NCBI RefSeq assembly: GCF_000757725.1
Contig: NZ_JJMU01000061.1
Coordinates: forward strand, 62,001 to 126,000
Length of the DNA: 64,000 bases
Direction of reading: 5' to 3'
Source of the DNA: Sphingobacterium deserti
Lineage (GTDB): Bacteria > Bacteroidota > Bacteroidia > Sphingobacteriales > Sphingobacteriaceae
Shown: positions 1-64,000 of the stretch, piece by piece
How the letters are laid out: every line of letters begins with the position of its first letter
Numbering within the stretch: position 1 is the first letter of the stretch
Notes under the pieces: generated by a model
What the model was told of the DNA's origin: nothing
What the model saw: only the letters and a program-made list of their open reading frames with translations
Databases searched by the model: none
Made by a program: the position numbers and the translations under genes

Positions 1-100
1 TTTTTTATTGAAATAGATTGAAAAGGAGGTACTTCACCATAACCTAGCGCATTTGCTATACAAAGACCCTTTTAAAACATGCCTGCAAGGTTCCAGATGT

Positions 101-1393
101 CTAAAATAATGATAAGAGTGGTTCGTTTGCGCTGATTTCGCCCGCTATTTTTATCCCGTTTTCTCCTACTGCTGTTGCCCTTAGTGTGGCTTCAACTCCC
201 GCCTGCTGCATGGTGTTGAAAGGCGCTATCAACCAGTTGTCCGGCCAATTAACCATACGCAAACAAAGCATAAAAATATATGGACTTTCCTGGTAGCTGA
301 TGTTATGCTCAACGGATTTCTTCGTGGTAAGCATTAGGGCATCTGCCTGTTGGTGTTTGTACAGCTTATAGAAAAACTTGTCAGGAAGTTGTTGCGCAAG
401 ATCTGTTTTACCTTGCCAAAGGCTTTCGATAAGGGGAACATTAACAGTCTGCAGTACATTTGTTTCCATGCTATTGAAATCTTCATCGTATTCATAGCTA
501 ATAATAGAATCCTGCTGTTCGACAAGTTGCCTGCGAATAAGCAAGTCAAGGTAGTTTGGCGGATCACCGCGCAGGCCATCGGCATCTTGTCCTGAAAATC
601 GAGCTATTGTTTTGTAAATCGCAGGTATATCCTGCAATGGCAGTCTGCTCCAAAGCATCAAAGCCATATCCTCGCTATCCATTTTCCGAACCATATAGGG
701 AGCGGTTTGTACTTTTGTGCGGGTGGTCCAATGGCCGTCGATAGCAAGTTTTTTGCCGGAAAGTTTTGCCGTCGCAGACAATCTCCCATTCGACTGCCAA
801 TAGGTTACATGATCTTTGTGTTTTAATTTTTGATAAGAGTCAATCTCTGCAAGCGGTATCAAATCGCCCGATTGTTCTAACAAAATCATCTCCTCTTTAT
901 TCCAGCTTGCATCTGTTGCCCCAAATCGAAAAAGAACATGAGTGCCGTTTTCCGCCGCCTGCACATATTGATGTAGCTGATGAAACCTCATCTTTTCTGT
1001 GTTGTGGGGGGACGAATTCCCCTGCGAATATTTTGTTAACAATTGACCCCAATCTTCTCTATCTTTTATTTTGTGGATACTGTAAAAAGTCTCCCGGTGC
1101 TGCGGTATGCTGAATAGCAGCAGGTCGGCGGGAATAGCAAGACCACTGTGCATGAAGTCTCCCAGGGATGGGAGTTTAGTGCTGTCCGTTTTAAGGGTAT
1201 CTTTCGAAGTTGAACGTATTAACTCGCTGATATTATCGATAAATAGATCGTCGACGGATAGCATAAGAAAAGATTCGCTATCCTTATGTACCAGTTGGCG
1301 TTTAGCCCGATAATCTCTTACATAGTAAAATACTATTGCCGCAATAACAATTGCGGCAATAGAACTTCCAACTATAATTGCGGCTTTTCTCAT
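101..1393 (-). CDS. Membrane-anchored protein of unknown function
   Basis: A 430-residue protein with one N-terminal transmembrane segment (about residues 4-24, rich in Ile/Ala/Val) followed by RDYRAKRQ. The rest should therefore lie outside the cytoplasmic membrane. No catalytic motif was recognised. The body has alternating hydrophobic strands and an IPAD motif near residue 88, loosely like the IPAHAD motif near the N terminus of the neighbouring 686-residue protein, so the two may be distant relatives. It is the last gene of a three-gene minus-strand operon, 18 nt after its neighbour. The ATG at 1393 gives a sensible signal-anchor. Function unknown; a role in envelope maintenance is only a guess from location. 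Confidence 0.8.
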   Translation of the reverse strand: MRKAAIIVGSSIAAIVIAAIVFYYVRDYRAKRQLVHKDSESFLMLSVDDLFIDNISELIRSTSKDTLKTDSTKLPSLGDFMHSGLAIPADLLLFSIPQHRETFYSIHKIKDREDWGQLLTKYSQGNSSPHNTEKMRFHQLHQYVQAAENGTHVLFRFGATDASWNKEEMILLEQSGDLIPLAEIDSYQKLKHKDHVTYWQSNGRLSATAKLSGKKLAIDGHWTTRTKVQTAPYMVRKMDSEDMALMLWSRLPLQDIPAIYKTIARFSGQDADGLRGDPPNYLDLLIRRQLVEQQDSIISYEYDEDFNSMETNVLQTVNVPLIESLWQGKTDLAQQLPDKFFYKLYKHQQADALMLTTKKSVEHNISYQESPYIFMLCLRMVNWPDNWLIAPFNTMQQAGVEATLRATAVGENGIKIAGEISANEPLLSLF

Positions 1394-1411
1394 GTGCTAG
1401 CGAAACTCTTT

Positions 1412-3472
1412 TTAATTCATCGTATCGATAATGCTCTGAAGCAAGTATTGTAGCGCATTATTTTCTTTTAGCGGAAAAGCCACAGAAAACTCACCTTCAA
1501 TTCTATTCTTTTTTATCCCATTCGCTTTTAACGTGATGTCGCCATACTCCGCCAGTGAACTGACAGTTTTGTGTTCCCTACCGACAATCGGGATGCCCAG
1601 TTTACGAATAACTTCTGGTATTTGAGGAGTATGAACCGTAGCGGTCATGTTGTTTGCAAAAATTTGCTTTTTAACGGATGCGTCTTTGCTCGTTTCAAAT
1701 CGGTTGTCTTTAATAGCCGAAAATTGCGCTTCATCGTTCCCCACAAAAACAAGGTCATCTTTGAAATAAATATAGACGGGCATCGATTTTTCATCTTTCG
1801 CAATCTTGAATATGCCTTCGGACTGGCTTGCCTGATTCTTTTTCTCAGCAAAAAGTAATAAGCGTTTAAAGATACGCTGATCTTCTGAAGTAAACATCCA
1901 AAGGAAGTTAGGGATCTCTTCCTCTTTTGTCTTAGTAACTTCTTTGTAATTATAGTCCTCGTCGTATTCGTAGTCTATGTAATCTGTTTTTACTTTTTTG
2001 AGATCGTTGATAAATACAACGTGATCCCCTCTCATAACTTTCGCAATCGCTTTTTCATCAAGGGCAATTTGCAATGTCGTCCCCGCAATATTGATCAAAT
2101 CGTCATATTGAAACAGCATAGGGGCATACCACCGTTCAAACAAGAGCGGAATACTATTGAGGTAAGCTTCTGTGTTGATGTTCAATGAAACATAGCCTAA
2201 ATGATTTTCTGGAATATATTTCGCAAATTTACGATTCACTTTGCTTTTATACATCTTAGCAAATAATCGCTGTATGTCTTTATCTAAACCAACAGAGCCT
2301 TTAAGTGTCAGTACATTTTTATCTTGAACGAGGTCCAGCACGGCATCCTGATAACCATAATTCAAATTTTTCATATCTATACCAAGTCCCATTCCCAGTT
2401 CGTCGAAAGGAAGCGCACTGCGATAAACTTCATCCAGATCTTTTACCCAAACATGAACAAGCGTATTGTTTTTATCGTACTTGCCAATTTGCTTATGCAC
2501 GGTTGACGCTTTTGCTAGGTGTAAGTGCTGTTCCAGCTCTGTAGTTATCCATGCTTTAAAAAGGGAATTTTTTATTGAATCGTTTTTTGCATTACGGATC
2601 ATTTCTTCTTTGTAGCTATCATCATTATAGCTATCATATTGCGTGTCGTAATAGTCATCGTATGCTATAGCGGTATCAATAAGTGCATCATCCTCATTCC
2701 AGTCTTCCGTGAGGACGGGTGGGGGTACTGCTATTACCACAGGTGGAGCAATACTATCTTGCGGCGTTATTGTAGTTGTCTGCATGGCTGTATCTGCCAG
2801 GGCCACATTCAAATCTGCAATACTGTCTGCTATCACTTGAATGCTGTCTGCTATTGCATCAATGTTTTCAGTGCTAACATTTGTCGGAGGCGAATATGCC
2901 AAATCAAGTGGGCTAAAAGGACGATCATACCCATTATCTGCATAGGCTGGCTGTTCAATGCCAAAGGAGGCAGCAACGCTATCGTTTCGAAAATAATGAC
3001 TTTTGTAGTTGCCCGTGAGGATAAGCAGACTATTTTCATTCCAGGCCAGTTGTGTTTTTTTATCTTTGGTCGTGGTTTGTCGAAAACCGTTGGATAATGT
3101 TGCGGTAGGAAGCGCGGAAAAGAGGTTTTTCTCGATGTTGTGTCCGGATTTCAGCGGAATTAGTATCCCTACATAGTAGGCACTATCCGAATCTGTTCGA
3201 TACAGATAAGCATTACGGTCGTAGTCCAAATCGAAATCCTCAATGTTGTCCACAGTACGTTGTTGATCACCCTGCAACGCATCAAAAGCACCGAGCTGAG
3301 ATAAAACTTGGTTCAGTTTTTCAATAGAGCTGTGTTTTACTATAGCTTGATTATTCAGCACCGCGACCATATCCGCATGAGCGGGTATACGTTGCGCTAA
3401 TTCTTGTCCATAGGTTAAGCTCGAGAACGCTATGGTGAATAACCCGATCAGGCATTTCTTTGAAGACGTCAT
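1412..3472 (-). CDS. Large secreted protein of unknown function
   Basis: A 686-residue protein with an N-terminal signal peptide (basic start, hydrophobic stretch, likely cleavage after the YGQ near residue 23). Around residues 190-290 is a low-complexity acidic and Tyr/Asp/Pro-rich stretch (repeated DSI/ADS, PPPV, then DDYYDTQYDSYNDDS). It probably links an N-terminal domain starting IPAHADMVAVLNN to a C-terminal domain ending in a beta-rich segment. The layout resembles large exported Bacteroidota proteins of unknown function, but no family could be assigned with confidence. It is translationally close-packed with its upstream neighbour (1 nt gap), so the three proteins are probably co-produced. 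Confidence 0.82.
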   Translation of the reverse strand: MTSSKKCLIGLFTIAFSSLTYGQELAQRIPAHADMVAVLNNQAIVKHSSIEKLNQVLSQLGAFDALQGDQQRTVDNIEDFDLDYDRNAYLYRTDSDSAYYVGILIPLKSGHNIEKNLFSALPTATLSNGFRQTTTKDKKTQLAWNENSLLILTGNYKSHYFRNDSVAASFGIEQPAYADNGYDRPFSPLDLAYSPPTNVSTENIDAIADSIQVIADSIADLNVALADTAMQTTTITPQDSIAPPVVIAVPPPVLTEDWNEDDALIDTAIAYDDYYDTQYDSYNDDSYKEEMIRNAKNDSIKNSLFKAWITTELEQHLHLAKASTVHKQIGKYDKNNTLVHVWVKDLDEVYRSALPFDELGMGLGIDMKNLNYGYQDAVLDLVQDKNVLTLKGSVGLDKDIQRLFAKMYKSKVNRKFAKYIPENHLGYVSLNINTEAYLNSIPLLFERWYAPMLFQYDDLINIAGTTLQIALDEKAIAKVMRGDHVVFINDLKKVKTDYIDYEYDEDYNYKEVTKTKEEEIPNFLWMFTSEDQRIFKRLLLFAEKKNQASQSEGIFKIAKDEKSMPVYIYFKDDLVFVGNDEAQFSAIKDNRFETSKDASVKKQIFANNMTATVHTPQIPEVIRKLGIPIVGREHKTVSSLAEYGDITLKANGIKKNRIEGEFSVAFPLKENNALQYLLQSIIDTMN

Positions 3473-3473
3473 G

Positions 3474-4157
3474 TTATTTTGTTAGTGTAATAGTATTTGC
3501 TATACTTGTTGATCCATTGATCAGGTTGGTAGCCGGAATTTTTAACAGTACGGCTTTGCTATTGCTTGCCACCTTCGCCGATTTATTGACTTGCGACTTA
3601 ACCGCACTTTCAAATCGGATGATGTTTGTGTAATACGCATCCTTAAACAGTTGCCGATCATCATTCGGTATTCGTGCAAATTGCTTGGCAATATCCGGCG
3701 AATAGGTATAATTGCGCGAGAAAACCTGGGCCGAAGGATTGAAGGCGTAACTGTTATAGCTTGTGAGCTTAACTTTGAACTGCTTAGATAACGTGCTGCT
3801 AAATTCATTCAAAGCTTGAATCGATTTAAAATCACAGGACAGCGTTGCAATATAATTTGTGAAATCGAGGCTGTATTGTACGTTGCTGATGCCGTTTGTG
3901 GTCCTTAGCGTTTTAACCGCATTTTCCATTTCCTTCTTGACAGTTGCTTCCGTTGGTATTGTAATGCCATTAACGGATTTCAACCTCATCAGCGAGGCCA
4001 CCTTTGTTTTGCTTTTGCTTAAATTCAGCGTTGCTTTTATAGTTCCCGATCCATTTCGCTTCATGTCTATTTGCTCCACTAAATCAAAACAACCCGTCAG
4101 GAGGGAGCAGCCAAAAAAAGCGATCAAAAGGGGTAAAATTCGTTTAACTATCTTCAT
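3474..4157 (-). CDS. Lipoprotein of unknown function
   Basis: First gene of the three-gene envelope operon. The ATG at 4157 is chosen; an in-frame TTG four codons earlier is not needed. The product is about 227 residues with a classic lipoprotein signal: a KIVKR basic start, a hydrophobic core and the lipobox LLTGC. Directly after the Cys comes FDLVEQIDMKRNGSGTIK, a pattern (polar residues, then DGSG-like beta strand) seen in several lipoprotein families that begin with a short beta domain. The remainder is mixed alpha/beta with no cysteines suggestive of metal binding. Function unknown; anchoring in the outer or inner membrane is expected. Confidence 0.8.
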   Translation of the reverse strand: MKIVKRILPLLIAFFGCSLLTGCFDLVEQIDMKRNGSGTIKATLNLSKSKTKVASLMRLKSVNGITIPTEATVKKEMENAVKTLRTTNGISNVQYSLDFTNYIATLSCDFKSIQALNEFSSTLSKQFKVKLTSYNSYAFNPSAQVFSRNYTYSPDIAKQFARIPNDDRQLFKDAYYTNIIRFESAVKSQVNKSAKVASNSKAVLLKIPATNLINGSTSIANTITLTK

Positions 4158-4418
4158 ATATTTCTGCAATGTTAATAAGCGCGTAAGTTTTTAGCTCCTA
4201 TTCAGCCGGGGAAAGTTCATACCTCAGCTTGGCTTAAACCTGTCGATTAAATCAAGCCAGGTAGAGCAAAAAGAACGCCAATATCTATCTTCAGATACCT
4301 GTTTTTATGCATTTGATAAGTAAATAGCCGCATCCGCAATTTTCGACTGGGCGAGAGCTATATCCCCTAAATCCACCATTTTTTACATGCAACATCAAAT
4401 GGCATATTTACGAGTGAC
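4158..4418. other. Intergenic region, no gene seen
   Basis: About 260 bases upstream of the minus-strand envelope operon. A weak inverted repeat (TTGGCTT/AAGCCA) lies near 4230-4258. No ORF with coding character was found on either strand, and no canonical TAnnTTTG promoter element is clear for the operon; TAACATTG near 4170 on the minus strand is a 7 of 8 match. Confidence 0.4.
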
Positions 4419-4490
4419 AAAAAAGAAAATCCTGAAGTAGAGCACTCCAGGATTTTACCAAACCAATTATTAACCTAAATTATGAAATTA
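4419..4490 (-). ncRNA. Candidate short sRNA / structured element, copy 1
   Basis: Read on the minus strand this is a conserved AT-rich block (CATAATTTAGGTTAATAATTGG, about 4488-4467), then a 9-bp hairpin (AAAATCCTG/CAGGATTTT, arms 4426-4434 and 4448-4456) and a CTTTTTT run (4425-4419), the layout of a factor-independent terminator. The same order of block, hairpin and U-run recurs at 34327-34390 and 34479-34545. No strong promoter was found for this copy; TATATTGA near 4509-4516 is a weak match. It lies between hom (stop 4742) and the envelope operon, so it could also be the 3' end of the hom transcript. Read on the plus strand it would be a hairpin followed by ACCTAAATTATG and a tiny ORF. 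Confidence 0.45.
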
Positions 4491-4555
4491 TGAAATTCTC
4501 TTGCTTTCAATATATAAACGCTATTGTTATACCGATCGTATGTCAATATTTCATT

Positions 4556-4741
4556 TTAACATTTTTTAACATATGAACGTTGATCTGTATCGCGCAACTC
4601 TTGCTCGGCAAAGATTTCGTCTTTTTTCCAATCGAGCCGTGAAGCGCTCATCAGGCTATAGCAGATCATTTGGGCATTGCAATCTCCAAAAGAGTCAAAG
4701 CCTGCGGTGGGAAATACTAAATCAGGATCGGCGGTAAGTGC
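4556..4741 (-). pseudogene. Coding-like 61-codon stretch after the hom stop
   Basis: Immediately downstream of the TAG that ends hom, and in the same frame, 61 codons run open to a TAA at 4556-4558. The translation looks like real protein (begins ALTADPDLVFPTAGFDSFGD, contains SASRLDWKKDEIFAEQELRD). The only internal ATG candidates are at codon 25 and later. It could be a C-terminal remnant of a deleted gene, a small gene with a non-ATG start, or an extension reached by rare readthrough. No family was recognised. Confidence 0.4.
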
Positions 4742-5923
4742 CTACAAGATTTCCGCTATAAAATTTCCTGCTTGATTGATGATATGACGCTTGGCAATAA
4801 TCTCCTGCAAATTTATCTTTCCGATAATATACATAAAATCTTCCCCATAAAAACGCTCAGTTACGGAATCGAAATGTATCTCTTCTAAGCTGCTGTCATC
4901 GGCGTATCTGAAATAAACGGATAGTTCGTAATTGGTGCTGTATTCAATCTGCCCCGCATCAATATGTTTTTTATACTCATAGCGATATCCATAACGCAGT
5001 GCGGCGATATCAGATAGGACGGCTGATCCTGTTGGATGTCCACCAGCCCCTTTACCGTAGAAGAACTGCTCATCGGCGAATGCCGCTTTCACCAGCACAC
5101 CGTTATTTTCATTTTCAACGTTATATATAATGTTATCCGGTCGGACGAATTTGGGAAGAACATACAAAACCACCTGTTTGCCATTGGTTTCTTTCGCCAA
5201 GGGCAGTAGTTTAATTTTAAACCCTTTTTCCTTCGCAAAGCGAATATCCTGGTCACCCAGCTTATCGATGCCGAGATTAAGTATTGTTTCCGGATCCACG
5301 TAAATACCATACGCATGGGATGCAACAATAGCCAATTTATATTTCGGATCGTATCCGCCTACATCCAGCGTAGGATCGGTTTCGGCAAAACCCAATTCTT
5401 GCGCTTTTTTTAGCGCATCCTCATAACTCTGTCCTTCATTAAAAATCTTTGATAAAATATAATTGGAAGACCCGTTAAAGATACCACTCACGGAGTGTAA
5501 GAGTTCATTATCGTAATACTCTTCCAAATTCCTGATAATTGGAATGCTCCCGCAAACGGCGCCCTCATAGAGTAATGAGGTACCATGGGTCTGTTGTAAT
5601 TCTGCCAATTCTTCGAGATGCGAGGCGATCATTTTTTTATTTGCAGAAACCACGTTTTTTCCCTCGCTGAGTGCGCGTTTTACAAAGGTAAATGCTGCAT
5701 CGGCATCATCTATAAGCTCTACCACCGTATTGATTTCGGTATCAGCAAGGATTGATTCTGGGTCTGTGCTGAACAACTCCGCCGGCAGGGTTCTTTTTTT
5801 GTCGGCATTTTTTATGACGAATCTTTTAATCTCTAAATTAAGCTTTTTGGTTTTTATAATATCATATAGACCTTGCCCTACAACGCCAAAGCCAAACATG
5901 CCTATTATCAATTTCTCTCTCAT
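4742..5923 (-). CDS. hom: Homoserine dehydrogenase
   Basis: Reduces aspartate semialdehyde to homoserine with NAD(P)H, the branch step to methionine and threonine; cytosolic. The 393 residues show the N-terminal Rossmann motif GFGVVGQG (about 11-18), the homoserine dehydrogenase core with GAVCGSIPIIR, SVSGIFNGSSNYILSK and DPTLDVGGYDPKYKL, and the KGAGGHPTGSAVLSDI segment. The C-terminal 70 residues form a short beta/alpha region that may be a reduced ACT-like domain. No aspartokinase domain is fused. The gene follows metY on the same strand by 70 nt with no recognisable promoter between them, so it is probably also under the SAM riboswitch. The stop is followed in frame by a coding-like fragment. 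Confidence 0.95.
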   Translation of the reverse strand: MREKLIIGMFGFGVVGQGLYDIIKTKKLNLEIKRFVIKNADKKRTLPAELFSTDPESILADTEINTVVELIDDADAAFTFVKRALSEGKNVVSANKKMIASHLEELAELQQTHGTSLLYEGAVCGSIPIIRNLEEYYDNELLHSVSGIFNGSSNYILSKIFNEGQSYEDALKKAQELGFAETDPTLDVGGYDPKYKLAIVASHAYGIYVDPETILNLGIDKLGDQDIRFAKEKGFKIKLLPLAKETNGKQVVLYVLPKFVRPDNIIYNVENENNGVLVKAAFADEQFFYGKGAGGHPTGSAVLSDIAALRYGYRYEYKKHIDAGQIEYSTNYELSVYFRYADDSSLEEIHFDSVTERFYGEDFMYIIGKINLQEIIAKRHIINQAGNFIAEIL

Positions 5924-5993
5924 TTTCTGTGTTATTTTTTATTTAAAATCTCGTCAATACTATTTTAATTTTATGAGCGAATAAAGTTGCTCC

Positions 5994-7319
<1,326 letters not shown>

Positions 7320-7385
7320 TTATACAAGATGTTTGTTTTACACTCGCAGCGATCGGGGCATGTGGTCATTCTCAAGGCTGATGTA

Positions 7386-7420
7386 CAAAGATAGGGGAGT
7401 GCATGCCTATCCATAATCAA
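7386..7420 (-). promoter_or_regulatory. Possible internal metY promoter
   Basis: TATCTTTG at 7393-7386 fits the Bacteroidota -7 consensus TAnnTTTG exactly, with TTG at 7420-7418; the 24-nt spacer is longer than usual. It lies downstream of the riboswitch, so if active it would give riboswitch-independent metY expression. Weak because of the spacer. Confidence 0.3.
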
Positions 7421-7426
7421 GAATGA

Positions 7427-7522
7427 CTAACGCATTCGTGCAATGAACGCGGTTAGAAAACTCGCCAATGCTACTGAATATACTACTAAATTGAAAAAAT
7501 GTAACTGTTGTTCTGCTATCAT
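7427..7522 (-). CDS. 31-residue ORF directly after SAM riboswitch
   Basis: The ATG (7522-7520) begins at the base immediately after the 3' arm of the riboswitch P1 stem, and the frame ends at TAG 7429-7427. The peptide starts MIAEQQLHFF, has a hydrophobic centre (NLVVYSVALASFLTAFIA) able to span a membrane once, and ends RMR. There is no Shine-Dalgarno sequence, as usual in this phylum. It could be a real mini-membrane protein or a leader peptide whose translation is controlled by SAM binding and which in turn affects transcription into metY. Chance cannot be excluded without conservation data. Confidence 0.45.
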   Translation of the reverse strand: MIAEQQLHFFNLVVYSVALASFLTAFIARMR

Positions 7523-7650
7523 GTCTTATCTCATTTATATGCTCCAAGGCGGTATTGCCTCAGACAGGAATTGGCACCTTTTCAACATGTGCTGAAGGTT
7601 GCCAGTGGGTCATCGAGCCAGTCTCTCGCCACTTCTTTATAAATCAAGAC
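7523..7650 (-). promoter_or_regulatory. SAM-I (S-box) riboswitch upstream of metY-hom
   Basis: On the minus strand the sequence matches the SAM-I aptamer core in order: P1 5' arm GTCTTGAT (7650-7643), the GAGAGACTGGCTCGATGA core, the CACTGGCAACC junction, a P3 hairpin (TTCAGCACATGTTGAA), AAGGTGCCAATTCCTG, a P4 hairpin (GAGGCAATACCGCCTT), and the P1 3' arm GAGATAAGAC ending at 7523. Its ligand would be S-adenosylmethionine, and it sits upstream of metY and hom, a textbook location. No clear terminator hairpin follows; instead the P1 3' arm abuts the ATG of a 31-codon ORF, suggesting translational rather than intrinsic-terminator control. Confidence 0.93.
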
Positions 7651-7697
7651 CTAGTAAGGAAGGTGCTGATTAGTGTACCACGATTGAGGTACAGGGG

Positions 7698-7728
7698 CAA
7701 ATATAGTTGTTTTTATAGATAATCCAAA
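7698..7728 (-). promoter_or_regulatory. Promoter of the riboswitch-metY-hom transcript
   Basis: TTTG (7728-7725), 19-nt spacer, TATATTTG (7705-7698): an exact match to the Bacteroidota housekeeping promoter. Transcription would start near 7691, about 40 nt before the riboswitch. Confidence 0.8.
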
Positions 7729-7764
7729 TTATATTTTAGAGGGCGGGCAGGTTTTATAGGCGTT

Positions 7765-7800
7765 AAAAAAGAGAAAAGCCCCATCTACAGACGAGGCTTT
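7765..7800 (-). terminator. Terminator of the tRNA-Phe array
   Basis: Minus-strand hairpin AAAGCCTC/GGGGCTTT with a 12-nt loop followed by CTCTTTTTT, immediately downstream of the last tRNA-Phe. Confidence 0.75.
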
Positions 7801-7802
7801 CG

Positions 7803-7875
7803 TGGTGCCAGCTGGATTCGAACCAGCGACACAAGGATTTTCAGTCCTTTGCTCTACCAACTGAGCTATGGCACC
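7803..7875 (-). tRNA. tRNA-Phe (GAA), copy 3 of the array
   Basis: 73-nt cloverleaf on the minus strand: acceptor GGTGCCA/TGGCACC, D arm GCTC/GAGC, anticodon arm AAGGA-CTGAAAA-TCCTT with anticodon GAA, T arm GCTGG-TTCGAAT-CCAGC, discriminator A. CCA is not encoded. Last of three identical copies, followed by the array terminator. Confidence 0.97.
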
Positions 7876-7956
7876 ATTGCGCTTATTTAAATTTCACTGA
7901 GTGAGTCTTAATACGCTAAGTTTTTGATTATCCTCTGTTACTTTCAGATTTTGTGG

Positions 7957-8029
7957 TGGTGCCAGCTGGATTCGAACCAGCGACACAAGGATTTTCAGTC
8001 CTTTGCTCTACCAACTGAGCTATGGCACC
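7957..8029 (-). tRNA. tRNA-Phe (GAA), copy 2 of the array
   Basis: Identical in sequence to the copies at 7803-7875 and 8112-8184, anticodon GAA, no encoded CCA. Probably co-transcribed with them. Confidence 0.97.
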
Positions 8030-8111
8030 ATTGCGTTTATTAAAAATTCATCAGGTGAACCTAAACACGCGGTAAGTTTTTGATTATACTCTGTTACTTT
8101 CAGATTTTTGG

Positions 8112-8184
8112 TGGTGCCAGCTGGATTCGAACCAGCGACACAAGGATTTTCAGTCCTTTGCTCTACCAACTGAGCTATGGCACC
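8112..8184 (-). tRNA. tRNA-Phe (GAA), copy 1 of the array
   Basis: First transcribed copy of the three identical tRNA-Phe genes on the minus strand. Same cloverleaf and GAA anticodon. The region upstream (8185-8340) separates it from divergent mnmA. Confidence 0.97.
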
Positions 8185-8340
8185 TTTTGCAACTATTTTT
8201 CCTTCGTTGCGTTGCAAATCTAGGTTCTTTTTTCGAATTCTAAAACTTTTGCTGCAAATATTTTTGCTGGTAGAATCAACTGATTGATTCTGATCGAGAT
8301 AAAATTACATCAAATAAACACTGTAGAAGACCAAATACGC

Positions 8341-8348
8341 TATCTTTG
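8341..8348 (+). promoter_or_regulatory. -7 element of the mnmA promoter
   Basis: TATCTTTG fits TAnnTTTG exactly and lies 18 nt before the ATG of mnmA. No good -33 TTTG is at the right distance. Confidence 0.55.
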
Positions 8349-8365
8349 CACTTCACAAAATTAAT

Positions 8366-9457
8366 ATGAGTAAAAGAGGAAGAGTTTTGGTCGCAATGAG
8401 TGGTGGAGTAGATAGTTCTGTTGCGGCCGTGATGTTGCATGAACAGGGCTATGACGTCATCGGGATTACGATGAAAACTTGGGATTATGCTTCGGCAGGC
8501 GGGTCATCCAAAGAAACCGGATGCTGTAGTCTGGATAGCATAAATGATGCGCGTGCACTGGCAGTTGGCTATGGCTTCCCTCACTATATTTTGGACATTC
8601 GCGATGAGTTTGGTGATTACGTCATTGATAATTTTGTTGACGAATATATTGCAGGCCGAACGCCTAATCCCTGCGTATTATGTAATACACACATCAAATG
8701 GTCGGCATTAATGAAGCGCGCGGACAAGCTAGATTGTGAATTTATTGCCACGGGGCACTATGCAAACATCCGTATGCATGACAATGGACGTTATGTCATA
8801 TCCAAGGGTCGTGATGAGAATAAAGATCAGTCGTATGTGCTTTGGGGTGTTTCGCAGGAGAACTTAGCGCGCACACAGTTCCCGTTGGGAAGTTTTACGA
8901 AGAAAGAAATTAGACAGATGGCGATGGAGATGGGACAGGCAGAGTTAGCTCAAAAATCAGAGAGTTATGAAATTTGCTTCGTGCCAGATAATGATTATCG
9001 TGCGTTTTTACGCCATAAGCGACCAACACTTGATACCGAAATAGGGCCTGGGAATTTTATCTTAGCAGATGGTACGGTGGTTGGACAGCATATTGGCTAC
9101 CCCTATTTCACGATAGGGCAACGCAAAGGATTAGGAATTGCTTTGGGCAAGCCTATGTTTGTCATTGAAATTTTGCCGGAAAGCAATTCCGTGGTTCTGG
9201 GTGAGGAGCATGAGTTGGAGAAATCACAAGCTTTTGTTCGTGATATCAATTTAGTCAAGTATGCATCGTTAGAACAGCCGCTGGAAGCCGTTACAAAAAT
9301 TAGGTATAAAGATGCGGGTGCGCAATCGATCTTGACACAACAAGGGAATGTGATGCAAGTGGATTTTGCACATCAGGTGAAAGGAATTGCGCCTGGACAA
9401 TCCGCTGTATTTTATGAAGGAAATGACCTCTTGGGCGGTGGATTTTTAATGAAGTAG
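8366..9457 (+). CDS. mnmA: tRNA-specific 2-thiouridylase MnmA
   Basis: Inserts sulfur at position 2 of the wobble uridine (s2U34) in tRNA-Lys, Glu and Gln, using ATP and a relay-delivered persulfide; cytosolic. The 363 residues contain the PP-loop SGGVDSSVAA near the N terminus, the catalytic NPCVLCN cysteine around residue 103, the second catalytic cysteine in SYEICFVPD around residue 202, the GHYAN and KDQSYVLWG tRNA-contact motifs, and the C-terminal beta barrel. The length is normal for the family. It is divergent from the tRNA-Phe array and convergent with gapA, from which it is separated by a bidirectional terminator. Confidence 0.97.
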   Translation: MSKRGRVLVAMSGGVDSSVAAVMLHEQGYDVIGITMKTWDYASAGGSSKETGCCSLDSINDARALAVGYGFPHYILDIRDEFGDYVIDNFVDEYIAGRTPNPCVLCNTHIKWSALMKRADKLDCEFIATGHYANIRMHDNGRYVISKGRDENKDQSYVLWGVSQENLARTQFPLGSFTKKEIRQMAMEMGQAELAQKSESYEICFVPDNDYRAFLRHKRPTLDTEIGPGNFILADGTVVGQHIGYPYFTIGQRKGLGIALGKPMFVIEILPESNSVVLGEEHELEKSQAFVRDINLVKYASLEQPLEAVTKIRYKDAGAQSILTQQGNVMQVDFAHQVKGIAPGQSAVFYEGNDLLGGGFLMK

Positions 9458-9483
9458 TCCGCTGTTGTCCAGAACCTTATTAC

Positions 9484-9521
9484 AAAAAAGGGGATGCATT
9501 TTAAATGGCATCCCCTTTTGT
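9484..9521. terminator. Bidirectional terminator between mnmA and gapA
   Basis: Perfect stem AAAAGGGGATGC/GCATCCCCTTTT around a 10-nt AT loop, with A-rich and T-rich flanks on the two sides. It serves both convergent genes. Confidence 0.85.
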
Positions 9522-9539
9522 AGGAGTTATCGTCGCCGA

Positions 9540-11388
<1,849 letters not shown>

Positions 11389-11396
11389 ATCCTTTA

Positions 11397-12392
11397 TTAA
11401 ATTGCCATAATCTTTGCAATCTCGACGAGGTCTTCATTTAGCTTCAGCTCTTTCTTGCTCAATGCTTCTTCCAAAGGTGTCGTCACGATCTCCGAACCAC
11501 GGATGCCCACAGTTGCTCTCGAATTCCCTTTCAATAGTTCATTGACAGCGTAATATCCCATACGCGTGGCCAAAACACGGTCTGCGCTACTCGGGGATCC
11601 GCCTCGTTGCAAATGCCCTAAGATACTAACTTTTGTGTCAAAATTATCAAATTTTTCTTTGACACGTTTTGCCACGTCGGTCGCGCCGCCGTTTTTATCT
11701 CCTTCGGCAACGATGACGATCATCGATGATTTGTTGCTGTCCGCACCTTGAGATAGCATGTCTATCAACTCTTCAATGGCGGTATCTTTTTCAGGGAGCA
11801 AAATCGCTTCCGCACCCCCAGCGATCCCCGCATTCAACGCGATACAGCCCGAATCACGGCCCATCACCTCTACAAAGAAGAGACGGTTGTGGGACGCTGC
11901 CGTATCTCGAATCTTATCTATGGCTTCAATGACGGTATTGTTTGCGGTGTCATAACCAATCGTCAAGTCGGTGCCATTTAAATCGTTGTCGATAGTGCCG
12001 GGAATACACATCATGGGGATATCGTATTCTCTGGAGAAAATCTCTGCACCTGTAAAAGTACCATCCCCTCCAATAGCTACTAATGCATCAATACCTGCGG
12101 CCTTGACATTTTCATACGCTTTCGCGCGTCCCTCCACGGTTTTAAACTCCATGCAGCGGGCTGTCTTTAAGATGGTACCCCCCTGTTGTATAATAGAGCT
12201 GACCGAAGGGCTATCCATGTCAAACATGCTGTTATCAATCATGCCTTGATAACCGTGGTAGATGCCTGTCACTTTTTTTCCTTTGTATATGGCGGTTCTT
12301 ACTGCGGCGCGAATTGCCGCGTTCATGCCAGGCGAATCTCCACCTGAAGTAAAAACACCTATTCTTGTTATTTCTCTCACGCGATTAATCAT
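11397..12392 (-). CDS. pfkA: ATP-dependent 6-phosphofructokinase
   Basis: Phosphorylates fructose-6-phosphate to fructose-1,6-bisphosphate, the committed glycolytic step. The 331 residues have the ATP-binding TSGGDSPGMNAAIRA near residue 16, GGDGTFTGA (about 111), the catalytic TIDNDLNGTD segment, MGRDSGCIALNAGIAGGAE for substrate binding, and LGHLQRGGSPSSADRVLATRMG. GGDGT rather than GGDDT at the phosphate loop is typical of ATP-dependent, not PPi-dependent, enzymes. First gene of the pfkA-kinase-gapA operon. Its upstream region carries an inverted repeat, TAGTGT/ACACTA, that adjoins the probable -7 element and faces a divergent Nudix-like regulator. Confidence 0.97.
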   Translation of the reverse strand: MINRVREITRIGVFTSGGDSPGMNAAIRAAVRTAIYKGKKVTGIYHGYQGMIDNSMFDMDSPSVSSIIQQGGTILKTARCMEFKTVEGRAKAYENVKAAGIDALVAIGGDGTFTGAEIFSREYDIPMMCIPGTIDNDLNGTDLTIGYDTANNTVIEAIDKIRDTAASHNRLFFVEVMGRDSGCIALNAGIAGGAEAILLPEKDTAIEELIDMLSQGADSNKSSMIVIVAEGDKNGGATDVAKRVKEKFDNFDTKVSILGHLQRGGSPSSADRVLATRMGYYAVNELLKGNSRATVGIRGSEIVTTPLEEALSKKELKLNEDLVEIAKIMAI

Positions 12393-12402
12393 TTTAGGTA
12401 TT

Positions 12403-12430
12403 ACGAATATAGTGTGTATTTTTTACACTA
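12403..12430 (-). promoter_or_regulatory. pfkA promoter region with TAGTGT/ACACTA operator
   Basis: Inverted repeat TAGTGT (12410-12415) and ACACTA (12425-12430) with a 9-nt A/T spacer. Read on the minus strand it runs directly into TATATTCG (about 12410-12403), a 7 of 8 match to the -7 consensus TAnnTTTG, so a bound repressor would block transcription of pfkA. A related perfect repeat occurs at 34403-34421. The divergent gene at 12537 encodes a candidate cognate regulator. Confidence 0.55.
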
Positions 12431-12536
12431 TTAAATTTTTTTTGCTTTTTTTGGATTATTGTGATATAATTGGGGAGGATTGGCAACGCTTTTGACAATT
12501 TGGTTATGAAAGAACGCACTTAAATTTGAGATTATT

Positions 12537-13199
12537 TTGCAGACTCATTTTACGATAGACTGTGTCATCTACAGTTTTAACGAAGGAAAGTTACAGGTAT
12601 TGCTGACGGAGAGAAACGAATATCCTTACAAAGACTGGTGGGCATTGCCCGGATTTTTCGTGGATAAGAGCGAAGAAATGGAAGGCGCGGTCAAACGTAT
12701 ACTCTATGAGCACACAGGGCTGAAAGATATTTTTATGGAACAACTCGGCGCTTTTGCAGGAGTAAAACGCCATCCCCAAGGTCGGATTTTGACCGTTGCG
12801 TTTTCTACTATTGTAAAGTACGAAGACGTGAAATCAAAAATTAAACCTACAACATCCTATATGCGACAAGCACGTTGGTTTCCTATTGACGCTCTACCAG
12901 AGTTGGCGTTTGACCACAACCAGATCATTCAACAAAGCTTGCAAAAATTAAAATATACCATAAACTATTCCACCGCGGTTTATGAGTTTCTACCCGAAAA
13001 ATTCACATTAACCCAACTCCAGCAGGTTTACGAAGCAATACTGGGGAAAGAGCTTGATAAACGCAATTTTCGAAAGAAAATAGCCAACGATGGATTTTTA
13101 AAAGAGTTGCAAGAGGTGCAGAAAGGAGTTTCTTATCGTGCCGCAAGACTCTATAAATTTGACAAACGCAAATTTCAAAAGCACATCGGCGTAGCGTAA
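12537..13199 (+). CDS. Nudix-domain winged-helix regulator (NrtR-like)
   Basis: The 220 residues combine an N-terminal Nudix fold (FTIDCVIYSF, WWALPGFFVDK) with a C-terminal winged-helix segment (about 150-215: FTLTQLQQVYEAILGKELDKRNFRKKI), the NrtR-type architecture. The Nudix box, residues 39-62, reads GFFVDKSEEMEGAVKRIL then YEHTGL. The usual RE and EE metal-binding pairs are replaced by RI and EH, so hydrolase activity is probably lost and the domain may be a ligand sensor. Related Bacteroidota proteins regulate sugar use (for example AraR of Bacteroides thetaiotaomicron). Its position opposite pfkA and next to an inverted repeat suggests control of the glycolytic operon. No ATG is in frame; TTG at 12537 is the best start. 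Confidence 0.8.
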   Translation: MQTHFTIDCVIYSFNEGKLQVLLTERNEYPYKDWWALPGFFVDKSEEMEGAVKRILYEHTGLKDIFMEQLGAFAGVKRHPQGRILTVAFSTIVKYEDVKSKIKPTTSYMRQARWFPIDALPELAFDHNQIIQQSLQKLKYTINYSTAVYEFLPEKFTLTQLQQVYEAILGKELDKRNFRKKIANDGFLKELQEVQKGVSYRAARLYKFDKRKFQKHIGVA

Positions 13200-13264
13200 A
13201 ACCGACTTAATCGTCATCCATTTGTTAATTTACTATTAAATTTCAATTCTTAAGCGGTTGATCC

Positions 13265-13295
13265 TTTGACAGTATTTGACTTTTTTATATTTTTG
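13265..13295 (+). promoter_or_regulatory. Promoter of the efflux operon regulator
   Basis: TTTG (13265-13268), 19-nt spacer, TATTTTTG (13288-13295), an exact consensus match. The predicted start near 13302 lies downstream of the first in-frame alternative start at 13266, which fixes the translation start at 13335. Confidence 0.75.
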
Positions 13296-13334
13296 AACGT
13301 TTTTAGAAAAAAGTCAGAAAGTATAAAAGTAAAA

Positions 13335-13940
13335 ATGGATAACAAAAAGGAACAGATCATTCAGTCAGCTTTAAAAAGATTTGCACATTATGGTTATAAC
13401 AAGACGACCATGAGTGAGGTTGCTTTAGACATGAATATCACCAAAGCTAATCTATACTATTACTATTCCGATAAGACCGCACTGATTAAAGACGTGATGG
13501 TTTATATTTTCACGGACATGCTTAAAAACGAGTACGCTATTATCGATAGCTACCGTGCAAATTTGCTGGACGTGTTAAATCTACTTCTGGAAACCCGGGC
13601 TAATTACCTGCGTGATTATTATGTGTTGTATATCAGCGAAAACCACGAGTGGATTAAAGGGCAGGGGGTGAGTACGGTTTTGGAAGCGATGCACGAGAAG
13701 CATATAGAAATGATGACGGTATTATTTACCAAAGCGATAGATCAGGGAGAGGTGGTTTTGAACGATGTGAAGCAGGATGCAGCTTGCTACATCGAATTGA
13801 TAAAAGGTCTTAGCTTGATTCGTAGCGTAACGGACGTATTATCGGGAATGCCAAATGTCGAACATGTTGATGAGATTTTGGACACCCAAAAACGTGCTAC
13901 CGCTTTTATCTTTGAAAATAAATTAATCAGCAAAAACTAA
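13335..13940 (+). CDS. TetR-family transcriptional regulator
   Basis: Ligand-responsive DNA-binding repressor, predicted to control the adjacent RND efflux genes. From ATG 13335 the product is about 201 residues. The N-terminal HTH is clear: KEQIIQSALKRFAHYGYNKTTMSEVALDMNITKANLYYYYSDKTALIKDV, with the typical YYYYSDK of TetR proteins. The C-terminal helical ligand domain is variable as usual. It precedes tolC-like, adaptor and RND genes on the same strand with 23 nt to the next gene, so it is the first gene of the operon and probably autoregulates it. The inducing compound cannot be read from the sequence. Confidence 0.92.
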   Translation: MDNKKEQIIQSALKRFAHYGYNKTTMSEVALDMNITKANLYYYYSDKTALIKDVMVYIFTDMLKNEYAIIDSYRANLLDVLNLLLETRANYLRDYYVLYISENHEWIKGQGVSTVLEAMHEKHIEMMTVLFTKAIDQGEVVLNDVKQDAACYIELIKGLSLIRSVTDVLSGMPNVEHVDEILDTQKRATAFIFENKLISKN

Positions 13941-13963
13941 TATACAGATAATCCTTCTTAAAA

Positions 13964-15307
13964 ATGAAATTTAAATTTTTGAGTGTTATAACCGCTAGTC
14001 TGCTCTTTTCATGGGGACAGACCTATGCGCAGGAAATTTTGACACTGCAGCAAGCTGTAAAATTCGCTTTGGATAATAAAAAAGAAGCTAAAAATTCAAA
14101 GCTTGATTTGGAGAATGCGCAGTATCAAATCGACGAAGTGCGTTCTGGCGCATTGCCTCAGGTAACGGGCGTCGGTAGCTTGACCTACAACCCCTTAATC
14201 CAGCAGAACGTGATCGTCATGGAGGATCCCGCTACAGGGCAATCTGTTTCTACTGTGATTCAGTTTGGACAACCTTGGCAGGCAAATTCGAATCTACAGG
14301 TTACGCAGCAGATCTTTAATCAAGCTCTTTTTACAGGATTGAAAGCCGCCAGAACAACGCGTGAATTTTATCAAGTGAATAAAGAATTAACAGACGAGCA
14401 GCTGATTGAGAAGGTAGCTAATGCTTACTATCAAGTCTTCCAATCGCAATTGCAAGTGGCGACGGTGGAAAGCAATTTAGGAAATACCGAGAAAAACCAG
14501 CGTGTTATCCAAGGCTTGGTAGACGCAGGTTTAGCGAAAAAAATTGATTTGGATCGTACCACAGTTCAGGTCAACAATCTCAAAGCCCAATTACAGCAGG
14601 CGAAAAATACAATGGAAATTCAGGAGAATGCATTGAAATTTGCGATGGGAATGGAAATTACCAATCAAATTGATTTACCAGACGAAACGTTTGCTATTGA
14701 CGCGCAAGCATTGGAAAATTTACCGATCGATCTGGATAACCGCACAGAGATCCGCGTATTGGAAAAGCAAACGGAATTGTTGGAGCTGGATAAAAAGGCA
14801 AAAATTGCGGACTACTATCCTACATTATCTTTTTCCGGAAATCTAGGTTATATGTCTTTCGCTCAACGATTCCCTATTTTCAATGGCAACGCGACGAAGA
14901 CAGCCTATTCGGCACTCGGACTCAATTTGTCAATTCCAATATTTAATGGGGGAAAAACAAAATCGCAAGTCAGTCAGAAAAATATCGAGATTTTACGTGC
15001 TAAAGTAGAGCTGGAAGATACCAAACTGGCATTGACTATGGCTAGCGAAAATGCGAGAACACAGGTTAAAAATAGCTTAATCACGATCAATTCCAACGAA
15101 GGGAATGTGAAGCTGGCCAAAGAAGTGCTAGACAATACGGAAAATAACTATAAGAATGGATTAGCGACATTAACGGAGCTCCTCGATGCTGAAAATGCTT
15201 ACGCCGATGCGCAAAACAACTTAAACAACTCGCTACTAGATTATAAAGTGGCAGAGGTTCAGTTGATCAAATCCAAAGGAAATTTAAAAACATTAGTAAA
15301 CGAATAA
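13964..15307 (+). CDS. TolC-family outer membrane efflux protein
   Basis: Outer-membrane channel of a tripartite RND pump. The 447 residues start with a signal peptide (cleavage about YAQ-EIL near residue 23), followed by LTLQQAVKFALDNKKEAKNSKLDLENA, the standard first helix of TolC-like (OEP) proteins. Two internally homologous halves are visible (LEKQTELLELDKKAKIADYYPTLSFSGNLGY starts the second), rich in coiled-coil heptads, and YKNGLATLTELLDAENAYADAQNNL marks the C-terminal repeat. It is encoded immediately before the adaptor and pump genes, an order common in Bacteroidota RND operons. Confidence 0.94.
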   Translation: MKFKFLSVITASLLFSWGQTYAQEILTLQQAVKFALDNKKEAKNSKLDLENAQYQIDEVRSGALPQVTGVGSLTYNPLIQQNVIVMEDPATGQSVSTVIQFGQPWQANSNLQVTQQIFNQALFTGLKAARTTREFYQVNKELTDEQLIEKVANAYYQVFQSQLQVATVESNLGNTEKNQRVIQGLVDAGLAKKIDLDRTTVQVNNLKAQLQQAKNTMEIQENALKFAMGMEITNQIDLPDETFAIDAQALENLPIDLDNRTEIRVLEKQTELLELDKKAKIADYYPTLSFSGNLGYMSFAQRFPIFNGNATKTAYSALGLNLSIPIFNGGKTKSQVSQKNIEILRAKVELEDTKLALTMASENARTQVKNSLITINSNEGNVKLAKEVLDNTENNYKNGLATLTELLDAENAYADAQNNLNNSLLDYKVAEVQLIKSKGNLKTLVNE

Positions 15308-15400
15308 CTAACTTACCTTTGAAGTATCCACGATTGCAAAGCAGGTACGCTTAAATTTTGGATGTTAGATAAGGACCATAAAAAGACAAATTATACAGAT

Positions 15401-16459
15401 ATGAAACGTACAATAATTACGATAATCGTCGTAGCTGCTGCTCTAGCAGGGATCATGTTGTTATTGAATAAGAATAAAGCGAAGAACGAAGCGCAAACCG
15501 CCGTCGTAGCACAAAAGAATGCGGCCGTTGCTGTGCGCGCAGATGTGGCGGATATTCGTGAAGTTAATACGCAATATATTACCAATGGTTCTTTTTCGCC
15601 AAAGCAGGAGGTTATTCTTTCCTCAGAAGCAGCAGGCCGCGTCATAAGAGTTTTGGTAGATGAGGGCGACGCTGTACGTCCGGGGCAAACCTTGGCTATC
15701 GTCGATGGGGATAAGCAAAATGTTGATTTAGCGAATACACAAGCAAATTACGAGAATGCGAAGGCAGACCTCGCGCGTTACGAAAACGCGTTTAAAACAG
15801 GTGGCGTTACACAGCAACAGGTAGATCAAGCAAAGTTAAAGGTTGAAAACGCAAAGAATAGCTTGCAATCTTCCAGATTGTCTGCTTCCGATGCTAATAT
15901 CTCGGCTTCGTTCGCCGGTGTGGTTAATGCACGCCATATTGAGCCGGGTACATACGTTTCTCCGGGTACACAGATGTTTGAAATTGTTAATGTGTCCACA
16001 TTGAAGTTGTTGGTCAATGTTGATGAAAAAAATATTGGACAGGTAAAGGTAGGGCAGTCGATTAAGGTGGAATCTACCGTATTGCCTGACCAAACTTTTA
16101 ATGGCGTGGTTAAGTTTATCGCACCTAAAGCGGACGCTAGTCTGAATTTTCCAGTGGAACTGGAAATCAGAAACAATGCGTCTAACGATCTTAAAGCAGG
16201 TATGTATGGCACAGCGTATTTTGGTAGTGACGCCAAATCTAATGTGCTTACGGTTCCCCGCAGTGCATTTGTTGGAAGTGTGAGCTCCAATCAAATATTT
16301 GTAGTTAAAGACGGTAAAGCTACCCTAACCAAGGTGGTGTCTGGAAGAAGTTTTGGTGACTATATCGAGATTGTATCAGGCATAGAGCAAGGTGCACAAG
16401 TTGTCACTTCTGGACAAATCAATCTCTTGGACGGAGCCGCCATTGAAATCATTAAGTAA
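15401..16459 (+). CDS. RND efflux periplasmic adaptor (MFP/HlyD family)
   Basis: Membrane fusion protein linking the RND pump to the TolC-like channel. ATG 15401 is preferred over 15362 because MKRTIITIIVVAAALAGIMLLL gives a proper signal-anchor. About 352 residues: a lipoyl half-motif (SSEAAGRVIRVLVDEGDAVRPGQTLAIVD), a short coiled-coil hairpin (ANYENAKADLARYENAFKTGGVTQQQVDQAKLKVENAKNSL shortened in AcrA-like fashion), the second lipoyl half (ISASFAGVVNARHIEPGTYVSPG), a beta barrel and a membrane-proximal domain ending LLDGAAIEIIK. It is 17 nt before the pump gene. Confidence 0.94.
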   Translation: MKRTIITIIVVAAALAGIMLLLNKNKAKNEAQTAVVAQKNAAVAVRADVADIREVNTQYITNGSFSPKQEVILSSEAAGRVIRVLVDEGDAVRPGQTLAIVDGDKQNVDLANTQANYENAKADLARYENAFKTGGVTQQQVDQAKLKVENAKNSLQSSRLSASDANISASFAGVVNARHIEPGTYVSPGTQMFEIVNVSTLKLLVNVDEKNIGQVKVGQSIKVESTVLPDQTFNGVVKFIAPKADASLNFPVELEIRNNASNDLKAGMYGTAYFGSDAKSNVLTVPRSAFVGSVSSNQIFVVKDGKATLTKVVSGRSFGDYIEIVSGIEQGAQVVTSGQINLLDGAAIEIIK

Positions 16460-16476
16460 TTAGCGAAATCTATTCA

Positions 16477-19400
16477 ATGAAAATATCAGAAATATCCATA
16501 AAAAGGCCAAGTATAATTATAGTACTCTTTATTATACTTACGCTTGGTGGTATCTTCTCTTATTCCCAGATGGGATACGAGCTAGTGCCGAAATTTGAGG
16601 TTAACGTAATCAACGTTCAGACGGTTTATCCAGGAGCCTCGCCTTCTGAGGTGGAAACATCAGTGACGAAGGTTATTGAGGATGCCGTGGCGAGTTTGGA
16701 AAACGTCAAGAAAATAGAGGCAAAATCGATGGAGTCTGTATCCATGGTTATGATTCAGCTGAACACGGGAGCCGACGTAAACTTTTTGCTCACGGATGCA
16801 CAGCGGAAGATCAACGCCGTAATCAATGAGCTTCCTGATGATGCCGAGACACCTGCGTTATCGAAGTTTTCGATTGATGACGTGCCGATCATGAACCTAT
16901 CGGTGACTTCTAAATTGACTGAAAAGGAACTTTACGATCTTTTGGATCAGAAAATACAGCCGGTCTTTGCCCGTATCAACGGTGTCGCAAAGGTTGACAT
17001 GGTTGGTGGTGAGGAGCGTGAAATACAAGTAAGCGTCAATCCTGGCAAGCTGGAGGGCTACGGCCTGTCCATCATGCAGGTGCAGCAAGCTATTGCTGCT
17101 GCTAACTTGGATTTTCCTACAGGAAATGTGAAGACGCGCGACAACCAAACCACCTTACGTTTATCCGGTAAATTTACATCGCTTGATGAATTGCGCGAAC
17201 TGCCGATCACAACGCCCCGCGGCGTTATGATTCGCTTGAGCGACGTGGCTGACGTACAGGACGGTATCAAGGACATTGAGAAAATAGCACGTATTGATCG
17301 CCAAAATACGATCATGCTGCAAGTGTTTAAACAGTCAGATGCAAACGCCGTGGCGGTTTCGGAGCTTGTTCAGGAGATGATCGGGACCGTTGAACAGGAT
17401 TTTTCGGATCAAGGGGTAAAAGTAGGGCTTGCAAACGATACGACGGAATACACCTTGACTGCTGCGGACAACGTGGTGCACGATTTAATGATCGCCATTG
17501 CATTGGTCGCATTTATCATGTTGTTTTTCTTACACAGCTTGCGCGATGCATTTATAGCTGTTGTAGCGATACCTTTGTCGCTTATCGCAACATTCATCTT
17601 CTTGAATGCGTTGGGGTACACGCTTAACTTGATGTCGCTTTTGGGCTTATCGCTTGTGGTTGGTATTCTTGTGGATGATGCAATCGTAGTTATCGAGAAT
17701 ATACACCGCCACATGCAAATGGGCAAAAACAAAGTGCGCGCAGCATACGATGGTGCGAAAGAAATTGGGTTTACGGTATCTGCTATTACCTTGGTAATTG
17801 TGGTCGTGTTCTTACCTATTGCGATGTCTTCCGGGCTGGTATCTGATATCTTACGTCAATTCTGTGTGACGGTGATGGTATCGACACTGTTATCGTTATT
17901 AGTGTCGTTTACCGTTGTGCCTTGGTTGTACTCCCGTATGGGACAATTAACGCATTTGGATAATAAAACGTTATTCGGACGTATCTTGACCGGGTTTGAA
18001 GCCGGGTTAACCAAGTTGACGCATTGGATTTCTGACATTTTGGAATGGGCGTTAAAAAGTCGCTTGAATAAAGTGTTGACCTTATTGCTTTCCGTTGTAT
18101 TGTTGGTTGCTTCCTTCAGTTTGGTTGGGATGGGCTATATCGGGTCGGATTTCTTCCCGGGCAATGATAAAGGCGAGTTCTATCTGCAAATAGAGATGAA
18201 CAAAGATGCTTCGTTGGAGCAAACCAACTTTATGACGCAAAAGGCAGAAAATTACCTCTCGCAGAAACCAGAGATTGAGCGTATGATTACGACAGTAGGG
18301 CAAGCGTCTGACGGTACGATGAGTACATCTGGAACGAAATATAAAGCTGAAATACACCTTATTATGAAAGATGGGTTTAATAAAGAACATCCAACCAAGG
18401 TATATTCCGCTGAACTGCGTCGGGAAATGGAAAATGTGCTTGTGGGCGCAAAGGTGAAAACAGTAAACATGGGTATTATGGGTGCAGAGCAAGCGCCGCT
18501 AATGCTGACTTTGATTGCTTCATCACAGGCTGATGCCTTGGATGCTGCTCGCAAATATGAAGCTATCTTACGCAATATCCCAGGTGCATCCGAAGTGAAG
18601 TTAACATCGGAAGACGGTAATCCTGAAATTAGCGTGAAGGTAGATCGGGACAAAATGAACTCTCTTGGCCTTGATGTTTCCACCGTTGGTATGACTATGC
18701 AGACAGCCTTCTCTGGAAATGATGATACGAAATTTCGCTCAGGTGATACAGAGTATGACATCAATATCCGATTTGATGAGATTGGTCGTGGTAACATCAG
18801 CGATGTACAAAACCTGAAATTCATCAACAAAGATGGACAGGCAATGCGTTTAGAGCAGTTTGCCGATGTATCTTACACCTCAGGTCCAAGTTTATTGGAA
18901 CGCCGCGACAAATCACCTTCGGTATCCGTTCAGGCGCAGGTCGTCGGTCGTCCTTTAGGATCCGTCGCAGCAGACTGGCAAGCTGAGTTTGAAAAAGTGC
19001 AGTTGAAACCTGGCGTATCGTACAAGTGGGGCGGTAACATGGAGAATCAGGAAGAAGGTTTTGGTACCTTGGGTATCGCTTTATTGGCCTCTATTCTATT
19101 GGTTTACTTGGTAATGGTAGCGTTATACGATAGTTTTGCCACCCCATTTGTCGTGTTATTCTCTATCCCGTTATCGTTTATCGGTGCGCTTTTAGCCTTG
19201 GCCTTGACAAATCAGACCTTGAATATCTTTACGATCCTCGGTATCATTATGCTTATCGGGCTGGTAGCGAAGAATGCGATTATGTTAGTTGACTTTGCAA
19301 ACCACAAGAAGGATGCTGGTGCGACGACTTATGATGCGTTGATTGCAGCAAACCATGTGCGTTTCCGTCCGATTTTGATGACTACGATAGCCATGGTTAT

Positions 19401-19662
19401 CGGTATGGTGCCTATTGCGTTGGCAACAGGTGATGGAGCTGATATGAACCGCGGTATAGCAATCGTTATTATTGGGGGTTTACTATCGTCACTATTCCTG
19501 ACCTTAGTTGTCGTGCCTGTTGTGTATTCAATTTTTGATGGTCTAGGGCGTAGATTCGGTAAAAAAGAAAAAACACCATACGCCGAGCTGATAACAGCTG
19601 AATATGAACAAAGTGAAGACTATGTGGATGAGATGGAGGTTCAGCACGAACCCGTATCTTAA
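16477..19662 (+). CDS. RND efflux transporter, HAE1/AcrB family
   Basis: Proton-driven inner-membrane exporter; the substrate is unknown. The 1061 residues have the RND layout: TM1 (SIIIVLFIILTLGGIFSY), a large periplasmic porter domain, TM2-6 (about 330-490), TM7, a second porter domain and TM8-12. The proton-relay aspartate pair is present in GILVDDAIVVIENIHRHM of TM4, and the second-half counterpart GLVAKNAIMLVDFANHKKD is in TM10. VYPGASPSEVETSVTKVIED matches the conserved start of the first porter loop. This is the last gene of the tetR-tolC-MFP-RND operon, closed by a strong terminator. Confidence 0.96.
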   Translation: MKISEISIKRPSIIIVLFIILTLGGIFSYSQMGYELVPKFEVNVINVQTVYPGASPSEVETSVTKVIEDAVASLENVKKIEAKSMESVSMVMIQLNTGADVNFLLTDAQRKINAVINELPDDAETPALSKFSIDDVPIMNLSVTSKLTEKELYDLLDQKIQPVFARINGVAKVDMVGGEEREIQVSVNPGKLEGYGLSIMQVQQAIAAANLDFPTGNVKTRDNQTTLRLSGKFTSLDELRELPITTPRGVMIRLSDVADVQDGIKDIEKIARIDRQNTIMLQVFKQSDANAVAVSELVQEMIGTVEQDFSDQGVKVGLANDTTEYTLTAADNVVHDLMIAIALVAFIMLFFLHSLRDAFIAVVAIPLSLIATFIFLNALGYTLNLMSLLGLSLVVGILVDDAIVVIENIHRHMQMGKNKVRAAYDGAKEIGFTVSAITLVIVVVFLPIAMSSGLVSDILRQFCVTVMVSTLLSLLVSFTVVPWLYSRMGQLTHLDNKTLFGRILTGFEAGLTKLTHWISDILEWALKSRLNKVLTLLLSVVLLVASFSLVGMGYIGSDFFPGNDKGEFYLQIEMNKDASLEQTNFMTQKAENYLSQKPEIERMITTVGQASDGTMSTSGTKYKAEIHLIMKDGFNKEHPTKVYSAELRREMENVLVGAKVKTVNMGIMGAEQAPLMLTLIASSQADALDAARKYEAILRNIPGASEVKLTSEDGNPEISVKVDRDKMNSLGLDVSTVGMTMQTAFSGNDDTKFRSGDTEYDINIRFDEIGRGNISDVQNLKFINKDGQAMRLEQFADVSYTSGPSLLERRDKSPSVSVQAQVVGRPLGSVAADWQAEFEKVQLKPGVSYKWGGNMENQEEGFGTLGIALLASILLVYLVMVALYDSFATPFVVLFSIPLSFIGALLALALTNQTLNIFTILGIIMLIGLVAKNAIMLVDFANHKKDAGATTYDALIAANHVRFRPILMTTIAMVIGMVPIALATGDGADMNRGIAIVIIGGLLSSLFLTLVVVPVVYSIFDGLGRRFGKKEKTPYAELITAEYEQSEDYVDEMEVQHEPVS

Positions 19663-19687
19663 ATACATTTTAGACAATCTAGTAAGG

Positions 19688-19719
19688 CGAGCGATGTTTC
19701 TACATCGCTCGTTTTTTTT
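19688..19719 (+). terminator. Terminator of the RND efflux operon
   Basis: Perfect 10-bp stem CGAGCGATGT/ACATCGCTCG with a TTCT loop followed by eight T, 25 nt after the pump stop codon. Confidence 0.92.
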
Positions 19720-19842
19720 ATTCGAAGAGGCTGATGGATAGCACATGGCTTTTCGGATGTGTAAATCGGTAATACTTTCTCCAGATAAAAACCGAAACGT
19801 ATTTGGCCTGTTATTGTGTTGACGACTTTTATATTATTGCTT

Positions 19843-20433
19843 ATGAAAAGTTTTAAATTTCTAAAGGGCACACCTGTGCTAACAGTAATGAGTTTACTTT
19901 TTCACGAAAACGGATCTGTTCATACGCACAGCGATCCGCAGACTTATTTTTTTGAAGACGATGGCGTCATTCCGAACAATACCTTGCCTTTACTCATTTA
20001 TCAAGATGCTTTCAGACAGCATGGGGAGGAAGGTGCAAGCTGGTTGGAAAAGTATTTCGAAAGTAACAACTGGCGTAATAGTTGGCGATCGGGGGTATAC
20101 CCATTTCAACACTACCATAGCAATGTGCATGAGGTGCTCGGTTGCTATCAAGGGACAGCTTTGCTACACATGGGTGGGGATCGCGGTGAGAAGATAGCAG
20201 TTAAGGCTGGCGATATCTTGATTATACCTGCCGGTGTAGGGCATAAATGCTTAGAGCATAGTGCAGATTTTAGGGTTGTGGGCGCTTATCCAAACGGAGA
20301 TAATCCCGATTTGATGAGAGGGGAGGCCGACGAACGACCTGCTGCCGACGAACGTATCGCTGGTGTGCATATTCCTCATAAAGATCCCCTGACTGGTGAG
20401 GAAAGTGGTTTAAAGACGCTTTGGACTATTTAA
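19843..20433 (+). CDS. Cupin-domain protein, YjlB type
   Basis: About 196 residues from ATG 19843. ATG 19888 is an alternative that would start closer to the conserved core. The core starts TYFFEDDGVIPNNTLPLLIYQDAF and has the cupin metal motif HYHSNVHEVLGCYQGTALLHMGG, with the His pair and Glu, and the second motif GDILIIPAGVGHKCL with the last His. This matches the YjlB family of small single-cupin proteins, whose substrate is not established. The C terminus (DPLTGEESGLKTLW) is also family-like. It stands alone between the efflux operon and the convergent peroxidase gene; TATTATTG near 19832 is a weak -7 candidate. Confidence 0.85.
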   Translation: MKSFKFLKGTPVLTVMSLLFHENGSVHTHSDPQTYFFEDDGVIPNNTLPLLIYQDAFRQHGEEGASWLEKYFESNNWRNSWRSGVYPFQHYHSNVHEVLGCYQGTALLHMGGDRGEKIAVKAGDILIIPAGVGHKCLEHSADFRVVGAYPNGDNPDLMRGEADERPAADERIAGVHIPHKDPLTGEESGLKTLWTI

Positions 20434-20452
20434 AACATTGAAGTAAATATCC

Positions 20453-21598
20453 TTATCGCGGAAGACTGTCGGGACGGCGCATACGATATTTCGTTGCGGT
20501 GATGCTATGCAAAAATGCCTCTATATCCTGGATCTCTGTTTTGCTGAGGTTCAGCTTTTTCATTAATGGATCCGTGACGGGATAGTTGGGGTCTGCTGCT
20601 TTCTGTGCAGGGCTAGCCGAATTCATCTGCATGCCGCTATTGTATAGGTTTAGCAAGCCAGTCATGTTCCAAAATAACCCGTTGTGCATCCATGGATCCG
20701 TATTCATAACATCCCGGAGTGATGGCGTTCTAAACTTTCCGATATCTGCTGGATCGTTCGTAACAAGGTAACGACCTAAATCCTCGTATTTCCGCTTATA
20801 GTATGTAAGACCTATGTTATGGAAAGCTTCGTCAGTAAAGAACTTGCCGTTATGGCAATTCATACAGCGCGCTTTAGTTCGGAATAAGTGCAGCCCCTTA
20901 ATTTCTTGGTCGTTAAGCGCATTGTAGTTACCTTCTATAAATTCGTCAAACCGGCTTCTACGACTCGTTAACGTTCTTTGGAAAGCGGCCAGCGCTTTCA
21001 TAATTTCGGGCATAGCGTAATCTTCATCGCCAAAGGCCGCTATAAAGAGTTTGTTGTAAGCGGGGATAGCCTTTAACTTTGGAACAAGTTTATTCAGCTC
21101 CATGTTCATTTCATGATGAGCCGCAATAGGACCAAGCGCTTGCTCCTCAAGACTTCCCGAACGGCCATCCCAGAATAGGGTTTTACGAGCGTACACATTT
21201 AATAAAGAAGGCGTGTTGCGTGTGCCCTCCAAATGGTCATTGCCGATGGGCACGGTATTTTTATCGGCCCATGAAGTTTGTGGATTGTGGCAACTGCTGC
21301 AGGATATTTGGTTAGAACCCGACAATATTGGATCGAAAAACAGGTATTTACCCAGGACTACCTCCGGTGATTCCATCAGGTCGAAGTAATCTCCATCCAC
21401 CTTGGGCAAGGAACTAAACTCTTCCCATTTTACACCTGAATCGATCGTAGGTTTAGGCCACTTTGCAACCGGCTGTCGATAGTGCTGTACTAAAGAATCA
21501 ATTTCACCTCCCCAATATTGGGTTGGCATTTGATTCACCCAAGATACTGATATCACCATTAATAGAACTAAGCCTGTTGCTGCAATTTTATTCATCAT
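20453..21598 (-). CDS. Di-haem cytochrome c peroxidase
   Basis: Periplasmic MauG/CcpA-type enzyme that would reduce H2O2 with electrons from a c-type donor. From ATG 21598 it has about 381 residues; an upstream in-frame TTG is rejected. A signal sequence or anchor (IAATGLVLLMVISVSW) is followed by two haem c motifs, CSSCHN (around residue 103) and CMNCHNG (around 243), each with flanking features of the family (LFFDPILSGSNQISCSSCH, LFRTKARCMNCHNG, FRTPSLRDV). It is divergent from a TonB receptor, a DUF4876 lipoprotein and a barrel gene, with shared regulatory DNA between them. That suggests a redox step linked to import, for example of iron, but no substrate can be assigned. Confidence 0.93.
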   Translation of the reverse strand: MMNKIAATGLVLLMVISVSWVNQMPTQYWGGEIDSLVQHYRQPVAKWPKPTIDSGVKWEEFSSLPKVDGDYFDLMESPEVVLGKYLFFDPILSGSNQISCSSCHNPQTSWADKNTVPIGNDHLEGTRNTPSLLNVYARKTLFWDGRSGSLEEQALGPIAAHHEMNMELNKLVPKLKAIPAYNKLFIAAFGDEDYAMPEIMKALAAFQRTLTSRRSRFDEFIEGNYNALNDQEIKGLHLFRTKARCMNCHNGKFFTDEAFHNIGLTYYKRKYEDLGRYLVTNDPADIGKFRTPSLRDVMNTDPWMHNGLFWNMTGLLNLYNSGMQMNSASPAQKAADPNYPVTDPLMKKLNLSKTEIQDIEAFLHSITATKYRMRRPDSLPR

Positions 21599-21613
21599 CT
21601 TCTTACAATGCTG

Positions 21614-21621
21614 CAAAAATA
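21614..21621 (-). promoter_or_regulatory. -7 element of the peroxidase promoter
   Basis: TATTTTTG on the minus strand fits TAnnTTTG exactly. Predicted start near 21607, giving a leader of about 9 nt to ATG 21598, which supports that start. Confidence 0.5.
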
Positions 21622-21628
21622 CAAATTG

Positions 21629-21645
21629 TTTATAATTAATCTAAA
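21629..21645. promoter_or_regulatory. Candidate metalloregulator operator in divergent promoter
   Basis: TTTATAATTAATCTAAA is an imperfect inverted repeat placed between the divergent -7 elements of the peroxidase and TonB-receptor genes. A related sequence lies in a similar position (15 to 17 nt before TATATTTG) upstream of the PepSY/DUF4198 operon at 38345-38358. The TTTAGA half-site and the types of genes controlled suggest a Fur-like site, by inference only. Confidence 0.4.
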
Positions 21646-21662
21646 TTAAATAATTGTTTTGC

Positions 21663-21670
21663 TATATTTG
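21663..21670 (+). promoter_or_regulatory. -7 element of the TonB-receptor operon
   Basis: TATATTTG, exact TAnnTTTG match, 35 nt before the ATG. No TTTG at the -33 position, consistent with a regulated promoter. Confidence 0.55.
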
Positions 21671-21705
21671 CAGTCCTATTTAAAATCATTCAAAATAATA
21701 ACCGA

Positions 21706-24483
21706 ATGAAAGTAACGCAAAAAAATGCAGGCGCTGTAATGTGGCTCGTCTGTATTTTTATACCATTTTCAGTATGTTTTTCGCAGTCCAGAAATTTCAC
21801 GGGCAGGGTTGTCGATGAAAACGGACAGCCACTCGTTGGCGTATCGATCAAAATTGAAGAATCTAATATACAGCTTCATTCAGATAAGAATGGACTTTAT
21901 GAGTTAGTGATGTACGATAAGCTAGATCGTCTGACCGTTCGATACAGTTATTTGGGACGTAATGCCGAAGTGAGGGTATACGATAAGCCTACGGCGCAAG
22001 AATTACCCAATGTTATTTTGGCGCTCTCCACCTTGTCATTGGAGAAGATTGATATACAGGCTAAAGTCGGTGCACAAAGCAATTCCTCGCTGGTCATTGA
22101 CCGAGAGATGATCGAGCGATATCCCTCATTAAGTTTAAATGATTTGTTAAACTTCTTGCCTAATAGAAAAATAGTGGCGCCATCGGTACAAAGCATGCAA
22201 AATTTGACGCTCCGTGGAGCATTTGATAGGCGTACTGGCGCAGCCCGCAATGTAGATGAAATGAATAACGCCTTCGGCACCGCGATCATAATCGATGACA
22301 TGGTGCTGAGCAATAATGCGAATATGCAAAGCCGCAACCCAAATGTCCGGGGTATTTCCAATGCGAACCTTTCCGTTACCAACGGATATGGGTTACGCGG
22401 GGATAACACTGCGCAAAGTTACAGTGGCGAGAGCTCGTTTGGCGGTATAGATCTCCGGCAGATACCTACCGAAAACATCGAGCGATTGGAGGTGATTTCG
22501 GGCGTAGCACCTGTTCGTTACGGCGATATTTCCGACGGTGCCGTCATATTGGAGCGACAAGCTGGGCAAACACCAGCTTTTTTAAGGATTCAAAGCCGCG
22601 ATAACGCAACATCATACGGCATATCGAAAGGCTTCAGCTTATCACCAAGTTTGGGCGACCTGAATGTAGATTTTTCCTACTTAAACTCTTACGCCGATAA
22701 TCGGGATAAACTGAAGCAATATAGACGGATAGGAGGGAGCGCTATATGGACGACGCGCTATGGTAACGACGACAAATGGAAGCAGACTTTTTCGGCAACG
22801 TATAATAAAGTGCTGGATGGTGTGAATAAAGATCCAGACGATCCGGAATCTACTGCAATATCATTTGGAAGTTGGAATTTTAATGCGTCGAGCCGCTTGG
22901 CCTATCAGCCTAATGGCAGTTTTCTAAAGCGTGTGGGGCTAAACTTAGGGATACAGAATGCGCATCAAGTTTCTTACCGCGAATCGTATTACAATATACC
23001 ATATGTCCTTTATACGGATACATTGGGCACTGGAATCGTGGAAGGCATCTACGATCAAGGTCAGTACACCGCTGTAGAGCATATCGATGGTCGGCCATTG
23101 ACGCTGAGCGCCCGTTTGGAAGCAAACGCAACATCAACCATTGCAGGTGTAAAGCATCATTTGAACTTCGGCGCTACGGTAGATTATTCCAAAAATAATG
23201 GGCGGGGCAGGCTCAGTGATCCCAGTCGGCCGCAAAGAAATATACAAAACTATTCAGAAAGATACTATGACTTCTCTTTATTGCACCCAACAGTCAATGT
23301 TGGTTTATACTTGGAAGATAGGGTTCATACCTCGCTTTGGAACCGGCCTTTAAATGTCACGGCAGGTGTACGTTATGACATCCAGAATGGAAACCCATCC
23401 ATCTCACCCCGGACGAATATCAACTACGTGGTAAGTCCAAACGTCAATGTGGGATTCGCTTACGGGATGGCATTCAAGTCTCCAAGTTTAGCACATTTGT
23501 ATCCAGGACCCACATTTCAGGAAGTATTATTACTTAACGCTTACAACGGCAAAGTTAATGAAAGCACCAGCCGCATCTTCGTCCAACGTTTTGACCCAGT
23601 AAGTGATCAATTAAATGCACAGTTTTCGCAAACCTTCGAAGCCACATTCCGCTGGCGTAAAAATGGACATGCGTTATCGATAAACTCATTTTATAAGGAG
23701 AATAGACGGGGGATAAATTCGGTCTCCGTCAAGCAAATTACAGCGTTGCCGATGTACAGTTCCACGCCGGTTACCGGTCAGAAACCATATGTAGAGATTG
23801 TCGGGATGCGGAAATACATGTACGATTTTTCCAATTTGCAGAATGCTAATGACCGAAACAACTACGGGTTTGAAGTCATGTACGCCTCGCCAAAAATAGC
23901 CTCAATTTTTACTTCCTTTGTGATGGCGGGCGGATTTACCCTGGCGCATTCCAATGACTACTACAATACCCAGAAAGGGTTCAATGAATCTGGTTCTGAT
24001 CTGAACGACATCGTAATCGGTGTTTTTCGACCATTCAGAGATCGCAATTATCTAAGCAACGGTCGGGTTGGTTCTGTAACGCACCTTTCACATTTGCGGC
24101 TGGTGATTGAATTAACCGCTGATTTTCAGTTCTTAAATAGACGACGCTTGGCGGAAAGCCAATACATCCCCGTGGGCTATTATACCCGCGATTTAGAATA
24201 CCATGCAGTGGATGCATTTGATATGGAGAACGTAAATCACCGCTTCCTTTATGATCAGCGAAGATTGGAAGTAATTGATGCGAACGCCGCCGCCGATCTT
24301 ATATTTGGTAATTTCCACCTGAATGTGGCGAAGGAAATTGGGAAAAACCTTCGTTTTTCGTTTAACGTGTACAACTTTTTGGACTACCAGCCTCGCATGC
24401 GGCCCGCTGCTGGCTCTTCGACAACGATCTTGACACCCAACCCGCCGCCAAGTTATGGCGCACAGATAACGTACAAATTCTAA
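21706..24483 (+). CDS. TonB-dependent receptor with carboxypeptidase-like N domain
   Basis: Outer-membrane active importer. The 925 residues include a signal peptide (cleaved near VCFSQ), a CarboxypepD_reg-like domain (FTGRVVDENGQPLVGVSIKIEES, about 31-100), a plug (around 130-280: ERYPSLSLNDLLNFLPNRKI, NIERLEVISGVAPVRYGDISDGAVI) and a 22-strand barrel ending in the aromatic ITYKF. It is not a SusC-type receptor (no SusD partner nearby). It leads an operon with a DUF4876 lipoprotein and a second barrel protein, and is divergent from a di-haem peroxidase. The ligand is unknown; a metal complex is an inference from the context. Confidence 0.93.
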   Translation: MKVTQKNAGAVMWLVCIFIPFSVCFSQSRNFTGRVVDENGQPLVGVSIKIEESNIQLHSDKNGLYELVMYDKLDRLTVRYSYLGRNAEVRVYDKPTAQELPNVILALSTLSLEKIDIQAKVGAQSNSSLVIDREMIERYPSLSLNDLLNFLPNRKIVAPSVQSMQNLTLRGAFDRRTGAARNVDEMNNAFGTAIIIDDMVLSNNANMQSRNPNVRGISNANLSVTNGYGLRGDNTAQSYSGESSFGGIDLRQIPTENIERLEVISGVAPVRYGDISDGAVILERQAGQTPAFLRIQSRDNATSYGISKGFSLSPSLGDLNVDFSYLNSYADNRDKLKQYRRIGGSAIWTTRYGNDDKWKQTFSATYNKVLDGVNKDPDDPESTAISFGSWNFNASSRLAYQPNGSFLKRVGLNLGIQNAHQVSYRESYYNIPYVLYTDTLGTGIVEGIYDQGQYTAVEHIDGRPLTLSARLEANATSTIAGVKHHLNFGATVDYSKNNGRGRLSDPSRPQRNIQNYSERYYDFSLLHPTVNVGLYLEDRVHTSLWNRPLNVTAGVRYDIQNGNPSISPRTNINYVVSPNVNVGFAYGMAFKSPSLAHLYPGPTFQEVLLLNAYNGKVNESTSRIFVQRFDPVSDQLNAQFSQTFEATFRWRKNGHALSINSFYKENRRGINSVSVKQITALPMYSSTPVTGQKPYVEIVGMRKYMYDFSNLQNANDRNNYGFEVMYASPKIASIFTSFVMAGGFTLAHSNDYYNTQKGFNESGSDLNDIVIGVFRPFRDRNYLSNGRVGSVTHLSHLRLVIELTADFQFLNRRRLAESQYIPVGYYTRDLEYHAVDAFDMENVNHRFLYDQRRLEVIDANAAADLIFGNFHLNVAKEIGKNLRFSFNVYNFLDYQPRMRPAAGSSTTILTPNPPPSYGAQITYKF

Positions 24484-24579
24484 CAAATTTATATAAAATG
24501 AGCTGTATATACGATCGATATTTGGAATGAACATCATCTGCAGCCAATCCCTCAACAAATCTCAAACACAAATTAAACA

Positions 24580-25896
24580 ATGAAAAAAATCATCTTACTC
24601 TTTCTAGCCATCTATAGTTTGGCAGCTTGTAAAAAAGATGGCCCAGACGCGGTCACTTCTAATTTAAATGTAGACCTCTCATTTTCAAATACAGCATATC
24701 AAGAAGCTCTTGGAAATGGCGAAGTAACAATTCGCTTAAAAAATCTTCTAAACGGGTCTGTTGTAGAAAGCAAGCATAAGATGGGCGCGGTGCAGTTTAC
24801 ATCAATAGCTTCAGGTGCCTACGATATCGAAGCAAGCGTTTCCTTTACGAAAGACGAGTTTTTAAGTCTTACGGGCGAAGATGCAGGGGCAGCAATAATT
24901 ACGTTCAACGCGTCGGCAAAAAATGTTAACATTACCAGCGATACGCAATTGCAGTTGCAGCTTATTGCGGGCGTAAGCGGCGACTTCGTTATCAAGCAAG
25001 TTTACTACGCAGGTTCAGATAATAGAGATGGTGCCAGCTTCCGCGATCAATTTTTTGAAATATACAACAATACAGATCGCGTATTATATGCGGATAGCCT
25101 TTATTTCGGGCGTTTGTGGGGTAAACAAAGTGCAAATGATGCATCGCACCACTTTCAAGCAAACGGTCAGTTTGATTGGAGCAAATCAATCGACATGACC
25201 ATAGGAGCGGAGGCAAATAGTGATTATATCTATGCGCGTGATATTTTTATGATTCCGGGTTCTGGTAAAGACCATCCTGTAGCGCCAGGTGAAAGCATTG
25301 TTATTGCACAAAATGCGTTAAACCACAAAGTGCCGTTTACGGGAAATAACGGCCGGGAAGTGACGGTAAGAGACCCATCTCTAACCATCGACCTAAGCGG
25401 TGCAGATTTCGAAACTTACTTTGGGGATTTGCCGGGCGAAACACCTTTCGCATCTGATATTGATAACCCTAACGTGCCAAATGTGCAGGTTATCGTTTAC
25501 CAAGGTAATGATTGGCTATTGGATGCGCCAGGGCGAGATAGCTATTACATATTCAAGGGCAAAACGCGGCAAGAGGTTACGGCTTTGAAAAATTACTATG
25601 CGCCGTTGTTAAGAACGCCTTCTACATCAACAAGAAAATATACGCAAATACCTGCTGCTTGGATCATGGATGGCATTGATACACAACCCAGTGTGGCAAG
25701 CAGCCAAATTCCGAAGAAATTATTTCCCAGCATTGATGCGGGCTATACGTTTGTTACCGAAGGATCATACTCTTCGCAATCTGTGATGCGGAAAGTGGCT
25801 CGTGAAGACGGTGGACGTAAGATTCTGCAGGATACCAATAATTCCACAAATGATTTTGTAAGTGGAAGAGCAAATCCGAAAGGCTTCGCAAACTAA
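24580..25896 (+). CDS. DUF4876-family lipoprotein
   Basis: The 438-residue protein begins with a lipoprotein signal (KKIILLFLAIYSLAAC, Cys at 17). An N-terminal Ig-like beta domain (about 25-125) is followed by the DUF4876-like core starting FVIKQVYYAGSDNRDGASFRDQFFEIYNNTDRVLYADSLYFG, which resembles lamin-tail or fibronectin-like surface domains, and a C-terminal part with SYSSQSVMRKVAREDGGRKILQDTNNSTNDFVSG. It lies between two outer-membrane barrel genes, so it is probably a surface or periplasmic partner of the TonB receptor, analogous to but unrelated to SusD. The family assignment is from memory of its signature and operon context. Confidence 0.82.
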   Translation: MKKIILLFLAIYSLAACKKDGPDAVTSNLNVDLSFSNTAYQEALGNGEVTIRLKNLLNGSVVESKHKMGAVQFTSIASGAYDIEASVSFTKDEFLSLTGEDAGAAIITFNASAKNVNITSDTQLQLQLIAGVSGDFVIKQVYYAGSDNRDGASFRDQFFEIYNNTDRVLYADSLYFGRLWGKQSANDASHHFQANGQFDWSKSIDMTIGAEANSDYIYARDIFMIPGSGKDHPVAPGESIVIAQNALNHKVPFTGNNGREVTVRDPSLTIDLSGADFETYFGDLPGETPFASDIDNPNVPNVQVIVYQGNDWLLDAPGRDSYYIFKGKTRQEVTALKNYYAPLLRTPSTSTRKYTQIPAAWIMDGIDTQPSVASSQIPKKLFPSIDAGYTFVTEGSYSSQSVMRKVAREDGGRKILQDTNNSTNDFVSGRANPKGFAN

Positions 25897-25907
25897 AGCA
25901 CATTTTC

Positions 25908-25931
25908 GGCAGGCGCTCCATAGCGCCTGCC
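25908..25931 (+). other. GC-rich intercistronic hairpin
   Basis: Perfect 10-bp stem GGCAGGCGCT/AGCGCCTGCC with a CCAT loop in the short gap between the lipoprotein and barrel genes. There is no U-run, so it is unlikely to be an intrinsic terminator. It could stabilise the upstream mRNA or tune expression of the downstream barrel gene. Confidence 0.7.
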
Positions 25932-25948
25932 TGATTAAACAGACAGCA

Positions 25949-27502
25949 ATGAGAATACCTATTGTTTTATCAATTTTTCTGGCAGCTATAAAGTGCATGT
26001 GTATCGCTGATGTCAACGCGCAAAGTACAGCGATGGATAGCTTGTCCAATTCGGCTTATGCACAATCGTATAGCTGGCAGCAGCTTTACGACTTCACTGT
26101 GTTGAACAAGGTGTGGTTAAAGGACGAAGTGAAAAGCAATTTCAATCGTTTAGACGCAAATGCTTTTTTAGCAAAGGGAAAGTGGATCGATGCACAAGGA
26201 GCCACCCAACTGCGCACCCTCAATTTGGGTACTGAAGGTAAAACAAATCTTGGCCGTTTCTCGGTGTGGGGGAAATTCAACTACCACCGCTCGATGGAAG
26301 ATAGTACCCGATTGCGGCATCAAACGCGAACGAATGCTGACGCGCCAGTGTATTTTGGATCCCTGAGAAATAACTATTACGAGCGTAACGTATATACGAT
26401 GCAAGCACTCGTCCAGTACGGTTTTGATCAGCAACGTCTGCCCGTGACCTTGGGTGTGGACTATCTTGTGGGAAACCATTTTTCAAACAACGACCCAAGA
26501 GGCCGGGTCTCTGACTTTCAACTTGATCTGTCCGCAGCTGTGGGGCGGGTATTGTCAAATGGAGATATACATGTAAAGCTGTTATATGGTTATGGACGTG
26601 AGCGGGTAGGCGTGGGTTACAAGAACGATAGATACGCAAATAATACCGCTGATCCATTATATATAAACTATTACATGAACGGCTTTGGTCGTGCGAAGGA
26701 TCAGGTTCGAGACATTCGCTACAATGATGATTTTATCCGATATGGCACCGATCTCTTATTCTCGTGGAATGTCTTTACAGACTACAAGGTATTTGCAAAA
26801 GCTGGGTGGCTTTATGAACAGCAGTTTTTTAAATTTTATGACAGTACACCCTTAACCTATAGCCCTCTAAATAAGTATAAGCGAAATACTTATGACTTGG
26901 ATGTCTTGTTAAAATCGAGTGCTTCGGATGCAAGTCCACGAGTGTACCGATTGCGTGCGGGTGTTGTCGATGGACGGGACTATAATTACGAAATAGCACA
27001 AAATAATTATGTTTATAGAAAGGAGTCGTTGTTGCTCGAAGCCTCAGATCGGTTTAAAAATACGAGTGTTAAAGCGGCATTAGGATACGAATCTACGGAT
27101 TCTGAAGATGGTTCTGTAGCCGTTAGCTTAGCTTATCAAACGCTTAAACCTGCTTTAGAGATCAATCAGCAAATACCAGTAGCGGTACAATCTTCCCTCA
27201 TTCCTCGTATTTCTATTTCATATAATCATGTGCTGGATTCCGAATTTTCACTTCCATCGGCTTTCATTCCCATTTTCACACAGACGATCATGCAGCACAA
27301 CTATCTCTATTACAGCACATCGTCTTACCAATTAGGGCTTGGCTTGGATTATCAGGTAAATCATGCGCGGTTGGGCAATGTAGTAATTGGTTTGTATAGC
27401 GACTATTGGCAACCCAGCGCTAGTATGGAAAAAACAAACGATATAGCCGCCCCAGGGAAGGATCGTTTTCAAAGCGGCATTCGCCTCACTGCATTCTTTT
27501 AA
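25949..27502 (+). CDS. Outer-membrane beta-barrel protein, DUF6850-like
   Basis: From ATG 25949 about 517 residues; an in-frame GTG at 25862 overlapping the previous gene is rejected because it would put a non-signal extension before RIPIVLSIFLAAIKCMCIADVNAQ. The body has alternating amphipathic strands with many aromatic girdle residues (YNDDFIRYGTDLLFSWNVF, YLYYSTSSYQLGLGLDYQV) and ends in the terminal Phe-Phe, characteristic of outer-membrane barrels. Its neighbours (TonB receptor, DUF4876 lipoprotein, peroxidase) match the usual context of DUF6850-type proteins. Function unknown. Confidence 0.8.
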   Translation: MRIPIVLSIFLAAIKCMCIADVNAQSTAMDSLSNSAYAQSYSWQQLYDFTVLNKVWLKDEVKSNFNRLDANAFLAKGKWIDAQGATQLRTLNLGTEGKTNLGRFSVWGKFNYHRSMEDSTRLRHQTRTNADAPVYFGSLRNNYYERNVYTMQALVQYGFDQQRLPVTLGVDYLVGNHFSNNDPRGRVSDFQLDLSAAVGRVLSNGDIHVKLLYGYGRERVGVGYKNDRYANNTADPLYINYYMNGFGRAKDQVRDIRYNDDFIRYGTDLLFSWNVFTDYKVFAKAGWLYEQQFFKFYDSTPLTYSPLNKYKRNTYDLDVLLKSSASDASPRVYRLRAGVVDGRDYNYEIAQNNYVYRKESLLLEASDRFKNTSVKAALGYESTDSEDGSVAVSLAYQTLKPALEINQQIPVAVQSSLIPRISISYNHVLDSEFSLPSAFIPIFTQTIMQHNYLYYSTSSYQLGLGLDYQVNHARLGNVVIGLYSDYWQPSASMEKTNDIAAPGKDRFQSGIRLTAFF

Positions 27503-27676
27503 TAAGCTGATTGATTGAGGTATCATTTCTTTTTTCGTGATGTGTGTCTCTTCGTTTGCATAATCGTAAATTAGGCTGTACGATCCAACGGTCATTTAAT
27601 AAGAACATAAAACGAATTCGATATGCTCACCGTTCTTTAACCGAACAATTTTTTTTGGCATTTAAGTAAAGAGGAA
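27503..27676. other. Intergenic region, no feature recognised
   Basis: AT-rich gap between the barrel gene and the oxidoreductase gene. No RNA, repeat or clear promoter was identified. Confidence 0.4.
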
Positions 27677-28669
27677 ATGAGTAAGCAATGGATATTAAAA
27701 AATAGGCCTGACGGTACGCCCAAAGACAGCGATTTTGAATTGAAAGATGTGGAGCTGCCAAGCCTAAAGCAAGGAGAAATCAAGATCAGAAACAAATATA
27801 TTTCTGTCGATCCCTATATGCGGCCCAAGATGAGCGCAAACGAAGACAGTTATACCGAGGCTTATGCGTTGAACGGTGTCATCGATGGCATGTCAATTGG
27901 CGAAGTAGTAGAATCGGAATCCGATAAGTTTGAAAAGGGTGATCTCGTAATGAACTTTTCAGGTTGGGTTGATGAAGCTATAGTGAGCGAAGATAAGGCG
28001 AAGAAAGTGGACACCCGTGGACTGCCTGATGTCTACTTTATGAGTATCCTGGGGATGACTGGCGCTACGGCCTATTTTGGTCTTTTGCATGTGGCGCAGG
28101 CAAAATCGGGAGATACCGTTTTTGTTTCCGCAGCGGCTGGCGCTGTCGGATCCACCGTTGTACAAATTGCGAAAGCAATGGGCATGACCGTTATAGGCTC
28201 GGCCGGGGGGCGGGAAAAGGTAGAATTTGTAAAAAGCTTGGGCGCCGACGATGTGATTGACTATAAGGATGAGCAGCCTGTTTACGAACAACTCAAAGCA
28301 TTTGCGCCGGATGGAATCGACGTATATTTCGATAACGTAGGCGGTGACCATCTCGATGCTGCGCTGGGAAATGCAAAGGTCAATGCCCGTTTTGCTATCT
28401 GCGGGATGATCTCAGGCTACAACAAATCGGACAACGTCGAATTTGAAAATTTTTGGCAAGTCATTGCAAAAAGAATACAAATACGCGGATTTTTGTATAA
28501 CGATTTCCAGTCGAGCTTGCCAGAATTTGAATCCCAACTAGCGGTTTGGTTGCAAAAAGGTTTGGTAAAAGAAAAACATTCGGAAGTGCAAGGCATTGAA
28601 AACGTAGTAGAAGCTTTCAAAGGTTTGTTTGAAGGAAATAACATCGGGAAAATGATTGTTAAAGTTTAA
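27677..28669 (+). CDS. NADP-dependent medium-chain oxidoreductase (CurA/LTB4DH type)
   Basis: Predicted NADPH-dependent alkenal/one reductase of the zinc-free MDR family. The 330 residues start KQWILKNRPDGTPKDSDFEL, the characteristic opening of the leukotriene-B4 dehydrogenase/YncB/CurA group. YISVDPYMRPKM follows, the AAAGAVGSTVVQIAKAMG nucleotide-binding motif lies near 155-172, and DVYFDNVGGDHLDAAL and GRFAICGMIS-like positions are also present. There are no zinc-ligand cysteines, as expected. It probably detoxifies reactive enals. Monocistronic, followed by a large hairpin shared with the convergent membrane-protein gene. Confidence 0.92.
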   Translation: MSKQWILKNRPDGTPKDSDFELKDVELPSLKQGEIKIRNKYISVDPYMRPKMSANEDSYTEAYALNGVIDGMSIGEVVESESDKFEKGDLVMNFSGWVDEAIVSEDKAKKVDTRGLPDVYFMSILGMTGATAYFGLLHVAQAKSGDTVFVSAAAGAVGSTVVQIAKAMGMTVIGSAGGREKVEFVKSLGADDVIDYKDEQPVYEQLKAFAPDGIDVYFDNVGGDHLDAALGNAKVNARFAICGMISGYNKSDNVEFENFWQVIAKRIQIRGFLYNDFQSSLPEFESQLAVWLQKGLVKEKHSEVQGIENVVEAFKGLFEGNNIGKMIVKV

Positions 28670-28749
28670 TAAGGCAAATTGAAAGAATTCTCAAGATAAG
28701 GTCATATCTAGTATGATTTGAAAAGATAAACTTCTCACCTGAAAAATCA

Positions 28750-28792
28750 ATACGTTAAAAGTTCTTTGCATGCAAAAAAAACTTTAACGTAT
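28750..28792. terminator. Long hairpin between convergent genes
   Basis: Arms ATACGTTAAAAGTT and AACTTTAACGTAT (one bulged A) enclose a perfect 12-bp palindrome TTTGCATGCAAA. It lies between the oxidoreductase stop at 28669 and the minus-strand stop at 28796, so it is probably a bidirectional terminator. Confidence 0.6.
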
Positions 28793-28795
28793 CGA

Positions 28796-29149
28796 TTAGC
28801 TGTTAAGCAAAATAATGATTTTTGGAACAATGAGAATTGTGATAAGTATACAAAAGCAAACGACGGTCGTTGTAAATCTATGTCTAAATGACATCTTCCA
28901 AATCGGGAGCAATATGATTGGAAGAATGAGCGCTATCCAAAATATTAACCCTGCTAAACGACTGATACTTCTTGACCCCTCGGTCAGGTCTCCTTTTGTG
29001 ATTTCTTTAAGATATTTTACACTATACAAACCATCTACCACATAATGGCGAATGGCATTTGTTCCTCCAAAAGGGCCAAACATGTAAAGTAGAAAAACGA
29101 ATAGGCAAATGCCAACAATAATGAAATACAGAATTTTTTTTATCATCAT
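28796..29149 (-). CDS. Small three-TM membrane protein
   Basis: The 117 residues have an N-terminal TM (ILYFIIVGICLFVFLLYMF), a charged loop (VKYLKEITKGDLTEGSRSISRLAG) and two more TM segments (LIFWIALILPIILLPIW and TTVVCFCILITILIVPKIIILL). No family recognised. It starts 4 nt after the stop of a coding-like remnant on the same strand, the spacing typical of a toxin-immunity pair, so it may be the surviving immunity protein of a decayed polymorphic toxin. That is inference only. Confidence 0.65.
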   Translation of the reverse strand: MMIKKILYFIIVGICLFVFLLYMFGPFGGTNAIRHYVVDGLYSVKYLKEITKGDLTEGSRSISRLAGLIFWIALILPIILLPIWKMSFRHRFTTTVVCFCILITILIVPKIIILLNS

Positions 29150-29153
29150 AATA

Positions 29154-29423
29154 CTATCTTAAGTCAATTTCGATTACGTTCGAACAATTATTTTCTATAT
29201 CGCTTATAGGCCTTTTTCCGTATAGAACATCTTTAACTTTCTGCCAATCTGTTCTTACGGAATTTGCAGCACCGACCGTAGCTGAACCGCCATTCATATT
29301 TACAAAGTTAGAAAAACCCGACTGAAAGGGGGTCCAAAGATTATCAGCTCGGCTAAATGGAAAACTTTCGTTAAGAAAAAATTCCGTTAAATCATGAAGA
29401 TCAGTACTAAGAATATCGTATAT
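29154..29423 (-). pseudogene. Remnant of a longer coding sequence
   Basis: About 90 codons are open on the minus strand from a TAA (29424-29426) to TAG 29154, with protein-like content (DLTEFFLNESFPFSRADNLW, GGSATVGAANSVRTDWQK, YGKRPISDIENNCSN). There is no plausible start at the 5' end; the first internal ATG is at 29297. It looks like the C-terminal end of a larger secreted or toxin-like protein cut off upstream, and it runs into the promoter area of the divergent peroxidase gene. The gene body is missing, so function cannot be assigned. Confidence 0.5.
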
Positions 29424-29444
29424 TTAATATTTACACATTTCACA

Positions 29445-29942
29445 ATGAAAGAAGCTACGTCGCAATCATTCTATGATCTATCTGCAAAATCTCCCGCAGG
29501 GAGGGAAATCGCTATGGAAGATTTTAAGGGAAAGGTCGTTCTTATTGTCAATACGGCTACGCGATGTGGCTTGGCTCCGCAGTTCGAAGGATTGGAAGAT
29601 TTGTATCAGCAATATAAGGATCAAGGACTTGTTGTACTTGGCTTTCCATGCGATCAGTTTGCTGGACAGGAACCTGAAAGCAATGCGGATATGGAAGAGG
29701 CTTGTAAAGTCAACCATGGCGTTACCTTTCAGCTTACCGAAAAATGTGATGTGAATGGTTCCCATACGCACCCCGTCTTTAAATATCTGAAAGGCAAACT
29801 ACCAGGCATATTGGGTAACCGAATAAAATGGAATTTTACCAAATTTCTGGTCGATCGACAAGGGAAACCGGTCAAACGTTTTGCGCCTATAACTAAGCCG
29901 GAGAAGATCGAAAAGGACATTGTGAGTCTACTGCACGCGTAA
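29445..29942 (+). CDS. Glutathione peroxidase-family thiol peroxidase
   Basis: Reduces peroxides, in bacteria usually with thioredoxin. From ATG 29445 it has 165 residues; the earlier ATG at 29394 overlaps the opposite-strand remnant and adds a non-family extension. Motifs: KGKVVLIVNTATRCGLAPQFEGLEDLY with the catalytic Cys (not selenocysteine), GFPCDQFAGQEP with the second conserved Cys region and the Gln, and IKWNFTKFLVDRQGKPVKRF with the Trp and Asn of the tetrad. Length is normal. Monocistronic. Confidence 0.93.
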   Translation: MKEATSQSFYDLSAKSPAGREIAMEDFKGKVVLIVNTATRCGLAPQFEGLEDLYQQYKDQGLVVLGFPCDQFAGQEPESNADMEEACKVNHGVTFQLTEKCDVNGSHTHPVFKYLKGKLPGILGNRIKWNFTKFLVDRQGKPVKRFAPITKPEKIEKDIVSLLHA

Positions 29943-29979
29943 TTTTTGCTTGCCAGGCGTTATAGCTGCGAAATCCGTA

Positions 29980-30090
29980 TTAATTTTTGTGATCTGAATG
30001 ATTGCGACGACGCCTTGTCTTTCGCGTCCTGTTAATGATTAAAACGCATATGGCGACAAAGAAAATTCCGAAAACATAAGGATATAGCAT
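29980..30090 (-). CDS. 36-residue single-pass membrane peptide
   Basis: ATG 30090-30088 to TAA 29982-29980. The peptide starts MLYPYVFGIFFVAICVLIIN, one clean hydrophobic helix, then RTRKTRRRRNHS, a strongly basic tail fitting the positive-inside rule. This arrangement is typical of genuine small membrane proteins. It lies downstream of the NYN-gene terminator on the same strand. No promoter of consensus type was found. Confidence 0.55.
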   Translation of the reverse strand: MLYPYVFGIFFVAICVLIINRTRKTRRRRNHSDHKN

Positions 30091-30162
30091 AGTTAATTAT
30101 TTGCTATATGAACAGCTTAAGATGTGAAATGGTTTCCAACTTCTTGAACAGCTATATCAATA

Positions 30163-30207
30163 TGGAAAAAGCCTTGATTGTGTGTACAACACGTGTCAAG
30201 GCTTTCC
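30163..30207 (-). terminator. Terminator of the NYN-domain gene
   Basis: On the minus strand GGAAAGCCTTGA ... TCAAGGCTTTTTCC, a 12-bp stem with an 18-nt loop, just after the stop at 30232. The U-run is within the 3' arm. Confidence 0.7.
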
Positions 30208-30231
30208 GAACGTTCATTAATCGCTATTGTG

Positions 30232-31446
30232 CTATGCTTTCATATCCTTCTCTTCTAGTTTTTCCAATTTGTAAACGAATTCATCAAGCTTTGTTAAGCT
30301 ATAGGATGCTCCTTCTTGCAATTGAAGTTCAGCTGCGGCGACTTTTCCTAAATTAAGTACATGTGATCTATCCCCCCGGTAAGAAAACCGGCATTCGAAT
30401 TCGTTAACAATAACAACCTTAATCTTTCTCGTGCGATTGGGGAATAAGGTTTTGAAATCTTTTGTTATCCGTATTTGGTTTTTCTTAACGTCATCCGCCG
30501 TAATTTTATTGCCGCGTGATGGTAGTATGGCTTGGATAGGAGGCTGCGCATCAGATTCTGCTGTACTACTGTCTGCAGGAGTAGTAGGAGTCGCCGTTTT
30601 ATTGATGATGTTTCGGATGTAATAGAGTCTGTTGCGCGATTTTTCATTGGAGCGCTCATCGATTTCGAAATCATCTTTTCTGGATTTAAATAAATGGGAT
30701 ACTTTTTCAAACCCATAATTTCTCGCATCAAAATCCGGTTTTCTTTTCAAAATAAGGCTGCCGATCTCGCCCAAAAATGCCCACCCGTTTTCATCAGCAG
30801 TGTCATCCACTGCATCTTTAAGCATCAATAGCGTGTCATCATCGAGTTCGGTGATGTTTACCTCCTCCGGTAAAGTCTGCGGTTCAATGCTGGCCATGTC
30901 GTTACGACTGGTAGCTTGATTATCTTCTGGGGATGGCGTCTCCACTGGAGGCGTCTTAGGCGTCGTATGATTATTTTTCCTATTATTCTTCTTTGCCGGA
31001 GCGACCTTCTCCAAAATTTCTACATAGATAAACTTGTCACAAGATGCAATAAACGGTTTTGGCGTTTTACGTTCACCGATGCCGATCACAAGTTTACCTG
31101 ATTCCCGCAGCCGCGTTGCCAGTCTTGTAAAGTCGCTGTCACTGGAAACGATACAGAATCCATCCACCCGATCAGAATGCAAAATATCCATTGCATCGAT
31201 AATCAACGCTGAGTCGGTAGAATTCTTTCCCTGCGTATAGCTGTACTGCTGGATAGGCGTTATAGCATGAATAAGAAGGCTGTTTTTCCAATTTTCCACA
31301 TAAGGTCGTGTCCAGTCTCCGTAAATTCTTTTTATTGTTGGAATCCCATAGCGGTTGACTTCGTTCAATATTTCCTCAATCTTCTTCGACGATACATTAT
31401 CTGCATCGATCAATATTGCAATTTTTAAATCTTTTTGATTTGCCAT
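30232..31446 (-). CDS. NYN-domain (PIN-like) protein with LOTUS/OST-HTH domain
   Basis: The 404 residues have, in order: an NYN/LabA nuclease-like domain (about 1-145; IAILIDADNVSSKKIEEIL, KNSTDSALIIDAMDIL and GFCIVSSDSDFTRLATRLRESG supply the acidic residues expected for metal binding); a low-complexity Asn/Pro/Thr linker (about 150-195); an OST-HTH/LOTUS RNA-binding domain (about 200-285, FLGEIGSLILKRKPDFDARNYGFEKVSHLF); a second linker; and a C-terminal basic beta domain (RKIKVVIVNEFECRFSYRGDRSHVLNLG). Such proteins are thought to cleave or bind structured RNA; the target is unknown. Monocistronic. Confidence 0.88.
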   Translation of the reverse strand: MANQKDLKIAILIDADNVSSKKIEEILNEVNRYGIPTIKRIYGDWTRPYVENWKNSLLIHAITPIQQYSYTQGKNSTDSALIIDAMDILHSDRVDGFCIVSSDSDFTRLATRLRESGKLVIGIGERKTPKPFIASCDKFIYVEILEKVAPAKKNNRKNNHTTPKTPPVETPSPEDNQATSRNDMASIEPQTLPEEVNITELDDDTLLMLKDAVDDTADENGWAFLGEIGSLILKRKPDFDARNYGFEKVSHLFKSRKDDFEIDERSNEKSRNRLYYIRNIINKTATPTTPADSSTAESDAQPPIQAILPSRGNKITADDVKKNQIRITKDFKTLFPNRTRKIKVVIVNEFECRFSYRGDRSHVLNLGKVAAAELQLQEGASYSLTKLDEFVYKLEKLEEKDMKA

Positions 31447-31529
31447 TATTGTGCTGTCCGTAATACAATTTGCCCAACTATCCGCTGGGCAAATGACAAA
31501 ATACGATATTCTAGACGTGTTTGCAAGTA

Positions 31530-31892
31530 CTAAGACTGAGGCTCAGTAACCTGCATAACCTCATCCTGGCTGACACTGACTACGCCTTTCACTTTTTTAA
31601 AATAGGCAATGGCCTTTTCAATAGACTTGCCTTTTGGAATCTGAATGGCCACCCCGTGCAAGTTTTCATAATCAAATAGAAGTTTAGCGCCATACGCTTC
31701 AATAGTTTCAAGCAGTTTTTCTTTCCCAACCGCAGGGTCGTAATACATGATCAAGTTTCGACTTGCGTTAGCTGCTTGTTCATTTTGTTTGCTTGTTGGC
31801 GTTTTACTACGCATGCTGGTGCTGCTACAATTTGTAAGAAATAGGCCGCTGATGCAGAGCGGCAGTAGGAACTGAAGAAATCGTTTGTTCAT
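31530..31892 (-). CDS. Small lipoprotein, protease-inhibitor I9-like
   Basis: The 120 residues open with a lipoprotein signal (FLLPLCISGLFLTNC, Cys 22) and a Ser/Thr-rich linker. The folded part (about 46-115) reads NLIMYYDPAVGKEKLLETIE, YGAKLLFDYENLHGVAIQIP and VVSVSQDEVMQV. This pattern, with one beta-alpha-beta-beta-alpha-beta unit, resembles the inhibitor I9 propeptide fold of subtilisins (compare ...VEYVEPD endings), here free-standing. It may inhibit or chaperone a secreted protease. The resemblance is by eye and moderate. Confidence 0.65.
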   Translation of the reverse strand: MNKRFLQFLLPLCISGLFLTNCSSTSMRSKTPTSKQNEQAANASRNLIMYYDPAVGKEKLLETIEAYGAKLLFDYENLHGVAIQIPKGKSIEKAIAYFKKVKGVVSVSQDEVMQVTEPQS

Positions 31893-32035
31893 TGTTTTTA
31901 CGCATGTTGTTTATAACAGGAGGATGTCAAAAAACTTGCCAACAGCATAAACGGTTACCTATTTAAGCGCTTGGAGATATATTTTATAAGAATGAATGGC
32001 TGAATAGGCTGTTCGCTTAGCTTCTAAACAATTGT

Positions 32036-32049
32036 ACAACGATCGTTGT
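32036..32049. promoter_or_regulatory. 14-bp palindrome before the AI-2E transporter gene
   Basis: ACAACGATCGTTGT is a perfect palindrome 28 nt before the ATG, a possible operator. No known factor can be assigned. Confidence 0.3.
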
Positions 32050-32077
32050 TATTTGGAAGACCAAAGTTCTACGACAC

Positions 32078-33139
32078 ATGAAGGAAAGCGTTAAGAAGCT
32101 TACAGTATTAGGTAGTTTCAATCAGGTATTAATTTTTTTAGTGCTTTTATTTGCCATTTTACATTTTGCAAAATCTTTTTTAGTACCCATCGTTACTAGC
32201 GGATTATTTGCTATGCTGCTGGTGCCCGTATGCCATAGATTGGAACATTGGGGCATGAAGCGCGGCTGGGCCGCAGTACTTGTGGTACTCGTTACGATGC
32301 TATTGATTGTAGGCGTGTTGTACGTTTTAGTAAAGGAGCTTGTGGGGCTTGGGGGAGATTTGGTCATTATTGGAGATCGGGTAGGAGAGATGTTGGATCA
32401 AGGCTATAATTTTGTTTCAGATCGATTTAATGTATCAAAGTTAAAGCAGAAGGAATACCTCAACAAGCATATAGCGCAGTGGTCAAGCTCGGCAGGTAAA
32501 ATGGTGGGTGGGGCAATATTTTCTACGGTTTCCGTCTTGGGCAATATGCTCATTATTACCATTTACACCATTTTGATGTTGATCTACCGAATTCGTATCA
32601 AGCGTTTTGTGTTTCAGTTGGTGAGCAGACATGCTGGATTCAATGAGGTGGGGCATGCCCGTAGTATTGTTGAAAAAATCACGAAGGTTTCCAGTTTATA
32701 TGTCGGTGGTATTTTTTTGGTCGTATTCATACTATCCATCATATACTTTCTCGGGCTTACCATTATTGGTGTCAACAATGCATTATTTTTTGCTATTCTA
32801 GCCGCTTTAATAAATGTGATCCCTTATATAGGCTCGGTAGCCGGTGGCGCCATTGTGGTGCTTTATACTTTAGTAACTGGGGATACAATGACTTTGCCCA
32901 TCGTGGTGGCTGTGTTCTTTACCGCAGTGCAACAGCTAGACAGTTATGTGTTGACGCCGAAAATAACAGGCGGACAGGTAAAACTAGGGCCACTATTTAC
33001 AATTATGGTGTTACTTCTCGGGGGTATGGTGTGGGGTGCCGCAGGTATGATCTTGTTTATCCCTTTGCTAGGCATTTTTAAGGTGATTTTTGATAATGTG
33101 GATCCGTTAAAGCCTTACGGACATTTGATAGGAGATTAA
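32078..33139 (+). CDS. AI-2E family transporter
   Basis: A 353-residue polytopic inner-membrane protein of the PF01594 family. It has paired N-terminal TMs (LIFLVLLFAILHFAKSFLVPIVTSGLFAMLLVP), a cytoplasmic or periplasmic helical insertion with charged residues (about 95-150) and C-terminal TMs with the family motif NVIPYIGSVAGGAIVVL and LTPKITGGQVKLGPLFTIMVLLLGGMVWG. Family members export autoinducer-2 (TqsA) or ions (some are Na+/H+ antiporters), so the substrate here is open. It is convergent with a 76-residue membrane-protein gene, whose stop directly abuts its own. Confidence 0.9.
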   Translation: MKESVKKLTVLGSFNQVLIFLVLLFAILHFAKSFLVPIVTSGLFAMLLVPVCHRLEHWGMKRGWAAVLVVLVTMLLIVGVLYVLVKELVGLGGDLVIIGDRVGEMLDQGYNFVSDRFNVSKLKQKEYLNKHIAQWSSSAGKMVGGAIFSTVSVLGNMLIITIYTILMLIYRIRIKRFVFQLVSRHAGFNEVGHARSIVEKITKVSSLYVGGIFLVVFILSIIYFLGLTIIGVNNALFFAILAALINVIPYIGSVAGGAIVVLYTLVTGDTMTLPIVVAVFFTAVQQLDSYVLTPKITGGQVKLGPLFTIMVLLLGGMVWGAAGMILFIPLLGIFKVIFDNVDPLKPYGHLIGD

Positions 33140-33370
33140 TCAGGATTCACTTTTTTCACCCTTTTTAGCAGTCAATTTTTTGTAGTATATTATACATTTT
33201 ATCACAAAGTAGCTTAGCGCAATAAGCATCGCAGTCAGTCCAATAGCGATCGACACATAGTTGATCGACAAAGAATTAAATTTGTGCGCGAAGCCCATGA
33301 ACGTTAAATGTAAGCCACCGTAAAAAAACGCTGTGAACATTAAAACCCGCTGTATGACTTTCCTCTTCAA
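33140..33370 (-). CDS. Small two-TM membrane protein, paralogue A
   Basis: 76 residues: RKVIQRVLMFTAFFYGGLHLTFMG (TM1), then VSIAIGLTAMLIALSYFVIKCIIYY (TM2) and a lysine-rich tail. It aligns through its whole length with the product of the next gene upstream (RKxIQ start, FYxGxxL, a central KF followed by N and S residues, a TM2 ending in YxxxKCxIxY), so the two are tandem paralogues. It has its own exact-consensus promoter. Function unknown. Confidence 0.75.
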   Translation of the reverse strand: MKRKVIQRVLMFTAFFYGGLHLTFMGFAHKFNSLSINYVSIAIGLTAMLIALSYFVIKCIIYYKKLTAKKGEKSES

Positions 33371-33463
33371 CTATAGATAGCTTTGTGTAAAATAAAATAT
33401 GCGTGAGACCCCTGTCGTTAGTTGTCTGATAGAAACGGTCTACTTTCTAACACCTGATTTAAC

Positions 33464-33495
33464 CAAAGATATTATATTCACCGCTGCTTTGCAAA
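33464..33495 (-). promoter_or_regulatory. Promoter of paralogue A
   Basis: TTTG (33495-33492), 20-nt spacer, TATCTTTG (33471-33464). Exact match; the leader would be about 87 nt. Confidence 0.8.
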
Positions 33496-33575
33496 AAATG
33501 AAAGCGAATATGTATTTGAAACGCCCATAATAAATTGATGAACAATGGTTTCTACCCGTGGAAAATATGTTATTT

Positions 33576-33824
33576 TTAATACTTACCTGACCTAACTCGT
33601 TGTGGAGTCCTGCTCGCGACATTGGTCAGGTTTAAATAAGTGATCACGCATTTAGTAATACAGTAGGCTGTCGCGATAAATATGAACAATGCGCCCACAA
33701 TTAAGGATGAAAAATTAAATATGTTTTCATCAAATTTCGATTCCAAACCCACACCAACTAAATTGATCCCTACATAGAACAGGACGAATAACTTAACGAG
33801 TTTTTGTATTAACTTTCTTTCCAT
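33576..33824 (-). CDS. Small two-TM membrane protein, paralogue B
   Basis: From ATG 33824, 82 residues; an earlier in-frame start at 33860 lies too near the promoter. TM1 is KLFVLFYVGINLVGVGL, TM2 IVGALFIFIATAYCITKCVITYL, followed by a polar tail (NVASRTPQRVRSGKY). Clearly related to the 76-residue neighbour but with a different tail. Its own exact promoter lies about 50 nt upstream. Function unknown. Confidence 0.72.
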   Translation of the reverse strand: MERKLIQKLVKLFVLFYVGINLVGVGLESKFDENIFNFSSLIVGALFIFIATAYCITKCVITYLNLTNVASRTPQRVRSGKY

Positions 33825-33871
33825 TGTACGCAGTTTATAATGTGAAAAAATGATTAGCACTGTTGATAGAA

Positions 33872-33903
33872 CAAAGCTAGACGTTTTTCATTTTGGCTAC
33901 AAA
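33872..33903 (-). promoter_or_regulatory. Promoter of paralogue B
   Basis: TTTG (33903-33900), 20-nt spacer, TAGCTTTG (33879-33872), the same geometry as the promoter of paralogue A. Confidence 0.8.
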
Positions 33904-34014
33904 TCGAGCTTTTGAAATGTAGTATTTCAATTACACTCGAATACTATTTATAAACAATTACTCGAGGAAATCGTTTCCTATAAAATGTTGACAATCATCT
34001 AATACAACTAGAAT

Positions 34015-34248
34015 ATGTGGTCCCAAGAAGAAAATTGTTTATACGGCTCGTTTAGATTTACGGATTTTTCAGAAGCGTTTGCCTTTATAACACAGGTTGC
34101 ACTGTTAGCGGAAAAATACCAACACCATCCTACAATAAAAATTACATTTAATAAAGTCGAACTTTGGCTCAATACGCACGATGCAGGTGACATCATCACA
34201 AGTAAAGATACCAAACTTGCAGAAGCGATATCGGAACTACTCGCTTGA
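34015..34248 (+). CDS. phhB: 4a-hydroxytetrahydrobiopterin dehydratase (PCD/PhhB)
   Basis: Recycles the pterin cofactor of aromatic amino acid hydroxylases by dehydrating 4a-hydroxytetrahydrobiopterin. The 77 residues contain the pterin-site signature EKYQHHP (family pattern with two His before Pro) and the following VELWLNTHDAGDITSKD-type strand and loop (here ending GDIITSKDTKLAEAI). It is slightly shorter than the roughly 95-residue norm but contains the whole active-site part. No aromatic hydroxylase gene lies nearby. Confidence 0.9.
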   Translation: MWSQEENCLYGSFRFTDFSEAFAFITQVALLAEKYQHHPTIKITFNKVELWLNTHDAGDIITSKDTKLAEAISELLA

Positions 34249-34326
34249 TAAATGACATGTATATCTCGGTAAGTAAATGGGAATTCTCGATGAGGAATTT
34301 CGATCTATTGCCAATAGTAGGTAAAT

Positions 34327-34390
34327 AAAAAAAGGTTTTCAAACGGGGAGAATGAAAACCTTTGCTAACCAATTATAAACCTAAATTATG
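34327..34390 (-). ncRNA. Candidate short sRNA, copy 2, with own promoter
   Basis: Minus-strand transcript predicted from near 34390. It begins with the conserved block (CATAATTTAGGTTTATAATTGG, about 34389-34368), then a 10-bp hairpin (AAAGGTTTTC/GAAAACCTTT, arms 34331-34340 and 34354-34363) followed by a run of T (34333-34327). A consensus promoter sits immediately upstream (34397-34429), so this is a complete transcription unit of about 65 nt. No ORF of useful size is inside. Copies 1 and 3 share the layout. Confidence 0.6.
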
Positions 34391-34396
34391 ATGGTA

Positions 34397-34429
34397 CAAA
34401 TATAGTGTAATTTATACACTAAGTGCAAA
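34397..34429 (-). promoter_or_regulatory. Promoter of candidate sRNA copy 2
   Basis: TTTG (34429-34426), 21-nt spacer, TATATTTG (34404-34397), exact consensus on the minus strand, pointing into the short hairpin element. Confidence 0.7.
34403..34421. promoter_or_regulatory. TAGTGTA/TACACTA operator inside promoter spacer
   Basis: TAGTGTAATTTATACACTA is a perfect 7-bp inverted repeat with a 5-nt centre. It fills the spacer of the sRNA promoter and touches its -7 element. Its half-sites match those of the inverted repeat over the pfkA promoter (12410-12430), although the spacing differs by 2 nt. Confidence 0.6.
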
Positions 34430-34478
34430 TTTATTTTTATTTTTTTTGAGGGCCTTTAAAAAAGTAAGATGCGCTAGC

Positions 34479-34545
34479 AAAAGAAATCCCGGAATGGAGT
34501 GTCCCGGGAATCCTAACTTAATTACTAACCTAATTTATGAATAAT
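34479..34545 (-). ncRNA. Candidate short sRNA / structured element, copy 3
   Basis: Minus strand: CATAAATTAGGTTAGTAATT (about 34539-34520), then a 6-bp hairpin TCCCGG/CCGGGA (arms 34487-34492 and 34504-34509) and TTTCTTTT. It is weaker than copies 1 and 2 (shorter stem, no clear promoter) but the same order of parts. It lies only 90 bp from copy 2. Confidence 0.4.
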
Positions 34546-34825
34546 GAATCTTGCCTATAGAACGATGCAGAAGTGAATTGGTTCTGACGATATGATAGGC
34601 ATGTTGAAGTTTCCTGCCTGAACCATCGCGCTTCTCGCATAAAAAAATGGTATTCAAAGAGGAATTGTCTTCAAGAATCTTATTTATTATTATGACCTAC
34701 AGATGAAAGGAACGTGATCGATAAAAGATTAGCTTTACCTAACGTATTTTTAAATGGAGTGTTGATTCATACAATAACCTCAACCTGTTTACGACTAAAG
34801 CGTTTTTAAATAAAAATAACAGCAT
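34546..34825. other. Intergenic region, no gene seen
   Basis: AT-rich DNA before the SDR gene. No consensus promoter for the SDR gene and no coding-like ORF were seen. Confidence 0.4.
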
Positions 34826-35587
34826 ATGAACACAGCAAAACTAGCCCTTATTACGGGAGGAAGCCGCGGTTTGGGACACGATATGGCTTTAAACCTGGCA
34901 AAAAATGGTAATGATGTCATTCTTACCTACCTCAGCAACGAAAAGCAAGCCCTCGAGGCAGCAGCACAGATTGAAAAGTTGGGACAGCGAGCCTATGTTT
35001 TTCAATTGGATACCCGCGACAGTGGTAAATTTGATGGCTTTATCAAGCAGCTGATGGATGGTTTAGAGGCGGAGGGACGCGAGCCCAAAATAGATTTTCT
35101 AATTAACAATGCGGGCACGGCACTTTATGCCAGTTTTATGGAAACTACCGAGGAGCAAATAGACGAGATGTTTCATATACATTTTAAAGCGGTGTTTTTC
35201 TTAACGCAAAAATTAGTGCCTTATTTGCGAGACGGCGGCCGTATTGTAAATATCTCATCCGGGCTAGCACGCTTTTCTTTTCCCGGCAGCTCCGGTTATG
35301 CCGCTATGAAGGGGGCTGTGGAGGTCTTGACCCGGTACTTGGCAAAAGAGCTGGGTAGCCGGAATATCGCGGTAAATGTAGTCGCACCTGGCGCTATTGA
35401 AACTGATTTCGGTGGCGGCCGCACACGCGATAATAAAGAGATTAATGCAAATATTGCGGCGGCGACGGCACTCGGTCGTGCCGGTCTTCCTGAAGATATC
35501 GGCGCTGTCGTAGCGTTTCTCTGCTCCGATGATGCACGCTGGATTAACGGCCAACGAATTGAAGTTTCCGGTGGGATGCTGTTGTAA
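34826..35587 (+). CDS. Short-chain dehydrogenase/reductase (FabG-like)
   Basis: NAD(P)-dependent oxidoreductase of 253 residues with the complete classical SDR set: TGGSRGLGHDMA cofactor loop (about 10-21), DTRDS acidic turn, NNAG (about 92-95), catalytic Ser in VNISSGLAR, Tyr/Lys in GYAAMKGAVEVLTRYLA, and the VAPGAIETDF loop. The last residues (INGQRIEVSGGMLL) match family ends. The substrate is not predictable. Monocistronic, ended by a long bidirectional terminator. Confidence 0.92.
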   Translation: MNTAKLALITGGSRGLGHDMALNLAKNGNDVILTYLSNEKQALEAAAQIEKLGQRAYVFQLDTRDSGKFDGFIKQLMDGLEAEGREPKIDFLINNAGTALYASFMETTEEQIDEMFHIHFKAVFFLTQKLVPYLRDGGRIVNISSGLARFSFPGSSGYAAMKGAVEVLTRYLAKELGSRNIAVNVVAPGAIETDFGGGRTRDNKEINANIAAATALGRAGLPEDIGAVVAFLCSDDARWINGQRIEVSGGMLL

Positions 35588-35603
35588 AAATTTTTTGAAC
35601 GCA

Positions 35604-35645
35604 AACAAAAAGGATTTCAGCATTGACGCTGAAATCCTTTTTGTT
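35604..35645. terminator. Long bidirectional terminator
   Basis: Perfect 18-bp stem AACAAAAAGGATTTCAGC/GCTGAAATCCTTTTTGTT with a 6-nt loop between the convergent SDR and OsmC genes. Confidence 0.9.
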
Positions 35646-35674
35646 TTAATATGTTAAGTCTATTCTGTATTGCG

Positions 35675-36088
35675 TTACTGCGCTAGGCTGGCGGTCAACG
35701 TAATTTCAAAGCTAAATGCACCGCTTACTGGGCAATTCTCTTTTGCTCCTTTTGCAATTTCTTGAAACTGGTCATCGGAGATGTTAGGTACGGTGGCCTC
35801 TAAAGTTAGCTCAGATTTTACAATTTTTCCATTATCTAAAGATATGATGGATTCAGTTTGCAATTTTTCAGGTGTAAACCCTGCCTCGGTAAGATCCAAG
35901 CTTAACTTCATGGTGAAACACCCGGCATGTGCAGCCGCCAAAAGTTCCTCGGGGTTAGTGCCTATGCCATCTGCGAAGCGGCTATTAAAAGAATATTGGG
36001 TTTGGTTTAGTACTGTACTCTGCGTAGTGAGGTGTCCTTGTCCTTCTTTTACGGTTCCGTTCCAAACGGCTGTTGCTTTACGTTTCAT
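35675..36088 (-). CDS. OsmC-family peroxiredoxin
   Basis: Thiol peroxidase for organic hydroperoxides. From ATG 36088 it has 137 residues, the normal OsmC length; the earlier start adds an unrelated stretch. KATAVWNGTVKEGQGHLTTQS and the N-terminal FADGIGTNPEELLAAAHAGCFTMKLSLDL carry the conserved Glu and first catalytic Cys; the second Cys is in ENCPVSGAF. Monocistronic, divergent from the ECF sigma gene, possibly part of the same stress response. Confidence 0.93.
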   Translation of the reverse strand: MKRKATAVWNGTVKEGQGHLTTQSTVLNQTQYSFNSRFADGIGTNPEELLAAAHAGCFTMKLSLDLTEAGFTPEKLQTESIISLDNGKIVKSELTLEATVPNISDDQFQEIAKGAKENCPVSGAFSFEITLTASLAQ

Positions 36089-36276
36089 ATTACTTACCTT
36101 TATTTTACCTATATAACAATCGCTATCATAAATGGTGTGTGTATTTTTTGAAAAAAAAACGCTCGCGTTCGTGTACAAGCATATCGGTTTGGTACGTTAT
36201 CGACTATTCATCAAGTCCTTTGTCATTTTTATTCTTATTTTTAAAGTAATTAACAACATCAGACGTCTTACTTACC

Positions 36277-36852
36277 ATGGACGTTTCACAGCATTTAGAG
36301 ATGGCAGACAGAAATTCCAAATCAGTAGCAGATTTGATCAAGACTTACAGCGGTCAACTCTTGCGTTTTGTGAAGGGAAGGGTGAAAAAAGACGAAGACG
36401 CGGAGGATATTTTGCAAGATGTCTGGGTTCAGTTTAGTCGGTTAACCAATATCGAAGATTTGGAAAATGTGGGCGCCTGGCTATACCGCGTTACCCGCAA
36501 TAAGATAACGGATAGCTACCGGAAGAAAAAGGTAGACACCTTGGACGACATGCTCGACACGAGCGATGAGGAGAGCTTTCCTATACGCCAGCTTTTGATA
36601 GCGGACGATTCGCAAAATCCGGAATTGAAAATGTTCAAAGACATTTTTTGGGATGAGTTAATGAAAGCGTTGGCGGAGCTGCCGGAGAAACAACGTCAGG
36701 TCTTTATTATGAATGAAATCGAGGATATGACTTTGCAAGAGATTGCAGACCAGGAGAACGAGAAGCTGAAAACCATCATCAGCCGAAAAGGATATGCGGT
36801 GAAACACCTGAGGTTGCGGTTGCGGAGTTTGTACGAGGAATTAAACTATTAA
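36277..36852 (+). CDS. ECF-type RNA polymerase sigma factor
   Basis: The 191 residues have sigma region 2 (IKTYSGQLLRFVKGRVKKDEDAEDILQDVWVQFSRL, with the EDAEDILQDVW core), a linker rich in Asp/Glu/Ser (residues about 85-115), and region 4 (LPEKQRQVFIMNEIEDMTLQEIADQENEKLKTIISRKGYAVKHLRLRL) with the HTH. ATG 36277 is used; ATG 36301 is also possible. It is followed after 12 nt by a small membrane protein, then further membrane and Hsp20 genes, suggesting a stress-response sigma factor. No typical FecR-like anti-sigma gene is next to it. Confidence 0.93.
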   Translation: MDVSQHLEMADRNSKSVADLIKTYSGQLLRFVKGRVKKDEDAEDILQDVWVQFSRLTNIEDLENVGAWLYRVTRNKITDSYRKKKVDTLDDMLDTSDEESFPIRQLLIADDSQNPELKMFKDIFWDELMKALAELPEKQRQVFIMNEIEDMTLQEIADQENEKLKTIISRKGYAVKHLRLRLRSLYEELNY

Positions 36853-36864
36853 AATATACAGCAC

Positions 36865-37188
36865 ATGGGATTCACGACGAAAGGAAAAAAGAAGGGCAAA
36901 TTTGTATTTGTTTTGTTCGCCATACTTCTTGGTGTTGGGCTACTAATTGCGTTCCTGCAGTTTTTATGGAATACATTAGTGACCGATATTTTTGGATTGC
37001 GGGCGATCGGTTATTGGGAGGCCTTGGGATTATTTATTTTATCACGAATACTCTTCGGACATGGTTTCGGTAAGCAAAAAAGAGGGGTAAGAAAGCGTTC
37101 CGAAAATGAAAAAGAGCTAAGCGAGCAGGACAGGGAGAAGTTGAAAAGTGAATGGCGCCGCCGCTTCGAAGAACGTTTTAAATGTTAA
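36865..37188 (+). CDS. Small membrane protein in sigma-factor operon
   Basis: 107 residues: a basic start, TM1 (FVFVLFAILLGVGLLIAFLQFLW), TM2 (EALGLFILSRILFGHGF) and a highly charged, probably helical C-terminal tail (RSENEKELSEQDREKLKSEWRRRFEERFKC). It is encoded 12 nt after the sigma factor gene. The layout (two TM plus charged cytoplasmic tail) is compatible with an anti-sigma or sensor role, but no known domain is present. Confidence 0.75.
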   Translation: MGFTTKGKKKGKFVFVLFAILLGVGLLIAFLQFLWNTLVTDIFGLRAIGYWEALGLFILSRILFGHGFGKQKRGVRKRSENEKELSEQDREKLKSEWRRRFEERFKC

Positions 37189-37434
37189 CGATAGCGGGCA
37201 AAGATGAGATAGTACATCAGTATTCGCCATCTAGGGACTTGTCAGTATGTGCGATAATAAATACCGTAAAGTTGAGGTATATTAAAGTAAACAGCGCACA
37301 CAACCGTCTGCTTCAACAAAGGCCTTTAGCAGTTTTAAACGAAGTCAACGCGACCAGCTAGCTATCTTACAGCAAGTGATGTCTCGATGGCTTCAAACCT
37401 CAAAAAAATGATTTATTTAAAAAAAAAGAAAAAA
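37189..37434. other. Intergenic region, no feature recognised
   Basis: About 245 bases after the sigma operon. No convincing terminator, promoter or coding-like ORF was seen. Confidence 0.4.
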
Positions 37435-37728
37435 ATGAAGAACAGATTTAAACATGGGCTACCCAGATTATTCGGTGGAATTGTAGTCATCGGGTTGGTC
37501 GGCTTTTTAATTATAAGCATTATTAAAGCTTTGTTGCTTATCGTATTTACGGGTGCTTTTGTAGCCTTAATCATGGCTTACCTTTACAAAAAGCGTTTAA
37601 AACGACGGAACCGATCGGCTTTTAGCAGCCATGCGAAACGCAGCCGTTTTGACGGTTTTCCAAATAGCGTAACGCCTGCTCCATTATTTGCCAGCAGGAC
37701 GAAGGCAGCAATAATGCCTATTCGATAA
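37435..37728 (+). CDS. Small membrane protein before Hsp20
   Basis: From ATG 37435, 97 residues; an in-frame ATG at 37387 adds a lysine-rich extension and is less likely. Two adjacent hydrophobic segments (LFGGIVVIGLVGFLIISIIKALLLIVFTGAFVALIMAYLY) form a hairpin, then a basic tail (KKRLKRRNRSAFSSHAKRSR). No family recognised. It lies 24 nt before the Hsp20 gene, so the two are probably co-transcribed. Confidence 0.6.
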   Translation: MKNRFKHGLPRLFGGIVVIGLVGFLIISIIKALLLIVFTGAFVALIMAYLYKKRLKRRNRSAFSSHAKRSRFDGFPNSVTPAPLFASRTKAAIMPIR

Positions 37729-37752
37729 CCGCCATATCTAAATCTTGCTATT

Positions 37753-38220
37753 ATGTTTAAAAGAGATCAAAACACAGCGACCGATCAAGATCGATCAGGC
37801 CCATGGAGTGGACGATTCCGAGAAAAATTTGAAAGAATACAAAAGCATCTGTTTGATGCGGATGCAGCGCTAGGGGGGAGTGGTTCCATGAGCGCAAGAT
37901 ACGATGCGCCTGTTAATATTGTTGAGCACTTGGATTATTTCGAACTACAGTTATTTGCAGCTGGAAGAAAAAAAGAGCTTTTTACTATAGCTATTGAAAA
38001 TACTATATTATCGCTGTCTTACGAGGAGCCCGCCGAACATAATCAATCGACTTTTGCGTACCGCGAACACATACCGTCCTCCTTCAAACGTAATTTCCTG
38101 TTGGATGAGCAGATGCTGACCGACAACATTCAAGCCAGTTTTGAAGAAGGAGTGCTGACTGTAATTTTGCCTAAAAATCCGGAGGCAATAAAACCGGCGA
38201 GAGTAGTGAAAATAGATTAG
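37753..38220 (+). CDS. Hsp20/alpha-crystallin small heat-shock protein
   Basis: ATP-independent holdase chaperone. The 155 residues have a charged, likely disordered N terminus (about 1-50, with REKFERIQKHLFDADAAL) and an alpha-crystallin domain (about 51-150). It begins DAPVNIVEHLDYFELQLFAAGRKKELFTIAIENTILSLSYE and ends FEEGVLTVILPKNPEAIKP, with the FEEGVLTV strand and the I-x-P-like end. The usual ADGVLTI signature is thus slightly varied. Followed by a strong terminator. Confidence 0.92.
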   Translation: MFKRDQNTATDQDRSGPWSGRFREKFERIQKHLFDADAALGGSGSMSARYDAPVNIVEHLDYFELQLFAAGRKKELFTIAIENTILSLSYEEPAEHNQSTFAYREHIPSSFKRNFLLDEQMLTDNIQASFEEGVLTVILPKNPEAIKPARVVKID

Positions 38221-38245
38221 ACCATCAAAAAGTATTTAGTTCTGT

Positions 38246-38270
38246 AGCAACCTTCGGGTTGCTTTTTTTT
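38246..38270 (+). terminator. UUCG-loop terminator after Hsp20
   Basis: GCAACC-TTCG-GGTTGC followed by eight T: a classic tetraloop intrinsic terminator 26 nt after the stop. Confidence 0.95.
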
Positions 38271-38340
38271 GTCGAAAGGCAAAGGCAGTACTTGGCCAAG
38301 TAAAAGAAGACATGATTTATTGGTCTTTTTATGTAATTTA

Positions 38341-38380
38341 ATTATACTAATTCTAAATAATAAAAGTTTGTTTATATTTG
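38341..38380 (+). promoter_or_regulatory. Promoter and operator of the PepSY/DUF4198 operon
   Basis: TATATTTG (38373-38380) is an exact -7 element. Upstream, TATACTAATTCTAAAT (38343-38358) matches TATAATTAATCTAAAT before the TonB-receptor promoter at 21631-21646 in 13 of 16 positions and at a similar distance from the -7 box. The partner genes suggest an iron-responsive (Fur-like) operator, by inference. Confidence 0.45.
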
Positions 38381-38454
38381 CCCAAACAACATACGGGTTA
38401 TCCAAAGAGTGGACCGTTGTTTAGAGCGCAGTTTAATACGTTAAATTACATACA

Positions 38455-39165
38455 ATGAAATCATTACCTTATTTATTTCTTGCTTTTATAGCACTTGTGC
38501 TAGGTACACAAGCGGCATCTGCCCACGCCATTTGGTTAGAAAGTTCAGCAAAGGCTACAAAAGGCCAAGCTCAGGAAGTTCGTGTTTATTACGGCGAATA
38601 TGCTACAGGAGAATTGGAAAAAACGACTGCTTGGTATTCCGATTTAAAATCATTGGAGGTATTTGTAGTGAAGTCTGACCAGTCTGAAGAAAAATTGACC
38701 TTACAAGATAAAGGCGATCATTTTGTAAGTACATTCACACCGACGGAAGATGGCGTTTATTTAATTTATACCTCGCATCCAACGAAAGATCTGGGCGGAA
38801 AAACGCGCTATGAGTTTACATCGCAAATTGCAGTTCAAGCGGGGAAGTCTGAAGCAGTGGCCAAGAGCAAACTACCTTATCAACTGACCATAGGTACAAA
38901 AGCTATAAAAAAAGGTGGAAAAGTTGCACTTCAAGTGACGAATAACGGTCAGCCGGTAAAGGATCAAGATGTGTTGTTAATGTCTGAAGCAGGTTGGTCA
39001 AAAACATTTAAGACCGATGCACAAGGCATTGCGAATGTTGATGTGCTTTGGTCTGGGAAATATGTGGCAGAATTTGGTCACAGCGAGGAAGTGAAAGGCA
39101 CTTGGCATGGACAGGAATATAACGCGACTTGGCAAGGGCTAACGACAAGTTTTTTAGTAAAATAG
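38455..39165 (+). CDS. DUF4198-family periplasmic protein
   Basis: The 236 residues start with a signal peptide (LFLAFIALVLGTQAASA, cleaved near AHAIW) that leaves the characteristic HAIWLESS at the mature N terminus, as in DUF4198 proteins, where the His may bind a metal. Two beta-sandwich-like halves follow (about 25-130 and 135-236, the second with GKVALQVTNNGQPVKDQDVLL). Family members are found next to metal transporters or TonB receptors. First gene of an operon with DUF3325-like, DUF3649-like and PepSY-TM genes, so a role in metal (iron) acquisition is likely. Confidence 0.85.
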   Translation: MKSLPYLFLAFIALVLGTQAASAHAIWLESSAKATKGQAQEVRVYYGEYATGELEKTTAWYSDLKSLEVFVVKSDQSEEKLTLQDKGDHFVSTFTPTEDGVYLIYTSHPTKDLGGKTRYEFTSQIAVQAGKSEAVAKSKLPYQLTIGTKAIKKGGKVALQVTNNGQPVKDQDVLLMSEAGWSKTFKTDAQGIANVDVLWSGKYVAEFGHSEEVKGTWHGQEYNATWQGLTTSFLVK

Positions 39166-39269
39166 CTGCATAAATTTTCATATGTTGTATCGCCACAGTT
39201 GGTGGTGGTACAACATATATCTAAGAATTAATCTACATCACTTATAGCAAATTTCGATAGCACCACGTC

Positions 39270-39599
39270 ATGTTTACCTTGATCATATTTACCTTTTTTG
39301 CAGGCTTTCTATGTCTAATGAATACTTCCAAGCGCATCAGTTGGCCGGAGAAGCATCCTTACCTGCTACGCCTGAGCGGCAACACCATGAAATGCCGACT
39401 TTCCGCAGGTACACTGTTCATTTTGGCTACTGCGTTAAGCATCTATTTTCTGGGCCTAGGAAGCGGAATATTCAGTGCTATCGTTATTTTGATGGCTGTT
39501 GGTTGTCTTTGTGTACTTTTTTTTCCGTTTCGTTATATCAACCGCGTTGGTATCCTTTCTTTATTATGCATCAGCTTGTTGCTAGAATTGCTATTTTAA
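39270..39599 (+). CDS. DUF3325-like small membrane protein
   Basis: 109 residues with three hydrophobic segments (LIIFTFFAGFLCLMNT, GTLFILATALSIYFLGLG, IFSAIVILMAVGCLCVLFFPFRYI) and the Arg/Lys-rich first loop typical of DUF3325. In other bacteria DUF3325 and DUF3649 genes flank PepSY-domain reductases in siderophore loci, which is the order seen here. Encoded 104 nt after DUF4198 and 3 nt before the next gene. Confidence 0.75.
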   Translation: MFTLIIFTFFAGFLCLMNTSKRISWPEKHPYLLRLSGNTMKCRLSAGTLFILATALSIYFLGLGSGIFSAIVILMAVGCLCVLFFPFRYINRVGILSLLCISLLLELLF

Positions 39600-39602
39600 A
39601 CC

Positions 39603-39902
39603 ATGCCAGCAAATAAAAAATACTTAACCAAATCGCCATGGCTTCGCCTCAGCAAAATATTGGCAGGGACTATTGGTGGTTATACCGTAATGATTAGCTT
39701 CCATCTAGCGCTAGCCACATTTTTGCCGAAAGATGCTGTAGTAGCGACATCGTTTATACTTGGCTACCTGATGTGGGCGTTTCTATTATTGTGGGCGTTT
39801 GTGGCAAAAAACGTATGGCGCGTTTGGCTCACATACCTCATACTTACAATACTTTTTCTAATACCTTACTTGTCTACCACAACCTTTAATTATGGATCCT
39901 AG
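39603..39902 (+). CDS. DUF3649-like small membrane protein
   Basis: 99 residues: GGYTVMISFHLALATFLP then SFILGYLMWAFLLLWAFVAKNVWRVWLTYLILTIL, matching DUF3649 (a Trp-rich second helix followed by WRVWL). Overlaps the start of the PepSY gene by 11 nt, implying translational coupling. Confidence 0.75.
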   Translation: MPANKKYLTKSPWLRLSKILAGTIGGYTVMISFHLALATFLPKDAVVATSFILGYLMWAFLLLWAFVAKNVWRVWLTYLILTILFLIPYLSTTTFNYGS

Positions 39903-41526
39903 AAAATATAATATCTATTTCCATACGCATACCATCAGTGGCATTATCATCGCCGCACTTCTCTATGTCATTTTTTTTGCAGGCTCATTTTCTTTTTTCA
40001 AAGATAATATTACCGCTTGGCAAAAAGGAAAATCTACTAAAGCAGAGCCTATATCTGCCGATTACAACTATCTCTTAGATTCGCTGGGTAGCAAATATGA
40101 CCTTCGCGGACGTAATATTGATTTTTTCTACCTCAAGCAAGGGCAGGGAGCGTATGTCAGCATGAGTACCTCACAGGATACTATGGTGAGCAAACCAAAA
40201 CCTGTTGTTAAGAAGGAAGGCAGGAGGGGGCGGCGCGGTGCGGAAGAAGATTCAGCCTATTTCCTATATTACTTTGCCGATAAAACGCCGAGCTCCTACG
40301 CTGAGGGCTACGATATGGGTGAATTCCTTTACCGCCTCCACTTTCTGGCGCAACTAAACCAGTTGCCTATTCGTATAGGAACACCTTTCGGCTATCTGCT
40401 AGCCGGTATTGTGTCGTTTTTATTCTTGTTTGCGCTTATCACCGGGCTATTTTTGCACTGGGAGAAAATTAAAACTAACTTCTTTCTATTTCGACCATTC
40501 AGTAAATGGAAGACCGTATGGACAGATATGCATACGGCATTAGGTGTTATTGGCTTTCCTTTTCAACTTGTATTCGCTATTACAGGGATCATTCTCATCG
40601 TAAATTTTGTGCTTATTACGCCATTCAGTAAGTTGCTCTACGAGGGCAATGAAGAACAGGTGTATGAGGATATGTTGTTCAACAAAAATATTAAGGTGGA
40701 CTACACCTACACGCCTATGAAGGAGGGCTTCGATCTAAACGCTTTTGTGTCCAGCTGGGAGTCGAAATGGAAGGATGCTACGATTTCCCGGATGTATATT
40801 CGTAATTTTCAGGATCAAAGTATGCAGATAGGCGTTGAGTTTAAACCAACGTCTTCTGCTGCGTTCTCCGGTTCGGGCTATGCTTTGCAGGAAATTTCGT
40901 CGGGTAAGGTTCTTTCCTATAAATCTCCTACAGAAGATGCTACGTATGTTGATGGCGTTAAGAGCATTATCTACCACCTACATTTCGGCGATTTTGGAGG
41001 CAAACCGTTGCAAATTGTATTCTTTATCCTTGGATTGACAGGTTGCTTGGTGATCATATCAGGCATCGTAATATGGCTGGTAGCTAGAGATAAAACAAAT
41101 GTTCCACACTATAAGCGTAAATTTAATTTTTGGGCATCCAATTTTTTCTTAGCAGGATGCCTGAGCATGTTACCCGTTACTGCGTTTACTTTTGTCATGC
41201 TAAAGGCGCTGCCCGTAATTAATCAATCTGTTATTTACAACGTATATTTCTACAGTTGGCTTATTTTAGGTATTTATTTAATGGCGCTGCGCAACCTAGC
41301 CCGGATGAATAGGCATGTGCTTTTTCTTTCTATTATTACCTGTTTGGCTGTTCCTTTCGCAAATGGATTTAGCACGGGGCTTTGGATGTGGAAGGCTTGG
41401 GCTATCGGTGCAACGGATATCTTCTTTATTGATGTGTTATTTATTGTCTTGTCTGGTTGTTGTCTATATGCCTTTCTCAAAATGAAGAAACAAGCTAAAC
41501 CTTTTCAGGTGTTGGCAAAAAAATAG
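39892..41526 (+). CDS. PepSY-associated TM protein (PiuB/FoxB-like)
   Basis: Predicted inner-membrane protein that may reduce ferric siderophores or transport electrons in the periplasm. The 544 residues have TM1 preceded by the histidine pair YFHTHT (residues 10-15), a large periplasmic PepSY-containing loop, TM2/TM3 (GYLLAGIVSFLFLFALITGLFLHW, LGVIGFPFQLVFAITGIILIV), a second PepSY loop and five further TMs at the C terminus (YNVYFYSWLILGIYLMAL and others). Conserved His in LHWEKI and DMHTALG could ligate haem. The partners DUF3325 and DUF3649 support the siderophore-reductase assignment. Confidence 0.88.
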   Translation: MDPRKYNIYFHTHTISGIIIAALLYVIFFAGSFSFFKDNITAWQKGKSTKAEPISADYNYLLDSLGSKYDLRGRNIDFFYLKQGQGAYVSMSTSQDTMVSKPKPVVKKEGRRGRRGAEEDSAYFLYYFADKTPSSYAEGYDMGEFLYRLHFLAQLNQLPIRIGTPFGYLLAGIVSFLFLFALITGLFLHWEKIKTNFFLFRPFSKWKTVWTDMHTALGVIGFPFQLVFAITGIILIVNFVLITPFSKLLYEGNEEQVYEDMLFNKNIKVDYTYTPMKEGFDLNAFVSSWESKWKDATISRMYIRNFQDQSMQIGVEFKPTSSAAFSGSGYALQEISSGKVLSYKSPTEDATYVDGVKSIIYHLHFGDFGGKPLQIVFFILGLTGCLVIISGIVIWLVARDKTNVPHYKRKFNFWASNFFLAGCLSMLPVTAFTFVMLKALPVINQSVIYNVYFYSWLILGIYLMALRNLARMNRHVLFLSIITCLAVPFANGFSTGLWMWKAWAIGATDIFFIDVLFIVLSGCCLYAFLKMKKQAKPFQVLAKK

Positions 41527-41578
41527 CTATTTCAATATTTTAATGGTAAGAAGGTGTTTAAAAGTGATTAGTTTCCGT

Positions 41579-41679
41579 TCATTGCGAGAAGGAGGGACGA
41601 CGCAATCTTAGCAAACAACAATCCAGATTGGATTGCTTCGGAGCTGCCATCGGCGGTCGTCATACTTCCTCGCGATGAG
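41579..41679. repeat. REP-like imperfect palindrome
   Basis: Begins TCATTGCGAGAAGG and ends CTTCCTCGCGATGA, near reverse complements. Inside, GACGACGCAATCT and GATTGCTTCGG form a second pair. This matches the widespread Bacteroidota extragenic palindrome family built on TCATTGCGAGG...CAATC. It lies just after the PepSY operon, where it could act as a terminator. Confidence 0.65.
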
Positions 41680-41825
41680 GCATTTTGATGTTAATCAATT
41701 ATCTTTTTAGACAGTCCTTTTTGTTGTAGGCGCATGATTAATTTAAACATGGCTCATCAGCTCGAGCGAGGTCAGTCAAACGTTTTTCCGATGTTGCTTG
41801 TTCATCATAAAAACTAAAACATCAT

Positions 41826-42014
41826 ATGGAACAGATCACAGTAACAACAGAGCGAGGTATTGAAAAAACAACGACATTAAAAAATGGCGATGTGCTTCTT
41901 GAAATAGCCGCTCTTGAAAAAATTGATCAGTTGGAAAACCATGCCGTTGCCTACTTTATCAATCATGAACCCGTTGATCAGCAGACCTATCGGACTCGAC
42001 TGCAACAGGGATAA
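41826..42014 (+). CDS. Small protein of unknown function
   Basis: 62 residues, hydrophilic, no signal (EQITVTTERGIEKTTTLKNGDVLLEIAALEKIDQL). Codon usage and composition look coding, but there is no recognised family or clear promoter. May be a small cytosolic protein. Confidence 0.5.
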   Translation: MEQITVTTERGIEKTTTLKNGDVLLEIAALEKIDQLENHAVAYFINHEPVDQQTYRTRLQQG

Positions 42015-42135
42015 TCTATGGAGTGGGAGACCTCCTGCTTCATCGTGGCATTTACGTATATCATGAGGTTGTGCAAATGTTTGCCCGCAAAAAATTGGAT
42101 AAAATTTTATATTTTTAGCGCTTAAAAAAAGATAC

Positions 42136-43005
42136 ATGGCATCAGGAATTTTTGCAATATTCGACGATATTGCGGCTTTAATGGACGATGTTGCGGTAGC
42201 GAGTAAAGTGGCTACGCAAAAAACGGCAGGGATCCTCGGCGACGATTTAGCGGTAAATGCAGAAAAAGCTACAGGATTTCTTTCTTCTAGAGAGCTTCCT
42301 GTTTTATGGGCAATCACAAAAGGATCTTTATTGAACAAGATTATTATTGTACCCATCGCCTTGCTGTTAAACATTTTCTTTCCCATTGCCATTACGGTTA
42401 TTCTCGTATTGGGTGGGTTTTACCTAGCTTACGAGGGTGTTGAAAAAATTATCGAGTACATATTTCATCGGTCAAAGACTGGCGAAGAGGTCATCGAGGA
42501 GCGGAAGGAGAATGGAGCTGACTTGGAAAAAGCGAAGATCAAGTCTGCAGTGATGACGGATTTCATACTGTCGGTGGAAATTGTCATTATCGCGCTAGGC
42601 ACTGTTCTGGATCGCGAATTAACCGTACAGATCTTAACGGTATCTGTGGTGGCCATAATTGCCACTGTTGGCGTGTATGGGATAGTCGCGTTAATCGTGC
42701 GGATGGACGATGCCGGCTACGCGCTCATTAAGAAATCCGATGATAAAGGTATTTGGTCGAAAGTTGGACGTATCTTGGTAAAATCTCTGCCAATTATTAT
42801 CAAGTCATTAGCCGTGATTGGTACAATCGCCTTGATATTGGTGTCTGGCGGTATATTCGTTCACAACATTGCTTTTTTCCATGATCTTCTACCTGGGAAA
42901 CCGTCTATCGTTAAAGAAATGGGAATAGGGTTACTCGCCGGCTTATTGGTTGTCGGTGTGGTCAATATCTTTAAAAGTATATTCAAAGTGAAGCCGCAAA
43001 GCTAG
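42136..43005 (+). CDS. DUF808 (YedI-like) inner-membrane protein
   Basis: The 289 residues match DUF808 from the start: ASGIFAIFDDIAALMDDVAVASKVATQKTAGILGDDLAVNAEKATGF, then multiple TM segments (IIIVPIALLLNIFFPIAITVILVLGGFYLAYEGVEKI, FILSVEIVIIALGTVL and so on). The function of YedI is unknown. Length typical; monocistronic. Confidence 0.92.
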   Translation: MASGIFAIFDDIAALMDDVAVASKVATQKTAGILGDDLAVNAEKATGFLSSRELPVLWAITKGSLLNKIIIVPIALLLNIFFPIAITVILVLGGFYLAYEGVEKIIEYIFHRSKTGEEVIEERKENGADLEKAKIKSAVMTDFILSVEIVIIALGTVLDRELTVQILTVSVVAIIATVGVYGIVALIVRMDDAGYALIKKSDDKGIWSKVGRILVKSLPIIIKSLAVIGTIALILVSGGIFVHNIAFFHDLLPGKPSIVKEMGIGLLAGLLVVGVVNIFKSIFKVKPQS

Positions 43006-43231
43006 CGAAGTCTCTGATAAATTATATGGCCATTGTTGGACGGAGAAGCATGTTAATAGAGAGAGGCTATCTTTTGTATCCTCGCCTGGCTACCGATTAG
43101 ACAATTGGCTTCTCTATAATCGTTAGCTAGGGTTTCCTCTACACAACGGAGAAGTTCGTTACGATTTCTTGCCATACCTTGAGTCTATCGCTGTTAATCT
43201 GTTCTTAATATTGGTTTCTTATATTTGAGTT
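43006..43231. other. Intergenic region with possible -7 element
   Basis: About 225 bases. TATATTTG at 43220-43227 lies only 4 nt before the phosphoesterase ATG, so if used the transcript would be leaderless. Otherwise no feature. Confidence 0.4.
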
Positions 43232-44413
43232 ATGAAAGAAAATAGAGTCAAAAGCGCGGTAATTTTAAAAGAAACTGTCGACGATTCCCACAAATTTAGA
43301 CCGCTGCCAGTTGCCACAGGATCCTACCCTTATAGGCTGAGGTTGGATGATGTCCTGGATGATGCGGCTGACGCTTTTCAGGATAAAATATCTTTTCATA
43401 TGCTTGGCGATACAGGAAGTCCGAGATATTCCGCGTTTCAGGCCGTTGTTGCACATGTTTTGAACGGACAGAGTAATCGCGAATTGCATGCTGAAAATAC
43501 ACCAGCCTTTTTATACCATCTTGGTGACATCGTCTACAACCATGGTGAGGCTTCCGCCTATCCAGATCAGTTTCTAAAGCCATATGAGCGCTATGAAGCA
43601 CCTATCTTTGCCATTGCAGGCAACCATGATGGAGACATCAACCCGGAGAGTAAGGTTCCTTACAAAAGCTTAGCAGCTTTCATGGATGTTTTTTGCGATA
43701 CGGAACGTCGACCAATAGATTTTGCAGGCGGTACTACGCGCAAAAGTATGATTCAGCCTCATGTTTATTGGACACTGGAAACGCCTACGGCCCGTTTTAT
43801 CGGCCTATATCCAAACACTCCTAAACATGGCGAAATCGACGCCGAACAACGCGATTGGTTTATCAATGAACTTCGGCATGCGGATACCTGTCGCAGCGAG
43901 CAAGCTATTATTGTTTGTATTCATCATGCACCATTTTCTGCAGATACGAATCATGGTTCAAGTGAAAAGATGATTGATTTTCTCGAGAGCGCTTTTCTGG
44001 AGGCCAATGCAAGACCCGATATTGTGTTTAGTGGACATGTGCACAACTATCAACGCTTTTCGCGCAGCTACACCGATGGACAAACGGTTCCTTTCATCGT
44101 AGCTGGCGCCGGCGGCTATGTAGATTTGCATAGTGTAGCAACAACTGACGACGATTTCGTCAAAGAGATGCCGGTAACAGAAGGCACGGTGTCTTTAGAA
44201 TCGTTCTGTGAAGATCGTTATGGTTTTCTGAAAGTAAGTGTGGAACGTGCACCGGAAGGGTTGCTCCTTCATGGTGAGTATTACATACTTCCTGAAACGG
44301 CTGAGGATTTGCAACGTGTGGAAGCGTCTTTATTTGATCGTTTTTCCGTTATAATTAATCGGAAGACGCATGCATCACAGGTCGTTTCAGCATATACAGC
44401 TTCGCTTGATTAA
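43232..44413 (+). CDS. Calcineurin-like metallophosphoesterase
   Basis: The 393 residues carry the metal-site motifs in order: HMLGDTGSPRY (about 56), HLGDIVYNHGE (92), AGNHDGD (122), IHHAPFSADT (around 228) and SGHVHNYQRFSR (around 268). This arrangement resembles purple-acid-phosphatase-like enzymes rather than the PolA-type Ser/Thr phosphatases. No signal peptide, so probably cytosolic. Substrate unknown. Monocistronic. Confidence 0.88.
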   Translation: MKENRVKSAVILKETVDDSHKFRPLPVATGSYPYRLRLDDVLDDAADAFQDKISFHMLGDTGSPRYSAFQAVVAHVLNGQSNRELHAENTPAFLYHLGDIVYNHGEASAYPDQFLKPYERYEAPIFAIAGNHDGDINPESKVPYKSLAAFMDVFCDTERRPIDFAGGTTRKSMIQPHVYWTLETPTARFIGLYPNTPKHGEIDAEQRDWFINELRHADTCRSEQAIIVCIHHAPFSADTNHGSSEKMIDFLESAFLEANARPDIVFSGHVHNYQRFSRSYTDGQTVPFIVAGAGGYVDLHSVATTDDDFVKEMPVTEGTVSLESFCEDRYGFLKVSVERAPEGLLLHGEYYILPETAEDLQRVEASLFDRFSVIINRKTHASQVVSAYTASLD

Positions 44414-44435
44414 TGGAGGTGTAGTGGTTCTATTT

Positions 44436-45128
44436 TCAGGGTTGTAACAGTGGTTTTATTGTCTGCCAGACATTTTCTGCCACTTTAATTTGGCCTTCCT
44501 TAGTAGGGTGTATACCATCCGACTGGTTTAGCTGCTGCACACCGGCCACATCTGCCAATAAAAACGGTATCAAATGCATATTTTGCTCCTTTGCTAAGGC
44601 TGGATAAATAGCTTTAAATTCTTCAAAGTATTGGGTTCCCACATTGGGTGGCACGAGCATGCCGGCAAGCACAAGTTTGCATGAAGGGTATTTATCACTA
44701 ACCTTTTTGACGATATTACGCAGATTCTTATACGTCGTGCTAGGATCGACGCCACGCAGGCCATCGTTAGCGCCCAACTCTAAAACAAAAACATCAACGG
44801 GGTTTTTTAAAAGCCAATCAATGCGTTCATTACCTCCAGCACTTGTCTCGCCGCTTAGTCCAGCATTCACCACTTTATAAGGTAGATTTAGCGCATCTAT
44901 CTTCGTTTGTATAAGCGCCGGAAATGCATCTTCCGGATTGTCAAGGCCATATCCCGCCGTTAGGCTATTTCCAAAAAACAAAATAGTTTTGCTGCTATCT
45001 TTTTTCGTGACGGATTTCACCGCTGCATCTTTATTTTGCTTATCAGCATTGCTTTTCACGCTGTTGTTGCAGGCAATTGAAAAAATGACAACGAAAAGAA
45101 ACAGGCAATGTTTATAAAGTGAATTCAT
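44436..45128 (-). CDS. SGNH-hydrolase lipoprotein (TesA-like esterase)
   Basis: Predicted arylesterase or lysophospholipase. The 230 residues include a lipobox (VVIFSIAC, Cys 20), a Lys/Ser/Asp-rich linker and the SGNH blocks: block I FFGNSLTAGYGL (a GNSL variant of GDSL), the GLSGETSAGG Gly block, LELGANDGLRG with Asn, and DGIHPTKEGQ with the catalytic Asp/His. It is divergent from ABC genes YbbA/YbbP-like, an arrangement conserved for tesA-ybbAP in many bacteria, which strengthens the assignment. The periplasmic face is expected. Confidence 0.92.
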   Translation of the reverse strand: MNSLYKHCLFLFVVIFSIACNNSVKSNADKQNKDAAVKSVTKKDSSKTILFFGNSLTAGYGLDNPEDAFPALIQTKIDALNLPYKVVNAGLSGETSAGGNERIDWLLKNPVDVFVLELGANDGLRGVDPSTTYKNLRNIVKKVSDKYPSCKLVLAGMLVPPNVGTQYFEEFKAIYPALAKEQNMHLIPFLLADVAGVQQLNQSDGIHPTKEGQIKVAENVWQTIKPLLQP

Positions 45129-45165
45129 ATTACTAATTTAATAACAAAGTAATTAAACGACAAGT

Positions 45166-45834
45166 ATGTCATCAACTATATTAGCGTTAAAAAACGTGTC
45201 AAAATCCTACGGACGTGGTGCTGCCGCCGTCCAGGTGTTAAACGATATTGATTTGAAGATTGAAGGCGGCACATCACTTGCGATAGTTGGTCCTTCTGGA
45301 AGCGGAAAGACCACTTTGCTTGGATTGTGTGCAGGTCTTGATCAATCGACCGGTGGCGAAATTACATTAAACGGCGTTTTATTGAACGGCCTCAATGAAG
45401 ATCAGCTCGCTGCTGTACGAAATGAACATGTCGGATTTGTGTTTCAGAACTTTCAATTGTTGCCCACGCTTACTGCACTCGAAAATGTGATGGTTCCTCT
45501 CGAGCTGCGAGGTATGAAAAATAGGAAGGCAAATGCACTTAACCTTTTAGACAAGGTCGGCCTTGCCGACCGCGCTACGCATTACCCCTCACAGCTTTCT
45601 GGCGGCGAACAGCAGCGCGTTTCATTGGCGCGAGCATTTGCGAACAACCCCAAGATCTTATTTGCCGATGAGCCTACAGGAAATCTCGACGCGGAAACCG
45701 GCGCACTGGTTGAAAGTCTGCTGTTTGATTTAAACCGTTCTTCGGGCACTACCTTGGTGCTGGTGACGCACGATTTAGATCTCGCAGCGAAGACAGATCG
45801 TATTGTACCGATAAAGGGGGGAAGGATAGGATGA
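45166..45834 (+). CDS. ABC transporter ATP-binding protein (YbbA/LolD-like)
   Basis: The 222 residues contain Walker A GPSGSGKTT (about 39-47), Q-loop in VGFVFQNFQLLPTLTALENVMVPLELRG, signature LSGGEQQRVSLARAF, Walker B KILFADEPTGNLD and the His switch LVTHD. It partners the FtsX-type permease whose start overlaps its stop by 4 nt. With the SGNH esterase divergent, this reproduces the tesA/ybbA/ybbP association. It probably extracts or transports a hydrophobic molecule; unresolved. Confidence 0.95.
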   Translation: MSSTILALKNVSKSYGRGAAAVQVLNDIDLKIEGGTSLAIVGPSGSGKTTLLGLCAGLDQSTGGEITLNGVLLNGLNEDQLAAVRNEHVGFVFQNFQLLPTLTALENVMVPLELRGMKNRKANALNLLDKVGLADRATHYPSQLSGGEQQRVSLARAFANNPKILFADEPTGNLDAETGALVESLLFDLNRSSGTTLVLVTHDLDLAAKTDRIVPIKGGRIG

Positions 45835-48362
45835 GTTGGAAATGGATATTTCTCATGGCTTGGCGCGACAGTCGCCGGAGCCGATCTCGCTTATTTTTGT
45901 ATATATCGTCCATTATCTTAGGTATCTCGGCGTTTGTGGCGATGGATTCGTTCAAATCAGATCTGCAGCGCAATATTGATAGCCAAGCGGCGGAATTACT
46001 TGGCGCAGATTTCGAACTGTCTGCACGAGCAACACCAACTAAAGTCGCTTCTGCCTTTATCGACAGCATAGCAAAGTTAAGCGACCAAGCGGCGAAGGAA
46101 GAGCGTTTTGTTTCCATGCTTCGCTTTTCAAAGAAAGATGAATCGCGTCTTATACAGGTGCGGGGCCTGTCATCGGGCTATCCATTTTACGGTAAGGTGG
46201 AAACCCAGCCGCAAGACGCTTTCCAACTTTTAACGGATTCATCTGTCGTCTTGCTGGAAAACGAACTAATGCTACAGTTTGATGCGGAGGTAGGCGACTC
46301 GGTGCAGATTGGGAAGAAGGTGTTCACTATCGGCGGTAGCATAATAAAAATGGCTGGGCGTACTTCTTTTGCCAGCAGTATGGCTCCCTCGGCCGTCATG
46401 TCTCTAGAAGCGATGGCACAAACTGGGCTAAAGCAGACAGGAAGTCGGGTGGAATACTTTTACTATTTCAAAATGCCCAGGTCATTTTCTACCGAGGCGT
46501 TCGTAAATGCGAATGATGAACGGTTTGAACAAACAAAATTGCGTGCGGCCAGCGTGGCCTCCACGAAGGAAAATACAGGCAGATCATTTGCTGATGTAAC
46601 GCGGTTTATGCAATTGGTAGGCTTTGTGGCCCTACTTCTGGGAGCTATCGGTGTTTCAAGCGCGGTGCACGTTTACGTACAAGAGAAAATGGTAACCGTC
46701 GCTATACTGCGCTGTCTCGGTGCCACAGCCAAAAAGACATTTGCCATATTCTTGGTTCAATTTGCCTGTATAGGTTTGCTAGCTGGTGTATGCGGCGCAG
46801 CATTGGGCATACTTATCCAGTATCTGTTGCCTTTTGTTATGCAAGAATTCCTTCCTGTCGCATTATCGTCTACAATATCTTGGACAGCAGTTGTACAAGG
46901 CATTTTCCTAGGCTTTACAATCGCAGTTTTATTTGCGCTCCTGCCCTTAGCAAATGTGCGAAGAATTTCGCCCTTAAATACCCTTCGTGTGGTTGCCGAT
47001 TTGCCAAAAACCGGCTTTGATGTTTTAAAAGTTTCCCTATATATCTTAATTACGCTATTTTTAATCGTCTTCTCACGATTGCAACTCGAAGACTGGACGC
47101 AGACCATGTTCTTTATTTTGGGAATTTTTGTCACGTTTCTGACATTGTACGGAACAGCTGCACTTTTGATGTTTCTTGTCCGCCGTTTTTTTCCACATAA
47201 ATGGCCGTATGTATGGCGGCAGGGTTTGTCCAACTTGTTCAGACCTCGCAATCAAACAACAATCATTATGCTTTCCGTAGGCTTTGGGACAGCTTTGATC
47301 GCGATTTTATTTTTTGTGCAGGATATGTTATTGACCCGGGTTAATTTGGGAAACAGCGACGATCAGGCTAATGTGGTATTATTTGATATACAGCCGGCGC
47401 AACGTGCAGGTCTTAAAGCAATTATTGAGGCGCAAGGGTTGCCTTTGATGGAAGAGGTTCCTATCGTCACCCTGCAAATAAGTGAAATTAACGGGCAATC
47501 GTTGCAGAACGTTGTTGCAGATTCTACGTTGGGATATTCCGCCAATGCATTCAGGGGGGAGATCCGCGCTACCTACCGTGAATCTTTGGGCGAATCTGAA
47601 ACGTTGACCGACGGGAAATGGGTGGAGGAGGTTGCACCGGATGATACCGCCGCAGTATCGTTGGAAGAAGGGTACGCAAAACGGATAGGAGTGAAGATCG
47701 GTGATGCCTTATTGCTTAATGTTCAGGGGCTGTTGATGCCTGCGAAGGTGTCAAGTTTTCGTCGGGTAGACTGGAATAGATTTCAAACGAACTTTAGAAT
47801 GGTATTTGCCAAAGGCTCTTTGGAAGAGGCTCCGCAATTTTATGTATTTATGACCCGAACAACGGATGAATCGCAATCGGCACTATTGCAACGCGATGTC
47901 GTTCGTACCTTTCCCAATGTGTCTATTGTAGATTTGCATAGCCTCATTGTCGTCCTGAACGAGTTGCTAGACAAAATTGGCTTCGTTATCACCTTCATTG
48001 GTTCATTTAGCATTTTTACGGGAATTGTAGTGCTATTATCATCGTTGATGATCAGCAAATTTCAGCGTCTAAAGGAAAATGTATTGCTACGGACGCTCGG
48101 CGCTACGAAAAAACAGATCCGTTACATCTTACTTTCCGAATACCTCTTCCTAGGCTTATTCGCAGCGCTTACGGGTATCTTGATCGCTCTTTTAGCAACA
48201 AACCTGCTCGCAGCCTTTGTGTTTGAAGCCGTATTTGTGCCATCTATTCTGTTCATCTTACTATTGATTTCAGCCGTCACACTGATCACCGTTTTTATTG
48301 GCGTTTTTAACAGCCTTGGTCTTTTAAATAAGCCGACATTGACCGTACTAAGAAGTGATTAA
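45831..48362 (+). CDS. FtsX-type ABC permease (YbbP-like)
   Basis: 843 residues with the long YbbP layout: TM1 (LFLYISSIILGISAFVAMDSFKSDL), a large periplasmic domain, three TMs (VGFVALLLGAIGVSSAVHVYV and so on, about 270-390), a central TM pair, a second periplasmic domain and a C-terminal FtsX domain (IGFVITFIGSFSIFTGIVVLLSSLMISKFQRLKENVLLRTLGATKKQIRYILL). The two similar FtsX regions are the hallmark of this family. Confidence 0.93.
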   Translation: MSWKWIFLMAWRDSRRSRSRLFLYISSIILGISAFVAMDSFKSDLQRNIDSQAAELLGADFELSARATPTKVASAFIDSIAKLSDQAAKEERFVSMLRFSKKDESRLIQVRGLSSGYPFYGKVETQPQDAFQLLTDSSVVLLENELMLQFDAEVGDSVQIGKKVFTIGGSIIKMAGRTSFASSMAPSAVMSLEAMAQTGLKQTGSRVEYFYYFKMPRSFSTEAFVNANDERFEQTKLRAASVASTKENTGRSFADVTRFMQLVGFVALLLGAIGVSSAVHVYVQEKMVTVAILRCLGATAKKTFAIFLVQFACIGLLAGVCGAALGILIQYLLPFVMQEFLPVALSSTISWTAVVQGIFLGFTIAVLFALLPLANVRRISPLNTLRVVADLPKTGFDVLKVSLYILITLFLIVFSRLQLEDWTQTMFFILGIFVTFLTLYGTAALLMFLVRRFFPHKWPYVWRQGLSNLFRPRNQTTIIMLSVGFGTALIAILFFVQDMLLTRVNLGNSDDQANVVLFDIQPAQRAGLKAIIEAQGLPLMEEVPIVTLQISEINGQSLQNVVADSTLGYSANAFRGEIRATYRESLGESETLTDGKWVEEVAPDDTAAVSLEEGYAKRIGVKIGDALLLNVQGLLMPAKVSSFRRVDWNRFQTNFRMVFAKGSLEEAPQFYVFMTRTTDESQSALLQRDVVRTFPNVSIVDLHSLIVVLNELLDKIGFVITFIGSFSIFTGIVVLLSSLMISKFQRLKENVLLRTLGATKKQIRYILLSEYLFLGLFAALTGILIALLATNLLAAFVFEAVFVPSILFILLLISAVTLITVFIGVFNSLGLLNKPTLTVLRSD

Positions 48363-48460
48363 CAGCGAATATTCATCTTTGTAAGAGGTTGAAAAGACCT
48401 CTTACAACAATCCTTATTTATCAAAGGAGTTTTAGAAATGAAGCACATACCAGTTGGCAC

Positions 48461-48496
48461 AAAAAAAGCTCGCTATTCCATGCGGAACAGCGAGCT
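48461..48496 (-). terminator. Terminator of the cspA-type gene
   Basis: Minus strand AGCTCGCTGTTCC...GGAATAGCGAGCT then TTTTTTT, 24 nt after the stop. Confidence 0.9.
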
Positions 48497-48519
48497 GATT
48501 TTTACCTTACGGCGTTGGA

Positions 48520-48711
48520 TTAGATAACGCGTACACGTACAGCGTTAACACCTTTTTTACCGTTTTCAACTTCGTAGCTTACGTTGTCATCTTCTCTTAC
48601 TTCGTCGATCAAACCTGATACGTGTACGAATATGTCTTGACCTCCATTAGATGGAGTAATGAATCCGAAACCTTTAGTTGTGTTGAAAAATTTGATTTTT
48701 CCTTCTTGCAT
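48520..48711 (-). CDS. Cold-shock protein (CspA family)
   Basis: RNA chaperone of 63 residues. RNP1 KGFGFIT and RNP2 DIFVHVS are intact, within GKIKFFNTTKGFGFITPSNGGQDIFVHVSGL. It follows the DEAD-box helicase gene after 36 nt on the same strand, a natural pairing for unwinding structured RNA at low temperature, and ends in a strong terminator. Highly expressed proteins in this family often have long leaders; here the helicase gene has one. Confidence 0.96.
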   Translation of the reverse strand: MQEGKIKFFNTTKGFGFITPSNGGQDIFVHVSGLIDEVREDDNVSYEVENGKKGVNAVRVRVI

Positions 48712-48747
48712 GATAATTGTTATTAAATGTATTTTTTATTTTATTGT

Positions 48748-49887
48748 TTAAGCCATTGCGGCATATTTATTTCTGGTTTTAACGACCTGAATAACATTGC
48801 CGGTAAGTTTTTGTATACCTTCGAGATTTTTCCTTTCCTCGCTACTGCATAGAGAAACTGCTGTTCCTGTTTTTCCTGCTCTTCCTGTACGGCCTATTCG
48901 GTGCACATATGTTTCAGGAACCTCTGGAAGCTCATAGTTTATCACATGCGGTAGTTCTTCTATATCTATCCCACGCGCGGCAATATCGGTAGCTACCAAT
49001 ATCTGTACCTTGCCATTTTTAAATTCGCTCAGCGCCTTTTGACGGGCATTCTGCGATTTATTACCATGGATGGCCAGCGCACCGAACCCTTTTTTATTCA
49101 GCATTTTGCTCACGCGGTCGGCACCGTGTTTCGTGCGGGTGAAGATCAATGTTTGCTGCGCACCATCTGTTTTAAGTAATGAAACAAGGAAAGAAGGCTT
49201 ATCCGTCTTCTCTACATGGTACACAGATTGCTCAATTAGTGGTGCTGCAGACGATACCGGATTAACGTTGATCTCTACCGTATCGCGCAATATGGAAGTT
49301 GCGAACTTACGGATGGGAGGGGGCATCGTTGCCGAGAAAAATAACGTTTGACGCTTGGTAGGCAGATACGTTAATATCTTCTTAATATCGTTAACAAAGC
49401 CCATATCCAGCATGGTATCGGCTTCATCCAATACCAAAATTTCTATGGCTGATAGTTTGATTTGGTTTTGACGAGCCAGGTCTAGCAAACGGCCAGGAGT
49501 AGATATGATAATATCTGTTCCCTTTTTTAAGTTGGCAATTTGATTGTTGGCAGATACGCCACCGAATATCAACGTTTGTCTGCTTTGTACATACTTTCCG
49601 TAGAAACGAAAATTTTCTTCTATCTGTACCGCTAATTCACGGGTAGGGGTCAAAACCAATACACGTGGGGCACCGACTATTTTAGCTTTTGACTGTGTAA
49701 TTTTTTGTATAGCAGGGATTGCGAAAGCAGCAGTCTTTCCAGTACCCGTTTGCGCACAACCAATGAGGTCGTTATTACCTAAGATGACAGGAATTGCCTT
49801 TTCTTGAATCGGGGACGGACTGCTATAGCCCATTTCGCTAATCGCTTTTAATATGGGAGGGATAATGTTTAAATCTTGAAATGTCAT
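48748..49887 (-). CDS. DEAD-box RNA helicase (RhlE/CsdA-like)
   Basis: ATP-dependent RNA helicase core of 379 residues with nearly no C-terminal extension: Q motif FQDLNIIPPILKAISEMGYSSPSPIQEKAI, motif I AQTGTGKTAAFAIP, PTRELAVQI, TPGRLLDL, DEAD in LDEADTMLDMGF, SAT in FFSATMP, ATDIAARGIDI and HRIGRTGRAG. It is followed by the cold-shock gene. A possible promoter at 50101-50108 would give a leader of about 207 nt. Assists RNA unwinding or ribosome assembly, particularly in the cold. Confidence 0.95.
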   Translation of the reverse strand: MTFQDLNIIPPILKAISEMGYSSPSPIQEKAIPVILGNNDLIGCAQTGTGKTAAFAIPAIQKITQSKAKIVGAPRVLVLTPTRELAVQIEENFRFYGKYVQSRQTLIFGGVSANNQIANLKKGTDIIISTPGRLLDLARQNQIKLSAIEILVLDEADTMLDMGFVNDIKKILTYLPTKRQTLFFSATMPPPIRKFATSILRDTVEINVNPVSSAAPLIEQSVYHVEKTDKPSFLVSLLKTDGAQQTLIFTRTKHGADRVSKMLNKKGFGALAIHGNKSQNARQKALSEFKNGKVQILVATDIAARGIDIEELPHVINYELPEVPETYVHRIGRTGRAGKTGTAVSLCSSEERKNLEGIQKLTGNVIQVVKTRNKYAAMA

Positions 49888-50413
49888 GATGGATACTCCA
49901 TCTTATCGTTCTTTGTTGGAATGTGATAAGTATCGAGCGTATGGAGGATTAAAATTAAATATTTTTGTAAACTAAATCAACTGCAGTCATCTCTTATAAT
50001 GTAGATTTCCTAATATGGGCAGCTGATAAAGCGACAACTGAAAGAGAAACGATATGCTAGACTCGATCAGAAATAGCAGAGGCAGTAGCCTTATACTTTA
50101 CAAAAGTAAGTTAAATTTTTTATAAACCGTGTATTTATTTTTTTAGTGGCATGATGAACTTATTCATCCCCGCTAGGGGGATAGTCAAAAAACAACGTTA
50201 GCGCATCATTGATGGATTTGATAGACAGATTTATTCAATACTACGTATTTTGAATTTTATTTTTAACGAACTGATAAACAATAATTTTTATCGCGTTTCC
50301 CCAAAATAACATCTATCGACACATTTTAGCAAGCAAAGAGCCTATGTTGAATAGTTATTTTATTTTGTACATTTACAAAAATCGATATAGTATACATTTC
50401 GTCGGTTAGCCAT
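49888..50413. other. Intergenic region holding the helicase leader
   Basis: About 525 bases between divergent genes. On the minus strand TACTTTTG (50108-50101) is a consensus -7 element for the helicase operon without a clear -33. No ORF with coding character was found. The plus-strand promoter of the acyl-CoA dehydrogenase gene is not clear. Confidence 0.45.
50101..50108 (-). promoter_or_regulatory. Possible -7 element of the helicase-csp operon
   Basis: TACTTTTG fits TAnnTTTG; predicted start about 50094, leader about 207 nt. Confidence 0.4.
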
Positions 50414-51904
50414 ATGAAAGAAAATTATCAAGTGTTTTTAGACCGCTTTGAACAAAGTTTGCATAACCTTTTCCATAGCGAAGCTAATATTAATGAGTTG
50501 AGTGTGAACCGTGGTCTTCCGAGCGAGATATGGAACGGAATTATGGAGCATAAGCCCTTATCGGTAGCCATACCTGAAGCCTATGGTGGTCGGGGAAGTC
50601 ATGTAAAAGAATGTTTGGGTATTCTTGCTGCGGCCTCCTACGAATCGCTCCCGCTCTCACTAACCTTCGGAATAAATATTGCGCTGTTTTTGGAACCGCT
50701 CTCCAAATATGGTGCTGATAGTATTAAGCCTTACATTTTCGGCAGATTTTTGGAAGGACAGGCTATGGGTGGATTGATGATCACGGAGCCGGATTTCGGA
50801 AGTGATGCGCTCAACATGCGAACCTATTACACGCAAGAACAAGATTCGTATCGTTTGAGTGGTCAAAAACACTGGCAGGGGCTGACCGGAATGGCCGAAT
50901 TTTGGCTTGTAGCGGCGCGCAAGCAAGTTGCGGGCGGCGAATTGGCTCGCGATATCGATTTCTTCGTTACAGACAATAACAAAGATGGTCAGCGTATTCA
51001 TGTTGAGCATTATTTCAATAATTTGGGTCTATATATGATTCCATATGGACTAAATACAATTGATATTACCGTTCCTGCCGAACAAAAGCTACAGCAACAT
51101 AGTACAGGCATAAAAATGATGCTTGACATCTTGCATCGTAGCAGGTTGCAATTTCCAGGAATGGGCATGGGCTTCATAAAACGCATGCTGGATGAAGCTT
51201 TGGCACACTGTATCAACAGAAAAGTTGGCGCACAAAAGCTGTTGGAACTGGATTCTGTACAGTATCAATTATCGCGTATACAGGCGTCCTACTCCTTATG
51301 TTCGGGAATGTGCGCACGAAGTTCTTCCATCAGCGGTATCGAGCATGATCTTGCCACAAAGGGACTAGAAGCAAATTCTATGAAAGCATTGGTAACTGAC
51401 CTCATGCAGGAGGCGGCGCAAATCTGTGTGCAGCTTTCTGGTTCAAGTGGTTATAAAATAGATCATGTTGCTGGACGTGGCATTGTAGACAGCCGCCCGT
51501 TCCAGATTTTTGAAGGATCCAACGAAATGCTCTACACGCAGATTGCCGAGATCATCGTCAAGCAGATGAAAAAGGAAAAGCAAACAAATCTTGGCCAATT
51601 TATCCAATCGCTAGAACAAACGAAATTAATCGGCGACAGATTTACTAAGTTGCTCGATTTCAGCTTGCCTGACGGATTAGTACAACGTCAACTTATTGTT
51701 CTTGGTAAAGTAATTGCGCGTTTGATAACCCTTCAATATGTTTATGATATGACCGGAAAAGGTTTCCGCAGTGATCTTTTTGAGAATAGCTTCAAGCATA
51801 TGCAAACCGATATCCGTAAACTGTTATCAGATTTTTCTAATGTGAACAGCGCTTCGCCGATTGTGGAATATCAAGATGCCTCCAATTGGATGGATTTTAT
51901 TTAG
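50414..51904 (+). CDS. Acyl-CoA dehydrogenase-family flavoprotein
   Basis: The 496-residue protein has the ACAD fold: an N-terminal helical domain (IPEAYGGRG), the FAD loop GGLMITEPDFGSDALNMRT (about 119-137) and LSGQKHWQGLTGMAEFWLVAAR, and a C-terminal helical domain with the QLSGSSGYKIDHVAGRGIVDSRPFQIFEGSNEMLYTQ motif. The usual QxxGGxGY segment is thus modified to QLSGSSGYK. Family members desaturate acyl-CoA; this one is longer and divergent, and substrate is unknown. Monocistronic, followed by a good terminator. Confidence 0.85.
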   Translation: MKENYQVFLDRFEQSLHNLFHSEANINELSVNRGLPSEIWNGIMEHKPLSVAIPEAYGGRGSHVKECLGILAAASYESLPLSLTFGINIALFLEPLSKYGADSIKPYIFGRFLEGQAMGGLMITEPDFGSDALNMRTYYTQEQDSYRLSGQKHWQGLTGMAEFWLVAARKQVAGGELARDIDFFVTDNNKDGQRIHVEHYFNNLGLYMIPYGLNTIDITVPAEQKLQQHSTGIKMMLDILHRSRLQFPGMGMGFIKRMLDEALAHCINRKVGAQKLLELDSVQYQLSRIQASYSLCSGMCARSSSISGIEHDLATKGLEANSMKALVTDLMQEAAQICVQLSGSSGYKIDHVAGRGIVDSRPFQIFEGSNEMLYTQIAEIIVKQMKKEKQTNLGQFIQSLEQTKLIGDRFTKLLDFSLPDGLVQRQLIVLGKVIARLITLQYVYDMTGKGFRSDLFENSFKHMQTDIRKLLSDFSNVNSASPIVEYQDASNWMDFI

Positions 51905-51946
51905 CAGACAAGACGCAATCAAATACGGATATTTAAGCAAACAGAG

Positions 51947-51977
51947 CGAGGAACGAAATGGGTTCCTCGTTTTGTTT
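51947..51977 (+). terminator. Terminator of the acyl-CoA dehydrogenase gene
   Basis: CGAGGAAC-GAAATG-GGTTCCTCG followed by TTTTGTTT. Confidence 0.85.
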
Positions 51978-52018
51978 ATTGCGTTTTGCCATTTCCGCTA
52001 CAAGCGGCACCGTCGTTC

Positions 52019-52270
52019 TTATTTGGAACGTGTGTAATCGAACCGTGTGTCTTCAGGTTCGAGGTATATAATGCTTTGCGGCTTGTTTAGCAAAGCAGCC
52101 ACTTCGCGAACGGAACCCTTTACATCGAAATACAGCTCGCCCGACAGTTTGATACGTGTAAATCGCTTCTCGTCCAAGTCTTCTTCTTCATCTAGATTGG
52201 TAATGTTTGCCACGCCAAAAACTTGTGTTATTTCGTCCTCAGACGCTTGCAAGGTGAAAAATAGTGCCAT
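52019..52270 (-). CDS. Small acidic protein of unknown function
   Basis: 83 residues, soluble, with a very acidic segment (NLDEEEDLDEKRF) and a beta-rich remainder (KLSGELYFDVKGSVREVAALLNKPQSIIYLEPED). It looks like a conserved cytosolic small protein, possibly with an SH3-like or LytTR-like beta-fold, but no family can be named. Confidence 0.65.
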   Translation of the reverse strand: MALFFTLQASEDEITQVFGVANITNLDEEEDLDEKRFTRIKLSGELYFDVKGSVREVAALLNKPQSIIYLEPEDTRFDYTRSK

Positions 52271-52539
52271 AATTTATCCTTATTTGCTGTTACATCAGCG
52301 CAACGCCCTGTAACTTTTTTCTAAGAACGTGTGCTAAACGATATTGTTCTTCAGAATTTTTGACGATTCGTCGATGTCAAACCCACGCGTTGCGTTATCA
52401 GGATATGCTGATGGGGCGAGGATAAACTATAACGAATAAATTACCGCGTGTTTGTGATAGAATTAGTTTCTTTGTCTATTGGGCGAACGACGTTTCAGAA
52501 TTCTTCATACGCCCCATTTGTTACTATCTTATTTTCTAT
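52271..52539. other. Intergenic region, no feature recognised
   Basis: About 270 bases between the acidic protein gene and the GH92 gene. No exact TAnnTTTG element near the GH92 start was seen. Confidence 0.4.
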
Positions 52540-54783
52540 ATGCATCGATTCATTACATGTTATTTAACTTTTAGCCTACTATTTGGCGTTGCTATGGCAC
52601 AGAAGCAACCTGTCGACTATGTCAATCCGTTCATAGGCACTACGAACTATGGTACTACGAATCCTGGCGCGCAGGTTCCGCAAGGACTCATGAATGTATC
52701 GCCTTTTAATGTGATGGGCTCAACGCTTAATAAGGTCGACAAAGATGCGCGCTGGTGGTCCACACCCTACGAGCATAATAATAAATTTTTAACCGGCCTT
52801 GCGCATGTCAATTTAAGTGGCGTCGGGTGTCCTGATATGGGAAGTTTACTCCTTATGGCGAGTAGCGGCAAATTGAACGTGGATTACCATGCCTACGGGA
52901 GCACTTACCGGGAAGAAAAAGCCAGCCCAGGATATTACACAGCTTTATTGGACAAGTATAATATCCGGCTGGAATCTTCAGCTACGGCACGTGTCGGCAT
53001 TACGCGCTTCACTTTTCCTAAGGGCGAGCATAACATTTTATTAAACCTCGGCGAGGGATTAACCAATGAAACTGGGGCTACTGTGCGTCGTGTAAGCGAT
53101 ACGGAGGTGGAAGGATCCAAGCTACTGGGGTCTTTTTGCTACACAAATAACCAAGCTGTGTATCCGATTTATTTTGTTATGCGTATTAACAAGGCGCCGG
53201 TTAGTGCCGGATACTGGAAGTTCCAGCGTGCCGGAGAGGAATGGGAAAATGATTGGAACAAGGACGCTGGCAAATACAAGATTTTCACAGACTATCGGGG
53301 CGAGCTATCGGGCGATGACATCGGCACGTTCTTTACGGTGAAAACCGACGAGAACGAAGCGGTGGAAGTACAGTTGGCCGTATCGTTTGTTAGCATGGAG
53401 AATGCACGCCGCAATTTGGAGGCGGAACAACCTGTGGGCGGCTTTGACGCCATTCATAAGCAAGCAAAGGCCGCATGGAACAAAGATCTATCAAAGATAG
53501 AAGTGACCGGCGGCTCCGAAGATGAACGCACGGTGTTTTACACGGCTTTGTATCACGCACTCATCCATCCAAACGTCTTTCAGGATGTCAACGGCGAATA
53601 TCCAGCCATGGAAAGCAGACAGACGTTGCATACCGATAGAAATCGTTATACTGTGTTTTCGTTATGGGATACCTATCGAAACGTGCAGCCGTTGATGAGT
53701 TTACTTTTTCCGGATAGGCAAACGGATATGATTCGTTCCATGATCGGCATGTACAAAGAGAATGGTTGGATGCCCAAGTGGGAGCTTTACAGTCGGGAGT
53801 CCTACACCATGGACGGAGACCCTGCTGTCCCGGTTATCGTAGATGCGTGGATGAAGGGTCTACGCGATTATGATATCGAATCGGTATATGAGGCTTTTTA
53901 TAAATCTGCTACGGTGACGGATAGCACAAACCGCATTCGTCCAGACAATGCCGACTATACAAAATTGCATTATGTGCCTTTGCGAGACTCATTTGATAAT
54001 TCTGTATCGCATGCAATAGAATATTACGTAGCGGACTGGAATTTAGCGCAACTTGCAGCATCCTTAGGAAAAACGGCAGATGCCGAAATGTTTGCAAAGC
54101 GCGCGCAAGGGTACAAAAATTACTATTCGAAAGAATATGGGACGTTCAGACCTATTTTGCCAAACGGCAGCTTCTTAACGCCATTTGATCCTTTGATGGG
54201 CGCAAACTTCGAACCAAACCATGGTTTTCATGAAGGAAACGCTTGGAATTATTCCTTTGCGGTTCCGCATGACATCCCCGGGCTCGTTAAGCTTATGGGA
54301 GGCAAGAGAAATTTCGTGGATAAGCTTCAATCGACATTTGATAAGGGCTTCTTTGACGTAACGAATGAGCCGGATATGCTATACCCGCATATATTTTCGG
54401 AGATCGATGGGGAGGAATGGCGTACGCAAAAGTTGGTCAGCAATATCTTAAAAACACATTTCACCAACATGCCCGGCGGTATTCCCGGAAACGACGATAC
54501 CGGCACAATGTCGACTTGGGCACTGATGAATATGATGGGCATTTACCCGTTATGCCCCGGGCGTCCAGACTATACTGTCGTGACACCGGTTTTCGATAAG
54601 GTGGTTATCCACTTGGATCCGGCTTACCATGATGGTGCTTCGCAAGTCGTTATTCGTAAAGCAGGTACAGGAAACTATATTAAAAACATCCGCATCGACG
54701 GGAAATTAAATAAAGGTTTCAAAATAGCCCATGATAAATTGATTCATAGTAAGGAAATTGTTATTGAGACAATGAATAGGTAG
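52540..54783 (+). CDS. GH92-family alpha-mannosidase
   Basis: Exo-acting, calcium-dependent alpha-mannosidase that removes mannose from glycans with inversion. The 747 residues start with a signal peptide (LTFSLLFGVAMAQ). The GH92 landmarks are present: VDYVNPFIGTTNYG at the mature N terminus, LTGLAHVNLSGVGCPDMG, TVFSLWDTYRNVQPLMSLLFPDRQTDM in the catalytic domain, the EGNAWNYSF motif with the probable catalytic Glu, and GIPGNDDTGTMSTWALMNMMGIYPLCPG with the Asp pair. It is secreted or periplasmic. No SusCD pair adjoins it, so it is an isolated PUL-type enzyme. Confidence 0.95.
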   Translation: MHRFITCYLTFSLLFGVAMAQKQPVDYVNPFIGTTNYGTTNPGAQVPQGLMNVSPFNVMGSTLNKVDKDARWWSTPYEHNNKFLTGLAHVNLSGVGCPDMGSLLLMASSGKLNVDYHAYGSTYREEKASPGYYTALLDKYNIRLESSATARVGITRFTFPKGEHNILLNLGEGLTNETGATVRRVSDTEVEGSKLLGSFCYTNNQAVYPIYFVMRINKAPVSAGYWKFQRAGEEWENDWNKDAGKYKIFTDYRGELSGDDIGTFFTVKTDENEAVEVQLAVSFVSMENARRNLEAEQPVGGFDAIHKQAKAAWNKDLSKIEVTGGSEDERTVFYTALYHALIHPNVFQDVNGEYPAMESRQTLHTDRNRYTVFSLWDTYRNVQPLMSLLFPDRQTDMIRSMIGMYKENGWMPKWELYSRESYTMDGDPAVPVIVDAWMKGLRDYDIESVYEAFYKSATVTDSTNRIRPDNADYTKLHYVPLRDSFDNSVSHAIEYYVADWNLAQLAASLGKTADAEMFAKRAQGYKNYYSKEYGTFRPILPNGSFLTPFDPLMGANFEPNHGFHEGNAWNYSFAVPHDIPGLVKLMGGKRNFVDKLQSTFDKGFFDVTNEPDMLYPHIFSEIDGEEWRTQKLVSNILKTHFTNMPGGIPGNDDTGTMSTWALMNMMGIYPLCPGRPDYTVVTPVFDKVVIHLDPAYHDGASQVVIRKAGTGNYIKNIRIDGKLNKGFKIAHDKLIHSKEIVIETMNR

Positions 54784-54848
54784 TGTTTTGAATTAGCGTT
54801 TTACCTGTTGACGGTAGCGCGTTTTTTAACGGATTGTCCCTCGCATAA

Positions 54849-54958
54849 CTAATTCAAAATTCAAAATTAAAAATTAAAAATTCAAAATTAAAAATTAAAA
54901 ATTAAAAATTCAAAAGTGAAAATTCAAAAGTGAAAATTAAAAATTCAAAAATAAAAAA
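54849..54958. repeat. A/T-rich tandem repeat
   Basis: About 110 bp made of degenerate AAAATTA, AAAATTC and AAAAGTG units. It lies between convergent genes. Confidence 0.85.
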
Positions 54959-55010
54959 AGTATATACCATAGCAACTCTATATACTCTCTACTGATAACT
55001 AATCTTTATA

Positions 55011-55065
55011 CGCACTACGCACTACGCACTACTCATTACTCACTACTCACTACTCATTATGCACT
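55011..55065. repeat. Degenerate CACTAC/CATTAC tandem repeat at treZ 3' end
   Basis: About 55 bp of repeated CACTACG/CACTACT/CATTACT units. The end overlaps the last codons and stop (55057-55059) of treZ. Confidence 0.75.
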
Positions 55066-56874
55066 AACTAACGCAAGCAATATCCCTGACGTTGAGGCGA
55101 CGGTCACACTGCTATCGACAGCATCCCCCATATTACTGTCGCCCGCCCATTGCCTGTCGTTGCTGTCGAGCATAATCTTCCACTGGCCATCAACTTCATA
55201 GCTTTGCGTCTCTGCTGAAAAATTTAGGATTGCCAACATCTGGTTTTTTCCGCTGCCCATTGTAAGAAGGATGCTATCCTTTTCTTTATCATGCTCTACC
55301 GCTAATTGCTCTCTTCCGAAGCTGCCCGACGCCTGCAGCTCGCGACGTAGCTTTATCAACTTCGTGTAGTAGTTCAACATTTTTTGCTGTGTGTCTGCTT
55401 CAACTTCATTCCAGTCTAATACGCAGGTATTAAAGGTCGCTGTCGCTTGCGGATCGGGCGGTGTACCTTCGCTTTGGAAATCTGCAAATTCAGCTTTTCT
55501 GCCTTCTCGTACAGCTTCAATCAGCTCTTCATCGCCATGGCTCACAAAGTACTGAAACGGTTTTTCGGTACCCCATTCTTCACCCATAAATAACATCGGT
55601 GTATACGGGGAAAGTATAACAGCCATGGCCATGAGCCGTTGCACGCTTTTCGAATATAAGGCTGCACTACGTTCACCCAGCATTCTATTTCCTACCTGAT
55701 CATGATTTTGGGAAAAGACAATAAAGCGCTCCCCACTTAGCCCGGCTGCTGATGTGCCGAAAAACTTCTCCCGATGTGTAGAATAATTGCCATCAAAAAC
55801 GTAGGCTTTTTCGTAGGCCTTTGCCAAGTCTTCCAACCCATTAAAATCCTTGTAATACCCTTTTTTCTCTTCTCCGGCTGCCACCCGTAGGGCGTGATGA
55901 AATTCATCAATCCACTGGGCATCCATTGCAAATGCATTGTTCTGCAGCGGATCTAAGTACCGCCTGTCGTTTAAATCGCATTCAACGATCAGGTAATGCG
56001 GTTTTTTGCGAGCTGCGATAATATCGTCTGTGAGTTGACGTACCTCCTGCAAAATATGTTTTGGGCTAAAGTCCTTTATAGCATGCACGGCATCCAGTCG
56101 TAGCCCATCGATGTGGAAATCTTCAAACCACATACGGATGTTGGCCAATACAAAATCGCGAACACCGTGGCTATAGGCATCGTCATAATTGATCGCTTTA
56201 CCCCAGGGCGTGCTGTATTTTTCCGTGAAGTAGGGACCAAAGTTGGGAAGATAGTTCCCTTCTGGTCCGAAGTGATTGTACACCACATCAAGAATCACGG
56301 CTATCCCTGCTTCATGGCAAGCATCAACAAGTTGCTGCAAACCCTTTGCGCCGCCATAGCTGTGTTGCACGGCGAAAAGAAAGACGCCATCATAGCCCCA
56401 GTTTCTATCACCTGGAAACTGGGCTACGGGCATAATTTCAATGGCATTGATCCCTAATTTTAGCAGATGCGGAATACGTTCGATAACGCCAGAGAAGTCA
56501 TGGCTAGCGGTAAACGTTCCTACATGCAGCTCATAGATAATGAGCTTATCCAAAGCGGGAGGGTGGTAATTTTCATCCCGCCAAGGATACTGCAGATCGA
56601 CGATTTGCGAAGCGCCATGCACGCCCTCGGGCTGCGCTAGCGAAGCAGGGTCGGGGTAAGGCTCGCCATCAATTTGAAAGCGATAGGAATCGCCTTCCTT
56701 TAAGGCATCACTCTCCGCATACCAATAGCCATATTTTCCAATGGCTAAAGGAATGTCTGCACCACGTTTCTCCACTCGGCAAATAACCGACTTCGCGTCT
56801 GGCGCCCATACATTGATGTGCGCCGTTCCATTTCGAAGTGATACACCTATATTATTAACTCCTGTTTCAAACAT
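55057..56874 (-). CDS. treZ: Malto-oligosyltrehalose trehalohydrolase TreZ
   Basis: Releases trehalose from maltooligosyl-trehalose made by TreY. From ATG 56874 about 605 residues; an in-frame TTG six codons earlier is rejected. An N-terminal CBM48-like beta domain (VNIGV start, INVWAPDAKSVICRVE) is followed by the GH13 barrel with YELHVGTFT, NAIEIMPVAQFPGDRNWGYDGV, DVVYNHFGPEGNY, the nucleophile Asp in DGLRLDAVHAIKD, acid/base Glu in YLIVECDLND, and FSQNHDQVGNR. MLFMGEEWGTEKPFQYF is TreZ-specific. Follows glgX on the same strand with 23 nt between the genes. The last codons lie in a tandem repeat. Confidence 0.95.
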   Translation of the reverse strand: MFETGVNNIGVSLRNGTAHINVWAPDAKSVICRVEKRGADIPLAIGKYGYWYAESDALKEGDSYRFQIDGEPYPDPASLAQPEGVHGASQIVDLQYPWRDENYHPPALDKLIIYELHVGTFTASHDFSGVIERIPHLLKLGINAIEIMPVAQFPGDRNWGYDGVFLFAVQHSYGGAKGLQQLVDACHEAGIAVILDVVYNHFGPEGNYLPNFGPYFTEKYSTPWGKAINYDDAYSHGVRDFVLANIRMWFEDFHIDGLRLDAVHAIKDFSPKHILQEVRQLTDDIIAARKKPHYLIVECDLNDRRYLDPLQNNAFAMDAQWIDEFHHALRVAAGEEKKGYYKDFNGLEDLAKAYEKAYVFDGNYSTHREKFFGTSAAGLSGERFIVFSQNHDQVGNRMLGERSAALYSKSVQRLMAMAVILSPYTPMLFMGEEWGTEKPFQYFVSHGDEELIEAVREGRKAEFADFQSEGTPPDPQATATFNTCVLDWNEVEADTQQKMLNYYTKLIKLRRELQASGSFGREQLAVEHDKEKDSILLTMGSGKNQMLAILNFSAETQSYEVDGQWKIMLDSNDRQWAGDSNMGDAVDSSVTVASTSGILLALVSA

Positions 56875-56897
56875 AAATTTAAATCGTTGCAAAAAAA

Positions 56898-59036
56898 CTA
56901 TTTTGTTGGCTGTTCGATTTCTTTCGACATAAGTAGCACGATAGAGCGCGATTGTACGGCAATCTTGCTACCAGCATCATACTCTTCATGCGCTTCAATA
57001 ACGTCCAAGCTGGTGTCTAACATCTTGACCCATTTTTTGCCATATTTTTCTGATGGTAATTGGTAGTCCAACGTTTCCCAGTACGCATTGAACATCAAAT
57101 AAAAGCTATGATCCAAAATCTTCGTACCGTCTTCATTCACGGAACGGATGCCGTGACCGTTTAGGAATACAGCCAAAGAGCGTGCGAAATCGTGCTGCCA
57201 GTGCGAGTCTTCCATTTCTTGGCCTTCTGGTAAGAACCACGCGATATCCTCGAGTCCTATCCCTTTTATTGGCATGCCTTGAAACCATTTCCGACGTGAG
57301 AACGTAGGGTGTTCTTTGCGAAACGCTATCAACTGTTGTGTGAATTTTAGCAAACTTTCGTCCTTACCAGCCCAGTCCAGCCATGAGATCTCATTATCTT
57401 GGCAATAGGCGTTGTTATTCCCGCCTTGCGTGCGGCTAAATTCATCACCAGCAACAATCATAGGAACACCTTGCGATAGGAACAGCGTTGTCATCAAGTT
57501 TCGCTTTTGTTTAGCACGAAGGGCATTTATCGCTTTATCATCTGTAGGGCCTTCGGCACCGCAATTCCACGATCTATTGTGGCTTTCACCATCATTATTA
57601 TCCTCGCCATTTGCCTCGTTGTGTTTCTCGTTATAGGAGACGAGGTCATGCAACGTAAAGCCATCATGTGCGGTAATAAAATTTATGCTGGCCGTCGGCT
57701 TTCTGTAATCATCCTGATAAAGGTCGGACGAACCCGTTAACCGATCTGCAAATTCGCCCAACATACTATCCGCACCAATCCAATAATCGCGGATGCAATC
57801 CCGATACTTGCCGTTCCATTCCGCCCATCCCGGAGGAAATTTACCGACCTGATAACCACCCTCGCCGATGTCCCAAGGCTCGGCAATAAGCTTCACCTGA
57901 GAGATAATAGGATCTTGGTGTATGACATCAAAGAAAGAGCTTAATTTGTCTACCTCATGCAACTCTCTAGCCAATGCTGAAGCCAAATCGAAGCGGAAGC
58001 CATCAACATGCATCTCCTGAATCCAATAGCGTAGACTGTCCATGATCAACCGCAAAACACTCGGATAGCGTGCATTTAGCGTGTTCCCTGTTCCCGTATA
58101 GTCTGTGTAATAGCGCGCATCCTCCTCCAAACGATAATAGGCTGCATTATCTATTCCTCGGAACGACAAAGTCGGCCCCATTTGATTGCCCTCGCCCGTG
58201 TGGTTATACACCACATCCAAAATAACTTCAATGCCGGCCTTATGCAAGGCTTTCACCATTTCCTTAAATTCATTAACTTGTTGTCCCTGGATACCGTTTC
58301 CGGCGTAGCGCACATCAGGAGCAAAGAAGCCTATTGTATTGTAACCCCAATAATTGGTCAAGTCATTATCTTTCAGGTGCCGATCTGTTATAAAATGATG
58401 CACCGGCATCAACTCTATAGCCGTGATGCCCAAATCCTTTAAGTAATTGATGGTAACAGGATGTCCCAAGGCTGTGTAGGTTCCCCGAATTTCTTCCGGA
58501 ATATCAGGGTGCTGCTGCGTAAAGCCTTTGACATGTGTTTCGTATATGATGCTCTTATGCAAAGGAGTGTGCAGCAGCTTGTCGCCTTCCCAATCAAAAT
58601 TATTGTCTACTACTACACATTTCGGTATAAACGGGGCACTGTCGACATCGCTAAAACTTAGATCTTGGTCCGGGTGTCCAACATCGTAGCCAAAAAGCGC
58701 ATCGTCCCACTGCAAGGTACCTGCAATCGCTTTTGCATATGGATCGATAAGCAATTTATGCGGGTTAAAACGGTGCCCGTTCTGTGGGTCGTAAGGGCCA
58801 TACACACGGTACCCGTACAATTGCCCGGGATGCACATCGGGAATGTACACGTGCCATATTTGGTGTGTACGTTCCTTAATACGAATTTTTAAAGATTCTG
58901 TAGGGTCTTCGCTACTATTAAAAAGACAAAGGTCTACGCCTTCAGCATTTTCGGCGTAAATAGAAAAGTTCACCCCCTGTCCATCATACGTTGCCCCTAA
59001 AGGGTAGGGCGACCCCGGAAATACTTTCGTGTCCAT
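56898..59036 (-). CDS. glgX: Glycogen debranching enzyme (GlgX/TreX)
   Basis: Hydrolyses alpha-1,6 branches of glycogen or maltodextrin. The 712 residues: CBM48-like N domain (GSPYPLGATYDGQGVNFSIYAENAEGVDLCLFN), YETHVKGFT, HPVTINYLKDLGITAIELMPVHHF, DVVYNHTGEGNQMGPTLSFRGIDN, the nucleophile region DGFRFDLASALAREL, LIAEPWDIGEGGYQVGKFPPGWAEWNGKYRDCIRDYW with the acid/base Glu, and FITAHDGFTLHDLVSYNEKHNEANGEDNNDG. These are typical isoamylase-type marks. It supplies linear maltodextrins to the TreY/TreZ route encoded on both sides. Confidence 0.96.
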   Translation of the reverse strand: MDTKVFPGSPYPLGATYDGQGVNFSIYAENAEGVDLCLFNSSEDPTESLKIRIKERTHQIWHVYIPDVHPGQLYGYRVYGPYDPQNGHRFNPHKLLIDPYAKAIAGTLQWDDALFGYDVGHPDQDLSFSDVDSAPFIPKCVVVDNNFDWEGDKLLHTPLHKSIIYETHVKGFTQQHPDIPEEIRGTYTALGHPVTINYLKDLGITAIELMPVHHFITDRHLKDNDLTNYWGYNTIGFFAPDVRYAGNGIQGQQVNEFKEMVKALHKAGIEVILDVVYNHTGEGNQMGPTLSFRGIDNAAYYRLEEDARYYTDYTGTGNTLNARYPSVLRLIMDSLRYWIQEMHVDGFRFDLASALARELHEVDKLSSFFDVIHQDPIISQVKLIAEPWDIGEGGYQVGKFPPGWAEWNGKYRDCIRDYWIGADSMLGEFADRLTGSSDLYQDDYRKPTASINFITAHDGFTLHDLVSYNEKHNEANGEDNNDGESHNRSWNCGAEGPTDDKAINALRAKQKRNLMTTLFLSQGVPMIVAGDEFSRTQGGNNNAYCQDNEISWLDWAGKDESLLKFTQQLIAFRKEHPTFSRRKWFQGMPIKGIGLEDIAWFLPEGQEMEDSHWQHDFARSLAVFLNGHGIRSVNEDGTKILDHSFYLMFNAYWETLDYQLPSEKYGKKWVKMLDTSLDVIEAHEEYDAGSKIAVQSRSIVLLMSKEIEQPTK

Positions 59037-59384
59037 GTTTTAAATAATTTCTTGTAAGGTTATGGCGTACATATCCTGCTTCATACAATACCCATACATG
59101 TAGTGCTATCGACAAAACATGTGTAATGGTATTCCAGCATGACGTACGTTATGTTTGTGCTATCATAACAACTTACCGACTCGCTAAGTTTTGCGAATAG
59201 TATTTTATTTTATTGCGGCATACCCTCGCTCAAATGTTTTAGTAAGCTTTTGATGGAGTGGACGAACGTTGGACCACATCGCGCCTGCAGCTTCATGAAT
59301 AGATATGTAGGGCATTCCTTAATAAGGCTTTGTGTAACAACTTTTTTCTGCAAAATAGGTTATACATTAAAACGTATTCCTGCT
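59037..59384. other. Divergent intergenic region between glgX and the DUF421 gene
   Basis: About 350 bases. No exact -7 element on either strand and no coding-like ORF was seen. Confidence 0.4.
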
Positions 59385-60065
59385 ATGCTAGAAATTGAAA
59401 AGTTGTTTGTGGGTGGTGCCGATTTTGATTTTTTGACAGAGATTATTTGGCGAACGGTCATCATGTTTATTTTGATATTGATCATCTTGCGTTTGTCCGG
59501 CAGGAGAGGGGTTCGGCAGCTCACGCTTTTCGAAGTGGCAATAATTATAAGCCTCGGCTCCGCAGCGGGCGATCCCATGTTTCAGGAAGATATTCCTGTT
59601 GTCTATTCAGTGATCGTTTTTGGTTGCGTGATGGGCGTATATAAGCTTGTTACGTGGTTGGCTTCGCGTCTTAAGTGGGTGGCCGTCATGATGGAAGGCA
59701 AGGCAATGACGATCGTGAAAGATGGAATGTTTGATGTGCGCCATGAGAATCAGCACGATTTTTCCAAAATGGAATTTTTCGCCGAGCTTCGCAACCTTTC
59801 TATCGAGCACCTCGGCCAAGTGCGTGAAGGCATCCTGGAAGTTGATGGCACGATGAGCGTGCTATACTATAGCGATGAAGATACGAAACCTGGGCTGCCG
59901 TTATTTCCGTCACACTATATTGAAGTTAAACCGGCTGAGCGTACCGGACCTTTCGCATGCATGTATTGTGGCGCGGTGCAGCATGAAGTTGTGCTAGGCA
60001 CCCACAAATGTGATCGTTGCGGACGAGATAGGTGGACTTTAGCTTTAAAAACCAAGCGCGCCTAA
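59385..60065 (+). CDS. DUF421/YetF membrane protein with C-terminal zinc ribbon
   Basis: From ATG 59385 about 226 residues; longer starts in the same frame lack family character. TM1-3 lie at about 18-110 (TVIMFILILIILRLSGRRGVRQLTLFEVAIIISLGSAAGDPMFQEDIPVVYSVIVFGCVM), with the RLSGRRGVRQLTLFE signature of DUF421, then the cytoplasmic beta domain (LRNLSIEHLGQVREGILEVDG). The last 35 residues carry CMYCG and CDRCG, ending DRWTLALKTKRA, a rubredoxin-like zinc ribbon. Function unknown; it sits between trehalose genes but on the opposite strand. Confidence 0.88.
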   Translation: MLEIEKLFVGGADFDFLTEIIWRTVIMFILILIILRLSGRRGVRQLTLFEVAIIISLGSAAGDPMFQEDIPVVYSVIVFGCVMGVYKLVTWLASRLKWVAVMMEGKAMTIVKDGMFDVRHENQHDFSKMEFFAELRNLSIEHLGQVREGILEVDGTMSVLYYSDEDTKPGLPLFPSHYIEVKPAERTGPFACMYCGAVQHEVVLGTHKCDRCGRDRWTLALKTKRA

Positions 60066-60080
60066 TCTCGCCCGATAACT

Positions 60081-63000
60081 TTACAACCTATCGTATAGCG
60101 TAGCGTATAGCTTTAGCTGCTGTATCTTCGGCTGTTTAAAAGCGTTAGGCAGCATGCGCCACGACCAATTGCTTACTGTACTCGATGGCGTGTTCATGCG
60201 GTGTTTTTTTCCAAGCGATAATACGTCTTGCATAGGGATAATGACCGTGTTTGCTACCGATCCATAAGCCACTTTTGTAAGCAGGTCCGCCACGTTCTTG
60301 GCATAAACCGTAGAGGATAAGTATGCCTGCAGTCGGCTGCGGGAATTTTGGTCTATATCCGCCTTAAACCATCCCACCGTCGTATTGTTATCATGCGTGC
60401 CGGTATAAACGACAAAGTTTTTCCGGTAGTGATGCGGTATGTGTGGCGACTGCGGCAGGTCGTCGCCAAAAGCAAATTGCAGCACTTTCATTCCTGCCAA
60501 TCCATATTTGTCGCGGAGCGCGTAAACCTCGTCATCAATATCTCCTAAGTCTTCTGCGATAAAAGGCATCTCACCGAAAGCAGATTTAAGCCTATTGAAC
60601 AAGTCCCTTCCGGGGCCGGTCTTCCATTCACCTTCTGCTGCAGTTTCAGCGGAAGCGGGGATACTCCAATAGGCGGCAAAGGCCCGGAAGTGATCCAAGC
60701 GAACCTGATCGAATAAAGCTAAATTTTGCTTCACACGAGCGACCCACCACTGGAAGCCTTCTTTCTTATGGTTTGCCCAACGGAACACGGGCATTCCCCA
60801 CTGTTGACCGTCAGCGTTGAAGTAATCTGGCGGAACGCCGGCCATTTCCTTGATCTGTCCATTATTATCGAGCGCAAATAAATGGCGGTTTGCCCATACA
60901 TCGGCAGAGTCATGGCCGACATAAATAGGAATATCACCAAGAATCTCGATATTCAATCCATAACAATAGGCTTTAAGTTGAGCCCACTGCTTGAAGAATA
61001 TGTATTGCAACCACTTTTCGCGCTCCAGAAGCTTTTTGTTTTCATGTGTGAATAGTTGTAAGGCTTGCGGATCACGTTCTTTGTATTCTTTTGCCCATTC
61101 GTGCCAAGGAGCATCTTGATGGTACTGCCGCAAGCTCATAAATAGGGCGTAGTCATTGATCCAAAAATCTTGTTCTGAACAAAATGCAGAAAAAGCAGCG
61201 TCATTACTAGGGTCGGCACGTTCAAAGGCTTGGTACAGGCATGGCATTTTTGACGATACGACGCTATCGTAATCTATGTTATTGGAAGCTTCTGCTAGTT
61301 GTTGTTGTAATTCTTCTTCATGCAAGAGATTTTCTTTCACCAAGGTCTGAAGATCAATAAAAAGCGGATTGCCTGCCATGGCACTTAATGTGCTGTATGG
61401 CGAGTATTGTTGCTGCTTGGAAAGCGGGTTAAGCGGAAGCACTTGCCAAAAGCGCTGCCCGGCAGCATGTAGATTCCGGGCAAAGGAAAATGCGCTGTCG
61501 CCTAAATCGCCGATACCATAAGCGGATGGCAGAGAGCTGATGTGCATCAATATGCCGGCACGACGTGGGTTTGGCGCTATTTCATACGCCAACACCGCAA
61601 TAGGAAGCTCTTGGAATAATTCGTTTAAATTTACCTGACCTCCCGATCCTTCGCCTGTGTACAACACACTTTTCCATGTTATAGCAGCCTGTGTAGGTAG
61701 GATTACCCGTGTATCTTCCCAGTCGAAGTCACGTAATTGGTTTTGCTGTAGCTTGGTGATACCGGCGAGGTGCAAAGGCAAAATCACGACAATTGACTTG
61801 TTGTGGTATTGTCGTGCAAAAGCCATAACATGCTGTTGATATTTCCCTTCGACCGGCAACGGTTGATAACTTCCCTTCTCAAAAGCCTCGGTTGACGAAT
61901 GCCTGAGTTGCGCTAGCGTATGTAACAACCATAGTTTAATCTTCCCGTTTTCACGTTCTTCCCAAAGGTTAGCCAGCCGGTTCTGATGAGGTATCTTGGT
62001 TATGTCATCCAAATACTCCCTTCGTTTCTGATAATCGACAGGTCGGCGGTTATCCGGATCCACAAAGCTAAAATCCCATAGTTCTGTACCTTGATAGACA
62101 TCAGGCACACCTGGCGCGGTAAATTTTAGTGTGAGTTGTGCTAACGAATTGATGACGGCGAAATCGTTGAAACTGCGGAGTAGATCCTTTAGCGACTTAA
62201 TAAACTTGCCTTCCGGCTGAAGCAAGAAGCGGGCAAATTGATGTACAGTGTCTTCATACTCCTCGTTCGGTGTTGCCCAATCCGATCGTTCCTTACCTTC
62301 GCGCAAGTACTTTGTCAAGAATGCTAAAAAGCGTTCCTCGAACGTCGTATCCTCTTCTCCCGACATAGGGTATGCGCCATATAGCGATTGGTAAATGGTA
62401 TATTCATCATTCGGATGAGGGAAGGGGCCATCATACGTTTTCTCCAATATGCTGTGCCATTTTTTTACCGCTGCTATCCAGCGTGATGGCCATGCCGTGA
62501 TCACTTGCAGACGGCTTCGGGTGTCTTCTGCTCGCTTCGTGTCATGCGTACTGCTGCCGTTCAGCGCCAATGGCCAGTGCTTTTGCCTTGCCGCCATCAG
62601 TGTATGGAAATCTTCTACCAACAGTCCGAAATTTTCCGGATGGTCGCCCACTTCGTTACTACCTAGATAGCGGTTGTATGTATACATCAATGTATCTTCA
62701 ACCCCTTTCGCCATAGCAGGGCCGGCGAATTGCATACAGCGTGTAAAAAATGTAGCTGCTCGTTTTTTGTAATCTTCGCTATCGGAAACTTGTGCCCGTC
62801 TTAGTGCTTCGACAAATTGCATCACTTCTGATTTATGATCAGGGTTCATCTTTTTGACCTTTTTAAACACCTTTTCCAACTGCTGATAATTCTTAGCGGC
62901 TAAGGGAAAACTGCTGTCGTAAAACCGATAAACGGGAAATTCAATCAATAAAGATGTGATAACCTCTGTCATTCTCCTTTTATCAAGGACTTTACTATCT

Positions 63001-64000
63001 TCTGCAAGTTCAAGATCAAAGAACAGCGCGCAAAGATTATCCATTTCGCCTTGCATATGCTTCTGCAAAATAGCCGTCTTCTTTTCGCGCTGCTGCTGCT
63101 TAATAGATAGTTGCTTTCCTACAAATTTGTTGTAAAATTTATCTAGCTTTTTTCTCCCCCCACGGTCTACCAGTAGATTGTTACTTGCGGCTAAAAACTC
63201 ATAACCAGAGGCGCCCTGGATGGGCCAGTCCGCAGGCAGGTCTTCTCCATGTTCCAAAATCTTCTCTGCAACGATGTAAGTCTCCGGACCGCAGAGCTGG
63301 CGAAGATCATGAAGGTATGCGGTGGGATCGTAAATACCATCGATATGGTCTATGCGTAAACCATCAATAAGCCCTTCTTCGAGTAATTGGGCAATAAAAC
63401 TGTGGACATCGTTGAAAACCGCTGCTTTATTAATATTTAAGCAGATAAGGCTATTAACAGTAAAAAATCGTCGAAAATTAATTTGACTGTCGGTTTCCTG
63501 CCAATGACAAAGCCGATAGTGCTGCTCTTCTAATAGGCTTTCAAGTTTGTCGGGAGACTCGTTGATTTCCGTAAGGTATGCAGCTAACTTTTTTTGATCA
63601 GAATTGCTAAGATTCGTTCCATCAACGTCGCTAATACGATATTTTGAGAGGATTGCCTGCGCGCTTTCAGCTGATAGTGGCCATTGTTGGTCAAAGTATT
63701 TTACGTACAGTTTTTGATCATGGTAGCATATACCGATTTCCTGATCAGCAATTGCCTCCGAAAGAGATTTCCCTAGCGTAGGAACCATCAATTTTTCCTT
63801 TGCAAACCAATCTCCGCTGTAGCTGGTGTCGAAATAATCTTTGTACTTCGATTCAGCGCCGTATTCGAGTAAGTCCATCAGCCATGCATTAGATGGATCA
63901 AATGCCATATGGTTAGGTACAATGTCTTGTAGCCAGTTTAAACCTTCAGTGTCAAGTTTGCTTTTAAGCGCTCGCAACTGTTCCAGACTGCCTATTTCTG
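60081..64000 (-). CDS. TreY-MalQ fusion (malto-oligosyltrehalose synthase + 4-alpha-glucanotransferase), partial
   Basis: The reading frame is open to the window edge, so the N terminus is missing; the codons beyond the TTG at 63977 continue as EIGSLEQLRALKSK, matching TreY. More than 1,300 residues. The TreY part (5' side, 64000 to about 61572) has WLQDIVPNHMAFDPSNAWLMDLLEYG, GLRIDHIDGIYDPTAY, YIVAEKILEHGEDLP, STHDTKRAEDTRSRL and FTAPGVPDVYQGTELWDFSFVDPDNRRPVDY. The MalQ part (about 61571-60084, roughly 496 residues) starts RAGILMHISSLPSAYGIGDLG and contains GDIPIYVGHDSADVW, VRLDHFRAFAAYW, FIAEDLGDID and YTGTHDNNTTVGWF. Together they rearrange maltodextrins and convert the reducing end to trehalosyl. 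The fused arrangement is not the norm for these enzymes. Confidence 0.93.
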   Translation of the reverse strand, partial: EIGSLEQLRALKSKLDTEGLNWLQDIVPNHMAFDPSNAWLMDLLEYGAESKYKDYFDTSYSGDWFAKEKLMVPTLGKSLSEAIADQEIGICYHDQKLYVKYFDQQWPLSAESAQAILSKYRISDVDGTNLSNSDQKKLAAYLTEINESPDKLESLLEEQHYRLCHWQETDSQINFRRFFTVNSLICLNINKAAVFNDVHSFIAQLLEEGLIDGLRIDHIDGIYDPTAYLHDLRQLCGPETYIVAEKILEHGEDLPADWPIQGASGYEFLAASNNLLVDRGGRKKLDKFYNKFVGKQLSIKQQQREKKTAILQKHMQGEMDNLCALFFDLELAEDSKVLDKRRMTEVITSLLIEFPVYRFYDSSFPLAAKNYQQLEKVFKKVKKMNPDHKSEVMQFVEALRRAQVSDSEDYKKRAATFFTRCMQFAGPAMAKGVEDTLMYTYNRYLGSNEVGDHPENFGLLVEDFHTLMAARQKHWPLALNGSSTHDTKRAEDTRSRLQVITAWPSRWIAAVKKWHSILEKTYDGPFPHPNDEYTIYQSLYGAYPMSGEEDTTFEERFLAFLTKYLREGKERSDWATPNEEYEDTVHQFARFLLQPEGKFIKSLKDLLRSFNDFAVINSLAQLTLKFTAPGVPDVYQGTELWDFSFVDPDNRRPVDYQKRREYLDDITKIPHQNRLANLWEERENGKIKLWLLHTLAQLRHSSTEAFEKGSYQPLPVEGKYQQHVMAFARQYHNKSIVVILPLHLAGITKLQQNQLRDFDWEDTRVILPTQAAITWKSVLYTGEGSGGQVNLNELFQELPIAVLAYEIAPNPRRAGILMHISSLPSAYGIGDLGDSAFSFARNLHAAGQRFWQVLPLNPLSKQQQYSPYSTLSAMAGNPLFIDLQTLVKENLLHEEELQQQLAEASNNIDYDSVVSSKMPCLYQAFERADPSNDAAFSAFCSEQDFWINDYALFMSLRQYHQDAPWHEWAKEYKERDPQALQLFTHENKKLLEREKWLQYIFFKQWAQLKAYCYGLNIEILGDIPIYVGHDSADVWANRHLFALDNNGQIKEMAGVPPDYFNADGQQWGMPVFRWANHKKEGFQWWVARVKQNLALFDQVRLDHFRAFAAYWSIPASAETAAEGEWKTGPGRDLFNRLKSAFGEMPFIAEDLGDIDDEVYALRDKYGLAGMKVLQFAFGDDLPQSPHIPHHYRKNFVVYTGTHDNNTTVGWFKADIDQNSRSRLQAYLSSTVYAKNVADLLTKVAYGSVANTVIIPMQDVLSLGKKHRMNTPSSTVSNWSWRMLPNAFKQPKIQQLKLYATLYDRL

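Follow-up and report, generated by a model that had tools for sequence, protein, structure and literature searches.

A SAM-I riboswitch abutting a conserved leader ORF upstream of metY in Sphingobacterium and related genera: a possible two-input switch

Background

Riboswitches are usually seen to act on a terminator or on the start site of the gene that they control. In the ubiG operon of Clostridium acetobutylicum, an S box is combined with a Cys T-box, and one sulfur operon reads both SAM and Cys-tRNA, as is proposed below for metY. The ubiG system differs in that it uses the T-box and an antisense RNA, not a leader peptide, and in that its two sensors are not nested.

Leader ORFs rich in Cys codons have been described for Actinobacteria, where conserved terminators are missing and Rho has been suggested to act (PMC1262725), and for Mycobacterium (Canestrari 2020, as cited in PMC9031893). 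As outlined there, these leaders share with the ORFs reported here their shortness, Cys runs near the stop codon, association with sulfur genes and the lack of conserved terminators, but no riboswitch is described with them, whereas here the ORF begins right at the base of a SAM aptamer and also contains Met codons. The uORFC-8-2 motif before cysS of Rhodobacterales is also a Cys-codon uORF (PMC8632094), with tandem Cys codons, hairpins and a terminator; in that account it differs from the metY leader in having no aptamer and in belonging to another gene and another phylum. An Arg-Leu-Arg uORF before hflX is mentioned in the same source. In Sinorhizobium, a SAM-II riboswitch exerts translational control of metA, with a terminator located between two AUGs (PMC9373788). 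It resembles the present case in that a SAM riboswitch would act on translation in both, but its two AUGs share one reading frame, and the abstract of that report names no Cys/Met leader peptide. Attenuators have been surveyed (PMC2965389), and leader ORFs in general have been treated for Bacteroides (PMC7366714).

Here we analyze the metY leader of Sphingobacterium deserti, contained in a stretch of 64,000 nucleotides (the window), together with its relatives. Each half of the arrangement, the SAM-I riboswitch and the leader peptide, is known already; no report of a SAM riboswitch coupled to a Cys/Met leader peptide was found in the open-access papers searched.

Loci compared

The genus set consisted of one metY-type SAM locus each from 92 of 93 Sphingobacterium genomes, leaving out G072, in which the aptamer match was weak. 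The set of other genera comprised 72 metY loci taken from 111 genomes sampled within the family. L025 is truncated by a contig end, and L114 was dropped as a duplicate of L177. A stricter automated ORF rule picked the wrong ATG or P1 in L085 (genus) and in L165, L169 and L171 (other genera), although the ORFs are present there. Values of pN/pS were obtained from 26 independent close pairs, the genus and the other genera being pooled. Outside the family, 69 SAM-I loci of the class (29 + 40), a sample of the matches, were inspected; their downstream genes were labelled by short motifs, and L228 (cysH) and L248 (metY) were checked further.

Organization of the metY leader region

The features of the locus are listed in Table 1. 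The aptamer lies well above the gathering score of RF00162 (44.4) and belongs, in sequence and structure, to the SAM-I (S box) family. By its anatomy, however, its platform would act on the leader ORF and not on an intrinsic terminator or the start site of the metabolic gene itself. The sequence-only reading of this DNA had placed the end of the aptamer at 7523 and the ATG at 7522, and this was borne out: the last base of the P1 extension is C7523 and the leader begins at A7522. The leader peptide, with no Cys and a single internal Met, ends in Ile-Ala-Arg-Met-Arg.

Table 1. Features of the metY leader region of S. deserti, numbered by window position
Feature	Position	Strand	Remarks
Candidate leader promoter	7728..7698	-	TTTG (7728-7725), 19 nt, TATATTTG (7705-7698); sequence reading
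P1 extension, 5' strand GTCTT	7650-7646	-	covaries with 3' strand in relatives
SAM-I riboswitch aptamer, RF00162	7645-7532	-	complete, 1-108; 78.8 bits
P1 extension, 3' strand AAGAC	7527-7523	-	abuts leader ATG; sequence reading and duplex prediction
Leader peptide ORF, 31 codons	7522-7427	-	MIAEQQLHFFNLVVYSVALASFLTAFIARMR, then stop; in frame in relatives
Alternative hairpin over Arg-Met-Arg codons	7456-7427	-	particular to this genome
Conserved CGA-ATG-CGT-TAG (Arg-Met-Arg-stop)	7438-7427	-	sequence reading and relatives
Stop-codon hairpin	7427..7365	-	5' arm 7427-7417, 3' arm 7375-7365; no U-tract behind
metY, O-acetylhomoserine sulfhydrylase type, PF01053	7301-5994	-	
Homoserine dehydrogenase gene, PF00742	5923-4742	-	70 bases behind metY

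The candidate promoter, which we take to resemble the Bacteroidetes -33/-7 consensus, is probably that of the metY leader, and the homoserine dehydrogenase gene is probably cotranscribed with metY. Directly upstream of the leader are three tandem tRNA-Phe genes (anticodon GAA) with equal scores (8184-7802, minus strand). These are followed by an intrinsic terminator (7801-7774), the only one with a U-tract that was found; it lies upstream of the aptamer, and none was detected downstream of the aptamer in the window. The earlier statement that no terminator hairpin follows the aptamer is correct for U-tract terminators but overlooks a hairpin of 11 pairs whose 5' arm has the stop codon's G as its first base. 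Folding of the whole metY leader by minimum free energy was not unusual (z -1.46 and -0.70). The same genome carries two further SAM-I aptamers, neither with a leader ORF, before genes that we take to be metE and metF.

In predicted duplexes, the end of the P1-extension helix lies between positions -2 and +2 relative to the ATG in 87/91 genus loci and in 49/60 loci of other genera, and its sequence varies with pairing kept (GTCTT/AAGAC, GTTTT/AAAAC, GGTTTT/AAACC, GGATT/AATC and TTCAAT/ATTGAA). Since the end of this extension lies, in most loci, no more than two bases from the ATG, and since its sequence covaries, binding of SAM should hide the leader start and block initiation of the small ORF, a suggestion of the sequence-only reading that the relatives thus support.

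Conservation of the leader ORF

The order aptamer-ORF-metY is kept in 92/92 metY loci examined in the genus and, judged from this, is more than chance. Counted from the first base of the P1 3' strand, the ATG of the genus ORFs follows after 15-20 bases, and the ORFs have 19 to 46 codons, none with an in-frame stop. All 92 contain CGA-AUG (Arg-Met) in frame (as CGAATA, with Ile for Met, in L074), although the distance from the ATG to this element takes about 15 distinct lengths. In the other genera, 64 of the 72 metY loci have an aptamer and 63 of these 64 have the ORF. The sole exception, L119 (G110), has the SAM-I aptamer directly before the metY ATG and lacks a leader ORF. No comparable ORF was found in the 8 metY loci of other genera that had no RF00162 match in the stretch examined. 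The ORF is therefore conserved together with the riboswitch, which was the check named in the sequence-only reading.

The peptide itself is another matter. That reading had described a hydrophobic peptide, perhaps a membrane peptide with a role of its own. The window's peptide is indeed hydrophobic (best 17-residue Kyte-Doolittle mean 2.22), but it is one of only 3/91 genus peptides hydrophobic enough for a membrane segment, along with 4/60 from other genera. The pN/pS of the leader ORF was 0.83, against 0.82 and 0.62 in two shifted frames, so that general purifying selection on the peptide was not found in the 26 pairs, and NCBIfam and Pfam searches with the leader peptides gave no match above the cut-off. 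A functional small membrane protein was rejected, as neither a conserved hydrophobic segment nor purifying selection was present. What is kept is the position, the open frame and the last codons, with the body of the peptide drifting almost neutrally, which gives the ORF the appearance of a leader peptide.

Codons before the stop

In the other genera, the ORFs mostly terminate in Cys/Met runs, typical C-termini being CMCMCCCCC, NMCCCMC, CCMCMCC and RMRQFICCCCC. Cys makes up 280 of 1174 residues (24%) in the last half of these peptides and 9 of 1086 in the first half; in the genes of the window it accounts for 70 of 14184 codons (about 0.5%). Between close pairs of other genera, the Cys codons have undergone 33 synonymous and 34 non-synonymous changes, compared with 13 and 67, respectively, for the remaining codons (Fisher p = 3e-5). 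Within Sphingobacterium, Cys codons have not been retained (4 synonymous and 30 non-synonymous changes).

What Sphingobacterium retains is a short ending. Arg-Met-Arg closes 50 of the 90 parsed genus ORFs; the next codon after the in-frame CGA-ATG (n=94) is Arg or Cys in 85 cases; and in the window's class CGA-AUG-CGN is directly followed by the stop. The second Arg codon varies freely at its third base; a codon in this place that starts with TG is TGT or TGC in 17/17 cases (genus plus other genera), and L062 has Leu instead of the second Arg. Both this ending and the Cys/Met codons before the stop point to a leader-peptide attenuator. The motif CGAATGYGNTAGTCG was found at 52 places in the 93 genomes, 50 of them at a metY leader. 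Because the first Arg before Met is encoded by CGA in 109/132 cases, compared with 11% of Arg codons in the window genes, some of the constraint may act at the level of the RNA and not of the amino acids. A pairing partner for CGAATGCGN in the RNA of relatives was sought and rejected, none scoring above shuffles (mean 11.57 vs 11.74).

Hairpins between the leader ORF and metY

In the window's (TAG) class of 57 loci, the G of the stop codon opens a helix whose partner lies 29-70 bases on. Pairing at all six positions was found in 51/57 loci (shuffles: mean 8.8, maximum 15), with compensatory exchanges at several positions. In a sister class, the Met-His codons themselves supply the 5' side of a hairpin with a U-tract behind it. 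Terminator-like sites were counted in 24/34 loci of the sister class (5.0 expected), in 15/58 of the window's class (4.2 expected) and in 21/63 of the other genera (8.8 expected).

Taken together, the metY leaders have i) a short ORF, open and in frame, between promoter and biosynthetic gene (92/92 in the genus and 63/64 in other genera), ii) enrichment of codons for amino acids of the pathway, Cys and Met, in the last half (family set), and iii) a hairpin overlapping the sensing codons or the stop (51/57 in the window's class), all of which are features of attenuators. The intrinsic terminator with U-tract of the classical trp type is absent from the window and present in the sister class. 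The system therefore seems to work like an attenuator, and we do not claim it as a classical one.

Sequestration of the metY start was rejected as the output: for ribosomes modelled on the stop codon or five codons upstream, the start had a predicted accessibility of 0.64 with or without the mask (56 loci of the window's class). As it is practically unaffected by ribosome position, the model makes transcription the more likely output. From the leader stop to metY, C exceeds G in 91/91 genus loci and in 97% of the 63 others, a Rho-type composition that is present but not diagnostic, since it may be usual for leaders here.

Other elements are seen in some loci. Between the leader stop and metY of L153, L155, L159, L160 and L165-L171, a conserved CTTCC ... 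GGAAGG-YCC...GGR-TACGC looks like two stacked hairpins. In L125, L139, L140, L144, L146, L150, L151, L152, L154 and L158, pairing is possible between an ACACGT-like sequence behind the stop codon and an ACGTG-like sequence further downstream; for L139, L140 and L144, the former could also pair with the Cys codons, with a U-rich tract behind, and a terminator/antiterminator pair is possible there.

Proposed mechanism and alternatives

We consider it reasonably probable that the SAM-I riboswitch gates initiation of the leader peptide and that the ribosome translating it controls read-through into metY. The geometry, frame, codon bias, covariation and co-occurrence with the aptamer were observed; from them we infer the effect of the ligand, the stalling, the direction of control and termination as the output. 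With SAM bound, pairing in P1 and its extension would reach the base immediately preceding the AUG, and the leader would not be initiated; the hairpin starting from the stop codon (in one clade, inside the Met codons) could then form, and transcription into metY would stop. When SAM is low, the leader would be translated, and a ribosome that waits at the Met/Cys codons near the C-terminus for lack of charged tRNA, or that dwells at the stop, would cover the 5' arm, prevent the hairpin and allow transcription of metY. The leader would thus contain two sensors in series, SAM being read first and Met/Cys-tRNA second. The leader in the window has lost its Cys codons, and since its hairpin lacks a U-tract, the termination step may need Rho. 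What holds the ribosome in the home genus may be a shortage of Met-tRNA, slow decoding of CGA or the nascent Arg-Met-Arg, all of which are candidates.

Termination by Rho, the main idea of the sequence-only reading, could also be the whole mechanism: at low SAM, translation of the ORF would do no more than protect the nascent transcript from Rho, its codons sensing nothing. The missing U-tract in the window and most of its class and the excess of C before metY agree with this, but the same excess may be common to leaders in these genomes, and the window's leader ORF itself has a C/G of 0.84. Rho shielding explains neither the Cys/Met codons beside the stop, conserved at the amino acid level in other genera, nor the covarying stop-codon hairpin, and we regard it as unlikely, if the foremost of the alternatives. 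Somewhat less probable still is an arrest peptide in Sphingobacterium, in which the nascent Arg-Met-Arg, or slow decoding of CGA, at the stop holds the ribosome instead of a lack of Met-tRNA. It would account for the fixation of Arg-Met-Arg/Cys-stop in the window's class while the Cys runs were lost, and for the preference for CGA and the lack of an RNA partner that would explain CGAATGCGN; moreover, Arg-Leu-Arg motifs are known from drug-dependent stalling leaders, as noted in PMC8632094. On the other hand, the second Arg is replaced by Cys and once by Leu, and the other genera have plain Cys/Met runs.

The remaining explanations deny the leader peptide any such part. If the ORF were incidental and only RNA elements mattered, the strong nucleotide conservation of the CGAATGYGNTAGTCG motif and its near confinement to metY leaders would follow, but not a frame kept in every genus locus despite varying length and free of stops, nor a third base that is free after CG and restricted to T or C after TG; this is very improbable. 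A hydrophobic membrane peptide serving methionine uptake or sensing, suggested by the window's own peptide, is hardly credible given the scarcity of hydrophobic relatives, the pN/pS close to that of the control frames and the lack of a family match. The small ORF thus resembles a membrane protein in one genome, yet is not one.

Occurrence outside the family

In the sample from outside the family, an ORF of the leader type precedes 3/6 SAM-controlled metY genes, the other 3 having no Cys/Met ORF, as well as 1/2 metX, one cysH-cysD pair and one other gene. It was found before 0/37 metH and 0/8 metB/C-type genes. Because it accompanies metY, metX and cysH and not the latter two types, the ORF, to judge from these gene labels, goes with the use of sulfide and sulfate and not with SAM control in general.

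On a wider and more tentative view, which we put forward as a possibility a little short of the probable, a nested two-input switch would be old in Bacteroidia: the SAM riboswitch would license a Cys/Met leader, so that reading of metY, metX and cysH requires low SAM and, on top of it, a shortage of Met- or Cys-tRNA, and in Sphingobacterium the sensor would have been shortened to an Arg-Met-Arg-stop holding the ribosome on the stop-codon hairpin. If true, one leader of less than 400 bases would provide serial logic for SAM and aminoacyl-tRNA, with the riboswitch apparently acting on another sensor, and this would explain how sulfide assimilation is kept off when the supply of either methionine or cysteine suffices. 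The natural variants (Cys runs, Met-His runs and Arg-Met-Arg-stop) offer material for testing the sensing codons and the terminating hairpins.

Two loci of the outside sample are worth noting. In L251 (G300, minus strand), a SAM-I aptamer is followed by an ORF ending in ..AAACCCCQKFAACCCKC, by cysH (PAPS reductase) and by a cysD-like gene; the layout repeats, at sulfate reduction and in a different family, the wiring of the metY leader. L253 (G249) has a SAM-I aptamer and a short Cys-run ORF (MRRAGMGCCCCCWLA), which may be due to chance, before a gene that presumably encodes an ATP-grasp protein.

Follow-up and report, generated by a model that had tools for sequence, protein, structure and literature searches.

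A multicopy family of predicted small RNAs in Sphingobacteriaceae with complementarity to SusC translation start regions

In Sphingobacterium deserti and its relatives, a family of tiny RNAs probably switches SusC sugar importers off. The reading that we consider likely is that multicopy small RNAs (sRNAs), placed under diverse promoters, pair with the start regions of SusC mRNAs and turn these importers down. Computation revealed the gene family together with its anatomy, promoter-like elements and specific complementarity to SusC starts. From these sequences we infer transcription, repression of the importers and the signals that would act on the individual copies, and the genes are thus predicted to encode trans-acting base-pairing sRNAs of ~60–70 nt (about 65 nt).

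The window, that is the whole stretch of 64,000 nucleotides of S. deserti contig NZ_JJMU01000061.1 that was analysed, contains three members of the family and the following associated elements.

34326..34390, minus strand: class A sRNA gene with block, hairpin and U-run (E 1.6e-12)
34397..34429, minus strand: Bacteroidota promoter resembling the sigma-A type, with TTTG at 34429-34426, N21 and TATATTTG at 34404-34397, 6 nt upstream of the block
34404..34420, no strand assigned: operator-like palindrome AGTGT-N7-ACACT, between both promoter boxes of the 34390 copy
34477..34539, minus strand: divergent tandem copy with a CTCC-loop hairpin and a weak U-run (E 5.7e-8)
4420..4484, minus strand: class B-type copy with the hairpin AAAATCCTG-GAGTGCTCTACTT-CAGGATTTT and a U-run (E 2.2e-11)

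Three minus-strand copies, each consisting of block, hairpin and U-run, had been described in an earlier sequence-only reading and were confirmed at 34390 to 34326, 34539 to 34477 and 4484 to 4420. In the 34390 copy, the 5' block CATAATTTAGGTTTATAATTGGTTAGC extends from 34390 to 34364 on the minus strand and is followed by the hairpin AAGGTTTTCA..TCTCCCC..TGAAAACCTT and then the U-run, while the repeat TAGTGTA/TACACTA lies within its promoter at 34403-34409 and 34415-34421. The promoter and the palindrome had been read exactly, and it is their owner that is corrected here to the 34390 copy. The family block proposed in that reading is real, although the 34539 copy reads CATAAATTAGGTTAGTAATTAAG and therefore departs from the consensus given for it. 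No recognised promoter was found upstream of the 34539 copy, and the core promoter of the 4484 copy is not of the sigma-A type. Elsewhere in the window, a SAM riboswitch (7532-7645, minus strand) and three tRNA genes in tandem with equal scores (7803-8184, minus strand) were observed.

Members of the family share an unpaired 24-nt block (CATAATTTAGGTTWATAATTGGTT; about 24–25 nt) followed by a terminator hairpin, with the U-run located on the minus strand, which is the sRNA strand. The block is nearly invariant across 104 distinct sequences, whereas the stem varies; since most of these sequences were retrieved by exact block match, it is the stem and not the block that forms the unbiased part of the comparison. 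Within the stem, 97.8 % of the cells are paired and 288 cells are changed on both sides (equalled in 0/500 shuffles), and pairing falls to 59–64 % when the partner is shifted by one column, so that the covariance check suggested for the hairpins revealed stems that change compensatorily. The C-run is retained in the loop despite the changing stem, and the conservation of the block exceeds that of the loop. Transcription would start at the conserved block or a few bases upstream and end at the hairpin. A reading of these elements as terminators only was rejected, as it fails to account for the conserved block and the promoters.

A search of the genome and its relatives for the block plus hairpin had been proposed, and a covariance model built from 16 sequences detected 29 copies in the genome of the window (E<=0.004) and 9–44 copies per genome in 24 other genomes of the genus. 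The same model matched 95 of 151 Sphingobacteriaceae genomes, representing 17 of 25 genera, and 11 of 296 genomes in a phylum-wide sample, six of which belong to the Sphingobacteriaceae and the remaining ones of which are weak matches. Among named genomes, a pattern scan located the family in Sphingobacterium, Parapedobacter, Olivibacter, Mucilaginibacter and a few others. The 4.6-Mb genome contains 19 occurrences of the 12-mer ACCTAAWTTATG, all of them with the hairpin, compared with 0 for the reversed-pattern control. The copies are largely intergenic, as 25 of the 27 examined in the window's genome do not overlap an ORF of at least 100 aa. Rfam 15 contained no family matching these sRNA loci in the window and the relatives searched, and no earlier literature report of the family in Sphingobacteriaceae was found.

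When 207 distinct copies were sorted by hairpin class, the hairpin class was found to go with the promoter class. Class A copies, defined by the AAGGTTTTC stem, carry TAnnTTTG 4–8 nt upstream of the block in 50/52 cases and at exactly 6 nt in 47/52 (shuffled mean 0.2), and their promoter would be of the sigma-A type, a name given by resemblance. AGTGT-N7-ACACT is present in 23/52 class A copies; genome-wide it has seven sites, four of them class A promoters, compared with one for the reversed-pattern control. The other sites (G000:C8:36223, C32:64468 and C48:73395; L476-L478) neighbour enolase and carbamoyl-phosphate synthase, a small unknown gene, and a type II NADH dehydrogenase and ferredoxin pair, respectively. 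Together, the AGTGT-N7-ACACT sites possibly constitute a small regulon.

Class B copies have a CTCCCCG loop on mostly CCTGAAG-like stems. In 32/92 of them GGCA-N6/7-TTG is located 24–38 nt from the block (0.09 by chance), and the TGGCA-TTG spacing is N6 in 30 cases and N5 or N7 in none. By resemblance, this is a sigma54-like promoter of the -24/-12 type with rigid spacing; the -12 C is poorly kept (6/27), and rpoN is present in the genome (E 7e-126). Class B also exhibits GTTAA direct repeats one helical turn (10–11 bp) apart, mostly 55–70 nt upstream of the block (113 sites versus 19 by chance; examples L093, L097 and L105), which look like an activator box of the PhoB/OmpR type. Copies with neither sigma54-like nor sigma-A boxes carry CGTT(A/T)TA, a putative core promoter, 15–19 nt upstream of the block in 25/58 cases versus one by chance. 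Class C, with its GCCCAUC loop, is common in Mucilaginibacter and often lies ~8 nt behind a tRNA-Leu-like sequence. Such sequences, with unusual inserts, were observed immediately 5' of class C copies L171, L192, L165 and L223 of Mucilaginibacter and also of L066; ARAGORN called no tRNA on the Mucilaginibacter loci, though the flank reads as tRNA-Leu-like with an insert. Processing of the tRNA 3' end may liberate the class C sRNA. Promoters at fixed distance, covariation of the terminator, wide conservation and intergenic sites lend strong support to the proposal of a regulated multicopy sRNA family.

Pairing was evaluated with gapped thermodynamic duplexes between the block and SusC start windows, with dinucleotide shuffles as the control; the start was taken as the first in-frame ATG, and the total SusC sample was 145. 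For the class A seed and the 56 SusC genes of the window's genome, the mean energy was -12.36 versus -9.50 kcal/mol shuffled, corresponding to z -5.0 (0/200 shuffles). In a four-genome comparison this seed gave z -4.5 (n=56) in the window's genome, and the effect was repeated in another Sphingobacterium, in Parapedobacter pyrenivorans and in Olivibacter jilunii (z -5.7, -5.1 and -4.2). The class C seed reached z -4.9 to -6.2 against SusC starts in these genomes, and class B seeds were weaker (z -2.5 in their own genome). Pairing with susC-like start regions, which had been put forward as a prediction, was thus obtained at z of about -4 to -6 in four genomes of three genera. The signal was kept when CAU was held fixed in the shuffles (z -4.8) and when the leader alone was considered, with CAU and AUG removed (z -4.3), and SusC windows upstream of the start or inside the coding region showed no pairing signal with the block. 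The median for the 145 SusC genes was -11.5 kcal/mol versus -8.3 kcal/mol for 823 other genes from many species (p 8e-29), and 25.5 % of the former lay below -14.2 kcal/mol versus 2.1 % of the latter. SusD starts were slightly above the control (z -2.5).

The duplexes between SusC and the block are gapped and moderate, most having -10 to -18 kcal/mol, and for roughly half of the SusC genes the pairing with the block is unremarkable. An ungapped identity search of SusC starts against the block complement gave at best 16/24 and seemed negative, a result reversed by the gapped test with controls. The 12-mer AACCTAAATTATG is found at none of the susC starts of the window's genome and occurs solely opposite the sRNA block. 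Consequently, the earlier suggestion that the block is antisense to susC starts stands with respect to pairing, as imperfect gapped duplexes above controls, and falls with respect to AACCTAAATTATG, which is not the usual start context.

In the proposed mechanism, the unpaired 5' block (5'-..CAUAAUUUAGGUUWAUAAUUGGUUAG) would pair with the leader and start codon of mRNAs for SusC/RagA-type outer-membrane importers and, by occupying the SusC start, would block translation initiation. The commonest register would place the CAU of the block on AUG and GGUU on an upstream AACC; a rule that CAU always lies on AUG was rejected because this register, although modal, was found in 66/145 cases versus 56.5 in the CAU-keeping control and is not above it. 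Individual copies would be controlled in distinct ways, by a housekeeping-sigma promoter with an operator, by a sigma54-like promoter with an activator box or through linkage to a tRNA, so that many signals would lead to one output shared by all copies, the turning down of SusC importers.

SusC could be just one part of a wider or different set of targets among outer-membrane or secreted proteins. Good scores for two ECF-sigma-like genes and one CTP-synthase-like gene, as well as the weaker SusC signal of class B in its own genome, are consistent with such a set, but sets of 206 and 217 random other genes of the genome showed no group enrichment (z about 0 for the 206 genes), and we regard it as rather unlikely, if the least unlikely of the alternatives. 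An expressed family acting mainly by protein titration, for example through the C-rich loop (CUCCCC/GCCCAU), instead of by mRNA pairing would explain why the loop C-run is conserved though the stem changes; the prophage copy L066, in which stem and loop are kept and the U-run is absent, also fits. However, conservation is higher in the block than in the loop, the block shows specific complementarity to SusC starts, and the genomes of the genus tested yielded no RRM-1-class RNA chaperone, which makes titration improbable. The high and variable copy number, the combination of a short repeat with a hairpin and the presence of some phage copies recall mobile palindromes, REP-like or otherwise, that are disseminated by a transposase and have no RNA function. 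Given that the stems differ and covary among copies while the unpaired block is fixed, that differing promoter types lie at fixed distance and that the flanks are unrelated, this explanation is very improbable; near-identical palindrome copies, as in REP/RAYT elements, were not found in the family. Plus-strand features (hairpin leaders before ATG, or degraded susC remnants) can be virtually dismissed, for although the order of hairpin and AACCTAAATTATG and the usual presence of ATG starts there agree with them, the ORFs are mostly of 2–50 codons, at most 90, and unrelated, so that leaders of large plus-strand genes, named beforehand as the opposing case, did not occur, the 12-mer has no copy at any susC start in the window's genome, and the U-runs and promoters are on the minus strand.

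The predicted repression of SusC importers by sRNAs may extend to viruses. The exact block was found in 42 IMG/VR viral contigs, so that at least 42 viral contigs carry it, and a relative of the L431 portal or terminase is likewise encoded on ~16 of the viral pieces fetched. The block was observed in phage and prophage genomes of ~50–56 kb, often immediately 3' of tRNA genes and close to terminase and portal genes (L431-L471; G000:C24:185443-185507, which is L066), in two cases with an AbiH-like gene near the sRNA copy. The G000:C24:185443 copy sits in a prophage of the window's genome whose terminase, portal and AbiH match L431 at 100 %. Four phage copies (L443, L456, L457 and L458) lie 5–10 nt behind an ARAGORN-called tRNA. 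Tenacibaculum phage JQ has a matching stretch of 29 nt, which lacks a hairpin and was not counted. Outer-membrane importers are common phage receptors. We put forward, tentatively and as the less probable outcome, that tailed phages and prophages of Sphingobacteriaceae use SusC-silencing sRNAs of their own, often behind phage tRNAs, to lower importers during infection or lysogeny; hypothetically, such copies would exclude competing phages that use these receptors.

The nearest known system is Bacteroides FopS (RF04319, BTncRNA_FopS), a paralogous sRNA family for which SusC has been established by experiment as the target class, and of which a phage copy has also been noted (PMC11697453). Both families comprise many paralogs with an unpaired 5' seed beginning CAUA.. 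and a Rho-independent terminator, have similar lengths (about 65–75 nt), sigma-A-type promoters and copies on phage contigs, and possess a seed antisense to SusC start regions, which for the present family is a matter of computed pairing. By contrast, FopS has 12–15 copies compared with 9–44 here, its block sequence is different, its host belongs to a different bacterial class, and sigma54-like and tRNA-linked copies are a feature of the present family, unlike FopS. The Rfam FopS model gave no match at E<=1 on the 17 loci examined, nor on the window and relatives at the gathering threshold, and does find phage FopS copies as a positive control. Conversely, the model of the present family scores FopS copies at E 0.16 or worse, with 6/9 of the best sub-threshold matches falling on them, and alignment of the two seeds is marginal (p 0.02 against shuffles) and may reflect convergence on one target. 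The seed of B. thetaiotaomicron FopS (PMC11697453) pairs with the SusC starts of the window's genome at z -4.9, and thus both families address a common signature. These comparisons suggest that the family works like FopS; they do not place it within FopS, and the resemblance may stem from distant kinship or from convergence.

The RRM-1 protein RbpB binds FopS and counteracts it. No RRM-1 gene was detected in the window's genome or in the other Sphingobacterium, Parapedobacter and Olivibacter genomes tested (the Bacteroides control was positive), and RRM-1 is present in other Sphingobacteriaceae, mostly with fewer sRNA copies. All sampled genomes with at least 12 copies were without RRM-1, and RRM-1-bearing genera had mostly 0–4 copies, some up to 11; these counts are uncorrected for kinship. 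The Qrr sRNAs of Vibrio are likewise siblings whose transcription relies on sigma54 with an activator upstream, as proposed here, and differ in their unrelated sequence, Hfq dependence, low copy number (1–5) and other targets. DonS and other cis-antisense sRNAs of Bacteroides fragilis repress polysaccharide utilisation loci (PULs), a role comparable to the one predicted here, but they are encoded divergently to the repressed PUL, whereas the copies described here do not lie opposite susC. GibS of B. thetaiotaomicron has the FopS R1 seed and the targeting of start codons in common with FopS, but it exists as one longer RNA that has two seeds and acts on targets other than SusC (PMC11697453).

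The phage-borne copies make a viral use of a host regulon directly testable. If the proposed function is true, the silencing of SusC by large families of sibling sRNAs would not be confined to gut Bacteroides, and a second, perhaps independently evolved version would exist in a soil and environmental lineage, including genera that lack RRM-1, the class of RbpB, the one characterised global sRNA-binding protein of Bacteroides. Each copy would listen to another signal while the output would be common to all, and the mixture of promoters would suggest why so many copies have been retained.
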